A stretch of 64,000 nucleotides of DNA from positions 1,240,001 through 1,304,000 of the forward strand of contig NZ_OZ032150.1 in the NCBI RefSeq assembly GCF_964026445.1, written 5' to 3'. A program made the translations under genes and the position numbers. This DNA is from Rickettsia endosymbiont of Cantharis rufa (GTDB lineage: Bacteria > Pseudomonadota > Alphaproteobacteria > Rickettsiales > Rickettsiaceae). Below the pieces are notes generated by a model. That model saw only the letters and a list, made by a program, of their open reading frames with translations, made no database searches and was not told the DNA's origin. This document shows, piece after piece, positions 1 to 64,000 of this stretch. Position 1 is the stretch's first letter. Every line of letters begins with the position of its first letter.

Positions 1-58
1 CGTGAGCATAGACGAGTCTTACAAAAATTTAGTGTCAATACTTTACCGGTTGAAGCCG
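1..58. repeat. Family d palindromic repeat, cut by window start
   Basis: The first 58 bases resemble 8661-8718: both run from a GTGAG core through a CGAGTCTTAC or CGAATCTTAC stretch to a GGTTGAA or AGTTGAA tail. The left half of the element lies outside the window. It sits just downstream of the efflux-pump gene. Confidence 0.5.
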
Positions 59-60
59 TA

Positions 61-3000
61 TTAATCTTTTTTAAAAGTTTGGTATATTACGGGTATAACA
101 AAAATTGTAAATATAGTACCGATGCTTAATCCTCCAACTATTACAAAACCGATAGAATTACGAGCAGCAGCACCGGCGCCGCTTGCAAAGATTAGAGGTA
201 GAGCCCCGACTACGGCGGCAAGAGTAGTCATAAGAATTGGACGCAAGCGGAGTTTTGAGGATTCTATTATAGCCTCTCTAACATTTACTCCTTTCTCTCT
301 TAATTGGTTAGCAAATTCTACTAACATAATAGAATTTTTGGTAATTAATCCAATTAAAGTAATAAGTCCAATATTGCTATACATATTAAGGCTGTTGCCG
401 GCAAGCCAGAGAGCAAGTACGCCGCCGGTTATTGAGAAAGGTACGGCAAGTAATATTAATAAAGGGTCAGTAAAACTTTCAAATTGAGCTGCAAGCACTA
501 AATAGATAAATATAAGAGCAAATCCAAATGTTATAAGCATATTACTGTCTGCCTCTCTCATTTGTTTAATTTCTCCGATATATTCAAGCATAGTATTACT
601 AGGATCAAGTAATTTAACGGATATTTTATTAATTTCATCAATTGCGTCATCAATTTTTCTATCAGGAGCGAGATCGGAAGAAATAGTAACGGATTTTGAA
701 TTGTTATAATGGCTATATGATTTTACGGATATTGTTTCCTTAATGCTAGCTATCGACTCAAGCGGTAACATATTATTATTTGCTCTAATTAAAATTTTAC
801 TAAAGTCGCTAATATCTTTTCGCTCTTTTTGATTAGATTGTAATATAACATCGTATAAATCATTGCCCATTCTAAAATCACCGATTTGTTGACCTGCGAG
901 TAAATATTGTATTGTTCTACCGATATTTGCCAAATTCATCCCATATAAATAAGCCTTATCACGATTAATTTCTATACTTATAGTTGGCATCGCCGATTGT
1001 AAATTTCTATTGACGTTTAAGAAAATAGAGTTTGTTTTCATTATATCGATAAATTGCTGTGATATTTTATCTAGATCATCGTACTCAAGGTTTGTTTGAA
1101 TAGTGAACTCGATAGGGCTACCGGCATTCCCGCTAACCATTGAACGTGGATCCATAGCGAAAATCGACATACCTGGTATTTCGGAAAATTGCTTATTTAG
1201 CATATTCTTAATAGTTTCTTGGGAACGAGAACGCTCACCCCAGTCTTTTAACGGAATGAATCCAAAAACATTATCGCTACCGCCTGCACCTATTACCATC
1301 AGATAACCTAATATATCTTTATAATTAGCAAGGATTTTTTCTGCCTCCTTCACTACTTTAGTAGAAGATTCTAAACTAGAACCTTCCGGCCCTTTAAAAG
1401 AAACTTGCAAAAATCCATCATCTTCTTGTGGTACAAAAACTTTTTGAGTAAATTTAAAGCTGACTATCAGTACTATAAATGATGCAGCAATAATGAGAGT
1501 AAACTTCTTTTTATTGTCAAAAGTTAGCTTTAGGTAGTAAATATATTTATTTTGAATAAATTGTAGAATATCATTAAACTTTACTAAGAATTTTGGTAAG
1601 TCCGTATTATGTTTTGTGACCATACGACTCGACATCATGGGAGTCAAAGTTAAAGCAACAAATCCTGAAAACAAAACACAAAATGCTAAAGTCCAGGCAA
1701 ATTCAATAAATAATTTGCCTATAAAGCCTTCTATAAAACCGACAGGTAAAAATACGGCAGCAAGCGTAATAGTCATAGCAATGATTGCAAAACCGATTTC
1801 TTTGGAAGCAAGCAAAGCTGCTTCCATGGGTTTATGCCCCATTTCATTATATCTAAAAATATTTTCAAGCATAACTATTGCATCGTCGACGACTAAACCG
1901 ATAGCAAGTATCATAGCAAGGAGCGTAAATATATTAATAGAAAAGCCGAAAGCATACATCACGCTAAAAGTACCAATCAACGATACCGGAATCGTTATAA
2001 ACGGAATCAAGGTGATTTTAGCTGATGCAAGAAATAAATAAGTGACTAAAACTACTAATATTAAAGCTTCGAAAATTGTTTGAAATACTGCATAAATTGA
2101 TGCTTTTACCGGCGTTGCTCCATCGTATGCGATACCCATGCTTACTCCACTCGGCATTGATTCTTTAATTCTTTCTAATTCTTTAGCTACTTCATTTGAT
2201 AAATCGATGACGTTGGCTTTTGATTCTTTTATAAGACCAAGAGCAATAGAACTTTTGCCGTTATATCTAAAAATTATATCTTCATCGGGAGAAGTTAAAG
2301 ATACTTTCGCTATGTCTCGTAATTTTAGTATACTGCCGTTTTGTGTTTTTAGAATAATATTGCCAAATTCTTCTGGTGTAGATAAAGAGCCTTCAAGAGT
2401 TACTATAAAATTATTAATTCCGGTTTTAATTGTACCTGCCGGATAATCTTTATTTTGTTCTTTTATTGCGGATTCAATCTCCAATAAAGAAATTTTATGC
2501 TGATATAATTTTTTAGAGTCTGGTTCTATTCTCATTATATATTCCCTGCCACCGTAAATTTGCGACTGTCCAACCGACTCAAGTTTATCCAATGGTGTTT
2601 GTAGACTATCTTCAACAATTTTTGTTAACTCCAAATCGTTATATTGGTCGCTTTCAACACTTATGAAGAGGCTCGGAAAACTATCGGCATCAAGTTTTGC
2701 AACCGATGGGGCCTTCATATCTTGTGGAAACATGTAAGTAATATCCGATATTTTAGAGCGAACATCGTTTAATGCTATTTCAATATCGGTAGATAATAGA
2801 AACGATAAAGTAATACTACTTTCGCCGGTGGAACTTTGAGAAGTTATATAATCTAAATTTTTAACCGTCTTTAAAGTTTTTTCTATACGTGTTGTTATTT
2901 CTTTTTCCATATATAAAGCATCGGCACCTGCATAATGAGCATTGACATTTATTATAGGAACTGAAATATCCGGAGTTCCTCTAATTTGTAGTTTAGTAAA

Positions 3001-3084
3001 AAAAATTGCTCCAAGAGCTACGATAACCAAACTCAAAACCGTAGCAAAGACAGGACGCTTAATACAAATTTCAGATAATAACAT
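61..3084 (-). CDS. RND family efflux transporter permease (AcrB/MexB-like)
   Basis: Inner-membrane proton-driven exporter of the resistance-nodulation-division superfamily. It would form a trimer and pump substrates through a periplasmic adaptor and an outer-membrane channel. The 1007-residue protein is slightly shorter than E. coli AcrB (about 1050). It shows a first membrane helix at about 11-31, a large periplasmic loop, membrane helices from about 335 on, the paired acidic residues D400 and D401 of the proton relay in a GLVVDDAIVMLENI stretch, a second periplasmic loop and a second helix bundle ending near the C-terminus. The duplicated layout is typical. No adaptor or TolC-like gene is adjacent inside the window. 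The start is the first ATG after an AT-rich gap. Substrate is unknown. Confidence 0.93.
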   Translation of the reverse strand: MLLSEICIKRPVFATVLSLVIVALGAIFFTKLQIRGTPDISVPIINVNAHYAGADALYMEKEITTRIEKTLKTVKNLDYITSQSSTGESSITLSFLLSTDIEIALNDVRSKISDITYMFPQDMKAPSVAKLDADSFPSLFISVESDQYNDLELTKIVEDSLQTPLDKLESVGQSQIYGGREYIMRIEPDSKKLYQHKISLLEIESAIKEQNKDYPAGTIKTGINNFIVTLEGSLSTPEEFGNIILKTQNGSILKLRDIAKVSLTSPDEDIIFRYNGKSSIALGLIKESKANVIDLSNEVAKELERIKESMPSGVSMGIAYDGATPVKASIYAVFQTIFEALILVVLVTYLFLASAKITLIPFITIPVSLIGTFSVMYAFGFSINIFTLLAMILAIGLVVDDAIVMLENIFRYNEMGHKPMEAALLASKEIGFAIIAMTITLAAVFLPVGFIEGFIGKLFIEFAWTLAFCVLFSGFVALTLTPMMSSRMVTKHNTDLPKFLVKFNDILQFIQNKYIYYLKLTFDNKKKFTLIIAASFIVLIVSFKFTQKVFVPQEDDGFLQVSFKGPEGSSLESSTKVVKEAEKILANYKDILGYLMVIGAGGSDNVFGFIPLKDWGERSRSQETIKNMLNKQFSEIPGMSIFAMDPRSMVSGNAGSPIEFTIQTNLEYDDLDKISQQFIDIMKTNSIFLNVNRNLQSAMPTISIEINRDKAYLYGMNLANIGRTIQYLLAGQQIGDFRMGNDLYDVILQSNQKERKDISDFSKILIRANNNMLPLESIASIKETISVKSYSHYNNSKSVTISSDLAPDRKIDDAIDEINKISVKLLDPSNTMLEYIGEIKQMREADSNMLITFGFALIFIYLVLAAQFESFTDPLLILLAVPFSITGGVLALWLAGNSLNMYSNIGLITLIGLITKNSIMLVEFANQLREKGVNVREAIIESSKLRLRPILMTTLAAVVGALPLIFASGAGAAARNSIGFVIVGGLSIGTIFTIFVIPVIYQTFKKD

Positions 3085-3541
3085 AATATTTAATGGGTGT
3101 TTTTTAAAAATTTTATTCTAAATTAACGTGAATAGCGAATTATTATATAATCCTCTATTCGGTTAGAAATATTTAATATAAAAAAGTATATATTATTTTT
3201 TATTAAAAAACTTATAATTTTTTACAGGGTAGGAAATTAATTTTTGTAATTTACTACTGACAATAAATTAGGGTTTTAATGATAAATTTTCACTTTAATT
3301 ACTTGATTAAGATAGTTTTAACAGTATAACTGATGTAAAATGGCTACATTTTTCTATAAATTAGTATAATAACGTATATACTTTAAACTTTGTAAATAAC
3401 TGGCATTTGCAGTATTTGGGTAGTTTGTTATAATTAACTCACATAAAAAATATATTGATGCATATTATTGTCAGTTGTATATATTGTTTTATAAAAAAAC
3501 ATCAATACATATTAACCCATTAAAGGAGAGTTGATTTTATT
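3085..3541. other. Divergent intergenic region, efflux pump / HU
   Basis: A 457-base, very AT-rich gap between divergently transcribed genes. I see no ORF and no copy of the window's repeat families. It must hold the promoters of both neighbours; the best match found is the HU promoter at 3407-3434. The remainder shows only short A/T tracts. Confidence 0.6.
3407..3434 (+). promoter_or_regulatory. Candidate sigma-70 promoter for HU-like gene
   Basis: TTGCAG at 3407-3412 and a consensus TATAAT at 3429-3434, 16 bases apart. This predicts a start near 3441 and a leader of about 100 bases. A strong Shine-Dalgarno (AAGGAG at 3523-3528) precedes the ATG at 3542. Confidence 0.45.
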
Positions 3542-3874
3542 ATGAGTACACATAACAAACAAGAATCAAAAAAAATGAATAAAACCGAATTTATAGCATT
3601 TATGACCGACCATGGTCATAATCATAAACATGCTTCACATAAATCATTAACAAAAGCTGATGCCGAGAAAGCACTTAATTTAGTTCTTGATAGTGTGATT
3701 AGTGCTATAAATAGTCACCATAATATTAATATAACAGGTTTCGGTTCATTTGAAATACATCATAGAAAAGCACGTGAGGGTCGTAATCCAAAAACCGGAG
3801 CAAAAATGAAGATAGATGCTTACAATCAACCTACTTTTAGAGCAGGAAGAAAAATGAAAGAAGCTTGTAATTAA
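3542..3874 (+). CDS. HU/IHF-family DNA-binding protein with His-rich loop
   Basis: Histone-like DNA-bending protein of the HU/IHF fold. The C-terminal half has the family core: GFGSFEIHHRKAREGRNPKTG at about 66-86, which forms the beta-ribbon arm, and the closing FRAGRKMKE. The N-terminal helical part departs from ordinary HU: residues 24-33 (HGHNHKHASH) form a histidine cluster. The ATG at 3542 has a good ribosome-binding site 14-19 bases upstream; an internal Met at residue 12 (3575) would give the more usual HU N-terminus. The length of 110 exceeds the usual 90. It stands alone with its own promoter. Whether the His cluster binds metal is unknown. Confidence 0.88.
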   Translation: MSTHNKQESKKMNKTEFIAFMTDHGHNHKHASHKSLTKADAEKALNLVLDSVISAINSHHNINITGFGSFEIHHRKAREGRNPKTGAKMKIDAYNQPTFRAGRKMKEACN

Positions 3875-3912
3875 TGATAAGGAAGTAACTTATAGTACTG
3901 ATAATTCTCGAA

Positions 3913-3980
3913 CCCCGCTACAAGCTTGCGGGGCGACACTAGAAAAACCGGCTCATGCAACAATGCTTTGCAAAAGCCGG
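3913..3980 (+). terminator. Two GC-rich hairpins downstream of HU gene
   Basis: CCCCGC at 3913-3918 pairs with GCGGGG at 3928-3933, and CCGGCT at 3948-3953 pairs with AGCCGG at 3975-3980. They stand out in AT-rich DNA and lie 40-105 bases after the HU stop. Neither has a clear T-run, so they may be processing or end-protecting structures or repeat remnants instead of true terminators. Confidence 0.35.
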
Positions 3981-4029
3981 AATGATATATAATGCTTCTT
4001 AAGTAGAATTTATAACGATATTACAACCA

Positions 4030-4824
4030 TTGATAATCGAAAATCTAGAGTTTAACTTAAAACATAACAAGTTATATAACAGCTGGCTTATTGAAGCTGA
4101 AAATATAAGACAGGCTTTAAGAGATTTAGAAGATTTTATATATTTAAAGCTTTTTAAGAATAATATTCCTCTCATAAACAATCCTGATTATCATTTTATC
4201 GCTAGGGAAACTCCAAGTACATCTAATGTTAAAAATATTTCTATAGAGCAAATAAGAAAGTTACAAGATTTTTTAAGTAAGACTTCTGCAATTTCAGGTT
4301 ATAAAATTGCCGTAATTTATTCGGCGGATCTTATGAATTTGAATGCGGCTAATTCTTGCTTAAAAATTCTTGAAGATGCGCCAAAGAATAGTTATATTTT
4401 TTTAATTACTTCAAGAGCTGCAAGTATTATTTCTACAATTAGATCAAGATGTTTTAAAATTAATGTTAGATCATCTATCCACCATACTAAAAACGAATTA
4501 TATTCCGAGTTTATTCAGCCGATAGCAGATAATGAAACGTTAGATTTTATTAATCGTTTTACTACTAAAGACCGAGAATTATGGCTAGATTTTATTGATA
4601 ATATATTATTATTAATGAATAGAATCCTTAAAAAATCTGCTAACATTAATATTGAACTCCTAGATTTGGAAAATAAGATTTTTAATAAACTACCGAATAA
4701 GCATCCTTCATATTTACTGCAAAAATTTATCGACATAAAAAAGTTAATATATAATACCATTGATTATGATTTAGACTTAAAAACAAGTTATATATTAGTG
4801 GTGAATGAGTTCTCTAGTAATTAG
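4030..4824 (+). CDS. holB: DNA polymerase III delta' subunit (HolB)
   Basis: Clamp-loader subunit that helps load the sliding clamp during replication. The 264-residue protein is shorter than E. coli HolB (334). It keeps the AAA+ features of delta': an NAANSCLKILEDAP stretch (105-118, equivalent to the usual NALLKTLEEPP region) and the SRC motif at 139-141. There is no P-loop near the N-terminus, where relatives have GPxGxGKT, and no zinc-binding cysteine cluster; E. coli delta' also does not use ATP. The start is a TTG at 4030, the only acceptable start close to the in-frame stop at 4000-4002. The C-terminal helical domain is divergent. Confidence 0.8.
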   Translation: MIIENLEFNLKHNKLYNSWLIEAENIRQALRDLEDFIYLKLFKNNIPLINNPDYHFIARETPSTSNVKNISIEQIRKLQDFLSKTSAISGYKIAVIYSADLMNLNAANSCLKILEDAPKNSYIFLITSRAASIISTIRSRCFKINVRSSIHHTKNELYSEFIQPIADNETLDFINRFTTKDRELWLDFIDNILLLMNRILKKSANINIELLDLENKIFNKLPNKHPSYLLQKFIDIKKLIYNTIDYDLDLKTSYILVVNEFSSN

Positions 4825-4966
4825 ACCTACTTGGAAATTTTACTTCTAGGAGTAATTTGTACGTCGATCCTAACCCCTAATCCTCACGTATGTTTAAGCT
4901 CGTTGCGGTTCGAGGTGAAGTGTCTCCTTCAAATTCCTCCCTATAAGCGACTTTCCGAATAGGTCT
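4823..4966. repeat. Family f palindromic repeat
   Basis: Ends are inverted (AGACCTA at 4823, TAGGTCT ending 4966) and the interior resembles 29149-29277 (TACTTCTA, CTCACGTA, GTGAAGTG, TTCAAATTCCTC in the same order). The left end overlaps the holB stop codon. Confidence 0.6.
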
Positions 4967-5038
4967 ATTGAATCCGATACTATCCTACATGTTATCCATA
5001 AAACAGAGGTTGCTTAAAAACAGTTTATCTGAGGTTTC

Positions 5039-5157
5039 GATGTCATTCCCGCGAAAGCGGGAATCCGGGAAAAAAGCATAAATACAGCAAATTTTTAAAA
5101 TTAAAAGCTCGATTTATCTCGCTTTACCCTGGTTTCCACTTTCGTGGGAATGACATC
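5039..5157. repeat. Family a palindromic repeat (GTCATTCCCGC type)
   Basis: Starts GATGTCATTCCCGCGAAAGC and ends with the inverse GTGGGAATGACATC. The centre carries the CTCGATTTATCTCGCTTTA block shared by several family a copies in the window. An intergenic Rickettsia-palindromic-element-like sequence. Confidence 0.8.
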
Positions 5158-5225
5158 AAAAAACTAAATTACACCATGAACCAACTGTTTCCAGGCAATG
5201 CCCATAAAACCATAAAATATTATTG

Positions 5226-5254
5226 TTGCTAAAACATATTGGGCAAAATATATT
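5226..5254 (+). promoter_or_regulatory. Candidate sigma-70 promoter for ffh
   Basis: TTGCTA at 5226-5231, a spacer of exactly 17 bases, then TATATT at 5249-5254. The ffh ATG is at 5281, so the leader would be about 20 bases. Confidence 0.45.
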
Positions 5255-5280
5255 AGGACTTTATAAATTAAATTACTTAC

Positions 5281-6630
5281 ATGTTTAAAACTTTAACACA
5301 AAATTTAACGAAGATTTTTGATAGACTAGTCAGCTCAGGAATTTTAACGGAAGCTCAAATAGATGCTACTATGAGGGATATAAGAGTAGCTCTTTTGGAG
5401 TCGGATGTAGCATTGCCGGTGATAAAAAATTTTATAGCAGAAGCTAAACAAAAAGCTTTAGGGCAGGAGGTTATTAAGTCTGTTTCACCTGGACAGATGA
5501 TAATTAAAATTATTCATGAAGAGATGATAAATCTCCTAGCTTCGAGTGAAAGCGATACAAAGTTAAATTTAAATTCAAAGCCGCCGGTAAATTTATTAAT
5601 GGTAGGTCTGCAAGGTAGCGGTAAAACTACGGCGAGTGGAAAGATTGCTTTACGTCTTAAGAATCAAAATAAAAGGCCTCTACTTGTATCTCTTGATACT
5701 TATAGACCCGCAGCACAAGAGCAGCTAGCGATACTTGCAAGTTCAGTGAGTATTGATTCATTACCGATTGTTAAAGGTGAGAAACCTCTTGATATTGTCA
5801 AAAGAGCTATCGCTGAAGCTAAGCTCTCTGCTTATGACGTTGTAATTTATGATACGGCAGGTCGTACACAAATTGATAAAGAGATGATGAATGAGGCCCT
5901 TGCAATAAAAAAGATAGTAGAACCTACGGAAACTTTATTAGTAATTGACAGTATGACAGGGCAGGATGCAGTAGTTACGGCAAGTAGCTTTAATGAGGAG
6001 TTAGAAATTTCAGGATTAATTTTATCTAGAATTGACGGTGATTCTAAGGGTGGTGCGGCACTTAGTGTAAAATATATTACTAAAAAGCCGATTAAATTTT
6101 TAAGTAGTGGTGAAAAGCTAACTGATTTAGAGGAATTCAATGCTGAACGTTTAGCTTCTCGAATACTCGATATGGGCGATATTATCTCCTTTGTTGAAAA
6201 AGCCGCCAGTATAGTTGATAGAGAAGAAGCCGAAAAAACGGCATCTAAATTAAAAAAAGGTAAATTTGATCTAAATGATTATATGCAGCAAATGAGAAGC
6301 ATAAAAAAAATGGGGGGATTTGGAGGTATACTTAGTATGTTACCGGGAAGCGGTAAAATTATGGATCAAATAGATCAATCAAAATTAAATAGTAAAATAC
6401 TTGAACATCAAGAGGCAATTATTTTATCTATGACGCTGAAAGAGCGTAAAAACCCCGATATGATTAATGCCTCTCGTAGAAAACGTATAGCTGCTGGAGC
6501 AGGGACCACGGTACAAAAAGTAAATATTTTGCTAAAGCAACATAGACAAATAAGCGAGATGATGAAAAAAGCAAGTAAAATGAATCCTAAAAATCTATTA
6601 CGTAGCGGAATTGGAAAGTTGTTTTCGTAA
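5281..6630 (+). CDS. ffh: Signal recognition particle protein Ffh
   Basis: GTPase that binds signal sequences of nascent membrane and exported proteins, works with SRP RNA and delivers ribosomes to FtsY. The 449 residues show the N domain (1-100), the G domain with the P-loop GLQGSGKTT (109-117), DTYRPA (139-144) and DTAGR (191-195), and a methionine-rich M domain after about 300 containing a KKMGGFGGILSMLPG turn. Length matches the family. No SRP RNA gene was recognised in this window. It is transcribed alone and is followed by a repeat and an IS relic. Confidence 0.97.
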   Translation: MFKTLTQNLTKIFDRLVSSGILTEAQIDATMRDIRVALLESDVALPVIKNFIAEAKQKALGQEVIKSVSPGQMIIKIIHEEMINLLASSESDTKLNLNSKPPVNLLMVGLQGSGKTTASGKIALRLKNQNKRPLLVSLDTYRPAAQEQLAILASSVSIDSLPIVKGEKPLDIVKRAIAEAKLSAYDVVIYDTAGRTQIDKEMMNEALAIKKIVEPTETLLVIDSMTGQDAVVTASSFNEELEISGLILSRIDGDSKGGAALSVKYITKKPIKFLSSGEKLTDLEEFNAERLASRILDMGDIISFVEKAASIVDREEAEKTASKLKKGKFDLNDYMQQMRSIKKMGGFGGILSMLPGSGKIMDQIDQSKLNSKILEHQEAIILSMTLKERKNPDMINASRRKRIAAGAGTTVQKVNILLKQHRQISEMMKKASKMNPKNLLRSGIGKLFS

Positions 6631-6666
6631 AATGGCATTATTGTCTAGGTTTAAGCGGCTTTATAT

Positions 6667-6807
6667 GTCATTCCCGCGAAAGCGGGAATCCAGTATAACC
6701 ATATAAAAAAAACAAGTTTTTATATTGTTATATAATCAATTATGTAACTCTGTAGCAATAGCAATATTGAAGTTATTTTTCTGGATTCCCGCCTGCGCGG
6801 GAATGAC
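6667..6807. repeat. Family a palindromic repeat
   Basis: GTCATTCCCGCGAAAGCGGG at the left and the inverse CGCGGGAATGAC at the right, with a divergent centre. It abuts the left end of the IS1 relic at 6814. Confidence 0.75.
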
Positions 6808-6813
6808 AGGGGT

Positions 6814-7643
6814 GGCCGCGCCCCCGTATTGCAGCTTAGCATGAATAGTCTATAATCCTCAAACAGTAATAAAAGAGAATTATAGTTAAGGAGTTATGGC
6901 AAGAATAGATGTTAAGTGTAGATCAAGAATAGATGTTAAGTGTAGATATTATAACGACACAGAAAAAGTAGTAAAGGCGGGATATTCAATTTCAAAACAA
7001 CAGAGATATCAATGCAAGCAGTGTAATCGATATTTTTAACTGTAATATATTAATAATGCCTCTAAGCCTGGAGTCAAGGCTCAGATAGTAGATATGTCAA
7101 TCAATGGCTCTGGAGTTAGGGATACAGTAAGAGTATTAAAAGTGGGTATCAATACGGTTATCCGTGTTTTAAAAAAATCTAGCGTTAAAAAAGATAAATC
7201 ATTCTATCAATACGATAGAAGTAATTATTGCTCCTGAAATAGATGAACAATGGTCTTATGTACAGAATAAATCCAAACAAAGATGGCTTTGATATTCTTT
7301 GGATAAGATTTTGTTAAAAGTAGTTGCTTATACTTTTGGTACAAGATGTGATAGCACATCAGAATCATTACTGAAAAAAACTGGAGGATTTTAAGGTTAC
7401 TTTTTACTTTACAGATGGATAGGGAAGTTATGCTAGGTTATTAGATCCCAAAAAACACATTGTTAGTAAAAAATATACTCAACGGATAGAACGGGGTAAC
7501 TTAAATCTTAGAACAAGATGCAAAAGACTGACACGTAAAACAATTTGTTTTTCCAAGTCATTGGATATTCATGATAAAGTCATCGGAACTCTTATTGAAC
7601 GTATAGCATTTAATATCCACATCTGTAAAATGGAGGTGCGACC
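6814..7643 (+). mobile_element. Degenerate IS1-family insertion sequence, copy 1
   Basis: About 830 bases bounded by imperfect inverted ends: left GGCCGCGCCCCCGTATTGCAG at 6814; the right end, read on the other strand, is GGCCGCACCTCCATTTTACAG with the first two G pairs altered (GGGTCGCACC). About 16 of 21 positions match in copy 2, which has the intact right end. It encodes broken InsA and InsB homologues and is nearly identical to 43619-44450. No target duplication is visible. Confidence 0.8.
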
Positions 7644-7653
7644 CGAAAATTAA
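6896..7653 (+). pseudogene. IS1-family transposase InsA/InsB remnant, copy 1
   Basis: From the ATG at 6896 the frame reads an InsA-like zinc-finger region (QRYQCKQCNRYF) and stops at a TAA. Reading through gives KPGVKAQIVDMSINGSG and NTVIRVLKK, matching the helix-turn-helix part of IS1 InsA. After an A7 tract at the place where IS1 frameshifts, InsB-like sequence follows in another frame: EIDEQWSYVQNKSKQRW, then KKYTQRIERGNLNLR and SKSLDIHDKVIG, as in IS1 InsB. Defects: the TAA in insA, a TGA after KQRWL, an extra A near 7376, and a TAG in FTDG-GS (copy 2 has Trp here). A 24-base tandem duplication sits at the 5' end. Not functional. Confidence 0.8.
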
Positions 7654-7778
7654 TTAGATTTTTGAAAGAATAGCTACTCCTATTTCAAAAAAATTTTATA
7701 ATTTGCAGCAAAAAGTAATTTAATTAGATTTAAAATTTATTTTGTTAACAGTCACATATAAAATATAATTAATATAGC
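7644..7778. repeat. Repeat-like DNA resembling the rpoB-upstream elements
   Basis: The reverse strand of about 7660-7735 resembles the interior of the element at 25433-25588 (GATTTTTAAAG, AGCTATT and AATTATAA-like blocks in the same order). Terminal repeats are not recognisable, so this is probably an eroded copy. Confidence 0.35.
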
Positions 7779-7807
7779 TTGAAAAAATACTTCTAACAGG
7801 CTATATT
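7779..7807 (+). promoter_or_regulatory. Candidate sigma-70 promoter for the BI-1 family gene
   Basis: TTGAAA at 7779-7784, a 17-base spacer and TATATT at 7802-7807, about 30 bases before the ATG at 7837. Confidence 0.5.
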
Positions 7808-7836
7808 TTATTATATAAATACATATAGGTTTGTTT

Positions 7837-8547
7837 ATGATCGATTATACAAAAACTTTAACAACAGCCTCAAAAAATAAAACTTTTGATGAAGGCTTAA
7901 AAAAATACATGCTTAAAGTATATAATTATATGGCTTTAGCACTTTTATTAACCGGCGTAGCAGCCGTAACGACTATATCAGTTGAACCGCTATATAACTT
8001 AATGTTTCAAACCGGCTTTGGCACTATTATAATGTTTGCACCGCTTGGTATTGCTTTATATTTCTTTATGGGCTTCGGACGCATGAGCTTACAAACAGCT
8101 CAAGTATTATTTTGGGTTTATGCCGCTTTAACCGGTATGTCGCTTGCATATCTAGCTCTTATTTATACCGGGGCATCAATAGCACGTACTTTTTTCATTT
8201 GTTCTTCTGTTTTTGGAGCAATGAGCTTATACGGTTATAGTACAAGTAAAGATCTAACATCCATGGGTTCATTCTTTGCAATGGGTCTTATAGGTCTTAT
8301 AATTGCTTCGCTAGTTAATCTGTTTTTGAAAAGCTCAGCTCTTTCTTTTGCCACTTCTCTTATTGGAATAGTAGTATTTATGGGTTTAATAGCTTGGGAT
8401 ACTCAAAAGATTAAGTCTATGTATTATACAGCAGGAAACGATGAAGTAGGACAAAAGCTTTCTATTATGGCAGCCTTTACTTTATATTTAGATTTTATAA
8501 ATCTTTTCCTATATTTAATGAGATTTTTAGGCAATAGAAGAAATTAG
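7837..8547 (+). CDS. Bax inhibitor-1 / YccA family membrane protein
   Basis: Integral membrane protein of the BI-1/YccA (TMBIM) family. In E. coli, YccA modulates the FtsH protease, whose HflK/HflC regulators are encoded elsewhere in this window. The sequence has about seven hydrophobic segments after a short charged N-terminus, with typical motifs (FMGFGRM, FFICSSVFGAMSLYG, AWDTQKIK, LYLDFINLFLYLMRFLG). I start it at the ATG at 7837; a TTG six bases earlier is possible but less likely. The length of 236 is normal. Its biochemical role in Rickettsia is unknown. Confidence 0.92.
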   Translation: MIDYTKTLTTASKNKTFDEGLKKYMLKVYNYMALALLLTGVAAVTTISVEPLYNLMFQTGFGTIIMFAPLGIALYFFMGFGRMSLQTAQVLFWVYAALTGMSLAYLALIYTGASIARTFFICSSVFGAMSLYGYSTSKDLTSMGSFFAMGLIGLIIASLVNLFLKSSALSFATSLIGIVVFMGLIAWDTQKIKSMYYTAGNDEVGQKLSIMAAFTLYLDFINLFLYLMRFLGNRRN

Positions 8548-8759
8548 AAAGACTTTATATTTTCGTCTATAGAGGCTACGATCACCAATAGCTGGTTACA
8601 GCAAAAAGCATTAAGATCTTGACATTAAATTTAAAAGTGAAATTAACGTAGTGTGTATTAATACGTGAGTATAAGCGAATCTTACAAAATTTGGTGTTAA
8701 GACCTTAATAGTTGAATCTGCATGAATTTCGCTATTGGTATTAATAAAGATGAGGGGGG
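8548..8759. other. Gap before ankyrin gene
   Basis: No gene seen. It contains the palindromic element at 8608-8711 and ends with an ATG followed directly by a G6 tract (8750-8759) that may be the original start of the ankyrin gene. Confidence 0.5.
8608..8711. repeat. Family d palindromic repeat
   Basis: CATTAAGATCTTGAC at the left is inverted at the right as GTTAAGACCTTAATAG. The core ATTAATACGTGAGTA is the same as in the copies at 20864 and 55888. Confidence 0.6.
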
Positions 8760-8894
8760 ATTGTCAGTTTAATTAAAAAACTGAATGATGCTATTAGTAA
8801 TCAGAGAATTAAAGCTTATAAGAATCTAACAAAACAACTCTCTATAAGTGAGATTGACAATATAAGGGATGATCAAGGTTACTCCATATTACAT

Positions 8895-9968
8895 TTGGCA
8901 GTTATTGCTAAAAATTCTTCGGTCTTGCAAGACTTAATTCACAGGAAGACTAATCTAAAAGTTACCACCAACGCAGGATATACCGCACTACACTTAGCTA
9001 TTACAAATTTTGATGGTAGAAGCATTGCGGTAATAGAAAATCTACTGAAACATGAAATTGATATTAATGCACTTAATAATAAAGGTGAAGCATCACTTGA
9101 TTTATTGATATTAAATGATGTTATAGTTTTAGAGGATAAAATTCAAATATTAAAACTCTTTTTAGAACATAATCCTAACCTTCATATAACTAAAGAGTGT
9201 TTTACTATCCTACATACGAGTGCAGCAAAAGATTATAAGAAAATCATAGAACTACTCATAGATAAAGTAGATATTAACCTTAAGGATGATGGTGGTTTTA
9301 CTATGTTACATCTAGCTGTTATGAATAATCACTCTAGGGTAGTAGAGTTGCTTTTAACACATAACGCAAATGCACATATATTAGCTCCAGGTAAAATAGA
9401 CATATTACAAATTGCTGTTAGAAAAAGTTACTTTGAAACAGTTAATTTATTATTAAAATATAATAGTTCTATTAACGGAGCGGTGAAAGAATTGTTAATA
9501 AATTTTGCCAATACTATTATAGACGAAGAAAACAGTTGGACTTTAACGCATATATCTGCTTCAAGAGGCTATACAGAAATCATAAAGCTGCTTTTAGATA
9601 ATAATATTGATATTACTGTTAGGGATAACGCGGGGAATACACCGTTACATTTATTTGGTAAAAGTGGTTGCATAACAATAACAAAATATTTTATAGAAAA
9701 AGGAGCAAATATTAAACTACCAAATTCTGCTGGCGATACGACGTTACATTTGGCTATCTATAGTGAGAATTATAATTATACGGTAATATCTATATTAGTA
9801 AAAAAGGAAGCACCTATAAATATACCTAATCATGAAGGCGTTACTTCACAGGAATTAATGAATGATATAGATGATTTAATATTATCAAAGATTTTTAGTC
9901 AAGCTAATACCAAAATTAAAGAGGATGAGTTAATAACAATAGGAGATAATGCACAGCATATTTCATAA
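8895..9968 (+). CDS. Ankyrin-repeat protein, candidate effector
   Basis: A string of roughly eight ankyrin repeats covers almost the whole protein; recognisable units include TALHLAI, TMLHLAV..HSRVVELLL, THISASRGYTEIIKLLLD, TPLHLFGKSG and TTLHLAI. Ankyrin proteins of intracellular bacteria often bind host proteins, but no target can be read here. The TTG at 8895 is only the first conventional start. Coding sequence clearly continues upstream in frame (DDQGYSILHLAV), back to a TGA at 8751-8753. An ATG at 8750 would join this frame if the G6 tract at 8754-8759 were one base shorter, so the true N-terminus is probably about 45 residues longer or the gene carries a frameshift. No signal peptide is seen. 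Confidence 0.75.
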   Translation: MAVIAKNSSVLQDLIHRKTNLKVTTNAGYTALHLAITNFDGRSIAVIENLLKHEIDINALNNKGEASLDLLILNDVIVLEDKIQILKLFLEHNPNLHITKECFTILHTSAAKDYKKIIELLIDKVDINLKDDGGFTMLHLAVMNNHSRVVELLLTHNANAHILAPGKIDILQIAVRKSYFETVNLLLKYNSSINGAVKELLINFANTIIDEENSWTLTHISASRGYTEIIKLLLDNNIDITVRDNAGNTPLHLFGKSGCITITKYFIEKGANIKLPNSAGDTTLHLAIYSENYNYTVISILVKKEAPINIPNHEGVTSQELMNDIDDLILSKIFSQANTKIKEDELITIGDNAQHIS

Positions 9969-10263
9969 AGCTTGATACAAGCGAATTTCGCATGACTCGT
10001 CTGGTTATCTACGCTGTGCAGACTTGTTTTTAAATTCATCTTATCTGAAGCTTTCTGAATTATGCTATAGCAAATTGGTATTTATTTATACCGCATCATA
10101 TTGCATTATTAAACTTTCACCAAACAGACTATTACTAACATTATTAACCTTGTTAGCAGAGTCTTGTACTTATTATAAAATAATGACCCGATGATGCAGC
10201 GTTAGGCAGCAACACCAATGTATATACATAATTGAATAAATAATTTAATTTATTATGCGAAGT
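9969..10263. other. Intergenic region, ankyrin gene / aspS
   Basis: A 295-base gap between convergent genes. I see no ORF, no clear terminator hairpin with a T-run, and no copy of the common repeat families. Confidence 0.5.
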
Positions 10264-12066
10264 TTATTTCATATTCTTAGGGGCTGACGGTGAGAGCATA
10301 ATACTTAGCTCCTTTAGAGCCTTATCCTCTACATAGCTTGGAGCACTCATAAGTAAATCTTCGGCTTGTTGGTTTAAAGGAAATGCAATTATTTCTCTTA
10401 TATTATTAGCTTCCGCAAGTAGCATAACAATTCGGTCAATTCCTGGAGCTATGCCACCATGCGGCGGAGAACCAAACTTAAATGCTCTAATCATTCCCCC
10501 AAATCTTTTATCAACTTCCTCTTCACTATAACCTGCTATGACAAATGCCTTATACATAATTTCCGGCTTATGGTTTCTAATAGCACCACTAGAAAGTTCA
10601 GTGCCGTTACAAACAATATCATATTGGTACGCGGTAAGCTCAAGTAGTTCTTCCGTTGTTTTAGCATTTTCTAGAGCTTCTAAACCACCATGCGGCATAG
10701 AAAACGGATTATGGCTAAAGTCAATTTTACTTGTTTCTTCATTTAATTCATAAAATGGAAAGTCAGTAATCCAGCAGAATTTAAAGCAATCTTTTTCAAG
10801 TAAATCTAGCTCCTCTGCTATTCTAATTCTAATCTTGCCGGCGAGTTTGGCAGCTTTTTCCTTTTTATCACTAGCAAAAAACACTGCATCACCATTACTT
10901 ATATTAGCCACAGTTTTTAAAGTATCTAATTGCTGCTCAGTTAAAAACTTTGCTACCGGCCCTTTTGCTTCACCGGTTTCGCTAAATTGAATATAGCCAA
11001 GCCCCCTCGCCCCTTCGGATATCGCAAACTCGATCATTTTATCGAAAAAGCTACGAGGTAATGAAGCAGCTTTAGGCGTAGGAATAGCACGAACAACACT
11101 ACCTTTTTTAATATTTTCCCTAAAGATTGTAAAATTAGAATCTTTAAATATTTCTGTTACATCGGCAATTATAATGGGATTTCGTAAATCAGGCTTATCA
11201 GAGCCATATTTTAGCATAGATTCATTATATGGGATACGAACAAAAGGAGTATTGGATACTTTCTTATCCGTAAATTTAGTAAATAAATCATACATGACAG
11301 GCTCAATAGTACTAAACACGTCTTCCTGTGTAACAAACGACATTTCTACGTCTAGCTGATAAAATTCGCCAGGTGATCTATCGGCTCTTGCATCTTCGTC
11401 CCGAAAACAAGGAGCAATTTGGAAATAACGATCAAACCCCGAAACCATCAAAAGCTGCTTGAATTGCTGAGGTGCTTGAGGTAACGCATAGAACTTACCC
11501 GAATGTATTCTACTCGGCACTAAGAAATCCCTAGCACCCTCAGGTGAGCTTGCCGTTAAAATCGGTGTTTGAAATTCAGTAAAACCTCTTGTTGTCATTA
11601 AATGACGAATATGAGCAATAATTTGTGAGCGGAGTATTATATTATTATGTAATTTCTCACGTCTAAGGTCTAAAAAGCGATGTTTAAGCCTTAAATCTTC
11701 CGGAGCGTCTTTTTCGGTATTAATAACAAAAGGTAGGGTATCCGCAGCTGATTCAATAATAAATCCTCCGGCTAATACTTCAATATGACCGGTGGTAAGC
11801 GTGTCATTAATAGCATCACTTGATCTTGCTACCACTTTTCCTGTTACAGTGATTACCGACTCATAACGCAAACGGCCGGCCGTATCCATAAGCTCTGGAT
11901 TTTGATCGGTAAAGACGATTTGAGTTATACCGTAATGATCACGTAAATCTATAAAAACCAAATTACCATGATCTCTTCTTCGATGTACCCAACCTGATAG
12001 TTTAACTTCTTTCTTAACATCAGAAATTTGTAATTCGTTACAATTATGAGTTCTATATTTATGCAT
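10264..12066 (-). CDS. aspS: Aspartyl-tRNA synthetase
   Basis: Class II synthetase that charges tRNA-Asp. The 600 residues follow the bacterial AspRS plan: an N-terminal OB-fold (about 15-105, starting [15 protein letters not shown]), the catalytic core with motif 2 ([19 protein letters not shown]), a bacterial insertion domain in the middle, and motif 3 ([14 protein letters not shown]) near 545-560. The start is an ATG at 12066 in front of the conserved MHKYRTHNC. In bacteria without asparaginyl-tRNA synthetase such enzymes often also charge tRNA-Asn, but that cannot be judged from this window. Confidence 0.97.
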
Positions 12067-12142
12067 TTTTATTTTTTATTATACGATTTTCCTTATATTA
12101 TATACATAAAATTACAAATTTTCGCAAATAAAAACTAAAAAT

Positions 12143-12571
12143 TTATCTTGATATTGCGGCAACTTTTGGCTTTGATGGGAGCCGCTGATAATTTTGCTGT
12201 TGAGGTTTTGCTTGACTTAACTCACCTTTAATCCATTCATATATTGCTTTCTTAGGATTTTTAATTATCTCTGCAACATTTTCTACTAAATTTATTATTC
12301 CCTTAATTAACGGTAATAACTCATCTTTAATTTTATTTATAGAATTATTACTTGCTTGTAATTTTTCTTGATTTTCGCTTGATAGATTACCAAATATCTT
12401 ATTCATTCTTAACTGAAGATCATTTCGTTCAAGATTTTTTTCTCTGAAATGTGATTCAAGTTTTCTATCAACTTCTTTTTGTTCTTCAGGAGTTAAATTT
12501 TTATATTTATTAATAAGCTCATCCGCTGCTTTTCGTTGGTTCGGTGAAATATTTTCAGCAATATTTGGCAT
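12143..12571 (-). CDS. Hypothetical protein, charged helical
   Basis: 142 residues, mostly predicted helix, rich in Lys, Glu, Asn and Gln. It starts MPNIAENISPNQRKAADEL and has a proline/glutamine-rich end (AKPQQQNYQRLPSKPK). No signal peptide, membrane segment or catalytic motif is visible. It lies between aspS and mipZ on the same strand, 83 bases after mipZ, so it could be cotranscribed with mipZ. I do not recognise the family; it may be Rickettsia-specific. Confidence 0.7.
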   Translation of the reverse strand: MPNIAENISPNQRKAADELINKYKNLTPEEQKEVDRKLESHFREKNLERNDLQLRMNKIFGNLSSENQEKLQASNNSINKIKDELLPLIKGIINLVENVAEIIKNPKKAIYEWIKGELSQAKPQQQNYQRLPSKPKVAAISR

Positions 12572-12654
12572 TTGTTTCTTTTAAAAAGTTAAAACATACT
12601 AATGTTGCACATTATATATATTTTTTAACTTTATACAAGAAAAACTTTAATGAA

Positions 12655-13455
12655 TTAACTTTTGAGTATGGTTTTAATGCCTAAAAAGTCTAAAAAGTTT
12701 CGTAGTTCTTGGCGTGCAAGCACATGTGAGCTATTAAATGCTCTATCATATTTTGCAGTTTTTAGATCAAGTAATGTTAGACCTTGCAGGAATAATTCTT
12801 TATATATTACACGCTCACTAAAACCTTCAGTAAGTTTAAAATTGATTCTTTTTGCAAGTTTAGCTAATACATTTCCTACTCGCCTTTTATTCAACGCATC
12901 AAGGTTACTTAGGCGATTACGCAATATTATCCAATCTATACTACCTCTATCACGACTTGCTCGCTGCATTTTCTGTTCCCAAATCATTTGGCTGTAGATT
13001 GACGGACTGATAATTTCGTCTTTGCTGTCAATTTTTGCTATCACGTCTAAATCTAGAAAACTATCATTAATCGGTGTAATAATTGTATCAGCGTAAGAAT
13101 GAGCAATTCTTGATAAAGCAGTATGACTACCAGGCGTATCAACCACGATATAATCGGCATTTTGATTATTTTCTAGCATCTTCTCAAAACTCTTGGCTTG
13201 CCACCCTATCTCTCCTTCAGATATATGAAAATGCTTCGGTACTAATACGAGTTTATTAGGGTTTTGTTTATTATATGAATCTCGATTTTTTAAATAGTTT
13301 GTTAAAGAACTTTGGCGTGAGTCGGTATCTATACTTACTACCGAATAATTTTGGTAAAGCAAAGCTATTATTAGATGCAGGCAGCAGGTAGTTTTACCTG
13401 CTCCGCCTTTCTCATTACCTACAACAAATATATAAGGTTTATTTATTGTGTTCAT
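12655..13455 (-). CDS. mipZ: MipZ-like division-plane ATPase (ParA/MinD family)
   Basis: P-loop ATPase of the deviant Walker A group. Residues 13-22 read GNEKGGAGKTT, with both the signature and catalytic lysines. DTDSRQSSLTNYL follows as the switch region and IVVDTPGSH as the Walker B part. Alphaproteobacterial MipZ binds chromosome-bound ParB and inhibits FtsZ near the poles, so it positions division; several residues here (SFLDLDVIAKID, IDWIILRNRLS) fit MipZ better than ParA. The length of 266 is normal. No parB is adjacent, as expected for MipZ. The next repeat (13485-13598) separates it from pepA. Confidence 0.85.
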   Translation of the reverse strand: MNTINKPYIFVVGNEKGGAGKTTCCLHLIIALLYQNYSVVSIDTDSRQSSLTNYLKNRDSYNKQNPNKLVLVPKHFHISEGEIGWQAKSFEKMLENNQNADYIVVDTPGSHTALSRIAHSYADTIITPINDSFLDLDVIAKIDSKDEIISPSIYSQMIWEQKMQRASRDRGSIDWIILRNRLSNLDALNKRRVGNVLAKLAKRINFKLTEGFSERVIYKELFLQGLTLLDLKTAKYDRAFNSSHVLARQELRNFLDFLGIKTILKS

Positions 13456-13484
13456 AATTATATTCAGAATAAACGAAATTTTAT

Positions 13485-13598
13485 GTCATTCCCGCGAAAG
13501 CGGGAATCCAGAAAAAAAATATACATACAGCAAATTTTTGAAATTAAAAGCTCGATTTATCTCGCTTTATGATGGATTCCTGCTTTCGCAGGAATGAC
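13485..13598. repeat. Family a palindromic repeat
   Basis: GTCATTCCCGCGAAAGCGGG at the left, the central CTCGATTTATCTCGCTTTA block, and GCAGGAATGAC at the right. It occupies the mipZ-pepA gap. Confidence 0.8.
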
Positions 13599-13651
13599 AT
13601 CGAACACTTTTCTCGAGCCATACAACAACGCCTCTAAAAGCAAGAATAACA

Positions 13652-15154
13652 TTAAGTATATTCCTTGATGAATTTCTCTAGTAATCTCACGCCGTACCCC
13701 ACAGCTCCCTTAGGACCAAGCGCTGAAGCTTTATTACTATTTGCAACGCCTGCTATATCTAAATGAGCCCAATCTACTCCCTCTATAATGAAGCGCTTAA
13801 TGAAATGAGCAGCCGTAGAGCTTCCGGCAACTCCTGGTACGTTACCGATATTTGCCATATCAGCTATGTCGGAGTTAATCATTGCATCATACTCATCATG
13901 AAGCGGCATTCTCCAAAGTTTTTCATTAACTTCTTCCCCTGCTTTTATTAACTTATCAGCTAACTCATCGTTATTGGCAAAACAACCGGCATATGTGCTA
14001 CCTAGTGCCACAGTTATTGCTCCTGTTAGAGTTGCAACATCAATCACACATTTAGGCTTAAATTTTTCTTGTGCATACCAAACAGCATCAGCAAGTACTA
14101 AACGCCCTTCTGCGTCGGTATTTAAAACTTCAGCAGTTTGCCCTGACATAGTAGTTACGACGTCCCCAGGACGCTGTGCATTACCGGACGGCATATTTTC
14201 GACAATCCCTACAACACCAACTATATTTACAGGTAATTTTTGACCGGCGACCGCAATCATGGCGCCCACAACTGCTGCAGAACCTCCCATATCATATCTC
14301 ATTAAATGCATATTACTTGATGGTTTTAAGGAAATACCGCCTGTATCAAAAATCACTCCTTTACCGACCAAAGCAATAGTAGGAGCATTTTTACTGCCAC
14401 CTTTATACTCCATAACCACTAATTTTGACTCATTTTGTGAACCTTGTCCAACACCAAGTAATGCTCCCATACCAAGATTTTTCATCTCACGTTCACCGAT
14501 AACGTCGACATCTACTCCGAGTGGCTCAAATATATCAACTATTCTTTCGGCATAGACTTGTGGAGTTTTAATATTTGACGGTTCATTACATATATCTCTT
14601 GTAAAAAATACTGCCTCAGCAATTAATTTTTTGACTTCAAATAACTTTATTGCTTCCGAATTATTGTCAGTAAAAATTTCAATTGATTCTACTGCGAACT
14701 TCTCTGTTTCTTTTAAAGTAGTTCTATATTTATCAAATCTGTAAGAAGCGAGAAACACACCGCTAGCAATTAAAGATACAAATGTTTGGGATGTAAATTT
14801 GCTTATTCTATTTATAATCTTTAAGTCAATAGTAGAAATTTTGCTACTGGTTGCATGCCGTAAGATTTTGCCCCCTAACTCTTCGATTTTTGCTTCAGTT
14901 AATTTTTCTTCATTCCCAAGACCCGCTATTATCAAATATTTAATCTCGCCTGATTTAATAACGGACGGAATAACCTTGATCTGTCCATATTTACCGGTAA
15001 ATTGCAGTTTATTCTTAATAGTTTTAGAAATTAATCCGTGATGTTGTTGATCAAGTGTTATTAAATTACTATCAAGCTTTAACTGTTCATCAATAAAAAC
15101 TACTAGACCTTGATTAGTAGATGATTCTTCATTCACAAAATTTATATTAAGCAT
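13652..15154 (-). CDS. pepA: Leucyl aminopeptidase (M17, PepA)
   Basis: Cytosolic two-metal aminopeptidase that releases N-terminal residues from peptides. The 500 residues show the M17 layout: a divergent N-terminal domain, then the metal-binding catalytic domain with GKGVIFDTGGISLKPSSNM (first Lys and Asp ligands) and NTDAEGRLVLADA (Asp and Glu ligands plus the Arg of the active site). The start at 15154 has the N-terminus MLNINFVNEESSTNQG. Host-derived peptides are a likely amino-acid source for this lifestyle; that is inference. Confidence 0.96.
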   Translation of the reverse strand: MLNINFVNEESSTNQGLVVFIDEQLKLDSNLITLDQQHHGLISKTIKNKLQFTGKYGQIKVIPSVIKSGEIKYLIIAGLGNEEKLTEAKIEELGGKILRHATSSKISTIDLKIINRISKFTSQTFVSLIASGVFLASYRFDKYRTTLKETEKFAVESIEIFTDNNSEAIKLFEVKKLIAEAVFFTRDICNEPSNIKTPQVYAERIVDIFEPLGVDVDVIGEREMKNLGMGALLGVGQGSQNESKLVVMEYKGGSKNAPTIALVGKGVIFDTGGISLKPSSNMHLMRYDMGGSAAVVGAMIAVAGQKLPVNIVGVVGIVENMPSGNAQRPGDVVTTMSGQTAEVLNTDAEGRLVLADAVWYAQEKFKPKCVIDVATLTGAITVALGSTYAGCFANNDELADKLIKAGEEVNEKLWRMPLHDEYDAMINSDIADMANIGNVPGVAGSSTAAHFIKRFIIEGVDWAHLDIAGVANSNKASALGPKGAVGYGVRLLEKFIKEYT

Positions 15155-15317
15155 ACTTATTCCTTATATTACTTTTGACTTTGGATAATTCTATTTATCT
15201 TGCTAAAACTTTGCAAGTATTATAATTGATTTAAAACAAAATCCCATTAAATAATAGTTGATAAATGTTAATGTTTTTTATATTTTGCTGTCGAATTAGT
15301 TAAATTTAAGTAATCAT

Positions 15318-16334
15318 ATGCTAATACATGACATCACTCCTTACTTGATTAAACAGAAATACACAATGATTAAAACATCATGTGAATTAAACTGTGATAT
15401 GGACGAGGTTTATAGTCTCGCGCCTCATCCAATACGCTATACTTACCTTAATTATTTAAAGCTATTATCTCTACCTATATCACTAGCATTTTATGTAACA
15501 AAGCTTTGTCTTTCAGCTAATTCGGTATGGACATGGATCGGGGTTAATATTTAATATAAGAAGATTGATCAAGCAATAGCCAAAAATATTACATGGCTTA
15601 CCTGATGAGATAGAAACAGATCAAAATATACCTAAAATTGTTGAATATGTATTTAAACAATATGAAGAAACCCCTACATTAGCACCTATTATTGAACCTA
15701 CATTTATACAAAAATTTTTAGCAAAGGCTGGTAAATATATTCCTGCTTTTTCTAAAATAGCAAAATTTTGGAATGAAGGAGGAGTAAACTATTCTGACGA
15801 AATACAAACAAAACGAGAATTAATTGATGTTATTTATAAACAAATTGTTTCTAAAGCTTATGAGGTAGGTAAAAAAGAAGGGGAACTTGAAATAACAGAT
15901 GTGAAAGCACTCTTCCCAAAAATAAATTTGAAAAAGAGGTCAAAGCTGAATCAGAAAATCTTGAGATAGATAAAGCAGAAATAAATAGTAAAGAATCTTT
16001 AATTTGTAAATTACCTGTTGATCAAAAACGTGAAGAAATTAAGATTACTAATAATAATATTAACCCTGTCGTAAACTTACTCATGTTAAAAGCTTTACAT
16101 GATGAAATTTGTCAAGAAGTACAAAAAGTCTATATTGAGGATTATTTGGCAGAATGGCGAATACGTAATCATCAAGAAATACTTGAAAACTTCCGATATG
16201 AAGATTCTTTAGCAAGATTACAATTATACGGTAATTATAATTATGAGAGCAATAACACTAATACCTGTGAACAACTGGTATCTTATTTAGGTCAAAACTA
16301 TGAGCCTTTAATAGCACCAATCGTTTGTTATTAA
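15318..16334 (+). pseudogene. Decayed hypothetical gene (one stop, two frameshifts)
   Basis: A single ancestral ORF is still readable through three lesions. It starts at the ATG at 15318 and hits a TAA at 15552-15554. The same frame continues (KKIDQAIAKNITWL) to about 15598, where an extra base must be skipped to reach PDEIETDQNIPKIVEYV. It then runs to about 15935, where a second frameshift leads to KFEKEVKAESENLEIDKAE and on to the stop at 16334. Without lesions the product would be about 338 residues, charged and helical. No family recognised; the C-terminal piece (83 residues from 16083) might still be translated. Confidence 0.65.
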
Positions 16335-16359
16335 CTGCTTTTACTATAATTCGTTCGAT

Positions 16360-16556
16360 GTCATTTCCGCGAAAGCTGGAATCCAGGGTAAAGCGAGATA
16401 AATCGAGCTTTTAAAAAATCTTAATTTCAAAGGTTTTTTGCTTTTCAAATTAAGCTCTAAAATGGCTTTAAAGTAATGGACTCCCGCCTTTAGCTAGAAA
16501 TGACATCGAAAAAAATTGTCCGGTACTATAGTCATTCCTGCGAAAGCAGGAATAAC
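16360..16556. repeat. Family a palindromic repeat plus extra half copy
   Basis: 16360-16504 is a degraded full element (GTCATTTCCGCGAAAGCTGG to AGAAATGACATC) with the AAAGCGAGATAAATCGAGCT centre. 16531-16556 is one isolated hairpin arm (GTCATTCCTGCGAAAGCAGG). They fill the gap between the decayed gene and rpoC. Confidence 0.7.
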
Positions 16557-16615
16557 ACACTAAACATTCGTAACATCAGTTTAGGATAAGATTAAAATCT
16601 TATTCTTTGTCAGAT

Positions 16616-20746
<4,131 letters not shown>

Positions 20747-20815
20747 TTAAAAATTACTCGTACTCTAAAAATGTCACCACGTGACTTATTCAGCCTTGTT
20801 GCATGCCTCGTTTAT

Positions 20816-20971
20816 GTCATTCCCGCGAAGGCGGGAATCCAGCCATTAAAAGGTACTGCGAAGGTCAATTTCAAAAAGAGCAAGGGTCTGCAAGGCGAGG
20901 AGCGGAGCGTATACTTAATACGTGAGTACCGCAGAACTTGCTAGACGACGTAGCCAATTTTTGAAATTCAC
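20816..20971. repeat. Repeats in the rpoB-rpoC gap (family a arm plus family d)
   Basis: 20816-20842 is a single family a hairpin arm (GTCATTCCCGCGAAGGCGGG). 20864-20971 is a full family d element: TCAATTTCAAAAAGAG at the left, the core GCGTATACTTAATACGTGAG and an inverted TTTTTGAAATT right arm. Both lie inside what should be a cotranscribed rpoB-rpoC junction. Confidence 0.75.
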
Positions 20972-20982
20972 CAAGCATACAT

Positions 20983-23900
20983 TTAACTCGAAGTCACTTC
21001 AAGTTTTACGTTAAGACATAAAGATCTAAACTCTTTTATCATAACATTAAATGACTCAGGAATACCTGATTCAAAATTATTTTCACCGCGCACTATAGAA
21101 TCATAAGTTTTAATTCTACCGTTTACGTCATCTGACTTAACCGTTAACATCTCTTGTAAAGTATAAGCTGCACCGTAAGCTTGCAGAGCCCAGCATTCCA
21201 TTTCCCCAAAACGCTGTCCACCAAAATGAGATTTACCTCCAAGCGGTTGCTGTGTTACTAAGCTATAAGGTCCTATAGAACGGGAGTGAATTTTATTATC
21301 GACTAAATGATGCAATTTCAGCAAATATTTCTGTCCGACGGTTACTAGACGATCAAAATATTCACCAGTTCTACCGTCAATTAATTTTACTTGTCCTGAA
21401 GGATCTTGACCGGCAAGTTTTAGCATATCTTTAACATCCTGAACTTTTGCTCCGTCAAATACAGGAGTTGCAAAATGTACGCCTTTATCTACTTTCTTAC
21501 AGAAAGAGATAATCTCCTCTTCTGATCTTTCAAGTATAGGATTAATATCTTCCCCGTACAGCTCAATTAAGAACTTCTTAATCTGCTCAATACCGATCTG
21601 TTTATTTTGATATTCCTTGACTAATTCGGATATTTTTTTTGCTAAATTTATTGATGCCCACCCAAGATGTGTTTCTAAAATCTGTCCTATATTCATACGG
21701 GACGGAAGGCCAAGGGGGTTAAGAATGATATCTACTACTCTTCCATTTTCTAAAAATGGCATATCTTCTTCAGGCAAGATACGTGAAATAACACCTTTAT
21801 TTCCGTGTCTTCCTGCCATTTTATCACCTGGTTGTAATTTATGCTTAGTTGCGATAAATACTTTTACTACTTTTAAAGCTCCCTGAGGTAAATCATCACC
21901 ACTTTGCAATTTCTCTACCTTAGTGGCGAATCTTTTATCGAGAGTATATTTTTTCTCATCATAATGAGTCTTAACCCGCTCTATTTCATTCATTACATTT
22001 GCATCTTCCACAGTAAACTGCCAAAATTGCCCTTTAGATAAACCTTTCAGCGTTTCGTTAGTAATTGTTTGTCCGACTTTTACTTGCTTAGGACCGTTAA
22101 TAATCACTTGCCCTACTAAAAGTTTTTCAAGCCAACTAAACACAAAATGTTCAATAATTTCTAATTCATCCTCTCTGTCTTTTGCTAATTTTTCAATTTG
22201 CTGTTTTTCAATAGCAATAGCTCGCTGGTCTTTTTCTACACCTCTACGAGAAAATACCCTTACTTCTACCACAGTTCCGCTAACTCCAGAAGGCACATGC
22301 AAAGATGAATCTTTCACGTCAAAAGCTTTTTCTCCAAAAATAGCACGCAATAATTTTTCTTCAGGAGTAATAGGTGACTCGCTTTTCGGCGTTACTTTTC
22401 CGACTAAAATATCGCCGGCTTTTACTTCTGCACCTACATAAATTATTCCGACCTCATCAAGATGACGCAACGCTTCTTCACTTACATTCGGTATATCACG
22501 AGTAATTTCTTCAGGACCAAGACGTGTATCTCTAGCTATTACTTCAAACTCTTCAATATGAATAGATGTAAATACATCTTCTTTTACTATACGCTCGGAT
22601 ATTAAAATTGAATCTTCAAAATTATAACCATTCCAAGGTAAGAAAGCCACAAGCACGTTTCTACCTAAAGCAATTTCACCGTTGTCCGTACTAGGACCGT
22701 CAGCTATAATATCGTTTTTCTTAACGTAATGACCAACCTTAACTAAAGGTTTTTGATTTATACAAGTATTATGATTAGATTTTTGGAATTTTAATAAATT
22801 ATAAATATCAACCGAAGGAGAACCGTCAACTTTTTGTTCTAGAGTTCTAATTACGATTCTATTTGAATCTATTTGCTCAACAATACCGTCATGTAACGCA
22901 AGTACCGATGCTCCGGAATCTTTAGCTACCACCCCTTCAACTCCGGTACCTACAAAAGGTGCATCCGTTTTAATTAAGGGAACTGCCTGTCTTTGCATGT
23001 TTGAGCCCATCAAAGCACGGTTAGCATCATCATTTTCTAAGAAAGGTATTAGAGAAGCCGCAACCGATACTACCTGCATAGGGGTTACATCAATGAAGTC
23101 CACCTCATGCGGCTCTGCCATTACAAAATTACCACCTTCAACTCGGCAATTAATAAACTCCCCTTGTAATACTCCATCTTTGTCAATTTTAGAGTTTGCT
23201 TGTCCGATTTTGTATCTACCTTCTTCAATAGCAGAAAGATATACCACTTCATCAGTTACACGCCCATCCTTAACTTTTCTATATGGACTCTCTATAAAAC
23301 CGTGTTTATTTATCCTAGCATAAGTAGCCATAGAGTTAATTAACCCGATATTCTGACCTTCAGGTGTTTCAATAGGACAAATACGACCATAGTGAGTCGG
23401 GTGTACGTCACGCACCTCAAAACCTGCTCGATCTCGACTAAGACCTCCCGGACCGAGGGCCGATAACCTTCTTTTATGAGTTATTTCTGATAATGGATTT
23501 GTTTGATCCATAAACTGCGATAATTGCGAAGTACTAAAAAATTCTTTTACTACCGAAACTAAAATTTTAGAATTTACTAAATCATGAGGCATTACGGTAT
23601 CAACATCACCTGCCGACATCCTTTCAATTACGGATTTTTCCATTCGGACTAAACCTATTCTAAATTGATTTTCTATCAATTCACCTACCGATCTAACCCT
23701 TCTATTACCTAAATGATCAATATCATCTATGATACCTTTACCGTCTTTAAGCTCTACTAAAACTCTTACGATATTTTTAATATCATCAATTGTTAAAACT
23801 GTAACTTCTTCAGAAATATTCAGCTCTAACCTAGGATTCATTTTTATTCGCCCGACTTCCGAAAGATCATATCTTTCTGCATCAAAAAATAAATTATAAA

Positions 23901-25104
23901 ACAGACTTTCGGCTGCTTCAATATTAGCAGGTTCGCCTGGTCTTAGAACTCTGAAAATGTCGCATAATGCTGCCTCGCGGTCCTGGTTTTTATCAGCAAA
24001 TAAGGTGTTTCTTATATATGGACCAGATTGAGGATTGATCACTAATACGTTAACATTTTTAATTTTAAGATCATTAATAACATTTAGCATATCAGCAGTA
24101 ATCATTTCGCCGATTTTTGCTAATATTTCATCACTTGCAGGATCTCTTAAATCTTCGGATAGATATTTGCCGATTAAAGTTTCATGAGCTACTAAAATAT
24201 TATTAAGCCCTTCTCCAAAATATTTTTTAGCCAAACGTGTGGTAATTTTTTGCCCTGCTTTCAGTAAAATATTTCCGGTATCTGCATCTACTAAATCACT
24301 TGTTAAACGATGAGCACTAATATGCTGAGGTATAAATTTAACCGCCCACCCTTTATTTTTAACAAGCTTATAAGTTACTGAATTATAGTAAAATTTTATA
24401 ATTTCTTCAGTACCCATACCTATAGCTCTAAGCAAAGTAGTAGCATAAAGCTTTCTTTTTCTATCAATTCTGAAATAAATAACATCCTTAGCGTCAAACT
24501 CTAAATCAAGCCAAGACCCTCTATATGGAATAACACGAGCAGAATATAAAAGTTTGCCAGAAGAGTGGACTTTTCCTTCATCATGATAAAAGAATACACC
24601 TGGTGAGCGATGCATTTGTGATACAACTACTCTTTCCGTACCGTTGATAATAAAAGTACCGTTTTTAGTCATTAATGGGATATCACCCATATATACTTCT
24701 TGCTCTTTAATACCTTTAATTTCTCTAGTACCGGTATCCTCATCCATATCCCAAATACTTAATCTTAAGGTAACTTTAAGGGGGGCGGCATAACTTAAAC
24801 TTCTGTGACTACACTCTTCTACATCATATTTTGGAGTATCGAATTCATATTTTACAAATTCTAAATTAGCAATATTAGAGGAATCTGAAATAGGAAAAAT
24901 TGAGTTTAATATAGATTGTAAACCTTTGTTTTTTCTTTCAGAATCTTTAATATTTAGTTGTAGAAAGTTTTTTTCATATGAATTTTTTTGAATTTCAATC
25001 AAATTCGGTATATCTGCTACTAAATTTATGTGACCGAAATTTTTTCTTATTCTTCTATTATGTGACAAGGGTTGTGCTTCTATATTATCCCTTAATGAAA
25101 CCAT
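20983..25104 (-). CDS. rpoB: RNA polymerase beta subunit
   Basis: Core polymerase subunit and the rifampin target. The 1373 residues match rickettsial RpoB in length. The rifampin cluster I region (about 526-555, [20 protein letters not shown]) looks wild type. Residue 973 is Leu (TTA codon, 22186-22188) in [12 protein letters not shown]; a Phe-to-Leu change at position 973 is reported for naturally rifampin-tolerant Rickettsia of the R. massiliae subgroup. The start is at 25104 ([11 protein letters not shown]). Upstream lies an 879-base repeat-filled gap to rplL, so rpoB may have its own promoter. Confidence 0.99.
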
Positions 25105-25148
25105 ATAATCTCCTGACTGATAAAATTACTGCCCGTATTGAAATGACT

Positions 25149-25290
25149 AGGTTCTGTATATAAAATTTAAATTATTTATATTTTAAGCAATAAAGCTCTT
25201 ATTGGAATAGATACCTATGTCAATAAGATGCTTATAATTTACAGTAAAAAACTAAACTATACTGTTTTAAATTTTTTTTGCATAGAACCT
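25149..25290. repeat. Family e MITE-like element 1
   Basis: Left end AGGTTCTGTATATAAAATTT; right end is the inverse, reading AGGTTCTATGCAAAAAAAAT on the other strand. About 142 bases, with no coding capacity. Confidence 0.65.
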
Positions 25291-25320
25291 AAATTAAAGA
25301 AACCTAGTAAGCTTCTTGTT

Positions 25321-25421
25321 TATAGTCAATTGATTTGAACTTGGCTCTTCGTTGTTCATCGGCTTGCCTATTATAGGCTTCGCTTCTCACACCTGTCACC
25401 AAATTCAAATGAATTAACTAC
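25321..25421. repeat. Palindromic element between family e copies
   Basis: TAGTCAATTGATTTGAACTT at the left is mirrored by AAATTCAAATGAATTAACTA at the right. The middle contains TTCATCGGCTTGCC and GGCTTCGCTTC. Only one copy noticed in the window. Confidence 0.5.
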
Positions 25422-25432
25422 AGACCTTGTAT

Positions 25433-25588
25433 AGGCTCTGTGAACATTTCTAAAAAGATTTAATTTTGGCTATTTTTTTGCTACAAAAAATTATAAGAAA
25501 AATAGGTAGCTATTTCTTTAAAAATCTTATTAATTTTTACTTAAAATATCTAATAATAACAAATTAATTAGAAATGTTCACAGAACCT
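25433..25588. repeat. Family e MITE-like element 2
   Basis: AGGCTCTGTGAACATTTCT at the left and AGAAATGTTCACAGAACCT at the right form a nearly perfect 19-base terminal inverted repeat. The interior shares ATCTTATTAATTTTTACTTA with element 3. Confidence 0.75.
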
Positions 25589-25723
25589 AGGAAATTTCAA
25601 TAATTTAAATTTCTAGACGTATGGTACGTTAATAAAATTATTTTAATTAATAAGACTTTTAGTGAATAGCTTTATTCTATTTCAAAAAAATAACTTAAAT
25701 TAGCTTTAAAATAATTTTTAAAC

Positions 25724-25766
25724 AAAAAAGCCTTGTTCAAATTTAATCGCTAAAATAAGGCTTTTT
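25724..25766 (-). terminator. Terminator-like hairpin downstream of rplL
   Basis: AAAAAAGCCTT at 25724-25734 pairs with AAGGCTTTTT at 25757-25766, so either strand ends in a T-run. It lies about 220 bases after rplL on the minus strand. If active, transcription into rpoB would be reduced. Confidence 0.5.
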
Positions 25767-25824
25767 AGATTTTAAGAAGTTAATTTAAAGCTATAAAATT
25801 TTTATCTGTGATGCAAAAAACATT

Positions 25825-25970
25825 AGGTTCTGTAAAGAGAAATTAATCTATATTTAGTTCTTTTTAATTACAAATTATAAGTTTTTTGGAACAGAGATAA
25901 CTATCCCAGCAAGAATCTTATTAATTTTTACTTAAAAATACAAATAATTTAACTTTTCTTTACAGAACCT
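25825..25970. repeat. Family e MITE-like element 3
   Basis: TTAGGTTCTGTAAAG and CTTTACAGAACCTAA form the inverted ends. The sequence TGCAAAAA occurs on both sides just outside the element and may be a target-site duplication. It shares interior sequence with element 2. Confidence 0.7.
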
Positions 25971-25983
25971 AATGCAAAAATAA

Positions 25984-26358
25984 TTATTTTAATTCAACTT
26001 TTGCTCCGGCAACTTCTAACTTACCTTTGATTTCTTCTGCTTCTGCTTTTTTCACATTGCTTTTAATCGGCTTTGGAGCTTCATCAACTAATTTCTTAGC
26101 TTCAATTAAACCAAGACCTGTGATATCTTTTACAACTTTAATTACTTCAACTTTCTTGTCACCTACAGCCGCTAAAACTACTTCAAATTCGGTTTTTTCA
26201 GCAGCTGCTTCAGCCGCAGGAGCCGCATGAGTCGCTGCTACTGCTACAGGTGCTACTGCAGATACATCCCATTTTTCTTCTAGCATTTTCACAAGCTCAG
26301 CTGCTTGCATTAATGTTAATGATGATAATTGTTCTTCAATTTTAGCTAAATCTGCCAT
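25984..26358 (-). CDS. rplL: 50S ribosomal protein L7/L12
   Basis: Stalk protein that recruits translation factors to the ribosome. The 124 residues show the N-terminal dimerisation helices, an Ala-rich hinge (about 36-54, [20 protein letters not shown]) and the globular C-domain ([20 protein letters not shown], then [13 protein letters not shown]). It lies 31 bases after rplJ, in one unit. The next gene downstream on the strand, rpoB, is separated by the repeat-filled gap. Confidence 0.98.
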
Positions 26359-26389
26359 AATTTTTTCCTTTTTACTTTTTTATATTAAG

Positions 26390-26899
26390 TTAATTTTTAC
26401 TAGCATGCGCTTGTATTACTCTCGCCATACTCGAAGACGGGGCTTGTAAAACACCTACAACCTTAGTAGCCGGTGCTTGTAATAACCAAACAATTTTACC
26501 TCTAAGCTCGTTAAGTGAAGGTAGCTTAGAAAGTTCTTTTATTGAATGCTCATCTAACACGTGATTATCGACTATTCCACCAATAATCTTAAGATTATCA
26601 TTAGCCTTAGCAAAATTAACTACTAATTTTGCCATCTCAACCGGTTCTTTAGAATAAGCAATAGCAGTAGGACCTGCAAATAAATTAGCAATATTATCAA
26701 GCCCTGTTTGATTTGCAGCTATTTTTGCTAAAGTATTTTTAACTACTTTAAAACCTGCTTCTTTAGACTTAAGTAATTCTCTAAGCGAACTCACTTGACT
26801 AACGGTTAACCCGTGATAATGAGTAATAATTACAGATGGCGATTCTTTATAAATATTTACAATCTCCTTTACTGCTACTGGTTTTTCTGATCTTAACAC
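26390..26899 (-). CDS. rplJ: 50S ribosomal protein L10
   Basis: Base of the ribosomal stalk; binds 23S rRNA and carries L7/L12 dimers on its C-terminal helix. 169 residues, with the typical N-terminal block ([20 protein letters not shown]) and [18 protein letters not shown] in the middle. It follows rplA by 109 bases; in many bacteria this leader is where L10 represses its own mRNA, but I could not identify that fold here. Confidence 0.97.
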
Positions 26900-27008
26900 C
26901 TTTTAATTCTCCTTTTATAACCAGTTTAATATATTAAAACTGATACAAATGCTTAAAATAATAAAACTTTTTTATTATTAGTATACTATCGTTAAACGAC
27001 TATAAAAA
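26900..27008 (-). promoter_or_regulatory. rplA-rplJ leader region
   Basis: A 109-base spacer, the longest in the rplK-rplL stretch. It contains an AATAATAAAA/TTTTTTATTATT inverted repeat at about 26957-26980 and a Shine-Dalgarno-like AAAGGAGAA (minus strand) next to the rplJ start. A site for L10-L12 autoregulation or an internal promoter is plausible by analogy only. Confidence 0.3.
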
Positions 27009-27728
27009 TTATGCTATACTAGTTAAATCTATTTGTACCGATACTCCCATAGTAGAAGATAAATACATTGCTTTTAAATAACTTCCTTTTAATCCGACAG
27101 GTTTTGCTTTAACTACTGCTTCAATAAACGTATTTAAATTTTTTAATAAATCTTGGTCTGGGAAAGATAATTTTCCAAGCCCTGCATGAATTATACCTGC
27201 TTTCTCTGCTCTATATTCTACCTGACCGCTTTTAGCATTTTTAATAGCATTTTTAATATCTAAAGTTACGGTACCAAGTTTAGGGTTAGGCATTAAACCT
27301 TTTGGCCCTAAAATTCTTGCAACTGAACCTATAGCTACCATCATATCAGGAGTGGCTATACATACATCAAAATTAATTTTTCCTATTTTAATTTCATCAA
27401 TGATATTTGTCGAACCTACTAAATCTGCTCCAGCACTTTTAGCCTCTTCTTCTCTTTCTTCTTTACAAATAACGGCAACTCTTACGGTTTTGCCTGTACC
27501 GGCAGGTAAATTAACTACACCGCGTACCATTTGATCAGAATGCCTAGGATCAATTCCAAGCTTCATAACTATTTCTAAGGTTGGATCAAATTTAACATAT
27601 GATGCTGATTTTAATCGCTCAATTGCATTTGTTAAATTATATAAAGCATCTGATTTTACTTTTTCTCTAGCTTCTCTTATTCTTTTACCGCCGCTAATTT
27701 TTACAGCAACATCTTTCTTATTTGACAT
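27009..27728 (-). CDS. rplA: 50S ribosomal protein L1
   Basis: Binds 23S rRNA at the L1 stalk and helps release deacylated tRNA. 239 residues, normal length; conserved [22 protein letters not shown]-type central domain ([20 protein letters not shown]) and [17 protein letters not shown] near the end. The start is 5 bases after the rplK stop, so the two are translationally close. L1 commonly represses the rplKA mRNA; no site was verified. Confidence 0.98.
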
Positions 27729-27733
27729 AATAA

Positions 27734-28171
27734 TTAATTTCCTACCACTTCAAGTCCCATAGATGCAGCACTACCACAAATAATTTTTGTTGCTGCTTCA
27801 ATATTTTTTGTATTTAAATCAGGTATTTTTAACTTTGCAATTTCACGGCAATCATCCATAGTAACTTTACCTACTACGGCTTCTTTTTTAGTCGCACTAG
27901 AACCTTTAGTAATTTTAGCATACTTCTTTAAAAAGTAAGATGCCGGCGGGGTTTTTATTTTAAAAGAAAAGCTACTATCTTCATAAACAGTAATTACAGT
28001 GGGCAAAGGCACTCCTTTTTCCATACTACTCGTACTATTATTAAACTCATCACAAAATGTTTTAATATTAACTTTTCTTTGTCCAAGTGCCGGTCCTATA
28101 GGAGGAGCGGGAGTAGCTCCGCCAGCCGGAATGATTAAATTAATATAACCTTTTATTGCTTTCTGCGACAT
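27734..28171 (-). CDS. rplK: 50S ribosomal protein L11
   Basis: Part of the GTPase-associated centre; contacts EF-G and, where present, RelA-type stress enzymes. 145 residues, with the proline-rich N-domain ([17 protein letters not shown]) and the C-terminal rRNA-binding domain ([20 protein letters not shown]). It is the first gene of the rplKAJL set, 160 bases after nusG with a hairpin in that gap. Confidence 0.98.
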
Positions 28172-28286
28172 TTATAAATATCCTTATTTCTCTTAGAATT
28201 AATATTACTTTATAACACTCTTACGTAGAGGTAATTTATACACCGTACTTTGCTAATATTAGCTTAAAATAAAAAATAATTAAGTA

Positions 28287-28325
28287 AAAATGATAGCTTG
28301 GACGGTTGTTTTATACTATCATTTT
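28287..28325 (-). terminator. Hairpin between nusG and rplK
   Basis: AAAATGATAG at 28287-28296 pairs perfectly with CTATCATTTT at 28316-28325 around a 19-base loop. It lies directly downstream of nusG on the minus strand and could attenuate or end the secE-nusG transcript. Confidence 0.5.
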
Positions 28326-28331
28326 AAAGTT

Positions 28332-28910
28332 TTAATCATTTTTCTTTACTTGATTAAAATTTAGTTCTATTGGGGTTGCTTTACCAAATATTGAAACTGA
28401 AACTTTTAATCTATTTTTTTCTTGATCTATTTCCTCTACCGTACCAATAAAAGTTTCAAAAGGACCATCTGTAACAGTCACTATTTCACCAACTTCATAC
28501 AATTTAGAATTTTTTGCTTCTTTAGCTTCTGCTTCCAAATTATTAAAAATATTTTGTATTTCGCTTTCTGTAAGAGCTTTTGGTGTGGTTTTGCTTCCTA
28601 AAAAGCCGGTTACTCCAGGTATATTTTTTACCAAATGCCAGGATTTATCAGTCATATTCATCTTTATCAAGATATAACTCGGCATTAGTTTTTTTTCTAC
28701 CTTGACATTTTTACCTCGTTTAACTTCAGAAACTCCAAAAACTGGTATTAATATATCTTCAAAAAAATCCACCATCTTCTGCTTAGCGATTTTTCTAAGC
28801 ATATCTTCTTTTATGCGTTTCTCTACTCCTGATGCCGTATGTACTACATACCACTGCTTTACACTTTTTTCAGAAGGAGGCAATATATTATCTATACTCT
28901 GTTCTGTCAC
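28332..28910 (-). CDS. nusG: Transcription elongation/termination factor NusG
   Basis: Binds RNA polymerase to aid elongation and couples it to Rho or the ribosome. 192 residues: the NGN domain ([20 protein letters not shown] from about 19; [31 protein letters not shown]) and a C-terminal KOW domain ([20 protein letters not shown]). It follows secE by 15 bases, the usual secE-nusG pair. Confidence 0.98.
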
Positions 28911-28925
28911 AATTTATTCCTTATA

Positions 28926-29126
28926 CTACTTGCCAATATTAAGCAAAAGCTGCATTATATTATGTATACTATAATCAAGCACCAAACAAATTAAACTAAA
29001 AATAAAAACTGCTACCACCACTACTAATGTTGAAGCAACAAGCTCTTTTCTAGTTGGCCAAACTACCTTATGAGTTTCTTGTTTAACTTGTTCAAAAAAC
29101 TTATAAATTTTATATTCTTTAAACAT
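28926..29126 (-). CDS. secE: Protein translocase subunit SecE
   Basis: Small essential clamp of the SecYEG channel. 66 residues: an amphipathic helix with the conserved [17 protein letters not shown] block (18-34) followed by one membrane segment (about 36-58). This is the short single-helix form usual outside enterobacteria. It lies between trnW and nusG. Confidence 0.97.
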
Positions 29127-29148
29127 ACTTTTGTTAGGTGATTTTATT

Positions 29149-29277
29149 AGACTTCTTATAAAATTCTACTTCTAAAGGTAATTGGGATAATGATCCAGCG
29201 CTCCAATTCTCACGTACTAGTGAAGTGGAGCATCACTTTCAAATTCCTCTCTTTATGAGCGAATTTTGTAAAAGTCC
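29149..29277. repeat. Family f palindromic repeat
   Basis: AGACTTCTTATAAAATTC at the left is inverted at the right (GAATTTTGTAAAAGTCC). It shares interior blocks with 4823-4966 in the same order. It sits between trnW and secE. Confidence 0.65.
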
Positions 29278-29310
29278 ATATTTTATAGCAAAAAAGCTCT
29301 AAATCTATAA

Positions 29311-29386
29311 TGGCAGGAGCGACAGGCATCGAACCCGCAACCTCCGGTTTTGGAGACCGGCGCTCTACCAATTGAGCTACACTCCT
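29311..29386 (-). tRNA. trnW: tRNA-Trp (CCA anticodon), 3' CCA encoded
   Basis: Read on the minus strand, a 76-base cloverleaf begins AGGAGTG, pairs with CGCTCCT at the end, has the D-loop AATTGGTA, an anticodon stem CCGGT/ACCGG around CTCCAAA (anticodon CCA), a TTCGATG T-loop, discriminator G and an encoded CCA. It lies between fusA and secE, the position where alphaproteobacteria often have tuf-trnW-secE. Confidence 0.96.
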
Positions 29387-29546
29387 ATCATATTTTTAAT
29401 AAAAAATCAATAAGTTTATTAAAAATATTTGTTATTATTAAAAAATTACTATAATAATCGGTACTTCTAATTTTTAAGCTATCACTGTAAAACAACATTT
29501 ATCTTTGCAAGACGTGACATTAATTATATCTAATTAGGCCCCTAAA

Positions 29547-31646
29547 TTATTTTTTAGTTTTAATAATATCAGCTACCTGACTCGGTACTTGATCATAGTG
29601 AGAAAATGTCATACTAAACTGAGATCTACCTTGAGATAAAGACCTAAGCGTATTAACATAACCAAACATTTCCGCTAAAGGAACATTTGCGGTAACTACC
29701 TGAGCATTTCCTCTTGGATCCATACTTTGGATTTGCCCTCTACGACTATTTAAATCGCCTATAATATCACCCATATATTCATCAGGAGTGATAACTTCAA
29801 CTTTCATAATCGGCTCAAGTAATTTAGGATTACCTTTCGGCATCCCTTCTCTAAATGCTGCCTTTGCAGCAATTTCAAACGCAAGTACACTAGAATCCAC
29901 ATCATGGAAAGTTCCATCAATCAAAGTAGCTTTAAAGTCAATCATAGGGTATCCGGCAATGACACCGGTTTCTCTAATATTATTCAATCCTTTTTCAACA
30001 CCCGGAATATATTCTTTAGGTACTGATCCGCCGACAATTTTACTTTCAAAAACAAAAGTTTTGTTTTTATCTTCATCCTTTAGATCTTTCACATCTTTTA
30101 GAGGTTCAAAAATAATTTTTACACGCGCAAATTGCCCTGCACCACCGGATTGTTTCTTATGAGTATAATCGATTTCACAAGACTTAGTTATAGTCTCACG
30201 ATATGCTACTTGAGGAGCTCCGATATTTGCTTCAACCTTAAACTCTCTTCTCATACGATCAATGATAATTTCTAAGTGGAGTTCCCCCATTCCTTTTATC
30301 ACTGTTTGTCCTGTTTCATGATCTGTTGAAACTCTAAATGACGGATCTTCTGCTGCTAAGCGAGAAAGTGCTAAGCCCATTTTTTCTTGATCAGCTGTTG
30401 ATTTAGGCTCTACCGCAAGCTCAATAACCGGTTCCGGAAATTCCATTCTTTCCAAGATTACTTGCTTGTCAGCATCAGATAACGTATCACCCGTAGTAGT
30501 ATCTTTAAGCCCTGCTAACGCTACTATATCACCTGCCGACGCTTCTTTTACGTCTTCACGGTTATTAGCATGCATTAATAGCATTCTGCCGATTTTTTCT
30601 CTTTTATTCTTTACGGTATTAATAACAGTTGTTCCTGAAGCAATTTTACCTGAATATATTCTAATAAAAGTTAATGAACCGACAAACGGGTCATTCATAA
30701 TTTTAAATGCTAAAGCTGAGAAAGGCTCAGTTACTGAAATGGGAAAATCTTTTTCTTCACCGATATTTACTTCCATACCTTTCACTATACCTATATCAAT
30801 AGGCGAAGGTAGAAAATCTACTACGGCATCAAGTAAGGGTTGTACTCCTTTATTTTTAAAAGCACTACCGCATAAAATCGGATAAAAAGCTGCTGAAATA
30901 GTACCTTTTCTGATTAATCTTTTAATCTCTTCTTCTGTTACTTCTTCACCAGATAAATATTTTTCCATGATAGTGTCATCTAACTCAACAACCATATCAA
31001 GTAATTTAGCACGATATTCTTCAGCTTTATCTTTCATATCAGAAGGTATATCTTCTTCAAAATACTCAGCTCCGAGTGATTCATCTTTCCAAATCACCGC
31101 TTTCATCTTAACAATATCAATTATACCTTTAAAATTCTCTTCAATTCCTACAGGTAACTGAATAACAACCGGTTTTGCTCCTAAACGATCTTTGATCATT
31201 TCAACGCATCTATAAAAATCCGCTCCCATTCTGTCCATTTTATTAACAAAACACATTCTAGGAACGTTATATTTATCTGCTTGTCTCCAAACCGTTTCTG
31301 ACTGCGGTTCAACGCCTGCCACGCCGTCAAATACTGCAACTGCACCGTCAAGAACGCGAAGCGAGCGCTCTACTTCGATAGTAAAGTCGACGTGTCCGGG
31401 AGTATCGATAATATTGATTATCTTATCTTTCCATCTACAGGTAGTAGCAGCCGAAGTAATGGTTATACCACGCTCCTGCTCCTGTTCCATCCAGTCCATG
31501 GTAGCACCACCCTCATGAACTTCACCTATTTTATGTGATTTACCGGTATAATATAAAATACGTTCGGTAGTTGTAGTCTTACCGGCATCGATGTGGGCGC
31601 ATATACCTATATTACGAATATGCTCAAGTTTGTTTATTTTACTCAT
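29547..31646 (-). CDS. fusA: Elongation factor G
   Basis: GTPase that drives translocation and, with RRF, ribosome recycling. 699 residues. G-domain motifs: [15 protein letters not shown] near 18-32, [17 protein letters not shown], and [10 protein letters not shown]. Domain IV and V sequences follow ([26 protein letters not shown]). It is 11 bases after rpsG in an rpsL-rpsG-fusA operon. The expected tuf gene is missing after it; trnW and secE come next. Confidence 0.98.
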
Positions 31647-31657
31647 ATTACCCTACC

Positions 31658-32140
31658 TTATTTCATTTTTTTAGGGCTAAAATGAGAGAAGGCTTTGTTA
31701 GCTTCAGCCATTTTATGAGTATCTTCTTTCTTCTTAATGGCGACGCCTCTGTTATTAGAAGCTTCAAACAACTCTTCAGCAAGTTTATCAATCATCATTT
31801 TTTCAGAACGTTTTGACGCAGCATTAATAATCCAACGGCTAGCAAGAGCATATCCCCTTCTTTCATCAACATGAGTCGGAACTTGATAATTAGCTCCACC
31901 CACTCTAACCGAAGTTACTTCTAAATGCGGCTTTACGTTATGCATAGCATTATTAAAGGTTTGATACGGATCAACTCTATGCTTCTTTTCAATTTTATTA
32001 AAAGCTGAATAGACAATTTTCTCTGCAAGAACTTTCTTCCCTTCTTTCATAATATTATTGATAAATCTTGACAGCAAAGTGCTGTTATATTTCATATCAG
32101 GTAAAATTACTCGCTTTTCCGCGGCATGACGACGTGACAT
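31658..32140 (-). CDS. rpsG: 30S ribosomal protein S7
   Basis: Primary binder of the 16S 3' domain, near the E site. 160 residues, with MSRRHAAEKR at the start, LLSRFINNIMKEGKK, and KPHLEVTSVRVGGANYQVP in the middle. It lies 26 bases after rpsL and 11 before fusA. No unusual features. Confidence 0.98.
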   Translation of the reverse strand: MSRRHAAEKRVILPDMKYNSTLLSRFINNIMKEGKKVLAEKIVYSAFNKIEKKHRVDPYQTFNNAMHNVKPHLEVTSVRVGGANYQVPTHVDERRGYALASRWIINAASKRSEKMMIDKLAEELFEASNNRGVAIKKKEDTHKMAEANKAFSHFSPKKMK

Positions 32141-32166
32141 TTTATTTTTTCTCTCTAACTAATAAT

Positions 32167-32556
32167 TTATTTTTTTGTAACTGCAACTTGTTTACGGGGA
32201 GCGCCATAACGTGAACGACCTTGCTTACGTCCTTTAACTCCAGCAATATCATAAGCACCGAGTACAATATGATACTTCACCCCTGGAAGATCAGGAACTT
32301 GGCCACCTCTTACTAACACCCTGTCATGCTCCTTTACACTATGCTTTTCACCAGGAATATATGCATTTACTGTTCTTTTATTACTTAAACGCACCGTTGC
32401 AATCTTACGAAGTGCAGAGTTAGGCTTTTTAGGGGTAACGGTTTTTACAACTAAGCAAACACCACTTTTAAAAGGATTAGCCTCTAGGGCAGGAGATTTG
32501 GTCTTACGAGTTTTTGACTTTCTTCCAAAACGTACTAATTGATTATATGTCGGCAT
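32167..32556 (-). CDS. rpsL: 30S ribosomal protein S12
   Basis: Decoding-centre protein; alterations at its two conserved lysine loops cause streptomycin resistance. Conserved loops read [11 protein letters not shown] and [15 protein letters not shown], both unaltered. I start it at the ATG at 32556 ([11 protein letters not shown]), not the GTG at 32568, because GGAG overlaps that GTG and is well placed before the ATG. First gene of the rpsL-rpsG-fusA operon. Confidence 0.97.
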
Positions 32557-32594
32557 TAAAATGAACACTCCAAAAAAACTTATATATACGAAAA

Positions 32595-32625
32595 TTAAAG
32601 GGTAGAAAATGTTTCTACCCTTTAA
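32595..32625 (-). terminator. Perfect hairpin between glnP-like gene and rpsL
   Basis: A 14-base perfect inverted repeat (TTAAAGGGTAGAAA with TTTCTACCCTTTAA) around a 3-base loop, followed by TTTAATTTTC on the minus strand. It would end the permease transcript just before rpsL; the rpsL promoter must lie at or after it. Confidence 0.7.
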
Positions 32626-32704
32626 TTTTAAATTATTTGTAAATTACACTAAATTTAAATTATAATTACTTTTTCCATAAAAGCAAGTATGTTTTAATTA
32701 ACAA

Positions 32705-33349
32705 TCATTTTTTTTCAATTATTTTTGCTATAAAGCTGATTAACATAACTAAAATATAATAACAGCAAGCAGCAATAAACATTGGAAAAAAGTAATTATA
32801 TGTTTCAATTGATACAACTTGTGCTCTACGCATTAAATCCATTTCACCAAGCATAGAAATAATAGCTGATTCTTTAATTAAATTTACAAGCTCATTTACT
32901 AATGAGGGAAAAATATTTTTAACTGCTTGCGGTAAAATTATATCTTTCATTATTAAAAATCTTGGAATAGCAAGAGCCTCGGCTGCCTCAAACTGACCTT
33001 TATCGATTGCATTAATCCCCGCCCTGATTACTTCGGAAACATATGCGCCTGAATTAAGAGAAAAGGAAATGGCCCCTGCCATAAACACGCTAAACTTAAT
33101 ACCTATTATATAAGGCGATGCAAAATAAATAATACTTAACTGAATTAATAAAGGTGTTCCTCTAAAAATAGAAGTATACAAATCAGCAAAAAATCTTATA
33201 CCACGATTCTTACTTACCTTGCAAATTGCCAGTAACATCCCTATCACTAAACCAAATATAACGGCAATAACGCTATATTTTAAAGTAACTAAAGTCCCCT
33301 CTACAATGAAAAGGATTTTAGGATAGAATTTTATTAAATATTCAAACAT
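32705..33349 (-). CDS. glnP: Polar amino-acid ABC transporter permease (GlnP/HisM type)
   Basis: Inner-membrane component of a polar amino-acid uptake system. 214 residues with about five membrane helices, the FRGTPLLIQL segment after helix 2 and the EAAEALAIPRFLIMKDIILP loop that docks the ATPase. The matching ATPase and binding-protein genes are not in this window. The specificity (glutamine is the usual guess) cannot be told from the permease. Confidence 0.9.
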   Translation of the reverse strand: MFEYLIKFYPKILFIVEGTLVTLKYSVIAVIFGLVIGMLLAICKVSKNRGIRFFADLYTSIFRGTPLLIQLSIIYFASPYIIGIKFSVFMAGAISFSLNSGAYVSEVIRAGINAIDKGQFEAAEALAIPRFLIMKDIILPQAVKNIFPSLVNELVNLIKESAIISMLGEMDLMRRAQVVSIETYNYFFPMFIAACCYYILVMLISFIAKIIEKK

Positions 33350-33369
33350 ATTTTATATATTTTTTTCTT

Positions 33370-33459
33370 GTCATACCGCGACTTGACCGCGGTATCCAGT
33401 AAAAGCATCAAACACTATCAGTTATTTTTTGGACCCCGTGGTTCAAGCCACGGAGTGAC
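33370..33459. repeat. Family b palindromic repeat (GTCATACCGCG type)
   Basis: Left arm GTCATACCGCGACTTGACCG, CGGTATCC and right arm GGTTCAAGCCACGGAGTGAC. It separates sdhA from the permease gene. This is the same family that enters the ELM1-like ORF and encloses the GIY-YIG gene. Confidence 0.75.
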
Positions 33460-33470
33460 TAGAAATAATT

Positions 33471-35261
33471 TTAATACGCTCTCTTAGCCGGCGGAACTGC
33501 TTTCACTTCATCGGTTAGAGTTGTTAAAGTAACAGGTTTATAATCAAGCATGACTTTATCAGTTTCATCGATAGAGCTAAGAGTATGTTTCATCCAATCT
33601 CCATCGTTACGATCAGGATAATCTTCCCTAGCATGGGCTCCTCTACTTTCTTTTCTTGCAGCTGCCGAATATACCGTTACTAAAGCCTGATCAAGAAGAT
33701 TATCTAGCTCTAGGCTTTCCACTAAATCACTATTCCAAATCAAGGATTTATCATTAATTTTTATATCTTTATAACCACTTCTTATCTCGCTAATCATTTC
33801 TACTCCTTCATCTAGTACCTCTTGAGTTCTGAATACCGAAGCATGACTTTGCATAGTTCTTTGCATTTTAAGTCTTAAGTCTGCAACTAAAATATTACCG
33901 CTGCTATAACGAACTTTATCAAACCTATTTATAACTTTTTCAAGACTTTCTTCTTTTAACGGCTTATGGGGGCTTGCGGGGCTAATAAGCTCGGCTGCTT
34001 TTAATGCAGAGCTTCTACCGAATACTACTAAATCAAGTAAAGAGTTTGACCCTAAACGATTAGCACCGTGTACCGATACACAAGCAGCTTCACCGATTGC
34101 CATAAGCCCCTTTACTACGCTATTATGATTTGCACCGTCTTTAATAATGACTTGACCGCGATAATTCGTCGGTATCCCGCCCATATTATAATGGACCGTA
34201 GGAAGTACCGGTATCGGCTCTTTAGTGACATCCACACCGGCAAAAATTTTAGCAGTCTCGGAGATACCGGGCAAACGACTATGTAGAATCTCAGGCGATA
34301 AATGATTTAAATGCAAAAATACATAGTCTTTATTCTCACCGACTCCTCGCCCTTCTCTGATTTCTATGGTCATTGCTCTTGAAACTACGTCTCTTGAAGC
34401 TAAATCCTTTGCAGCAGGAGCGTAACGTTCCATAAAACGCTCACCGTTTGCATTAACGAGATACCCCCCTTCACCTCTTGCTCCCTCGGTGATAAGACAA
34501 CCGGCCGAATATATACCGGTCGGATGAAACTGCACAAACTCCATATCTTGCAGCGGCAGACCGGCTCTAATTGCCATGCCGCCCCCATCACCTGTACAAG
34601 TATGTGCAGAAGTAGCCGAAAAATAAGCACGCCCGTATCCACCCGTTGCAAGCACTACATTATGAGCTCTAAAACAATGCAGGCTACCATCGTCTAAATT
34701 CCACGCAACTACACCTCTACATTCACCATCTTCCATCAATAAATCAATAGCAAAATATTCAACAAAAAACTGTACTTTATGCTTCAATGATTGCTGATAT
34801 AAAGTATGAAGTATGGCATGCCCCGTACGATCTGCCGCAGCACATGTACGCTGGGCTGCTTTTCCTTTACCATACTCTGTCGTCATACCACCAAAAGGAC
34901 GCTGATAAATCTTTCCCTCTTCGGTTCTTGAGAAAGGTACGCCGTAATGTTCTAGCTCTAAAATCGCATCGGGAGCGTTCTTACACATATATTCGATGGC
35001 ATCTTGATCACCTAGCCAGTCTGAGCCTTTTACCGTATCATACATATGCCAACGCCAATCATCTTCTCCCATATTTCCAAGGGCTGCGCTGATTCCACCC
35101 TGAGCAGCAACAGTATGACTACGAGTCGGAAACAACTTAGTTATACAAGCGGTATTTAGCCCTTCTTTGGCCATACCGAATGCAGAACGAAGACCCGCTC
35201 CACCGGCACCTACGACAACAATGTCAAATTTATGATGAATGATATTATATGCTTTGGTCAT
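33471..35261 (-). CDS. sdhA: Succinate dehydrogenase flavoprotein subunit
   Basis: Oxidises succinate to fumarate in the TCA cycle and passes electrons to the iron-sulfur subunit. 596 residues: FAD-binding [20 protein letters not shown] near 15-34; [11 protein letters not shown] with the His that binds FAD covalently; the substrate region around [25 protein letters not shown]; and C-terminal [19 protein letters not shown]. sdhB is not adjacent; downstream is the permease gene. Confidence 0.98.
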
Positions 35262-35319
35262 TAAGTTAATTTTTTACTATTTAATTTCATTCGATGTTGT
35301 TGCTACGAACGTTGCTTAT

Positions 35320-35434
35320 GTCATTCCTGCGAAAGCAGGAATCCAGCATAAAGCGAAATAAATCGAGCTTTTAATTTCAAAAATTTGCTGTATTTATAAT
35401 TTTTTTCTGGATTCCTGCTTTCGCAGGAATGGCA
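35320..35434. repeat. Family a palindromic repeat
   Basis: GTCATTCCTGCGAAAGCAGG at the left, the AAAGCGAAATAAATCGAGCT centre, and GCAGGAATGGCAT at the right. It lies between sdhD and sdhA. Confidence 0.8.
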
Positions 35435-35450
35435 TAAAAAACACACAAGA

Positions 35451-35828
35451 TTACCCCCTATAAAACATCGCTACTACAAAAGCTACAATAGTCACAATGC
35501 AAAATAATTGCACTATTATAATCAATGTATTACGTAATTTGTGACAATTTATATAATCCTCAATCACTACACGCATACCAAGCATCGCATGATACAATGA
35601 AATAGCCACCGTAATTAACAATGCTACTGTATTAAAAGGCTTTTTGAGCTCCCACATAATGATATTTATATCATTGTTTTTGTTGGTTAACGTAAAATAT
35701 ATTAACCACACAGAGCATAAAGCTAATATAATACCCGTTATTCTTTGTAACAGCCAGTGATGAGAACCGCTTTTAGCGGTTCCCTGCCCCTTTGCTTTTA
35801 CGATTTCTGCTTTAAAATCATATACCAT
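35451..35828 (-). CDS. sdhD: Succinate dehydrogenase membrane anchor SdhD
   Basis: Hydrophobic anchor that helps bind heme b and ubiquinone. 125 residues, three membrane helices; HHWLLQRITGIILALCSVWL starts helix 1. HAMLGMRVVIEDYI carries the expected heme-ligand His and the quinone-site acidic/Tyr pair. It lies between the composite GIY-YIG element and sdhA. Confidence 0.93.
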   Translation of the reverse strand: MVYDFKAEIVKAKGQGTAKSGSHHWLLQRITGIILALCSVWLIYFTLTNKNNDINIIMWELKKPFNTVALLITVAISLYHAMLGMRVVIEDYINCHKLRNTLIIIVQLFCIVTIVAFVVAMFYRG

Positions 35829-35862
35829 TAATTTTCTCTAAACACATTTTTTCTGTTATGCT

Positions 35863-36264
35863 GTCATATCGCGACTTGATCGCGGTATCCAAAAAAACTT
35901 ATTATTAATAAAGCATAATTTATTTTAGAATATCTTCATACAAACCATGCCAACTTGGATTACTAGGGTTAATTAAATCTAATTTCCACTTCCTCTTGTA
36001 TACCTTTAAACGCTTTTCACACCCAATTGCAAGATTAGCATTATTAAATTGTTCAAAATAAACTAGTTTATCTATATCGTATTTTGTAGTAAAATCTTTT
36101 CTTATCTTATACTTATGTTGCCAAGTACGTTTTATAATATCTGAAGTAACGCCTACATTATAGAGTACCGTTACATTTATTAAAAAGTATATAAACATAA
36201 TATTCTTTCATTTTATTAAGTTATGAATTATTTTTTGGATCCCGCGATCAAGTCGCGGGATGAC
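35863..36264. mobile_element. Composite element: family b palindrome split around a GIY-YIG gene
   Basis: The left half (35863-35898, GTCATATCGCGACTTGATCG then GTATCCAAAAAAAC) and the right half (36231-36264, TTTTTTGGATCCCGCGATCA then GTCGCGGGATGAC) match the two arms of intact family b elements such as 42491-42588. In those, the arms are separated by only tens of bases. Here about 330 bases carrying the GIY-YIG ORF separate them. The whole 402-base unit lies between sdhC and sdhD and still begins GTCAT and ends ATGAC. Confidence 0.65.
35920..36198 (-). CDS. Small GIY-YIG nuclease domain protein
   Basis: 92 residues covering one GIY-YIG domain of the small stand-alone (UPF0213-like) kind. 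Family residues visible: Y4 in the first strand (IYFLI), Y13 and G16 of a modified YIG motif (LYNVGVTSD), R24, H28 and the metal-binding E61 (CEKRLK), then a WKLDLINPSNPSWHGLYE tail. The loop between the two tyrosines is shorter than usual and the YIG reads YNVG. It is enclosed by a split family b palindrome and lies inside the sdhC-sdhD interval on the same strand. Activity is untested. Confidence 0.8.
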   Translation of the reverse strand: MFIYFLINVTVLYNVGVTSDIIKRTWQHKYKIRKDFTTKYDIDKLVYFEQFNNANLAIGCEKRLKVYKRKWKLDLINPSNPSWHGLYEDILK

Positions 36265-36294
36265 AATAGAAAAACCAATATCTTTACAATATTT

Positions 36295-36693
36295 TCATAT
36301 CCATAGCAATATAGTTAATAATATAGAGCATACAACTACACACCAACCGGTGATATTAACGACTTTTATAAAAAAACCGTAACCGATATCCCAAAATAAA
36401 TGCCTGATGCCGTTACATAAATGATAAAACCAAGTGTAGCTAACGGCTACTAAGCATATTTTTATAATGCAACAATTAGCAAGCTGTAAATAATTATTGT
36501 CATATTTACTAAGAATCAACCACCAAGTCAAGATTGACACCGCAAAAAATAAAGCTACACCGGTCATACGATGCAAAATCGATAACGTAGAACTTATTTG
36601 TGGTTTGTATATGCTTAAGTGTGGCGAGGTCGGACGCCTATTATAAATTTCTTGTTTGGTTTTAGTCATGCTATTAATATTTTCCGTTGTCAT
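36295..36693 (-). CDS. sdhC: Succinate dehydrogenase cytochrome b556 subunit SdhC
   Basis: Membrane anchor and heme b protein of complex II. 132 residues: the N-terminal RPTSPHLSIYKPQISSTLS signature (20-38), then helix 1 with the HRMTGV motif, and HLCNGIRHLFWDIGYG with the heme-ligand His. First gene of the sdhC-sdhD-sdhA series. Confidence 0.95.
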   Translation of the reverse strand: MTTENINSMTKTKQEIYNRRPTSPHLSIYKPQISSTLSILHRMTGVALFFAVSILTWWLILSKYDNNYLQLANCCIIKICLVAVSYTWFYHLCNGIRHLFWDIGYGFFIKVVNITGWCVVVCSILLTILLWI

Positions 36694-36720
36694 CTCGTGG
36701 CTGGTCCTAGCTCGTTTATA

Positions 36721-36817
36721 TCATTCCCGCGTAGGCAGGAATCCAACGTAAAGCGAGATAAATCGAGCTCTTTAAAAAAGCTTTAAGGCACTGGATTCCC
36801 ACCTACGCGGGAATGAC
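36721..36817. repeat. Family a palindromic repeat entering the trhO 3' end
   Basis: Left arm TCATTCCCGCGTAGGCAGGA, the AAAGCGAGATAAATCGAGCT centre and right arm CCTACGCGGGAATGAC. Bases 36783-36817 are read as the last codons and stop of trhO. Confidence 0.8.
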
Positions 36818-37547
36818 AAAATCCCTCAGCCGGCGATAAATCATCCGCCACTGCTCTTCTATCATCAAAGACAAAACACTCGCCTTGCCATAAATTATTC
36901 TTGTTTTGTGTATCTTCTAAATATTGCAATATACCACCTTTTAGATGATACACCTCTTCATAACCTATGCTTTTAAGTAAGCTGGTGGATTTTTCACACC
37001 TGATACCACCCGTACAAACCATAGCAATTTTCTTACCTCTAAGTAATTCTTGATTCTGCTGAACCCAAGCCGGAAACTGTTTAAATGTCTTGGTATTAGG
37101 ATTAATTGCTGATTTAAATGTACCGACTTCTACTTCATAATCATTTCGAGTATCTATTACTATAACATTTTGTTTTGTGATAAATTCATCCCAATCTTTC
37201 GGCTCTATGTATTCGCCTTTAAACACATCAACATTTAAATCATCAACATTCATCGCTACAATTTCTCTCTTAAGTCTGACTTTTAACTTATAAAAAGGAT
37301 GAACATCACTATAATTTATTTTAACGTTAACATCTTTGGGATTAGTTAGTTTTATTAGTTCTTCGAGTACAAGATTTACATTTTCATATAAGCCTGAAAA
37401 AGAACCGTTAAAACCTTCATTAGCTAATAAAATAGTACCTCTGACATATTTTTTTTTACCAATAAGCAAAATCTTCGGTATCAAATTCGTCGGCTCTTCT
37501 ATATTAACAAAGCTATATGCACTTAAAATTGCTATTTTTTCACTCAT
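36783..37547 (-). CDS. trhO: tRNA uridine(34) hydroxylase, rhodanese-type (TrhO/YceA)
   Basis: Rhodanese-fold enzyme of the UPF0176/TrhO family, which hydroxylates U34 of tRNA as a step to 5-carboxymethoxy or methoxy uridine. The catalytic loop reads [10 protein letters not shown], with Cys178 and Cys184. I place the start at the ATG at 37547 ([13 protein letters not shown]); the open frame runs 40 codons further upstream, but only through a family c repeat. The last dozen residues ([12 protein letters not shown]) are encoded by the family a repeat at 36721-36817, so the natural tail has been replaced. The core is complete. Confidence 0.9.
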
Positions 37548-37573
37548 AATTATTTTGGTATTATTATTGTTAA

Positions 37574-37672
37574 CGTCATTGCGAGGAAAAATTGAAAATT
37601 TTGATGAAGCAATCTCGCTCCAAACTCCTGAGATTGCTTCATCAATTATTCCATAATTTCCTCGCAATGACG
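37574..37672. repeat. Family c palindromic repeat (CGTCATTGCGAGG type)
   Basis: CGTCATTGCGAGGAAAAATT at the left and ATTTCCTCGCAATGACG at the right; the interior holds GAAGCAATCTCGCTCC and GAGATTGCTTCATCAATTAT. It separates degP from trhO. Confidence 0.8.
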
Positions 37673-37681
37673 ACGAGTACT

Positions 37682-39223
37682 CTACACCACCGATAATGGT
37701 ACGAACACACTTGTATCGTCCCTTTCAATCAAAAGCAAAATATTTTGCTTATTAGATTTTTTAGCATTTTCATATAATTCTTTTAGCTTACTTATATCTT
37801 CTATGCTTTCCTGATTAATATTGGTTATTAAATCACCAATTTTGAAACTGCTTTCCTCTTCATCAATATTAGTTATAACTACTCCCGTTTTATCGTTAGG
37901 AATATTATATTTTTGTCTTAATTCTTCAGTCAAATTACTAAAAGTAATATTACTTTTAGTAAAAGATATGTTATTTTCTTCTTTGCTTATTACTTCTTCT
38001 TGATTGACTTGTTCTGTAGAACCTTTGGTAGCTTCTTCATTATCTGTAGTAATTTTAATAGGTAATTCGAGCTCTTTTTTGTCACGAAGTATTTTTACTT
38101 TTACTTCCTGATCAATAGGAGCATCTGCAATAATTACACGTAATTTTTTAGTATTTTTAACCGATATATCTGCAAACTCTATTATTATATCACCTGTTTT
38201 AATCCCTGCTTTATCACCTGGACCGTCTTCTTGTACTTTAGATACTAACACCCCACTAATACTTTGCAATCCTAACCCTTCAGAAATTTCCTCGGTTAAA
38301 TCTTGTATTGTTACCCCAAGACGCCCTCTACTTACTTTTCCATCTTTCTTAAGACGTTCGATTATGGGTTGTGCCGTATTTGAAGGAATAGCAAAACCTA
38401 TACCTATATTAGTACCGAGCGGTGAGAAAATTGCTGTATTTACGCCGATTACTTTCTGATCCAAATTAAACATAGGGCCGCCGGAATTACCGTTATTAAT
38501 TGCAGCATCCGTTTGAATAAAATTATCGACTATATTATCCGTGTCTATATCGATATCCCGACCTTTAGAAGAGATAATACCGCTTGTCACCGTACCACCT
38601 AGATTACCAAACGGATTACCGATTGCAATAACCCAGTCTCCTACTCTTGCATCATTTGAATCTCCAAACTCAACAAAAGGTAGGGGTTCGTCGCTATCTA
38701 TTTTTAAGAGGGCTAAATCGGTTTTAGTATCGCTACCTATTAATTTAGCTGGTAATTCAGTATTATCCGCAAGTTTTATATTAATTTTATTAACATTTGC
38801 AATTACATGATAGTTTGTCACTATTAAGCCGTTAGGCTCAATAATAAATCCTGAGCCAAGTGGAACGCTTTTAGGAGTTTGGTCGACCTCTTCCAAATTC
38901 AACGGTATATTAAGGCGCTCCAGAAAATCATTAATGAAGTCTAAAGGTTTTTTTTCTTGCAGAGGGTCTTTTTCAGCATTTTCCGACTTACTATTAACAT
39001 ATTCTATTGTTGAAATATTAACGACTGCTGGAATTAACGACTCAACTATATCGGCAAAACTATAACGGGCAGCTTCACTTACTTTTAAAGGAGCGGAATT
39101 TATTGCCGTAAACTCATTTTCTTCTTGATCCGCTACTTTTAAAGACTTATTATTTTCTTTTGCTAGAATACCGTTACTTGATATTAAAACTATTACAATA
39201 AGAAATATTTTTAGATTTATCAT
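37682..39223 (-). CDS. degP: Periplasmic serine endoprotease, DegP/HtrA family
   Basis: Protease and chaperone of the cell envelope. Numbering from the ATG at 39223: signal segment about 1-22 ([20 protein letters not shown]), trypsin-like domain with His139 (TNYHVI), Asp169 (TDLALL) and Ser247 (GNSGGP), then two PDZ domains (about 290-385 and 415-513). A GTG three codons upstream is also open. It follows hflC on the strand, 30-40 bases away. The stop is TAG, followed by AGTACTCG, similar to the other stop-proximal motifs in this window. Confidence 0.93.
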
Positions 39224-39261
39224 ATACTCCACATGAATAGATAAGTAGGTAGACGAGTATA

Positions 39262-40122
39262 CTACTTAGCTAAATTAAGGTATTTTAAAACTTCAGCCTC
39301 AGGTGAAATTACAAAATTAGTATCCTCTTTCTTTAAAGCATTTTTATATACTAAAAGTGACCTATAAAATTTGTAAAATTCCGGATCGATGGAATAAGCA
39401 GAATTATATATTTTTGCTGCTTTCTCATCACCGTCACCTTTGATAATTTGTGCATCTCTATAAGCTATAGCAAGTATTATTTTACTTTCTTTATCTGCTT
39501 TTGAACGAATACGCACACTTTCTTCTTGTCCTTCAGCTCTAATTTGGGTTGCTTCTTTTTCACGAGCTGTTTGCATGCGGCGATAAATAGCTGCACTATT
39601 TTCTTTCGGTAAATCTGCCCTTAAAATTCTAACATCTACCACGTCAATACCAAAGCTTTTAGCTTCTCCATCTACTTGATTTAAGATATTTAGCATTACG
39701 TTACTACGTTCCTGCGTTAAAAGACTACTTAGAGAAACTTTACCTATTACCTTACGCATTGATGATTCAAGATTTCGAGTCAGCCTAATTTTCACGCCTT
39801 GATAATCATGCACCGTTTTATAAAACATTACCGGATTATTAATTTGAAATTTAGCATAAGCATCAACAATAACTCGTTTACCGTCAGCCGCCGTTAGTTC
39901 TTTTCCTTCAACTTCAACGTCCAAAAGACGCTTATCAAAAAATTCGACATTTTGAATAAACGGGATTTTAATATGCAACCCCGGCTTTTCTATAGTTCTA
40001 ACTGCTTCACCAAACTGAAACACCACCGCGGATTCACGTTGATCAAGTGAAAATAAGGAGCTAGAAATCAATATCAGCCCTGAAGCAATTGTAAAAATTA
40101 TATAGTAAATCTTTTGTTGCAT
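39262..40122 (-). CDS. hflC: HflC, regulator of FtsH protease
   Basis: SPFH/prohibitin-domain membrane protein; with HflK it surrounds and modulates FtsH. 286 residues: one N-terminal membrane anchor (6-24), SPFH domain (QRESAVVFQFGEAVRTIEKP), conserved VDVRILRADLPKENSAAIYR RMQTAREK region, then a coiled helical tail. It ends in TAG followed by TATACTCGTCTAC (39249-39264 on the other strand), which matches the junctions of family d repeats. Confidence 0.95.
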   Translation of the reverse strand: MQQKIYYIIFTIASGLILISSSLFSLDQRESAVVFQFGEAVRTIEKPGLHIKIPFIQNVEFFDKRLLDVEVEGKELTAADGKRVIVDAYAKFQINNPVMFYKTVHDYQGVKIRLTRNLESSMRKVIGKVSLSSLLTQERSNVMLNILNQVDGEAKSFGIDVVDVRILRADLPKENSAAIYRRMQTAREKEATQIRAEGQEESVRIRSKADKESKIILAIAYRDAQIIKGDGDEKAAKIYNSAYSIDPEFYKFYRSLLVYKNALKKEDTNFVISPEAEVLKYLNLAK

Positions 40123-40165
40123 TTAATATTCCCTGTTGTTTTTTTGTATTCTATGCTGCCATAAT

Positions 40166-40275
40166 GTCATCCCACTACTTGATCGCGGGATCCAGTTAGA
40201 AATACTAATATTATTAGTATTTCTAAGTTGTTTTATGGACTCCATGGGTTTACTATTCCCGCTTTTAGCTAGGAA
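40166..40275. repeat. Chimeric palindromic repeat (family b arm, family a-like arm)
   Basis: Begins GTCATCCCACTACTTGATCG and continues to GGATCCAG like family b, but the right side reads ATTCCCGCTTTTAGCTAGGA, resembling family a. It fills the hflK-hflC gap. Confidence 0.5.
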
Positions 40276-40287
40276 TAATACGGCATC

Positions 40288-41328
40288 CTAGGGTTTAATA
40301 TCCATGTGCGGCAGTAGTGCATTATTAATAATCGTTTTATTTGAACCACTTAATATCTCTTCAGCCACCTCTAAATATAACCTATCTCTAGTTACTTGCT
40401 TACCTATAGCATATTGTTTATAAATAGCATTAAATCTTTGGCCATCACCTTCTGCTTTTGATATTACTTCTTCTTTATATCCTTCCGCTTCCTCTATAAT
40501 TTTTGCGGCCGCTCCTCTAGCTTCCGGCAAAATTTTATTATTATAGGCCTGAGCCTGATTTATTTCTTTCTCCTTATCGGCCTTTGAAGTTTGCACATCT
40601 CTGTAAGCGTCTATTACTTCAGAAGGTGGCTCGGCTTTTAATAATTGTACCTTTTCAATCATTACACCGGCATTATAACTATCTAGTATTTTTTGAGCTA
40701 ATTTTTCTATCTTATAAGTAATCTCTTGCTTTTGATCGGATAATACCCAAGAAATAGGAGTATTGCCTATTACTTCCCTAACGGCACTTTCTACTGTTGC
40801 TTTTACTGTTTCCTCAGGTTTTTGTACATTAAAGATAAAATCTTCAAGATTATTAATATGCCACATTACGTCACAATTTAAAGCAACGATATTTTCATCA
40901 CCGGTTAACATAATACTTTCACCGATAATATTTTTAGTATTATCATTACCGCTACGCACCGAGCTATTTGTACGATAACCGATCTCAATTCGGCGTGATT
41001 GCTTAACTTTCTCGATTATTATTTTTTCAAAAGGAGTGGGTAGATGATAATTAAGTCCTGGGTAGCCCTTACGCACAAAGCGTCCAAATCTTATTACCGC
41101 CGCTTCTTCACCTTCTTTTACTTCATAAATACCAGAAGCAAGCCATAAAGCAATTATCGCAACAATAGCTAAAATTATTGTTTTGGCATTAAAATTAAAC
41201 TGAAACTGGAATTTATCAAAATTAAATTGATTTTTACGCGGTCTTGTAAATATGTTATCATCTTTATTAGAATCAAAATCTTTCCAAGGGGATTTTTTTA
41301 AAATCGAGCTATATTTTTTATTAAGCAT
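40288..41328 (-). CDS. hflK: HflK, regulator of FtsH protease
   Basis: Partner of HflC in the FtsH-HflKC complex. 346 residues: a short charged N-terminus rich in Lys, Asp and Asn, one membrane helix (about 50-66), SPFH domain (EVKEGEEAAVIRFGRFVRKG), SWVLSDQKQEI and AEPPSEVIDAYRDVQTSKAD segments, and a helical tail. First gene of the hflK-hflC-degP series, divergent from the Mrp gene. Confidence 0.95.
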   Translation of the reverse strand: MLNKKYSSILKKSPWKDFDSNKDDNIFTRPRKNQFNFDKFQFQFNFNAKTIILAIVAIIALWLASGIYEVKEGEEAAVIRFGRFVRKGYPGLNYHLPTPFEKIIIEKVKQSRRIEIGYRTNSSVRSGNDNTKNIIGESIMLTGDENIVALNCDVMWHINNLEDFIFNVQKPEETVKATVESAVREVIGNTPISWVLSDQKQEITYKIEKLAQKILDSYNAGVMIEKVQLLKAEPPSEVIDAYRDVQTSKADKEKEINQAQAYNNKILPEARGAAAKIIEEAEGYKEEVISKAEGDGQRFNAIYKQYAIGKQVTRDRLYLEVAEEILSGSNKTIINNALLPHMDIKP

Positions 41329-41426
41329 TTGCTTTTTGTATTATTTTAAAGATTAAATGATTATATATACTATAGTATTTAACGTCAAGGTATGAGCTTT
41401 AATAGATTTAAAAAGGAAAATTAATT

Positions 41427-42383
41427 ATGACGGATTTACACCAAAAGCAAATCATCGATAAACTTCAGCATATTACCTTTAAAGACGACACACTTTTAAA
41501 TAAAGTTATATCCGATATAGTAATTAAAAGAAATAATATTGGTTTTTCCATAGATATATCAGGTAAAGATAGGTTAGAAGCAGAAGAAATAAAAGCTAAA
41601 GCAATTAATAAGCTTAACGAAATTACAAATATTGGTAAAATAACAATTATTTTTACTAGTAGTAAAATCTCAGAGAAAAAAACTCAAAAACCAAAGCTTT
41701 TCGTAGAAAATGTTAAAAAGATTATTTTGGTCGCATCAGGAAAAGGTGGGGTAGGAAAATCTACAATATCCGCTCTTATTGCTCAGCAGTTAAATATTGA
41801 AGGTCATCGAATCGGGATAGTAGATGCAGATATTTATGGTCCGTCAATTCCTCACATATTCGGCGTTAACGAAGTACCGCAAACAAAAGATGGACGAATA
41901 ATACCGGTAACGACTAGAAATATCCAAATTTTGTCTATGGGCTTTTTCGTTAAAGACTATTCGGCAATTATTTGGCGTGGTCCTATGGCTAGTAAAACTA
42001 TCCATCAATTATTATCAGTAACAAAATGGGATAATCTAGATTATCTAATTATTGATATGCCGCCGGGGACCGGTGATATACATTTAAGTATGCTGGAGAA
42101 TTATCATTTAGACGGCGTGATAATTATAACAACACCGCAAAAAATGTCAGAAATAGACGTAGTACGCTCTATCGATTTATATCAAAAATTAGGGCTATCG
42201 ATACTAGGAATAATTGAGAATATGAGTTATAGGCTTGAAAATAATAGCGGTAGCCGCTTATCACAAAAATATAATATACCTTTAATTGCTCAAATTCCTA
42301 TCACATCACAAATAGCCGATGCTTGCGATAAATCGTTACCTCTTACCAACCTGCTAACATTACCTTTAGAAAAATATTTATGA
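41427..42383 (+). CDS. Mrp/ApbC-like P-loop ATPase
   Basis: Relative of the Mrp/NBP35 iron-sulfur cluster carriers. It has an N-terminal MIP18-like domain (1-75), a P-loop at 104-113 (SGKGGVGKST), DADIYGPSIPH, and the family block DYLIIDMPPGTGDIHLS. Unlike most relatives, the C-terminal CxxC motif after ENMSY is missing: the text goes ENMSYRLENNSGSRLSQKY, and only one Cys is left elsewhere (DACDKS). So cluster binding in the usual way is unlikely. 318 residues. The stop overlaps the next gene by 4 bases (ATGA), so translation is probably coupled. Confidence 0.88.
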   Translation: MTDLHQKQIIDKLQHITFKDDTLLNKVISDIVIKRNNIGFSIDISGKDRLEAEEIKAKAINKLNEITNIGKITIIFTSSKISEKKTQKPKLFVENVKKIILVASGKGGVGKSTISALIAQQLNIEGHRIGIVDADIYGPSIPHIFGVNEVPQTKDGRIIPVTTRNIQILSMGFFVKDYSAIIWRGPMASKTIHQLLSVTKWDNLDYLIIDMPPGTGDIHLSMLENYHLDGVIIITTPQKMSEIDVVRSIDLYQKLGLSILGIIENMSYRLENNSGSRLSQKYNIPLIAQIPITSQIADACDKSLPLTNLLTLPLEKYL

Positions 42384-43591
42384 TGAAAATATACGTATTG
42401 GCAGATGATAGAACAGGAAACACACATCAGGCTATTGCACTTGCTGAAAAATTAACGGCATTGTTGCATAACTCGGAAAACCCACTCGGTGTCATACCGT
42501 GGCTTGACCACGGTATCCAAAAAATAACTAAAAATACTAATAATATTAGTATTTTTAGCTGGATCCCGCGGTCAAGTCGCGGGATGACAACTGAAGAATC
42601 AAGTCATACAACAGCACCAAAATTAGCTACAGATTACACTTTAATTAAACTTCAATATAATTGCTTAGCTAAATTACCGAATTTTTTACTAAAATATTAT
42701 CCTATTCATATAAAAAGTGAATTATTACAGGATATCATAGCAGAACCTTTACCTGATATAATAATAACTGCCGGAAGAAGAACAGCAGTTTTAGCATTTT
42801 ATTTAAAAAAGAAACTCAAAAAGGATATCAATTTAATACAAATAATGCAGCCCTCCTTGCCTTATGACGCATTTGCTACCGTTATTCTACCTTATCATGA
42901 TTTGAGTAATAACCAGAATGTCATCCCGTGGCTTGACCACGGTATCCAAAAAAAAATTAAAGAGGACTGGATTCCGCGATCAAGTCGCGGAATGACAATC
43001 CCCATCAGCGGAGCTATTAACAACGTAACCGCTAAATTTACTGCCGCAAGTCTAGAACTACACAAGCATTATCCTAATCTTAAACAGTTTATCGCAGTGA
43101 TGATCGGTGGTAATAATAAAAAATTCAATTTTAACGGAGATGAGGCAGTTTTATTTTCTTCATTATTAAATAAAATATATACTAATCAAAAAATACCGTT
43201 TTTCATTACTTTCAGTAGACGTACACCACAAGCCGTAAAATCTATTATTAAAAATAACATGCCGGTTTCTGTAATTATTTATGACCCGAATGAAGACACA
43301 GGATATAATCCCTATATAGCTATGCTTGCTAATGCGAAATATATAATCTCTACAGCCGACTCGATTTCAATGTGCAGTGAAGCGGCTTCAAGCGGTAAAC
43401 CTCTTTATATATTCTGCCCACCAAACTTTAATTCCTCAAAGCATAAAATTTTTATAAAGCAATTAGTGGAGCAGAAAATAGCAAGAATTTTTGATGAGTC
43501 AGTAACGATGCTGGGGGAATATAACTATAAACCTTTAAATGAAGCAGAAAGAGTAGCTGAAATTATTAAATCTTTAGTCAAAAGCTGGTAA
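42380..43591 (+). CDS. ELM1-family protein with two in-frame palindromic repeats
   Basis: The core resembles the mitochondrial-fission-ELM1/DUF1022 family (KIYVLADDRTGNTHQAIALA at the start; PDIIITAGRRTA; QIMQPSLPYDAF; ISTADSISMCSEAASSGKP; a glycosyltransferase-B-like layout). The bacterial function is not known. Two stretches are foreign: residues about 38-70 and 180-206 both contain VIPWLDHGIQ and WIPRSSRGMT and are translated from family b palindromic repeats at 42491-42588 and 42920-42996. The frame is kept across both, giving 403 residues. It starts inside the Mrp stop codon. The IS1 relic follows 27 bases later. Confidence 0.8.
   Translation: MMKIYVLADDRTGNTHQAIALAEKLTALLHNSENPLGVIPWLDHGIQKITKNTNNISIFSWIPRSSRGMTTEESSHTTAPKLATDYTLIKLQYNCLAKLPNFLLKYYPIHIKSELLQDIIAEPLPDIIITAGRRTAVLAFYLKKKLKKDINLIQIMQPSLPYDAFATVILPYHDLSNNQNVIPWLDHGIQKKIKEDWIPRSSRGMTIPISGAINNVTAKFTAASLELHKHYPNLKQFIAVMIGGNNKKFNFNGDEAVLFSSLLNKIYTNQKIPFFITFSRRTPQAVKSIIKNNMPVSVIIYDPNEDTGYNPYIAMLANAKYIISTADSISMCSEAASSGKPLYIFCPPNFNSSKHKIFIKQLVEQKIARIFDESVTMLGEYNYKPLNEAERVAEIIKSLVKSW
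42491..42588. repeat. Family b palindromic repeat inside coding sequence (1)
   Basis: 98 bases from GTCATACCGTGGCTTGACCA to CAAGTCGCGGGATGAC, with a central AATACTAATAATATTAGTAT palindrome. Read in frame as part of the ELM1-like protein. Confidence 0.85.
42920..42996. repeat. Family b palindromic repeat inside coding sequence (2)
   Basis: 77 bases from GTCATCCCGTGGCTTGACCA to CAAGTCGCGGAATGAC. It has the same frame and orientation as copy 1 but is 21 bases (7 codons) shorter, lacking the central palindrome. Confidence 0.85.
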
Positions 43592-43618
43592 TTATATAGA
43601 TAAAGGTATACAATCATA

Positions 43619-44450
43619 GGCCGCGCCCCCGTATTGCAGCTTAGCATGAATAGTCTATAATCCTCAAACAGTAATAAGAGAGAATTATAGTTAAGGAGTT
43701 ATGGCAAGAATATATGTTAAGTGTAGATCAAGAATAGATGTTAAGTGTAGATATTATAACGACACAGAAAAAGTAGTAAAGGCGGGATATTCAATTTCAA
43801 AACAACAGAGATATCAATGCAAGCAGTGTAATCGATATTTTTAACTGTAATATATTAATAATGCCTCTAAGCCTGGAGTCAAGGCTCAGATAGTAGATAT
43901 GTCAATCAATGGCTCTGGAGTTAGGGATACAGTAAGAGTATTAAAAGTGGGTATCAATACGGTTATCCGTGTTTTAAAAAAAATCTAGCGTTAAAAAAGA
44001 TAAATCATTCTATCAATACGATAGAAGTAATTATTGCTCCTGAAATAGATGAACAATGGTCTTATGTACAGAATAAATCCAAACAAAGATGGCTTTGATA
44101 TTCTTTGGATAAGATTTTGTTAAAAGTAGTTGCTTATACTTTTGGTACAAGATGTGATAGCACATCAGAATCATTACTGAAAAAAACTGGAGGATTTTAA
44201 GGTTACTTTTTACTTTACAGATGGATGGGGAAGTTATGCTAGGTTATTAGATCCCAAAAAACACATTGTTAGTAAAAAATATACTCAACGGATAGAACGG
44301 GGTAACTTAAATCTTAGAACAAGATGCAAAAGACTGACACGTAAAACAATTTGTTTTTCCAAGTCATTGGATATTCATGATAAAGTCATCGGAACTCTTA
44401 TTGAACGTATAGCCTTTTAATATCCACATCTGTAAAATGGAGGTGCGGCC
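43619..44450 (+). mobile_element. Degenerate IS1-family insertion sequence, copy 2
   Basis: 832 bases from GGCCGCGCCCCCGTATTGCAG to the inverse of GGCCGCACCTCCATTTTACAG, so both ends are intact here. About six differences from copy 1 (6814-7643). Flanks (AATCATA and AAAAATTAT) show no clear target duplication. It lies between the ELM1-like gene and trmJ. Confidence 0.82.
43701..44420 (+). pseudogene. IS1-family transposase InsA/InsB remnant, copy 2
   Basis: Shares with copy 1 the 24-base 5' duplication, the TAA in insA, the TGA after KQRWL and the extra A in insB. It differs in having A8 instead of A7 at the insA-insB junction, an intact Trp codon in FTDGWGS, and an extra base near the end (ATAGCCTTTTAA) that stops insB early. 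Not functional. Confidence 0.8.
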
Positions 44451-44487
44451 AAAAATTATGCTACTGAACTTAAAAAATTACTAAATA

Positions 44488-45189
44488 TTATCGATTCAAC
44501 GACTTTATAATACCATGCAAGATTTGAACTTCTGGGGACGAAAGGTTGTTTATACGTGTAAATATGTTAGTGATATTTTGCTTCATAGCAGGCTTTTTGT
44601 CAGGAGCTTTGAAGAACCCGACTTTATCGAGTTTTTCGAATAAATTTGTTAGGAAATGTTCTATTTCTTCTTTAGTAGTTAATTTTTGAATGTTATATAT
44701 ATCCTCTCTAGGCATAGAATTGCGGAACAATTCATAGCATATTATAATAACCGCTTGGGCAATATTTAGTGAGCTAAATTCAGTTGTATTAATAGTGATA
44801 ATCTTATTGGAAAGTACGATTTCTTCATTACTAAGCCCGTTATTTTCCCTCCCGAACATTATCCCGACTTTTTCAGAATTTGGATAATCTAAGGGCAGAT
44901 TTTGTGAAAATACATAATCTTTATTCATAGTCCTTTTAATACAAGTAGTGGCGTATAAATATTCGAGGTCTTTAATACTATCCTCAAGGCTATCATAAAC
45001 TTTTGCATTATCTATAATATTAACCGCTCCGACTGCATTACTACGTGCTTGCTCATTTGGCCAGCCGTCTCTTGGGGTTATGATTCTAAGCTCATTTAGG
45101 CCAAAATTCTTCATTGCTCTTGCAGTAGCACCGATATTCTCACCCATTTGCGGTGCAACTAATATTATAACCGGGTTAAAATCGTTCAT
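44488..45189 (-). CDS. trmJ: tRNA (cytidine/uridine-2'-O-)-methyltransferase TrmJ
   Basis: SPOUT-fold enzyme that methylates the 2'-OH of tRNA position 32. 233 residues: VAPQMGENIGATARAMKNFG at the N-terminus, the knot region with GIMFGRENNGLSNEEI and the following LNIAQAVIIICYELFR, then a helical C-terminal extension. It starts immediately after the ruvC stop (positions 45190/45189), so it is cotranscribed with ruvC. Confidence 0.92.
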   Translation of the reverse strand: MNDFNPVIILVAPQMGENIGATARAMKNFGLNELRIITPRDGWPNEQARSNAVGAVNIIDNAKVYDSLEDSIKDLEYLYATTCIKRTMNKDYVFSQNLPLDYPNSEKVGIMFGRENNGLSNEEIVLSNKIITINTTEFSSLNIAQAVIIICYELFRNSMPREDIYNIQKLTTKEEIEHFLTNLFEKLDKVGFFKAPDKKPAMKQNITNIFTRINNLSSPEVQILHGIIKSLNR

Positions 45190-45660
45190 CTAAACTCTCA
45201 TAACATGACAAGTATAAGCGATTGCTACGGCATCAGCTTCATCAGAGTTAGTAATAGCGGAAGTTCCAGGCAGTAAAAGCTTGATCATATGCAAAATCTG
45301 GTCTTTCTCTGCATGCCCATAACCGGTCACGGTTTTTTTTATCGTATTAGGTTTAAACTCCCGCATGTCCAGATTATATCTACCAATTAGCGACATTATC
45401 GCACCTCTAGCATAGCCAAGCTTTAACGAAGTCACGTTATTAGTATTAACAAATGTTTCTTCAATCACTGCCATATCAGGTTTATATTCTAATATTACTT
45501 TTTCTAACGTATTATTGATAAACGCAAGTCTATTATGTATTTCATCTTTGCTGCTGGTTTTAATAGTACCGCTAGCTAAATATTTCAGCTTTGCGGTATC
45601 CTTTGCAACCACAGCCCATCCAAGACTCCCAAGTGCCGGATCAATCCCAAGTACTATCAT
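45190..45660 (-). CDS. ruvC: Holliday junction resolvase RuvC
   Basis: Dimeric endonuclease that cuts four-way junctions in recombination and repair. 156 residues. Acidic active-site residues are visible: D7 in [15 protein letters not shown] in [10 protein letters not shown], and the [10 protein letters not shown] pair near the C-terminus. ruvA and ruvB are not nearby. It is transcribed with trmJ; a family c repeat separates it from era. Confidence 0.95.
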
Positions 45661-45691
45661 GATTATTTTTTTAATATTATTTTTTTGAAAT

Positions 45692-45784
45692 CGTCATTGC
45701 AAGCGACTGTAAGGAGCGTGGCAATCTTATCAAATATCCCGAGGTCGCTTCGTCAATTACTTCGTAATTTTCCTCGTAATGACG
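45692..45784. repeat. Family c palindromic repeat
   Basis: CGTCATTGCAAGCGACTGTA at the left and TTTTCCTCGTAATGACG at the right, between era and ruvC. Confidence 0.75.
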
Positions 45785-45794
45785 CTTAAATTGA

Positions 45795-46688
45795 TCATAT
45801 CTTCATATACTGATAAAATTCTTGGTTATTCTCCCACAACTCACGAACCTTAACAAACAGGAATAAATGAACGGGAAAGCCGAAGAATTTCTCCATTTGC
45901 ATTCGGGATTTTGCTCCAATCCCCTTAATTTTAGAGCCATTTTTACCGAGAATTATAGTTTTGTAACTTTCTCTTGATACTATTATAACCTGATTAATTT
46001 TTACTGATTTGTCTTTAAGCTCTTCCCATTTTTCGGTTTGTACAGTTAGTTTATATGGGAGTTCTTGCTGTAAATTAAAAAATAATTGCTCTCTTGTGAT
46101 TTCTGCCGCAATAAAACGCATCGGTAAATCCGTTATATCGTCTTCTGCATAAAGCCAAGGAGAAATTTTTGCCTTACTTGTTATATATTCAAGTAATCCA
46201 TCAATATTTTTGCCCGATAGCGCAGAGATAGGAAAAACTAAACCATCAGGATGATTTCCTGTTAAAAAAGCGTTAATCTCATCTAGATATTTTGACGTAA
46301 CATCTATTTTGTTCAATAAAAATACCGGCACAATATTAAGTGAACGAAGTTTATCTAAAATATTACGTGTTATATCATCAAACGGCTTTAAACTATCGAT
46401 AATCAACATAACTATATCGGCATTATGCAAACTTGACCAAGCACATCTGACCATCGCTTTTTCGAGCGTTCCTTTCGGCTCAAATATACCGGGCGTATCG
46501 TATAAAATTACCTGCGTATTCTTTAAAGTAATAATACCGGTAATAATTGACCTAGTAGTTTGAACTTTTGGGGTAACTATTGAAAGCTTCTCACCGATTA
46601 TTCTATTTAATAAAGTAGACTTCCCGCTATTTGGTCTACCGATTATACAAACCGAAATTGTTTTTTGGCGCTGCTGCTTATCCATCAT
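45795..46688 (-). CDS. era: GTPase Era
   Basis: Ribosome-assembly GTPase that binds the 3' end of 16S rRNA. 297 residues: G1 [13 protein letters not shown] near 14-26, G3 [12 protein letters not shown]4 [10 protein letters not shown], then the KH domain ([20 protein letters not shown]). Its start overlaps the rnc stop by 4 bases. rnc-era is a widely conserved pair. Confidence 0.97.
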
Positions 46689-47368
46689 AATAACTTAAGC
46701 CCATGCAATAAGCTTCTAGCTGCGTCTTTCTCTGCTTCTTTTATCGAGTGACCAACACCTGTTTGTTCATAATCTTTTACTTTTACAAGAACCGTAAAAA
46801 TTGATGAATGAGCTACTCCCTCTCTTTTAATGAGTTGATATATGGGTAGATGATGTTCTCTAGCTTGAGTCCATTCTTGTAAAGCAGTTTTTGGGTCATA
46901 ATCCGTCAAATCTTTAACATTTATAAATTCTACCCATAATTTCCCGATAATATTATGAGTTGTTTCAATATCGCTATCAAGATATATAGCAGCGATCAAA
47001 GCTTCTGTAGTATTTTCTATATTATTAGGGTTATCACGCCCACCTGCTACTTCTTCACCATGAGTCATAATTATATAATCTTTTAGAGTAAGCTTAGCAC
47101 CAACCATACATATTGTTTCTTTACAAACTAAATATGATCTAATTTTAGCTAAATTCCCTTCGTTATAATCTTTAAAACTACTAAATAAAATTTCTGTAAT
47201 TACTAAATTTAATACTGCATCACCTAAAAATTCCAACCGCTCATAATCTTTATCATCCTTGTACTCATGATGTTGTCTTAAAGACGGGTGACTTAACGCC
47301 TCTATTAAAAGCTCTTTATTTTTGAAACTATAACCGAGTAATTTTTCTAATTCGTTAAATGCTATCAT
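46685..47368 (-). CDS. rnc: Ribonuclease III
   Basis: Double-strand RNA endonuclease for rRNA and mRNA processing. 227 residues: catalytic domain with the signature [20 protein letters not shown] (42-61), metal ligands in [13 protein letters not shown], and a C-terminal dsRNA-binding domain ([18 protein letters not shown] onward). It lies between lepB and era on the same strand. Confidence 0.97.
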
Positions 47369-47400
47369 TAAACCTCTGATAAATGTGACGTCGATGTAGA

Positions 47401-47514
47401 CGAGATTTAATTTGGAAAGAGCAAGGCACTTTGAAGCTTATAACCGTAGCATAGTTATACTACGTGAGTATTATAAGCGAGAAGTAACGCCGACAATTTT
47501 TCAAATTAAACGAG
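47401..47514. repeat. Family d palindromic repeat next to lepB stop
   Basis: ATTTAATTTGGAAAGAGCAA at the left and TTTTTCAAATTAAA at the right, flanked by GTAGACGAG and CGAGTATACTA. The right flank includes the lepB stop codon (TAG, 47519-47521 on the minus strand). Confidence 0.75.
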
Positions 47515-47518
47515 TATA

Positions 47519-48316
47519 CTAATCCATGCTATAAAGATTCTTGAGAATTCTATTTAGTCTAACAGACTCAATCCATGGCTTTAACTTTAATATTAGATTA
47601 ATAACTCCTATATCATTATCCCACCAAGTTATTTTTGTTGAGAACCAGATAAATTGTGCTTTAGCAATAAAATTTTCAAATGGTACAAATCCAAGATTTA
47701 CTCTACTATCATTTGACTGATCTCTATTATCTCCTAAAAAGAAATATTTTCCTTCAGGTACATAGAAAACATCAGTATTACCGTACCTATCATCAGATAT
47801 AATGCCAAAAACAGGAGCAAGCTTATAAGAAAAATAAGTTCTGCCGTTTGGCAAAGTTTCTTTAAATTTCAAATATTTTCTTCCCTCTTCGCTTATATAA
47901 GTTCCAACTTCCGTGCGTTCTATTTTTTTGTCGTTAATATATATTACGTCATCAATCAATTGAATTTTATCGCCGGGTATCCCTATTAAACGCTTTATAT
48001 ATCTAACACTCATATCGTTAGGAGGGCGAAAAACTATAATATCTCCACGCTCAGGTTCACATGCAAATACCCGCCCTTTAAAAAGAGGGATGAAATCAAA
48101 GAATGACAAAGAATAATTACTATAACCATAACTATATTTTGTGGAAAAAACATAATCATTCTCAAGTATGGTTGCTTTCATAGAACCGGTCGGAACGGTA
48201 AACGGCTCCATAACAAGTATTCTAATAAGTAAAGCGACACATATTACAAAAGCAAAAGAACCCCACTCTTGCATTGTAGTTTTAGTATTATTTGATTTTG
48301 TGTTATCAGTTTGCAT
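47519..48316 (-). CDS. lepB: Signal peptidase I
   Basis: Cleaves signal peptides of exported proteins at the outer face of the inner membrane. 265 residues: an N-terminal membrane anchor (about 17-37), the nucleophile serine in VPTGSMKATIL, the lysine base in RYIKRLIGIPGDKI, and the conserved GDNRDQSNDSR box. It lies upstream of rnc and era. The stop TAG abuts a family d element. Confidence 0.96.
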   Translation of the reverse strand: MQTDNTKSNNTKTTMQEWGSFAFVICVALLIRILVMEPFTVPTGSMKATILENDYVFSTKYSYGYSNYSLSFFDFIPLFKGRVFACEPERGDIIVFRPPNDMSVRYIKRLIGIPGDKIQLIDDVIYINDKKIERTEVGTYISEEGRKYLKFKETLPNGRTYFSYKLAPVFGIISDDRYGNTDVFYVPEGKYFFLGDNRDQSNDSRVNLGFVPFENFIAKAQFIWFSTKITWWDNDIGVINLILKLKPWIESVRLNRILKNLYSMD

Positions 48317-48342
48317 AATATATGTCTTTTTTTATGGATTAA

Positions 48343-48436
48343 TGTCATTCCTGCGAAAGCGGGAATCTAGTAAAATATATAATTATTGTACTAACATTAA
48401 GGTTATTTTATGGATTCCTGCTTTCGCAGGAATGAC
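48343..48436. repeat. Family a palindromic repeat
   Basis: GTCATTCCTGCGAAAGCGGG at the left and TTTCGCAGGAATGAC at the right, between nuoF and lepB. Confidence 0.8.
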
Positions 48437-48475
48437 ATCTTAAACGTTCATATAGCACTGGACCTCAAGCCACAC

Positions 48476-49729
48476 TTAACTCTTTATCCTCTCTTCAATC
48501 TCGCTTCTAAAATGACGTATCAGTCCTTGAATCGGCCAAGCTGCCGCATCGCCTAAAGCACAAATAGTATGCCCCTCTATTTCTTTCGTAACGTTAAGGA
48601 GCTCGTCTATTTCGGATTTTTTGGCATTACCTTTAACTAGCCGCATCATAACTCGCCACATCCAGCCCGTACCCTCACGGCAAGGAGTACATTGTCCACA
48701 CGATTCATGCATATAAAATTTACTAAGGCGGGCTATAGCATAAATAATATCGGTAGATTTATCCATAACTATAATACCGCCTGTACCAAGACCGGAACCT
48801 GCCGTTCTCAAAGCATCAAAATCCATATCTACTTCACATAATGACTTAGGAAGTAAAGGAACAGAAGAACCACCCGGTATTATTGCTTTAAGATTATCCC
48901 AACCGCCTCGAACACCACCGGCGTATTTCTCAATCAATTCTTTTAATGGGACCCCCATTGCTTCTTCAACATTGCAAGGCTTGTTAACATGGCCGGATAT
49001 GCAGAAAACCTTAGTTCCCGTATTGTTAGGTTTACCTATACCAGCAAACCAGCTAGCTCCTCGTCTTAAAATGGTCGGTACTACTGCGATAGACTCAACA
49101 TTATTTATAGTAGTCGGGCAGCCATATAACCCAAAGCCGGCAGGAAAAGGAGGCTTCAGCCGTGGCATACCTTTTTTACCCTCTAAGCTTTCAAGCAATG
49201 CCGTTTCTTCGCCACAAATATAAGCACCCGCACCACGATGTAGATAAATATCACAATCGAAGCCTGAACCGCAAGCATTCTTTCCTATTAACCCGTCTTT
49301 ATAAGCTTCATCTAATGCACGCTGAATATTAGAAGCTTCATTATAAAACTCACCTCTAATATAGATATAACAATTATTCGCTCCTATAGCAAAGCTTGCA
49401 AGCAAACAGCCTTCTATCAATTTATGCGGCTCAGACCTTAATATATCACGATCTTTGCATGTGCCAGGCTCAGACTCGTCAGCATTTACTACTAAATAGC
49501 AAGGCTTCTCAGAATTTTTAGGCATAAAAGACCATTTCATACCGGTAGAAAACCCAGCACCGCCTCGCCCTCTAAGTCCTGATTTCTTAACCTCTTCAAT
49601 AATGAAGCCTCTACCTTTATCAAGCAAAGCTTTAGTATTATCCCAATCGCCTCGCTTCTTGCTAGATTTTAAATCATGGCTTTGCTGTCCATGTAGATTA
49701 GTAAAAATTTTGTCTTCTTCTTTTAGCAT
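48476..49729 (-). CDS. nuoF: NADH-quinone oxidoreductase subunit F (NuoF)
   Basis: NADH- and FMN-binding subunit of complex I. 417 residues: [20 protein letters not shown] near 54-73 (NADH site), [31 protein letters not shown] (FMN region), and the N3 cluster cysteines in [15 protein letters not shown] plus the later HTICALGD. Other nuo genes are not adjacent; rickettsial nuo genes are often scattered. A repeat lies on each side. Confidence 0.97.
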
Positions 49730-49763
49730 ACACTCTCTTAGAAATTACGGTATGTACGTTTAT

Positions 49764-49835
49764 GTCATTCCCGCGGAGGCGAGAATCCAGAAAAAACATT
49801 CGAAAGGCTGGATTCCCGCCTCCGCGGGAATGGCA
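49764..49835. repeat. Family a palindromic repeat, short form
   Basis: GTCATTCCCGCGGAGGCGAG at the left and CTCCGCGGGAATGGCAT at the right, 72 bases, lacking the central block. It is placed between secF and nuoF. Confidence 0.75.
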
Positions 49836-49846
49836 TATAACACTCT

Positions 49847-50764
49847 TTACTTCTTCTTCTCAAACTTTCTATTAGCAAACACTGTAAGTATTGGAGCTGA
49901 TATAAAAATCGAGGAATAAGTGCCGGCTATTATCCCAAAAAATACAAGTACGCTAAAACTACGGATCGCCTCACCACCAAAAAGAATAAGGGCTAAATTG
50001 GCAAGTAGCGTAGTAATTACCGTTAAAATAGTTCTTGATAAAGTCTCATTAATACTTAAATTTATAATTTGCGTAATGTCTTTTTTATGATATTTGCGTA
50101 AATTCTCTCTAATCCTATCATATATTACTACTGAATCATTAACGGAATAACCTATAATAGTTAACACTGCGGCAATAGTACTTAAGTTAAAATCAAGCTT
50201 TGTCATACTCATAAACCCAAGAGCAAGTATTACATCATGCACTAAAGCGATAAGTATACCAAGACCAAAATACCACTCAAAACGCAACCAAATATAAACC
50301 ATAATCGCTAAGAAAGAAAACAACATTGCCATAGTCCCTGCTTCTATTAACTGTTTACCAACCTGCGGACCGACAAAATCTACCTTACGATATTCAAACT
50401 TATATGGAAAATTATTTTGCAAAGACGCTTTAATTAGCTCAATATTTTTCATAAGATTTTCTTCACTACTACTACCGAATCTAATTGATAGATCACGCTC
50501 ACTACCGAAATTTTGTAAGACCACCTCACCTATTCCAAGCTCGCCTAGAACCCCCCGCATTCTTGGCAAATCAGGGGCTTGATCAAGCCTTACTTCAATA
50601 ACTATACCGCCGGCAAAATCAATACCGAAATTAAATTTATATATACCGATCCAAATAAAGCTAATAAGTGATAAAATAATTGAGAAACTGTAGCTGACTT
50701 TTTTAAAGTTCATAAAATCAAAATTGATTTTATTCGGTAAAAGCCTTAAAGGGTAAATTTGCAT
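49847..50764 (-). CDS. secF: Protein translocase subunit SecF
   Basis: Part of the SecDF motor that uses the proton gradient to complete export. 305 residues, six membrane helices; [14 protein letters not shown] after helix 1, the periplasmic domain at about 60-140, [20 protein letters not shown], and the family motif [17 protein letters not shown] near 218-234. secD is not adjacent. Confidence 0.96.
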
Positions 50765-50803
50765 TATTACTATTTCGTTGAATGAAAGTTATATACTACT
50801 TGT

Positions 50804-50907
50804 ACTTCAAGAACCCTCATTTTATTTTGAGAGGTGAACACCCACAGCCTATACTTAATAGGTGAGGATGCAAATCCTTGATAAAATGAAAGAACAATTC
50901 TTGAAAT
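50804..50907. repeat. Palindromic repeat overlapping the gapR promoter
   Basis: ACTTCAAGAA at 50804 and TTCTTGAAAT ending 50907, with CATTTTATTTTGAG and TGATAAAATGAA inside, form inverted arms. The core CCTATACTTAATAGGTGAGG resembles family d cores. Confidence 0.6.
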
Positions 50908-50929
50908 ACAGGCAGTATATTTGTATTAT
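50901..50929 (+). promoter_or_regulatory. Candidate gapR promoter, -35 box inside a repeat arm
   Basis: TTGAAA at 50901-50906, spacer of exactly 17, TATTAT at 50924-50929. The -35 hexamer is part of the right arm of the repeat at 50804-50907. The ATG is at 50962. Confidence 0.5.
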
Positions 50930-50961
50930 ATAGTAAATTCAAAAAGGTTAAATGATTTTTT

Positions 50962-51198
50962 ATGTCAGAAGTAGTAGTAAAAGAACAATTAGAGCAGTAT
51001 ATAAGCAAAATAGAAAGATTAGAACAAGAAAAAGCTGATTTATCGGAAGAAGTCAAAAATATTTTCCAAGATGCTTCTTCACATGGATTTGATGTTAAGG
51101 CTATGAAATCTATATTGAAACTAAAGAAATTAGATAAAGATAAACTTGCCGAGCAGGACGCTATGCTTGAACTTTATAGAGATACTTTAGGAATTTAG
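50962..51198 (+). CDS. gapR: GapR / DUF2312 nucleoid-associated protein
   Basis: 78 residues of the DUF2312 (UPF0335) family. In Caulobacter this protein, GapR, binds overtwisted AT-rich DNA and assists topoisomerases ahead of forks and polymerases. The sequence has the coiled N-terminal helix (LEQYISKIERLEQEKADLSE), EVKNIFQDASSHGFDVKAMK and a short C-terminal helix. Length matches. It is the only plus-strand gene between 43.6 kb and the window end. Confidence 0.9.
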   Translation: MSEVVVKEQLEQYISKIERLEQEKADLSEEVKNIFQDASSHGFDVKAMKSILKLKKLDKDKLAEQDAMLELYRDTLGI

Positions 51199-51219
51199 TG
51201 TCTTGCTACGTAGATTAAT

Positions 51220-51355
51220 GCCATTCCCACGAAAGCGGGAATCTAGAATTCTCCTTGTCATCCCGTGGCTTGACCGCGGAATCCAGAAAAACAATAAGAG
51301 ATACTGATGACTTTAGTATTTTAAACTGGATCCCGTGATCAAGTCGCGGAATGGC
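51220..51355. repeat. Family a arm followed by family b repeat
   Basis: 51220-51246 is one family a arm (GCCATTCCCACGAAAGCGGG). 51257-51355 is a full family b element (GTCATCCCGTGGCTTGACCG to AAGTCGCGGAATGGC). They fill the gap between the convergent gapR and rplS. Confidence 0.7.
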
Positions 51356-51416
51356 AGCAGTGAAATCAATCCACGCAATAATGCTGAGCTAGGAATGACG
51401 TTAGCTGCGAATATTC

Positions 51417-51842
51417 TTAAGCTTCTGCTGCTTTGGCTTCAAGTTTTTTAGAAACATGAACGTATCTTTCCTTAATTCTAGCCGACTTACCGCTTCTTTC
51501 TCTTAAATAGTAGAGTTTAGCACGACGAACTACCCCGTACTTTACTACATCAATAGAGTGTACTATCGGCGAGTAAATCATAAAGCGTCTCTCAACACCT
51601 TCACCGTGACTAATTTTACGTACTAAAAAAGATGAGGTAATGCCACGATTTCTTTTAGCGATAACTACACCTTCATAAGCTTGAAATCTTTCTGATAGCT
51701 TTTCCTTACCGTCTTTTTCAATTGATCTATCGATAATTTTAACGGTTACTTTAACTGTATCACCGGCTTCAAAATCAGGGATCTTTTTATTTGCCGTAAG
51801 TTTTGAAATATTTTCTTGTTCAAAACTATCAATAATATTCAT
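51417..51842 (-). CDS. rplS: 50S ribosomal protein L19
   Basis: Ribosomal protein at the 30S-50S interface. 141 residues: [13 protein letters not shown] (24-36), [18 protein letters not shown], and [22 protein letters not shown] near the end, followed by an Ala-rich tail. It lies 15 bases after trmD, the usual trmD-rplS order; rpsP and rimM are not in the window. Confidence 0.97.
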
Positions 51843-51857
51843 TTTATTAACTCCATA

Positions 51858-52580
51858 CTATAAATCTTTAAGTAACTCCGGACGGCGTAATTTAGTAATC
51901 ATAAGAGACTGCTCTCTTTTCCATTCATTAATTAGTTTATGATTACCGGATAATAAAACACTCGGTACAGCTCGATCGCGCCAAATTTCAGGTCTTGTAT
52001 ATAGACCGCATTCAAGCCCTCCTTTAAATTCCCCGTCTTCTTCAAAAGACTCGGAAGATAAGGTATTTTGATTTATCAACACCTCAGGAAGTAGCCTAAT
52101 TAAGCAATCAAGAATGGTAAGAGTAGGTATTTCTCCGCCGGATAAAATGTAGTCACCCACACTAATTTCCATGATATTATACTCTTCAATTACACGTTCG
52201 TCAATCCCTTCATAACGTCCGCATAAGAATATAAGATTTTGACCCTGTAACATCTCTTTAGCAAAGCTTTGGGTAAAGACTCTACCGCGAGGTGATGGAT
52301 AGTAAATCTGAGCATTAGGATTTAAAGATAAAGCATGATCTATGCTACTACCTAGAACATCAGGACGCATTATAAGCCCGCTACCTCCTCCGTAAGCCTC
52401 ATCATCAACATTTTTGTGCTTAGTTAGACCGAAATCTCGAATATTTATAACGTCATATGACCAAATATTTTTTTTCAGAGCCCGACCTGCTAAAGAATGT
52501 CCTAGAGCCCCGGGGAACATTTCAGGAAAAACGGTTAAGATTGTGGCGCGTAATAGAAGCATATTTTTAAAATAGTGCAT
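51858..52580 (-). CDS. trmD: tRNA (guanine-N1)-methyltransferase TrmD
   Basis: Makes m1G37 in tRNAs and prevents +1 frameshifting. 240 residues: [13 protein letters not shown] at 13-25, [14 protein letters not shown], the knot [16 protein letters not shown] and [15 protein letters not shown], then the C-terminal domain [16 protein letters not shown]. The start at 52580 gives a slightly long N-terminus ([12 protein letters not shown]); Met7 at 52562 is an alternative. Transcribed with rplS. Confidence 0.95.
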
Positions 52581-52588
52581 AGTACCAA

Positions 52589-53219
52589 TTAATACAATAC
52601 AATTATAATTTGATTATCTACCCCATCCCCTGTTCTATAATCTTCTTTTCTTTGTTTTCTAGTAGCAGTTGTTGCGTCACTTCTAAATGCTTCAGCTTTT
52701 TGTTGATTCGTTTTATAAGCTTGATCGCTTTGTTGTTTTTTAAGTTTCGCTTCCTTATCAGCTGCCATATAACGACTTTTTATTTTCTCTAAGCGTCTCA
52801 TGGCATCTTTATCTAAACTAACACCTGTTTCTTTTGCTTGCTGCTCTATTTTTAATGCGACCTTATAACCTTCGGCTGCGTTTTTAGCTATAACTTGCCT
52901 TTCTATAAAATCCACTTTAGAACCCTGCTTCATTGTATCACTATATGGATTTATCTTATTGTTTTTAATATCCTTCATTCTTTCTTCGACGGCTTTTTTA
53001 TAACGAGTTTTTATTTTATTTAAGCGTCTTTGAGCATCTTTACTTAAAGTTTCTTCTGCATTTTTTGCTTCTTCTTCTATTTTTAATGCTCTTTGTAAGC
53101 TTTACTGGCCTTCTCAGCCTTTTCATCACTATTGGGGGAAAGAGAGAATGGATTTATCTTATCATTCTTAATATCCTCTATTATTTTTCTACTTTCTTTT
53201 TATCAAACTTTTCTACCAT
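52589..53219 (-). pseudogene. Frameshifted gene with an internal tandem duplication
   Basis: The intact part at 52589-52978 could give 129 residues, but coding similarity continues upstream. From an ATG at 53219 the frame reads MVEKFDKKKVEK, then needs a one-base shift to read IIEDIKNDKINPFSLSP, and another shift near 53098 to read ALKIEEEAKNAEETLSKD and join the 129-residue part. The two halves resemble each other: DIKNDKINPF...YK..ALKIE..AK...S.DA.RRL.KIK.RY occurs twice. Charged and helical; no family recognised. It may be dead, or the downstream ATG at 52978 may still be used. Confidence 0.6.
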
Positions 53220-53322
53220 AACTTTCTCCAATATTTAAGTTAAAAATATACCTATAGTTGCATATCTTTTATTTTAAAGAAAGTTAATAAATAAAATATA
53301 TTTATAAGTAATCAAAAATTAA

Positions 53323-54492
53323 CTAATTTGTGTTATAAAAAAACATCAGCATTTCCTCGGCAATGATTAGCTCTTCGTTTGTCGGCACAGCGAAAACTTT
53401 AACCTTACTGCTTTCAGCACTTATTAGATGCTCGTTTTTTTGGTTTTTTACATCATCTATTTTAATACCTAGCCATAAAAGTTTTTCGGTAATCATTTCA
53501 CGTATTACAGCGGAATGCTGTCCAACACCGGCAGTAAAAATTAGACAATCAACCCCCTCAAGTGCAGCGGTTAGCTTACCTATTTCAAGTACAATGCGAT
53601 ACACGAATAAATCTATAGCAAATTTAGCATCAGGCGAGTTACTGGCAAGCAAAGTGCGCATATCAGAGCTTTCACCGGACATACCTAGCAAGCCTGATTT
53701 CTTATATAATAACTCAGTTATTTCTTGTGTAGTCATTTTCTCATGATCGATAAGATATAACACTACTCCAGGGTCAAGGTTACCTGTTCTTGTACCCATC
53801 ATAACACCGTCAAGTACACTAAAGCCCATGGAACTTGTTAAACTGAGACCGTTTTTAATAGCACATAGACTACTACCGCTTCCTAAGTGGGCTATAATAG
53901 TCTTTGCAGGTAAATCTTCCTTTGTCATTTCTTTAAAATGGTTGCTAACATATTTATATGATAACCCATGAAAACCGTAACGAATTACCCCTTTATCATA
54001 ATATTTTTTCGGTAAACCGAAAGCTTTTGTAATAGGCGGATTGGTAAAATGAAACGACGTATCGAAACATGCTATATGCGAGATTTCTTTATATTTTTGA
54101 AGAAATAAATCCAGTACCTGCAAATTATAAGGTTGATGCAAGGGGCTTAGGGGTATTAATGCTCTCAAATCTTCGCTAATTTTTTCATTAACAATAACCG
54201 GTTTATTAAAATTTTTTCCACCATGGACAATACGGTGACCGGTTGCAATTAAATTGAGATTCTCTTGTTTTTTCCACCAATCTTCAAAAAGATCAATCAT
54301 CACTTCAATAGCATCATCTTTAATGTCGATAGCAAATTCTTGTTTTTTATTTATATGAAATAATATTTTATTATCATTTTTTTCTAAAAAAATATTATAA
54401 ATTTTATCCTTAACTTTTTTATTCTGAATTTCAAAAATAGAAATTTTCAAACTAGATGATCCAGCATTAGCTATTAAAATAACATCTTTCAT
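53323..54492 (-). CDS. ackA: Acetate kinase
   Basis: Interconverts acetyl phosphate plus ADP and acetate plus ATP. I start it at the ATG at 54492 (MKDVILIANAGSSSLKISIF), giving 389 residues; the frame is open 26 codons further into pta but without family similarity. ASKHA-fold motifs: NAGSSSLK (phosphate site), GHRIVHGG, HLGSGSSLCA, and GMSGESSDMR. It starts 2 bases after the pta stop, so the pair is one operon. Confidence 0.95.
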   Translation of the reverse strand: MKDVILIANAGSSSLKISIFEIQNKKVKDKIYNIFLEKNDNKILFHINKKQEFAIDIKDDAIEVMIDLFEDWWKKQENLNLIATGHRIVHGGKNFNKPVIVNEKISEDLRALIPLSPLHQPYNLQVLDLFLQKYKEISHIACFDTSFHFTNPPITKAFGLPKKYYDKGVIRYGFHGLSYKYVSNHFKEMTKEDLPAKTIIAHLGSGSSLCAIKNGLSLTSSMGFSVLDGVMMGTRTGNLDPGVVLYLIDHEKMTTQEITELLYKKSGLLGMSGESSDMRTLLASNSPDAKFAIDLFVYRIVLEIGKLTAALEGVDCLIFTAGVGQHSAVIREMITEKLLWLGIKIDDVKNQKNEHLISAESSKVKVFAVPTNEELIIAEEMLMFFYNTN

Positions 54493-54493
54493 A

Positions 54494-55543
54494 TTATTTA
54501 CCTGCTTGGATATGTAACTTTGCCTTGGTATTGTTATAAATAAATGAAGCAAGTACGCAGGAAATAACACGCATATCCATAGGGTCAGATCTGCTGGTTA
54601 GAATAATCGGCACACGGGCCCCAAGCACGATACCTGCCATAACCGCTTGTCCCAAATATTTTAGCTGCTTTGCAAGCATATTACCTGATTCAAGATCAGG
54701 CACTACTAATATATCAGCATTTCCTGAAACTGCAGAGCTAATACCTTTCGCTTCAGCCGCAAATAAAGATATAGCATTGTCAAACGCAAGGGGACCATCA
54801 ACTATAGCATTCGTAATCTGTCCACGATCTGCCATTTTTGATAAAGCGGCAGCATCAAGGGTTGTAGGAATTGCAGAGGTTACTGTCTCAACTGCCGATA
54901 ATACTGCAACTCTAACCTGCTTTTCTTCTTTGATCATATGCATTAAATCAATAGCATTCTGTACTATATCACGCTTATCTTCTAGAGTAGGGCGGATATT
55001 AATAGCAGCATCGCTAATAATAAAAGGCTTTGGAAAAGTAGCAACGGCCATTAAAAAAGCATGGCTTATACGGCGTTCAGTACGAAGACCATTCTCTTTA
55101 TGAACTACCGCAGACATAAGCTCATCAGTATGCAGCGACCCTTTCATAATCGCTGCAACTTCTCTTTTCTTTGCAAGCTCTACAGCTTTTTTTGCTGCTT
55201 CGTGGCTATGCTCAACATTAATAAGCTGATAACCCTCAAGATCTACATTATTAACTTTTGCTACTGATTCGATTTTATGTTGCGGTCCTATAAGAATCGG
55301 TTTTATTATATCAAGTTGTGATGCTCTAACTGCTCCGAATAATGATTCTTTATCGATCGGATGAACTACGGCAGTTTTAACAGGCTTAAAGCCGTCTGCT
55401 CTAAGTAATAGATTGATGAAATGCTTTGCTGCTTCATCAAAGTCAGGATCGTTGATTTCTTTTGGAGGAGTGTAAGTAGCGCCTAATTTCTTAGCTAGAA
55501 TCGCATCTAAAAATGTCTCGTTTATTATATGTTGTTTCTTCAT
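54494..55543 (-). CDS. pta: Phosphate acetyltransferase (PTA/PTB fold)
   Basis: Transfers acetyl groups between CoA and phosphate, feeding AckA. 349 residues of the short form, without the N-terminal P-loop domain of E. coli Pta. Motifs: KSLH-type lysine segment (MKGSLHTDELMSAVV), FIISDAAINIRPTLEDK, IVDGPLAFDNAIS and DILVVPDLESGNMLAKQL. Some relatives are phosphate butyryltransferases, but adjacency to ackA favours acetyl. The N-terminal 40 residues are extra. Confidence 0.88.
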   Translation of the reverse strand: MKKQHIINETFLDAILAKKLGATYTPPKEINDPDFDEAAKHFINLLLRADGFKPVKTAVVHPIDKESLFGAVRASQLDIIKPILIGPQHKIESVAKVNNVDLEGYQLINVEHSHEAAKKAVELAKKREVAAIMKGSLHTDELMSAVVHKENGLRTERRISHAFLMAVATFPKPFIISDAAINIRPTLEDKRDIVQNAIDLMHMIKEEKQVRVAVLSAVETVTSAIPTTLDAAALSKMADRGQITNAIVDGPLAFDNAISLFAAEAKGISSAVSGNADILVVPDLESGNMLAKQLKYLGQAVMAGIVLGARVPIILTSRSDPMDMRVISCVLASFIYNNTKAKLHIQAGK

Positions 55544-55678
55544 AAACCCCTTAATAATAATTAGTAATTATATATATTATTAAATAATATATAGCCCAAT
55601 TAATATATGGAAAACTAATTATTGTTTTTAGTGGGAATTTCTTAAGTACTATTAGCGCAACAGTGTATATACGCAATG

Positions 55679-55872
55679 TCATCCCGTGGCTTGTCCTCTA
55701 GTAGCGGACAATTTTTACTTTATGTCATTCCTAGCTAAAAGCGGGAATCCAGCCTAAAGCGAGATAAATCGAGCTTTTAATTTTAAAAATTTGCTATATT
55801 GATATTTTTTTCTGGATTCCCGCTTTCGCGGGAATGACATAAGAGTCATGCAACGCCGGACAAGTGGCTAGT
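55679..55872. repeat. Family a repeat nested in a broken palindrome
   Basis: 55724-55838 is a full family a element (GTCATTCCTAGCTAAAAGCG to CGCGGGAATGAC). Outside it, CGTGGCTTGTCC (55685-55696) and GGACAAGTGGCTAG (about 55858-55871) mirror each other, which suggests insertion into an older palindrome that starts like family b. Confidence 0.6.
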
Positions 55873-55887
55873 AATTGATTGGTAGAC

Positions 55888-56008
55888 GAAGCTTAATTTG
55901 AAAAAGAGTAATCGGTCTGTAAGCCAAGGGGCGGAGCGTATACTTAATACATGAGCATTCGAGGTCTTACAAAGACGACGTAACCAATTTTTCAAATTGA
56001 GCGAGTAT
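55888..56008. repeat. Family d palindromic repeat next to VirB6 gene stop
   Basis: GCTTAATTTGAAAAAGAG at the left, core GCGTATACTTAATACATGAG, TTTTTCAAATTGAGC at the right. The flanks are GGTAGACGA and GCGAGTATACTA, and the latter includes the TAG stop of the adjacent gene. Confidence 0.75.
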
Positions 56009-56009
56009 A

Positions 56010-59000
56010 CTACTTCACCCCTCTCAAATGATCTTCTAATTTTCTTAGTTTTCTACCCTCATTTACTATAGGTTTTACATAGGTTTGCATTTTTGCATTT
56101 TCCCTATACTTATTAACCTGATCGATCTGAGCATTTACTTCATCGGTAATAGCTTGCTTTCTATCCTCTATTTTATTTAACACTTCAGTACTATATTCAT
56201 AATTTTTAACATCAGCATTAAAGTTATTAAGCTCTTCTGTAATCTTTTGGTCTATTTCAACTCCCTCGGTGGTATCTTTAACTTTTTGTGTTATTAATGC
56301 CGGTATTTCTTCGATCTTGATATCATCTCTTTTAAAATGATCTTTAAGCTCTTTATACGTTTGCTCTATATTTTCCTGAGCTTTCTCATGTACAATATCA
56401 TAATGCTCTTGACGACGAGTATATCGATCTTCATCTATAAATTGCGCATGTTTTCTATGAGCGTTATCTATCATATCATGCATCTGAGAGTCAGTAGCTT
56501 TTTCACGCATAAATCTATCACCCATCATCACCGGATCATCATCTTCGAATAACCTACTACGCACTTCATGAATGAGCTTTCTTTGAGCTAATTCTTGATA
56601 ATATTCCGCATCACTCTGTCTACCTGTTTTCTCTAGCCTTGCTAAATATTCAGGAGATAATATATCTGCTTGAGCAGCCAGCGTTTCCTTATTAATATGC
56701 ATTTGAAGCTCACTAAATTCTCGCGCTTTTTCTTCATCTTTTAATTTTTCGCTATAAGTTCTAAGTCTTGGGTCGTTATATTCAAAATCATGCCATTCGG
56801 CACTTGTGAGATTACCCTCATATTTATCACGTAAATCTTTACCAACTATAGCAGTTAATGCTTCTCGCTTTAATCCCGTATAACCGGCATAGATTTTTTC
56901 ACCTATACCTACGCGCTTTTCTTCTTTTAGGTTACGTTTTGTATCAATACGATGTTCCATCTCTTGCCAACTTCTAAGCACTCCTATATTCTTACCAAAC
57001 AGACCAACACCTCGCCCTGACATTGCTTGGTGGGCATACTTATAAGCATCTTGATAGTCCTTAGTAAAGCTTGCGTCACTAGCGAGTTCACGTAAGTTAG
57101 CATCTTTTAATGACTTATCAAGCTCAGTTTTTTGCTCTTTACTTAAAGCGGCGTAATCTTTCACTTCATATTTATTTGCGGCAATTTTATCTCGAAGCTG
57201 AGTAAATTTCATTTGCGATAGTTCTTTTGCTTTTAATTCATTCCCTTTAGGTAAATTCTTTAATAACCCTGAAATACCGTTTTCATAGTCCGTAATAGCA
57301 TTCATTTTTACATCTTTAGAATCTATGCCGTATTTTCTTTTAACCTCATTTTGTATGGCTTTATTAGCAGAAGGGCCAAGGGCTTGCTTTTCAAGTCTTC
57401 CCATCATCATACCCTCAAATCCTTTGGCAACGGACATGCTAGCTTCCTCTACCTTCGCACTTACCCGTGTAGTTATAGGTGCACTTACCGTCTTAGCCAC
57501 ATAACTTAGCGGCCTGTTCATTTGTTTTGCAGCCGAATCATAAGATTGCTGATTAACTTTTTGTATATCCGTTAAATTACCTGAAGTACCGGCAATAAAC
57601 TGTGCCGTCGATATAGCAGTATCGTTAAATTTACTTAGCAAATAAATAGACACAAAAATTAGTAATATCCCATCAAGTTGGACAAATTTCCCATTTATAA
57701 AATTACTAATCCTTTTTGCATCTTTAACTAAATCTAAAAACGGTAACTCAATATAGCGTTCCTCTATACACTCATACGCAGAACAGTGCGTAGTACCATC
57801 ATCTTTTATATAATCTTTAGGAACTAATATCTTTGCTTTGTGGAAATTATTTATACCGCCTTTCATTGGTACGGGGAACCACCAATAAAATATTGAATTA
57901 CTGAGGCTTGGATCTATATCCTCAAGGAAACTACCAAATATTTCATTTATCGGACCTAAATTAGGAAAATCATGCTTACATACAGCAAAACCGAGTGTTG
58001 AATATACTTCACTTCTGATTATCATTGAAATAAAAGCGATACCGGCAAATAAAATTATAGGCTGTAATGCGTATGATATTAATTGTCTTAACCAATTCTC
58101 AAATAACGAACGAGTTATATTAAACAACATAAAACAAATAAATATCGGCCCCATAATTATAATCATACCGATAGTTATAAGGGCAGTGAGATAGATAATA
58201 GTAGCTTTAAATATAAGGAAGAAAATAAAATACAGGGCTATCATATATAGAATGATATATATAAAGCCAAGCCAATCAACAAACAGTAACGAAAATAATT
58301 TAGATAAAGTTTGAGGAGAAATAAGTAACCCAAGCAAGCTTTGAGAACCCGGACCAGTAGCCGAAGCCTCATTAACTATTTGTAGTATTTGCTGAACCCC
58401 ATCAATAAAAAATACGAATAAATAATCATGAAAAAATGTCCAAGCTTTACTAGTGCTTAATAATATTGAAACTATACTAACTTTTAATATTCTAACTATA
58501 AGTTCGACATGAGTAAGGTTTATATTACCTATTAAAAAGGAGGAGCCCGTAAACATTATATATAGAGTTAAAATAGCCGAGACACTCATCCTATAACCCG
58601 GCGTATCAATTATTTGTTGATAAGTTTTCTTTATGATCCCATCGTTACCAAACAATACTCCTTTTATTAAATCAGTTAAAAATTGTAATGGATCGGGTCT
58701 AGTATCACTAACTCCGGACTTTATTACTAATCTATATTGCCCGCTATTATCATTATAAAATTTATCTATAATCTTAAAATAAAGGGGCGATTGAGCATGT
58801 TTTGACTTATCTTCACCTTTATATTGATAATTTATACCCCCGGCTTTTAAGAATTGTCCCGTACTACTAATACTATAAAAGTCATAGCCTACACTCGAAG
58901 TGAGCTCTCCTAAATGTTGAGTTATACCGTCCGGTTTACGCTGTTTATCCGGTGAAATATTAGGATCAGCATTTTTAGCGGCAATAAGAAAATAAAGCCC

Positions 59001-59453
59001 GACGCCGTCTGTCATTATACATGGAGCATTACTAATCATTGCATCATTTTGACTTGCGGGATTAGGAGTACACATATCAAGCCTAGCATTATCCCAAAAA
59101 GTACACGGTTGTAGCTTAACACAAAAAGCAGCCAAAGTAGTTGTATTATTCTTTTGACCGTACCATGGACACCATGCAGATAACTGACCTGAAGTATTTT
59201 TATCTCCAAGTATATAATTCCATGGTCTTACCATAACTGTTAACGGATAGCCGTTTACTTTATAAGCACTGTCACGCCACGGTGCTACTTGATCACCCTC
59301 TTGTCTTGAAGTAATTTCTTCCTGATCATATCTAGAAGAGACATTGAATTTGATAAAACCAAAATCATCAGGATCAATACAAGTATCACCACTACAACCG
59401 GAAAGCAGCAGCAATAACGATATTAATAATGTAATAAAAATATTTTTGTTCAT
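56010..59453 (-). CDS. virB6: VirB6/TrbL-like rvh type IV secretion protein, last of three
   Basis: Inner-membrane channel-type protein of the Rickettsiales vir homolog (rvh) T4SS, which carries several extended VirB6 paralogues. 1147 residues: a lipoprotein-type signal peptide (LLLLLSGC, lipobox Cys near 20), a periplasmic domain to about 285, a VirB6 core of several membrane helices (about 285-620), and a hydrophilic, helix-rich tail of about 500 residues with many Lys, Glu and Gln. By position it may be rvhB6e, but the letter is inference. The stop abuts a family d repeat. Confidence 0.88.
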   Translation of the reverse strand: MNKNIFITLLISLLLLLSGCSGDTCIDPDDFGFIKFNVSSRYDQEEITSRQEGDQVAPWRDSAYKVNGYPLTVMVRPWNYILGDKNTSGQLSAWCPWYGQKNNTTTLAAFCVKLQPCTFWDNARLDMCTPNPASQNDAMISNAPCIMTDGVGLYFLIAAKNADPNISPDKQRKPDGITQHLGELTSSVGYDFYSISSTGQFLKAGGINYQYKGEDKSKHAQSPLYFKIIDKFYNDNSGQYRLVIKSGVSDTRPDPLQFLTDLIKGVLFGNDGIIKKTYQQIIDTPGYRMSVSAILTLYIMFTGSSFLIGNINLTHVELIVRILKVSIVSILLSTSKAWTFFHDYLFVFFIDGVQQILQIVNEASATGPGSQSLLGLLISPQTLSKLFSLLFVDWLGFIYIILYMIALYFIFFLIFKATIIYLTALITIGMIIIMGPIFICFMLFNITRSLFENWLRQLISYALQPIILFAGIAFISMIIRSEVYSTLGFAVCKHDFPNLGPINEIFGSFLEDIDPSLSNSIFYWWFPVPMKGGINNFHKAKILVPKDYIKDDGTTHCSAYECIEERYIELPFLDLVKDAKRISNFINGKFVQLDGILLIFVSIYLLSKFNDTAISTAQFIAGTSGNLTDIQKVNQQSYDSAAKQMNRPLSYVAKTVSAPITTRVSAKVEEASMSVAKGFEGMMMGRLEKQALGPSANKAIQNEVKRKYGIDSKDVKMNAITDYENGISGLLKNLPKGNELKAKELSQMKFTQLRDKIAANKYEVKDYAALSKEQKTELDKSLKDANLRELASDASFTKDYQDAYKYAHQAMSGRGVGLFGKNIGVLRSWQEMEHRIDTKRNLKEEKRVGIGEKIYAGYTGLKREALTAIVGKDLRDKYEGNLTSAEWHDFEYNDPRLRTYSEKLKDEEKAREFSELQMHINKETLAAQADILSPEYLARLEKTGRQSDAEYYQELAQRKLIHEVRSRLFEDDDPVMMGDRFMREKATDSQMHDMIDNAHRKHAQFIDEDRYTRRQEHYDIVHEKAQENIEQTYKELKDHFKRDDIKIEEIPALITQKVKDTTEGVEIDQKITEELNNFNADVKNYEYSTEVLNKIEDRKQAITDEVNAQIDQVNKYRENAKMQTYVKPIVNEGRKLRKLEDHLRGVK

Positions 59454-59491
59454 TTATTTTTTATGTGTTATTTTTATATTCTTAATTTCAA

Positions 59492-59593
59492 CGTCATTGC
59501 GAGGAAATTACGTAAGTAATTGACGAAGCAATCCCAGAAGTTTGTTATTATTTCATGAGATTGCCGCACAGCCTACGGCTACTCGAAATGGCG
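59492..59593. repeat. Family c palindromic repeat in VirB6 gene gap
   Basis: CGTCATTGCGAGGAAATTAC at the left; the right arm is degraded (CGAAATGGCG). It sits between the first and second VirB6-like genes. Confidence 0.7.
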
Positions 59594-59632
59594 ATTTTCA
59601 AATTAGCTGGGATGACACTAAAATAACCTATA

Positions 59633-62383
59633 CTACTTTCTCTCTTCTTCTTTCTTCGATACATCATTACGTTCAGATAAAAATTTACTTATATGTTCAC
59701 CGCCACCTTGAGGTTCTCTAGCTTTATAATTTTGATCAATTATTTTATCCTTGAAAAGATTTACCGGAGCCATTACGGCACTCTTAATCCTTGAAGATCC
59801 CTTTGTACCATCCTTATTAGTTGGTTTTAGTAATATATCATCCATAACAGCTCCTACAGGATCAGAACGTTCTTGATAATTTCCTGATATTCGTGCCGGC
59901 GTAACATTTGTAAGCATTCCGACTACTATATTTACAAAAGTTACTAAACCATATGACATCAAGCAATATGAATAAAATAATAAAGCTGTAGTAAATAATA
60001 CTAAGAAGGTATTAGTATTATTTGTTAAAATATTAGAACTACTAATTTCCGGAACATCCGGTACAAAGAAAGGTATTCCGGGTAAGAACGGTAATGTAAA
60101 AGAGAAATTGATCGGAACACCAAGATTTGTTAAATCAAGCCCTATTTTTATCGGTATAAGAGTATCCCAGCAGGCTCTAACTACCACTTTTAAAAGCTGC
60201 TCAGATAAAATCTGATCTATCAATAAAAAGAAAATCAATAATATTGTCGGCTGCACTACATAACTAAGCAATGTCGATATCCAGTTATCAAATAAACTCT
60301 TAGTTTTTTCAAATAACATTAATATTATGAAAAACGGTGCTAATGAAATCATAACGGTTACCCCTATGAACGCAATAACATAACCTATTATAACTTCTAA
60401 AACAGCTCTAAAATAAGTAATAAGACCATAGATGGTTATAATAGCAATAAATGTTAACCCGTTGTGTATTTGTAATAATTCAATAAATAACAACCCCCAA
60501 ATTCTGCCGTTAGTGTATTTATCAAATATAGGATCAATAAAACCAAAAATATTAGATCTAGAGCTTGTAGCACCTACTACGTTAGTTACAAAGAAATCAA
60601 TACCGTCAGTAAATACACTAAAGAAGTATGTATTAAAGAAACTCCAGCTTTCTTCTCTAATTAAAAAAGCTACCATAGCTATTTTGCATATACGTATTAT
60701 TACTTCTATGGCAGTTAATTTTAATGCTCCCATAACAAACATTAGTCCAAATATAGTAACATAGAGGGTTAATGCAGCTTTAGCTATATTCTGCACTGCA
60801 GAATTTTTAACTAGATTCATATAGAACATTTTACTAAAAGTTCTAAACTGATCGGTAATAGGTTTAATAGCACCATTATATACTATATCCGAAAACCAAG
60901 TTGTACCGGTATAATTAGCATAATTTACACTAACTACCCCTTGTATATTACTATTAGGATTTACTACCCTTAACCATAAATATCCATCTTGCGATGCATC
61001 AGCTGCAAAATTATAATCTACTGGCGTACCGCGAACAGATGAATCAGGTAACGCACCGTCCTGTGTTATTACATATTCTAAACTTATATTTTGCTGATCA
61101 CCCGGACTAATTGAATTTGTTCCATTACCTATTTCAACAATCATCGCATAACGACCAAAATATAAAAAATTAACTAACCAATCCTTAGGCACCTTAGGAG
61201 GCGGGGGATTAGGATTAGGTTTATTAGTTATGAAATCATTAAAATCATTATAATTCGAAAAATTTCGACTCCAATCACTCATGAGGGCTGACTCAGCAAA
61301 CATATTATTTGTTTGCCAATCGCTAGTAAAATCCATAGTACCGCCGCTAGTCGCTTGATAATATATAAAGCTACTTTGAGTACTACTTGAATTTACAAAA
61401 CTTTGATCCCGCCCCTTAATAACCTGACCGCCTACCTTAATTGTCATTCCTCTACCTTGATCGTAATAGCAGGCAGGGCTAGTATTTAAATTAGAGCCCA
61501 TAGGGCAAGAATTAATTAAGCCCATAAAATTCTGTACTACTCCAACTCTCATAGGTTTGCCGACTAATGCTTCGTTACTATTTATACTTTTATATTTTGT
61601 AGCTGAGCCAGCTCCGCTACATCCGCTTGGTTTGTCAGGATCTCTTGAAGCATCTATAAGATTACATACCTGCTCTGCAGATGAGTAAATTATTCTATTA
61701 TCAAAGTTGCCAAGGTTGCTTTCAGTATAAAGTGCGGAAGCGGCAAATATCGAACTATCAAGTTCCTGCGCTAAAATATTATCTACGGTACTTGGAAATA
61801 CTGGAGCATTAGGGCTAAAAAAATTATCTTTACTCACTAAACTAATATTTACTATATCGCCGGCCTTAACTTCAATTCTCGAATTACCGTTAGAATAGTT
61901 AAAATATTTAACAGAATCAGACATTTTATTAAATGAAAGTGCATCAAGATCTTTATCAGGCGGTATAGCCCCCGGTGTTTCACTGTTATTGTCTGTAACA
62001 AAACGAGGAAATCCTAAAGCTTCAAATTGTAATTTAGAATAATTATAAGTTTTAATGAAAACTTGCGGCGTACTAAATCTTGGATCAATTCTATATAATA
62101 CTAGATATTTTCTAGGTTCAGGAGTAATACCTGAAGTAGACCAATTTATTTTTAACAATTTACCTTTCTCAACAGCGTTACCTGTTGACTGCCAAGTTCC
62201 GGCGGTAGATAAACTAATTCCTATATTGCCCTCTTGAAAACTTGTAAATTCAGGCACTTCTAAACAACCGAGTAAGCTTTTTAACCCACCAAAACCGGTT
62301 GACATCCATGAAAAAGCATCAACAGCTTTAGCTGGCATTGCCATAAACAAAACTAATAAAACTAAACTCTTAGGGATTTTCAT
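59633..62383 (-). CDS. virB6: VirB6/TrbL-like rvh type IV secretion protein, middle
   Basis: 916 residues. N-terminal signal peptide (MKIPKSLVLLVLFMAMPAKA), a long periplasmic domain to about 520 with several cysteines, then the VirB6 membrane core (about 530-830) and a short basic/acidic tail (EERK end). The core shares the pattern of the neighbouring VirB6-like proteins: ALTLYVTIFGLMFVMGALKL, IICKIAMVAFLI and RVLFDNW-type segments. Possibly rvhB6d by order. It would act at the inner membrane in the secretion channel. Confidence 0.87.
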   Translation of the reverse strand: MKIPKSLVLLVLFMAMPAKAVDAFSWMSTGFGGLKSLLGCLEVPEFTSFQEGNIGISLSTAGTWQSTGNAVEKGKLLKINWSTSGITPEPRKYLVLYRIDPRFSTPQVFIKTYNYSKLQFEALGFPRFVTDNNSETPGAIPPDKDLDALSFNKMSDSVKYFNYSNGNSRIEVKAGDIVNISLVSKDNFFSPNAPVFPSTVDNILAQELDSSIFAASALYTESNLGNFDNRIIYSSAEQVCNLIDASRDPDKPSGCSGAGSATKYKSINSNEALVGKPMRVGVVQNFMGLINSCPMGSNLNTSPACYYDQGRGMTIKVGGQVIKGRDQSFVNSSSTQSSFIYYQATSGGTMDFTSDWQTNNMFAESALMSDWSRNFSNYNDFNDFITNKPNPNPPPPKVPKDWLVNFLYFGRYAMIVEIGNGTNSISPGDQQNISLEYVITQDGALPDSSVRGTPVDYNFAADASQDGYLWLRVVNPNSNIQGVVSVNYANYTGTTWFSDIVYNGAIKPITDQFRTFSKMFYMNLVKNSAVQNIAKAALTLYVTIFGLMFVMGALKLTAIEVIIRICKIAMVAFLIREESWSFFNTYFFSVFTDGIDFFVTNVVGATSSRSNIFGFIDPIFDKYTNGRIWGLLFIELLQIHNGLTFIAIITIYGLITYFRAVLEVIIGYVIAFIGVTVMISLAPFFIILMLFEKTKSLFDNWISTLLSYVVQPTILLIFFLLIDQILSEQLLKVVVRACWDTLIPIKIGLDLTNLGVPINFSFTLPFLPGIPFFVPDVPEISSSNILTNNTNTFLVLFTTALLFYSYCLMSYGLVTFVNIVVGMLTNVTPARISGNYQERSDPVGAVMDDILLKPTNKDGTKGSSRIKSAVMAPVNLFKDKIIDQNYKAREPQGGGEHISKFLSERNDVSKKEEERK

Positions 62384-62429
62384 AATTTAAATTGTTATCC
62401 AACACGTCATACCGTGATTTTTATTTTTT

Positions 62430-62514
62430 GTCATTGCGAGGAAATTACGTAAGTAATTGACGAAGCAATCCCTTTCACGAGATTGCCACGCTCCTTTCAG
62501 TCGCTCGCAATGAC
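62430..62514. repeat. Family c palindromic repeat in VirB6 gene gap
   Basis: GTCATTGCGAGGAAATTACG at the left and TCGCTCGCAATGAC at the right; the inner part contains GACGAAGCAATCCC as in 59492-59593. It is placed between the second and third VirB6-like genes. Confidence 0.8.
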
Positions 62515-62531
62515 GATTTTTGATTCACTCT

Positions 62532-64000
62532 CTATCTCGGCAACTCAGGTTTAGGTGGTTCTTCATTTTTCTTCTCACCCCCTTCTTGTGTCATATTTTT
62601 TCTATTTTTTTCAGCCTGACCTAACGTTTTATTGCGTTGTTTTAATCGACTTTCCGCTCTGCCGGCGATACCTTGTCTTGTTTTAGCATCCATACCTATT
62701 TGACTTAATGCTTTATTTTCTGCTGCGTCAGACATTGCTGCCCCCATACCGGTAGCTGAAGGTCCGGCAGCGCTAGTTAATTTTGCTACCATACGTCCTG
62801 AAAATTCAATATAACCGTACATACCGTAAGCAATAATAACCAGAGCTACGATATTTTGCATATTTACTCCCATCATACCTGACATATAATCCATTCCCCA
62901 AGGAGCAAACCAATTAATACAGAAGATAGGTACGTTCAGTAATGCAATAGGTAAAATAGTACCGATAAACGGAATTTTTATCGGTACAGCACATTTCCAG
63001 CAAACGCTATAACCTAAAACAAAATCTAGATAAATGGTAAATAGCTGTGTTAGTACTATAATACCTGCCATCATAACTACCGGTTCTACCATATAGCGGA
63101 TCGTAAACCTCACCCAATTATCAAATAAATACCTAGTAAAATCAAATAATAAGAAACTAATAAATAAAGGAGCTACACCGATTAATATACAAGTTGCCAT
63201 AAATGCCATAATATAAACGGCAATAGCTCTAAGTGCCGTAATAATTACTATACCGACCGCAATAAAAGTAATTATAAAATATATAATACCGCTAAGCCCA
63301 AGAGAAAGAAGCGCAAGTAATTGAGCGATAAATGTTTGACTAAAAAATATTTTACTCATTACTGCATCTAAAAACATAAAAGGATTAGAAATAGTATTAG
63401 TAGAAGTAAATAAGCTATACCCACTCATATTAGCAATAATTGAGTCTGAAAAACCAGTAATTGCATCAAAAAGGTAATTACTGAAAAATTCAAAAGTATT
63501 ACCGTTCATAAGCCCGCTAACTATTCCGATTTTTGCTATTCTAATTACTAGCTCTTTTTGGTTTATCTTGGCAAAGCCGAGCAAGAACATTGCTCCATAA
63601 GTCATCACATATAGAATTAAAATTGCTTTAATATAGGTAAAAAAGTTAGTACATGATGAATTATCAGTGGCTTTATAACATACCATATTTTTAAAAATAG
63701 AAGTAGCAGCCCCTTGAACTTTAGTTTTAAATAACTGAAGTAATGGCTCCATTACTTTAATAGTAAAACTTCCTACTTTTAAGGATGTTGAGAAATGTAC
63801 TTTATAGCTACCGTCACTGTCTTTATAATCCTTCGGATCATTTAGAATTTTCATCCATATATAACCCGCTTCGTTTGCTGTAATAGGGGGGGTAGCTTTA
63901 CCATCACTATCAACGTTAATTCCGGTGACTGAATAAGGTTTAATAGGGTTGCCGTTGGAATCTTTAGAATTTGGATCTTCTGAAGCCGGTACTATTATAT
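62532..64000 (-). CDS. virB6: VirB6/TrbL-like rvh type IV secretion protein, N-terminus outside window
   Basis: The frame stays open to the window edge (VPASEDPNSKDSNGNPIKPY, then SVTGINVDSDGKATPPITAN before the first internal Met at 63854), so this is the C-terminal part of a longer protein. It has a periplasmic stretch, then the VirB6 membrane core (helices about 70-380 counted from 63854, with RYLFDNWVRFTIRYMVEPVV) and a hydrophilic tail ending in a Glu/Pro-rich segment. Possibly rvhB6c. It is upstream of the other two and presumably in one transcript. Confidence 0.87.
   Translation of the reverse strand, partial: IIVPASEDPNSKDSNGNPIKPYSVTGINVDSDGKATPPITANEAGYIWMKILNDPKDYKDSDGSYKVHFSTSLKVGSFTIKVMEPLLQLFKTKVQGAATSIFKNMVCYKATDNSSCTNFFTYIKAILILYVMTYGAMFLLGFAKINQKELVIRIAKIGIVSGLMNGNTFEFFSNYLFDAITGFSDSIIANMSGYSLFTSTNTISNPFMFLDAVMSKIFFSQTFIAQLLALLSLGLSGIIYFIITFIAVGIVIITALRAIAVYIMAFMATCILIGVAPLFISFLLFDFTRYLFDNWVRFTIRYMVEPVVMMAGIIVLTQLFTIYLDFVLGYSVCWKCAVPIKIPFIGTILPIALLNVPIFCINWFAPWGMDYMSGMMGVNMQNIVALVIIAYGMYGYIEFSGRMVAKLTSAAGPSATGMGAAMSDAAENKALSQIGMDAKTRQGIAGRAESRLKQRNKTLGQAEKNRKNMTQEGGEKKNEEPPKPELPR

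What the first reader, a model, noticed from the sequence alone, without database searches (positions are those of the whole stretch)
35863..36264. GIY-YIG nuclease gene sitting inside a split palindromic repeat
The flanks of the small GIY-YIG ORF are the left and right arms of one family b palindrome, in correct order and orientation, still bounded by GTCAT and ATGAC. In intact copies in this window (33370-33459, 42491-42588, 42920-42996, 51257-51355) the arms are tens of bases apart; here about 330 bases with the ORF separate them. This looks like an autonomous form of an otherwise non-coding element, with the nuclease as a possible mobility or homing factor. Rickettsia palindromic elements spread by an unknown mechanism, so a nuclease-carrying version would be a direct lead. 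The insertion lies between sdhC and sdhD without breaking either gene.
Basis: partly seen in the sequence, partly recalled or inferred. Interest (0 to 1): 0.78.

Follow-up and report, generated by a model that had tools for sequence, protein, structure and literature searches.

The report
Nuclease-carrying palindromic mobile element in Rickettsia
Some of the short palindromic repeats scattered through Rickettsia genomes carry a small DNA-cutting enzyme gene between two repeat copies, as one mobile unit, which gives a concrete candidate for how these repeats spread; the copy in this window is itself broken.

Summary
In detail: window 35862-36265 is a broken small GIY-YIG gene between two inverted hairpin repeats, between intact sdhC and sdhD. 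The hairpins have the published anatomy of CGTC-tagged REPs (9-bp stem, 5-nt loop, TGTC tag, CCA tail), the superfamily that includes RPE-4 and RPE-6, for which no dedicated transposase had been found (PMC3733652).

It is not a one-off. Of 62 Rickettsia loci examined, 59 have at least one typed hairpin arm; where both arms were typed, 46 of 48 match. Four arm types follow the nuclease tree with 3 changes, the minimum (shuffles 28.5). Two copies in this genome are 348/349 identical from arm to arm and unrelated immediately outside, so nuclease plus arms is one unit. Across 23 genomes the sdhC-sdhD spacer holds three nuclease types, nuclease-free pairs, another gene or almost nothing. Part of the family elsewhere in Pseudomonadota has such arms too.

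Best reading: a "REPtron" whose enzyme is a GIY-YIG nuclease instead of an HUH transposase, probably acting on single-stranded hairpins like the Neisseria Ssn nucleases (recalled). Cutting and transposition were not tested; no target-site duplication was found for the unit.

The parts
35862..36265 (-). nuclease-carrying unit, arm to arm (read on the minus strand: arm, leader, GIY-YIG gene, arm)
   Evidence: that the unit ends at the arms is inferred from other copies
35862..35891 (+). arm downstream of the gene: hairpin repeat TGTC-9 bp stem/5-nt loop-CCA
36236..36265 (-). arm upstream of the gene: same hairpin repeat, inverted
35920..36198 (-). GIY-YIG ORF, frame lesion near the YIG motif (broken copy)
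36295..36693 (-). sdhC-like ORF, co-directional, uninterrupted
35451..35828 (-). sdhD-like ORF, co-directional, uninterrupted
33369..33459 (.). nuclease-free pair of the CTTGA-loop type, right arm degenerate
42490..42589 (.). nuclease-free pair of the CTTGA-loop type (two hairpin subtypes)
42919..42997 (.). nuclease-free pair of the CTTGA-loop type
51256..51356 (.). nuclease-free pair of the CTTGA-loop type
35317..35435 (.). nuclease-free pair of type a (TTCCTGC..GCAGGAA) with interior TAAAGCGAAATAAATCGAGCTTTTAAT
36718..36819 (.). nuclease-free pair of type a
48341..48439 (.). nuclease-free pair of type a
49762..49836 (.). nuclease-free pair of type a, shared with the same-species genome G058

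Best explanation
The window carries a decayed copy of a small mobile element made of a GIY-YIG nuclease gene between two inverted, outward-tagged CGTC-type REP hairpins. The nuclease and its arm type form a matched pair. SHOWN by sequence: the unit has sharp ends at the arms, occurs at many sites, and in Rickettsia nuclease lineage predicts arm type. INFERRED: the nuclease recognises its own hairpin, probably when the DNA is single-stranded (lagging strand, repair, uptake), and cuts beside the stem; the ends so made let the unit, or a nuclease-free pair of the same type, be copied elsewhere with host repair. Nuclease-free pairs (RPE-4/RPE-6 like) would then be non-autonomous passengers. Here the gene points the same way as sdhC and sdhD, so it may be read from the operon transcript.
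For: Typed hairpins at 59 of 62 Rickettsia loci (both sides 48, one side 11), same type on both sides in 46 of 48. Arm type against nuclease tree: 3 changes for 4 types, minimum 3, shuffled mean 28.5, 0 of 200 as low (54 of 62 rows used). The 62 loci fall in 20 site clusters by any shared flank or 26 by both; with the two conflicting loci counted by their downstream arm, type a is at 10 clusters, b2 at 7, c at 5, b1 at 3. Two copies in this genome: 348 of 349 identical arm to arm, adjacent 100 nt outside 30 and 24 identical; a second same-genome pair (L058/L076 in G003) 337 of 357 columns, outside 37 and 27. Strict hairpins with tags outward on both sides: 36 of 81 same-order loci, 18 of 56 class/phylum loci picked by protein score alone, 6 of 12 named records of the plasmid collection, against 0 of 40 weaker GIY-YIG genes and 0 of 212 random window stretches. 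Purifying selection on uninterrupted copies, median dN/dS 0.19 to 0.27 in four sets, with the presumed catalytic positions conserved in 29 aligned relatives. Many arms per genome: 29, 58 and 253 of three types here, 0 for the reversed pattern in all 23 genomes. Y1 (HUH) transposases have no match in 13 of 23 genomes, this one included.
Against: No biochemical or transposition evidence. No target-site duplication or clean empty site was found for a nuclease-carrying unit. With the strict tag-and-hairpin detector within 200 nt, only 32 of the 62 Rickettsia loci have both sides and 14 have neither. Arm number follows nuclease presence for type b2 (p 0.003 over 22 genomes) but not clearly for b1 (p 0.064) or a (p 0.17), without correction for kinship (which leaves out G058, a genome whose nucleases were not searched and which one search had wrongly counted). 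Outside Rickettsia an outward arm is missing on both sides at 23 of 56 loci, and 5 of 56 have both arms with tags inward; in one genome with many copies (G181) 1 of 10 has both strict outward arms and 5 of 10 have no such hairpin within 200 nt. A GIY-YIG nuclease has no strand-transfer activity known to me, so insertion needs host enzymes. 35 of 62 Rickettsia copies, the window's included, are broken or partial.
Confidence: 0.68

Rival explanations
1. Homing rather than transposition: the nuclease cuts a REP pair of its own type at another site, and repair from the nuclease-carrying copy converts a nuclease-free pair into a carrying one.
For: Nuclease-free and nuclease-carrying b2-like pairs occur in the same sdhC-sdhD spacer in different species (L131, L133 against L129). 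Leaders of two b2 nuclease units (L051, L090) share the interior motif TAAAGCGAGATAAA(T/G)CGAGCTTTTAAT with nuclease-free pairs.
Against: No genome of the 23 shows a nuclease-free b1 pair at sdhC-sdhD, where four carry the b1 nuclease. The same-genome pair L032/L033 diverges directly outside the arms, as expected for insertion as well as for conversion of two old pairs, so it does not decide.
Confidence: 0.25
2. Another transposase (HUH/Y1, like RAYTs) moves the REPs and the nuclease gene is a passenger or a regulator.
For: GTAG-type REPs are paired with Y1 transposases (PMC3733652, abstract and passages; PMC8266576, passages). Y1 genes are very numerous in two Rickettsia genomes (89 and 121 matches).
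Against: 13 of 23 genomes, this one and the one with most b2 arms (G015, 321) among them, have no Y1 match. The 2013 survey found no tyrosine transposase gene flanked by CGTC repeats and only a few fortuitous associations with other classes. Lock-step of nuclease lineage and arm type is not expected of a passenger. Transposases of other families were not searched here.
Confidence: 0.12
3. A host-serving nuclease that uses the repeats as marks (for example to limit or channel DNA uptake and recombination, as recalled for Ssn of Neisseria); mobility is incidental.
For: A Neisseria gonorrhoeae homologue lies among dRS3-type repeats (L144); recalled work says that Ssn acts in natural transformation. 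Purifying selection.
Against: Presence at each site is patchy (7 of 23 at sdhC-sdhD), copies sit at many sites and 35 of 62 are broken or partial, the pattern of a selfish element. Obligate intracellular Rickettsia have no obvious use for uptake control.
Confidence: 0.15
4. Chance: REPs are so common that two landed around an ordinary gene.
For: About 340 arms of three types in this 1.46-Mb genome.
Against: 0 of 212 random stretches and 0 of 40 weaker GIY-YIG genes are so enclosed; arm types match on both sides and follow the nuclease tree.
Confidence: 0.01

Closest known systems
CGTC-tagged REPs, including RPE-4, RPE-6 and dRS3 (Di Nocera 2013, PMC3733652; abstract, sections 6 and 14 and passages seen)
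   Same: Tag TGTC/CGTC, stem of 9 bp beginning with AT, 5-nt loop, CCA tail, inverted pairs, many copies
   Different: [quoted passage not shown] here they enclose, and in Rickettsia co-vary with, a GIY-YIG nuclease
Ssn, site-specific single-strand GIY-YIG nucleases (Neisseria and many others; recalled, paper not held or found)
   Same: Small stand-alone GIY-YIG protein with cognate repeats in many copies; a Neisseria homologue in dRS3-type repeats was found here
   Different: As far as I recall described as a nuclease shaping transformation, not as the enzyme of a discrete mobile unit with matched terminal arms; I could not check this
REPtrons / RAYT (TnpA-REP) with REPINs (PMC8266576 seen as passages; PMC3116915 and PMC2817692 seen in a search listing only)
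   Same: Layout: enzyme gene between inverted REPs, with enzyme-free pairs elsewhere
   Different: Enzyme is GIY-YIG, not an HUH tyrosine transposase; TnpA-REP genes are described as resembling housekeeping genes in copy number and duplication rate, whereas these nucleases have up to ten strong matches in one genome and decay often
MITE / insertion sequence pairs
   Same: Enzyme-free copies share ends with the coding form
   Different: The enzyme is not a transposase of a known class, and no target-site duplication was found for the unit

Membership tests
CGTC-REP superfamily | Unpaired CGTC/TGTC tag, 8-9 bp stem starting AT, 4-5 nt loop, CCA tail | tested here: met
   against PMC3733652 section 6
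CGTC-REP superfamily | High copy number | tested here: met
   29, 58 and 253 places in this genome for three arm patterns, 0 for the reversed patterns
CGTC-REP superfamily | Mostly 'HH' dimers in the paper's sense | tested here: inconclusive
   inverted pairs with tags outermost were found; I did not see how the paper defines head and tail
RPE-4 / RPE-6 of R. conorii | Sequence match with the published family consensus | not tested
   consensus sequences are in a figure not held; the equivalence CGTC-4 = RPE-4 and CGTC-1 = RPE-6 is taken from PMC3733652
GIY-YIG nucleases (PF01541) | Profile match above curated cut-off | tested here: met
   window copy 24.7 bits (cut-off 22.6); four relatives 43-61 bits
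GIY-YIG nucleases (PF01541) | Catalytic Tyr, Tyr, Arg, Glu, Asn positions | tested here: not met
   met in 29 aligned relatives (Y7, Y18, E65, N84 invariant, R28 nearly; which residues are catalytic is recalled); the window copy lacks the GIY part
Ssn nucleases | Site-specific cleavage of single-stranded DNA at the cognate repeat | not testable with these tools
   needs protein; definition recalled
Ssn nucleases | Homologous to the Neisseria protein and associated with its repeats | tested here: inconclusive
   44% identity over 94% of the query to an N. gonorrhoeae locus, with CGTC-type hairpins outward about 180 nt upstream and 160 nt downstream; that this locus is Ssn itself is recalled, not shown
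REPtron (RAYT) | HUH/Y1 transposase | tested here: not met
   protein is GIY-YIG; no Y1 match in this genome
Transposable element | Discrete unit at several sites in one genome | tested here: met
Transposable element | Target-site duplication or clean empty site | tested here: inconclusive

The most novel reading that the evidence does not exclude
GIY-YIG nucleases are the long-missing mobilising enzymes of CGTC-type REPs across bacteria (RPE-4/RPE-6 of Rickettsia, dRS3 of Neisseria and others): a class of transposable element, 'GIY-YIG REPtrons', that moves by hairpin-directed single-strand cutting, with a sister lineage doing the same for the TCCTGAG..CTTGTCGAAGGA palindromes.
Probability: 0.5. 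Interest if true: 0.88.

Novelty: new variant of a known kind. Interest (0 to 1): 0.74.

Why it matters
The 2013 survey that defined CGTC-type REPs, found in five phyla, concluded that they apparently lack a dedicated transposase; how Rickettsia palindromic elements spread is, by the finding and my own knowledge, likewise open. A nuclease that is carried between matched arms, and whose lineage predicts the arm type, makes the question testable with one protein and one hairpin oligonucleotide. It would also extend REP-associated mobility from HUH enzymes to a second, unrelated catalytic fold.

Tried and rejected
Rejected: chance enclosure; two unrelated later insertions of the arms (arm types match in 46 of 48 and unit boundaries coincide with the arms in the pairs compared); a Y1 transposase as necessary mover; a known structured RNA (Rfam over the window at gathering threshold gave only an rpsL leader and a tRNA).

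Led nowhere: target-site duplications for the nuclease unit; a clean empty site for it at sdhC-sdhD, because the spacer differs in nearly every genome; one protein scan of named genomes gave only 3 loci; four proteins against NCBIfam gave one hit, below its cut-off, for the Mesonia protein; the solved structures matched by the family profile at E <= 0.001 are two UPF0213 proteins; three of the five stretches folded were badly chosen and say nothing. Structure prediction and the large protein search were not used.

Selections: of the matches listed, 80 places were fetched, chosen mainly by score; those left out were mostly weaker matches, second fragments or further copies, so nuclease counts per genome are incomplete. 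The class/phylum set is the best-scoring loci that two searches returned, 57 less one of this genome. The 40 weaker GIY-YIG genes were picked by me from the lower part of the same lists. In the looser inverted-repeat test with dinucleotide shuffles 37 of 56 class/phylum loci and 16 of those 40 weaker genes reached p 0.01: a sister group has another palindrome, which is why I went on to the tag-based test. The printed output was cut in the middle, so its totals for the plasmid records were not seen and are not used; its script ended with an error while saving, after printing.

Full report
WHAT IS THERE. In the window, 35862-35891 and 36236-36265 are two inverted copies of one 30-nt hairpin repeat; between them lies the minus-strand ORF 35920-36198. 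It matches the GIY-YIG catalytic domain (PF01541, E 2.9e-5). Neighbours are uninterrupted sdhC-like (36295-36693) and sdhD-like (35451-35828) ORFs, all on the minus strand. Folded alone as DNA, each arm forms a 9-bp stem with a 5-nt loop, a 4-nt unpaired TGTC tag and a 3-nt CCA tail. That is the anatomy given for CGTC-tagged REPs, whose families 1 and 4 correspond to RPE-6 and RPE-4 of R. conorii and, for family 1, to dRS3 of Neisseria (PMC3733652, section 6). That the window belongs to a Rickettsia is inferred: the closest named loci are a Rickettsia endosymbiont and R. tamurae, and the Rfam rpsL_ricks leader is present.

THE WINDOW COPY IS BROKEN. Against the same-species genome G058, whose copy is uninterrupted (96 aa), the window copy has a frame lesion in the stretch for the YIG motif; the listed ORF begins out of frame and lacks the GIY part. 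By a simple test of length and motifs, 27 of 62 Rickettsia copies are uninterrupted and 35 are broken or partial. Uninterrupted copies are under purifying selection: median dN/dS 0.20, 0.27, 0.21 and 0.19 in four sets (15, 3, 21 and 21 pairs of chosen copies).

OTHER COPIES. The window protein has relatives in 36 of 58 related genomes. I fetched 80 of those places. A first inverted-repeat test across the gene was above the 99% level of mononucleotide shuffles in 67 of 83 loci. Both sides were typed in 48, one in 11, none in 3; of the 48, 46 have the same type on both sides. These patterns do not ask for the tag; with the strict tag-and-hairpin detector within 200 nt, 32 of 62 have both sides, 16 one and 14 neither. 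In several type a units the reading frame ends inside the arm (e.g. the C-terminus GFPPTRE of L062).

LOCK-STEP. On a tree of 54 of these nucleases (dropped: 3 without arm, 2 with conflicting arms, 3 too short) the four arm types need 3 changes, the least possible; shuffled labels need 28.5 on average and none of 200 reached 3. The alignment is short and 29 of 50 inner branches are unresolved. Shared descent at one site adds to such clustering, but the 62 loci fall into at least 20 sites, with type a at 10, b2 at 7, c at 5 and b1 at 3. Different types occur in the same genome (this one has a, b1 and c).

THE UNIT AND ITS ENDS. Two copies in this genome, near 927 and 999 kb (L032, L033; both broken), are identical at 348 of 349 positions from ATGTCAT to ATGACAT, while the adjacent 100 nt outside are 30 and 24 identical, i.e. 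unrelated. A pair in G003 (L058, L076) gives 337 of 357 columns inside and 37 and 27 outside; a pair of different species (L045, L077) 347 of 378 and 25 and 30. These are the three pairs at different sites that I compared; a fourth (L043, L046) shares its site. So arms plus gene move or are copied as one piece.

THE sdhC-sdhD SPACER. In all 23 genomes of the genus searched (this one included) sdhC was found, and sdhD beside it. The spacer holds a nuclease with arms in 7: b1 type in 4 (window, G058, G013, G002), a type in 2 (G005, G020), b2 type in 1 (G019). It holds a c-type pair or its remains in 5, a b2-like pair in 2, a nucleotidyltransferase-like gene or its remains in 5 (Pfam Polbeta E 8e-8 for the one tested, G003), other sequence in 2, and 4 nt in 2 (sorted by my reading). 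Another spacer, after a glutaredoxin-like gene, holds a type nucleases in some species and b1 nucleases in others; a third, between nuoC- and nuoD-like genes, holds c nucleases in five genomes (gene names are my reading).

BEYOND RICKETTSIA. A profile of 29 relatives matches 58 of 142 genomes of the class and 162 of 299 genomes drawn from the phylum at E <= 0.001 (these include weak matches to other GIY-YIG proteins, and the two sets overlap). With a strict hairpin detector (tag outermost on both sides within 300 nt), both arms were found at 36 of 81 same-order loci, 18 of 56 loci chosen by protein score only, and 6 of 12 named records of the plasmid collection (12 of the 33 records with a match were looked at). 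The same test gave 0 of 40 weaker GIY-YIG genes and 0 of 212 random stretches of the window (Fisher 2e-5 for 18/56 against 0/40). Among the 56, 15 more had one outward arm and 23 none; 5 had both arms inward. Counting either orientation within 200 nt, 21 of 56 have both sides and 14 one, against 6 of 107 background stretches farther out. In G181, with ten copies looked at, only 1 has both strict arms, so the rule is not universal or the detector misses variants. A Neisseria gonorrhoeae homologue (44% identity) lies among CGTC-type hairpins, the nearest outward ones about 180 nt upstream and 160 nt downstream. A Bacteroidota copy (Mesonia, L113) has CGTCA-tagged inverted repeats, scoring above the 99% level of shuffles but not above their maximum.

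COPY NUMBER. Three arm patterns occur 29 (b1), 58 (b2) and 253 (a) times in this genome; the reversed patterns occur 0 times in all 23. Over 22 genomes (G058 left out, as its nucleases were not searched), those with a typed b2 nuclease have more b2 arms (median 121 in 8 genomes against 31 in 14, one-sided p 0.003). For b1 it is 19 (10 genomes) against 7.5 (12), p 0.064, and for a 102 (13) against 85 (9), p 0.17 (kinship not corrected, nuclease lists incomplete). The a and b1 results do not bear out a simple rule that arms need a resident nuclease; nuclease loss after spread would also give them.

MECHANISM. Shown: a unit with two arms, at many sites, with nuclease lineage and arm type linked in Rickettsia. 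Inferred: recognition and cutting of the hairpin. By recall, Ssn, a GIY-YIG family first worked out in Neisseria meningitidis, cuts single-stranded DNA at a repeated site; that paper was not held or found, so I could not check how much of the present link it states. The layout equals that of REPtrons, where an HUH enzyme binds the REP hairpin as single strand (PMC8266576, passages). No Y1 transposase match was found in 13 of 23 Rickettsia genomes, this one included; other transposase families were not searched. Insertion would need host repair, as a GIY-YIG enzyme is only known to me to cut. Whether the unit inserts anew or homes into existing pairs is open.

NOVELTY. [quoted passage not shown] Searches of the held library for GIY-YIG with Rickettsia and palindromic, with inverted repeats and transposition, with Neisseria/dRS3, with CGTC-REP or palindromic repeats, and with extragenic palindromes, and for Rickettsia palindromic elements with mobility and nuclease, listed no paper that I recognised as making this link. 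I judged from titles and abstract starts of at most 20 papers each, and the library misses most subscription journals. A 2025 REP survey has no word beginning with nuclease, RAYT or transposase (PMC12306157, term search only). Given the recalled Ssn work I rate this a new variant of a known kind.

Noticed in passing
L206-L245 (weaker GIY-YIG genes of the class and phylum): 16 of 40 weaker GIY-YIG genes are enclosed by significant inverted repeats, mostly of another palindrome, TCATCCTGAG..CTTGTCGAAGGATGA (two of the 16 also hold a loose GTCA tag); none has the CGTC-type arms by the strict test. A sister nuclease-repeat pairing is likely.
   Followed up: partly
window 50795-50916: About 120-nt insertion present here and in G003 but absent in G058, G001 and G017; the relatives' hits overlap by 5 nt at the joint, suggesting a short target duplication; a different repeat family.
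   Followed up: partly
window 42459-42600: The nuclease-free pair 42490-42589 lies in a larger insertion, in what looks like a coding stretch, present here and in G058, absent in G001, G003 and G017; AAAATTAAC / AAAATTAGC on the two sides may be a target duplication.
   Followed up: partly
L116, L118, L119, L120, L130, L129 (sdhC-sdhD spacer): A nucleotidyltransferase-like gene (Pfam Polbeta for L118) or its remains sits in the spacer in several Rickettsia; a b2 nuclease unit in L129 lies within such remains.
   Followed up: partly
L076 flanks: This unit sits in the middle of another palindrome (GTACGAATGTTCAG / CTGAACGTTCGTAC), so units may prefer or build nested hairpins.
   Followed up: no
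leaders of L051 and L090; short pairs at window 35317-35435, 36718-36819, 55722-55841 and L248, L254, L261: A shared interior motif close to TAAAGCGAGATAAATCGAGCTTTTAAT next to the arm in nuclease-free pairs of types a and b and in two b2 nuclease units.
   Followed up: partly
L137: A GIY-YIG relative without CGTC-type arms by the strict test lies between a type IIL restriction enzyme gene and drmA of DISARM on a Planktothrix plasmid.
   Followed up: no
G020 and G002: 89 and 121 Y1 transposase matches in single Rickettsia genomes.
   Followed up: no
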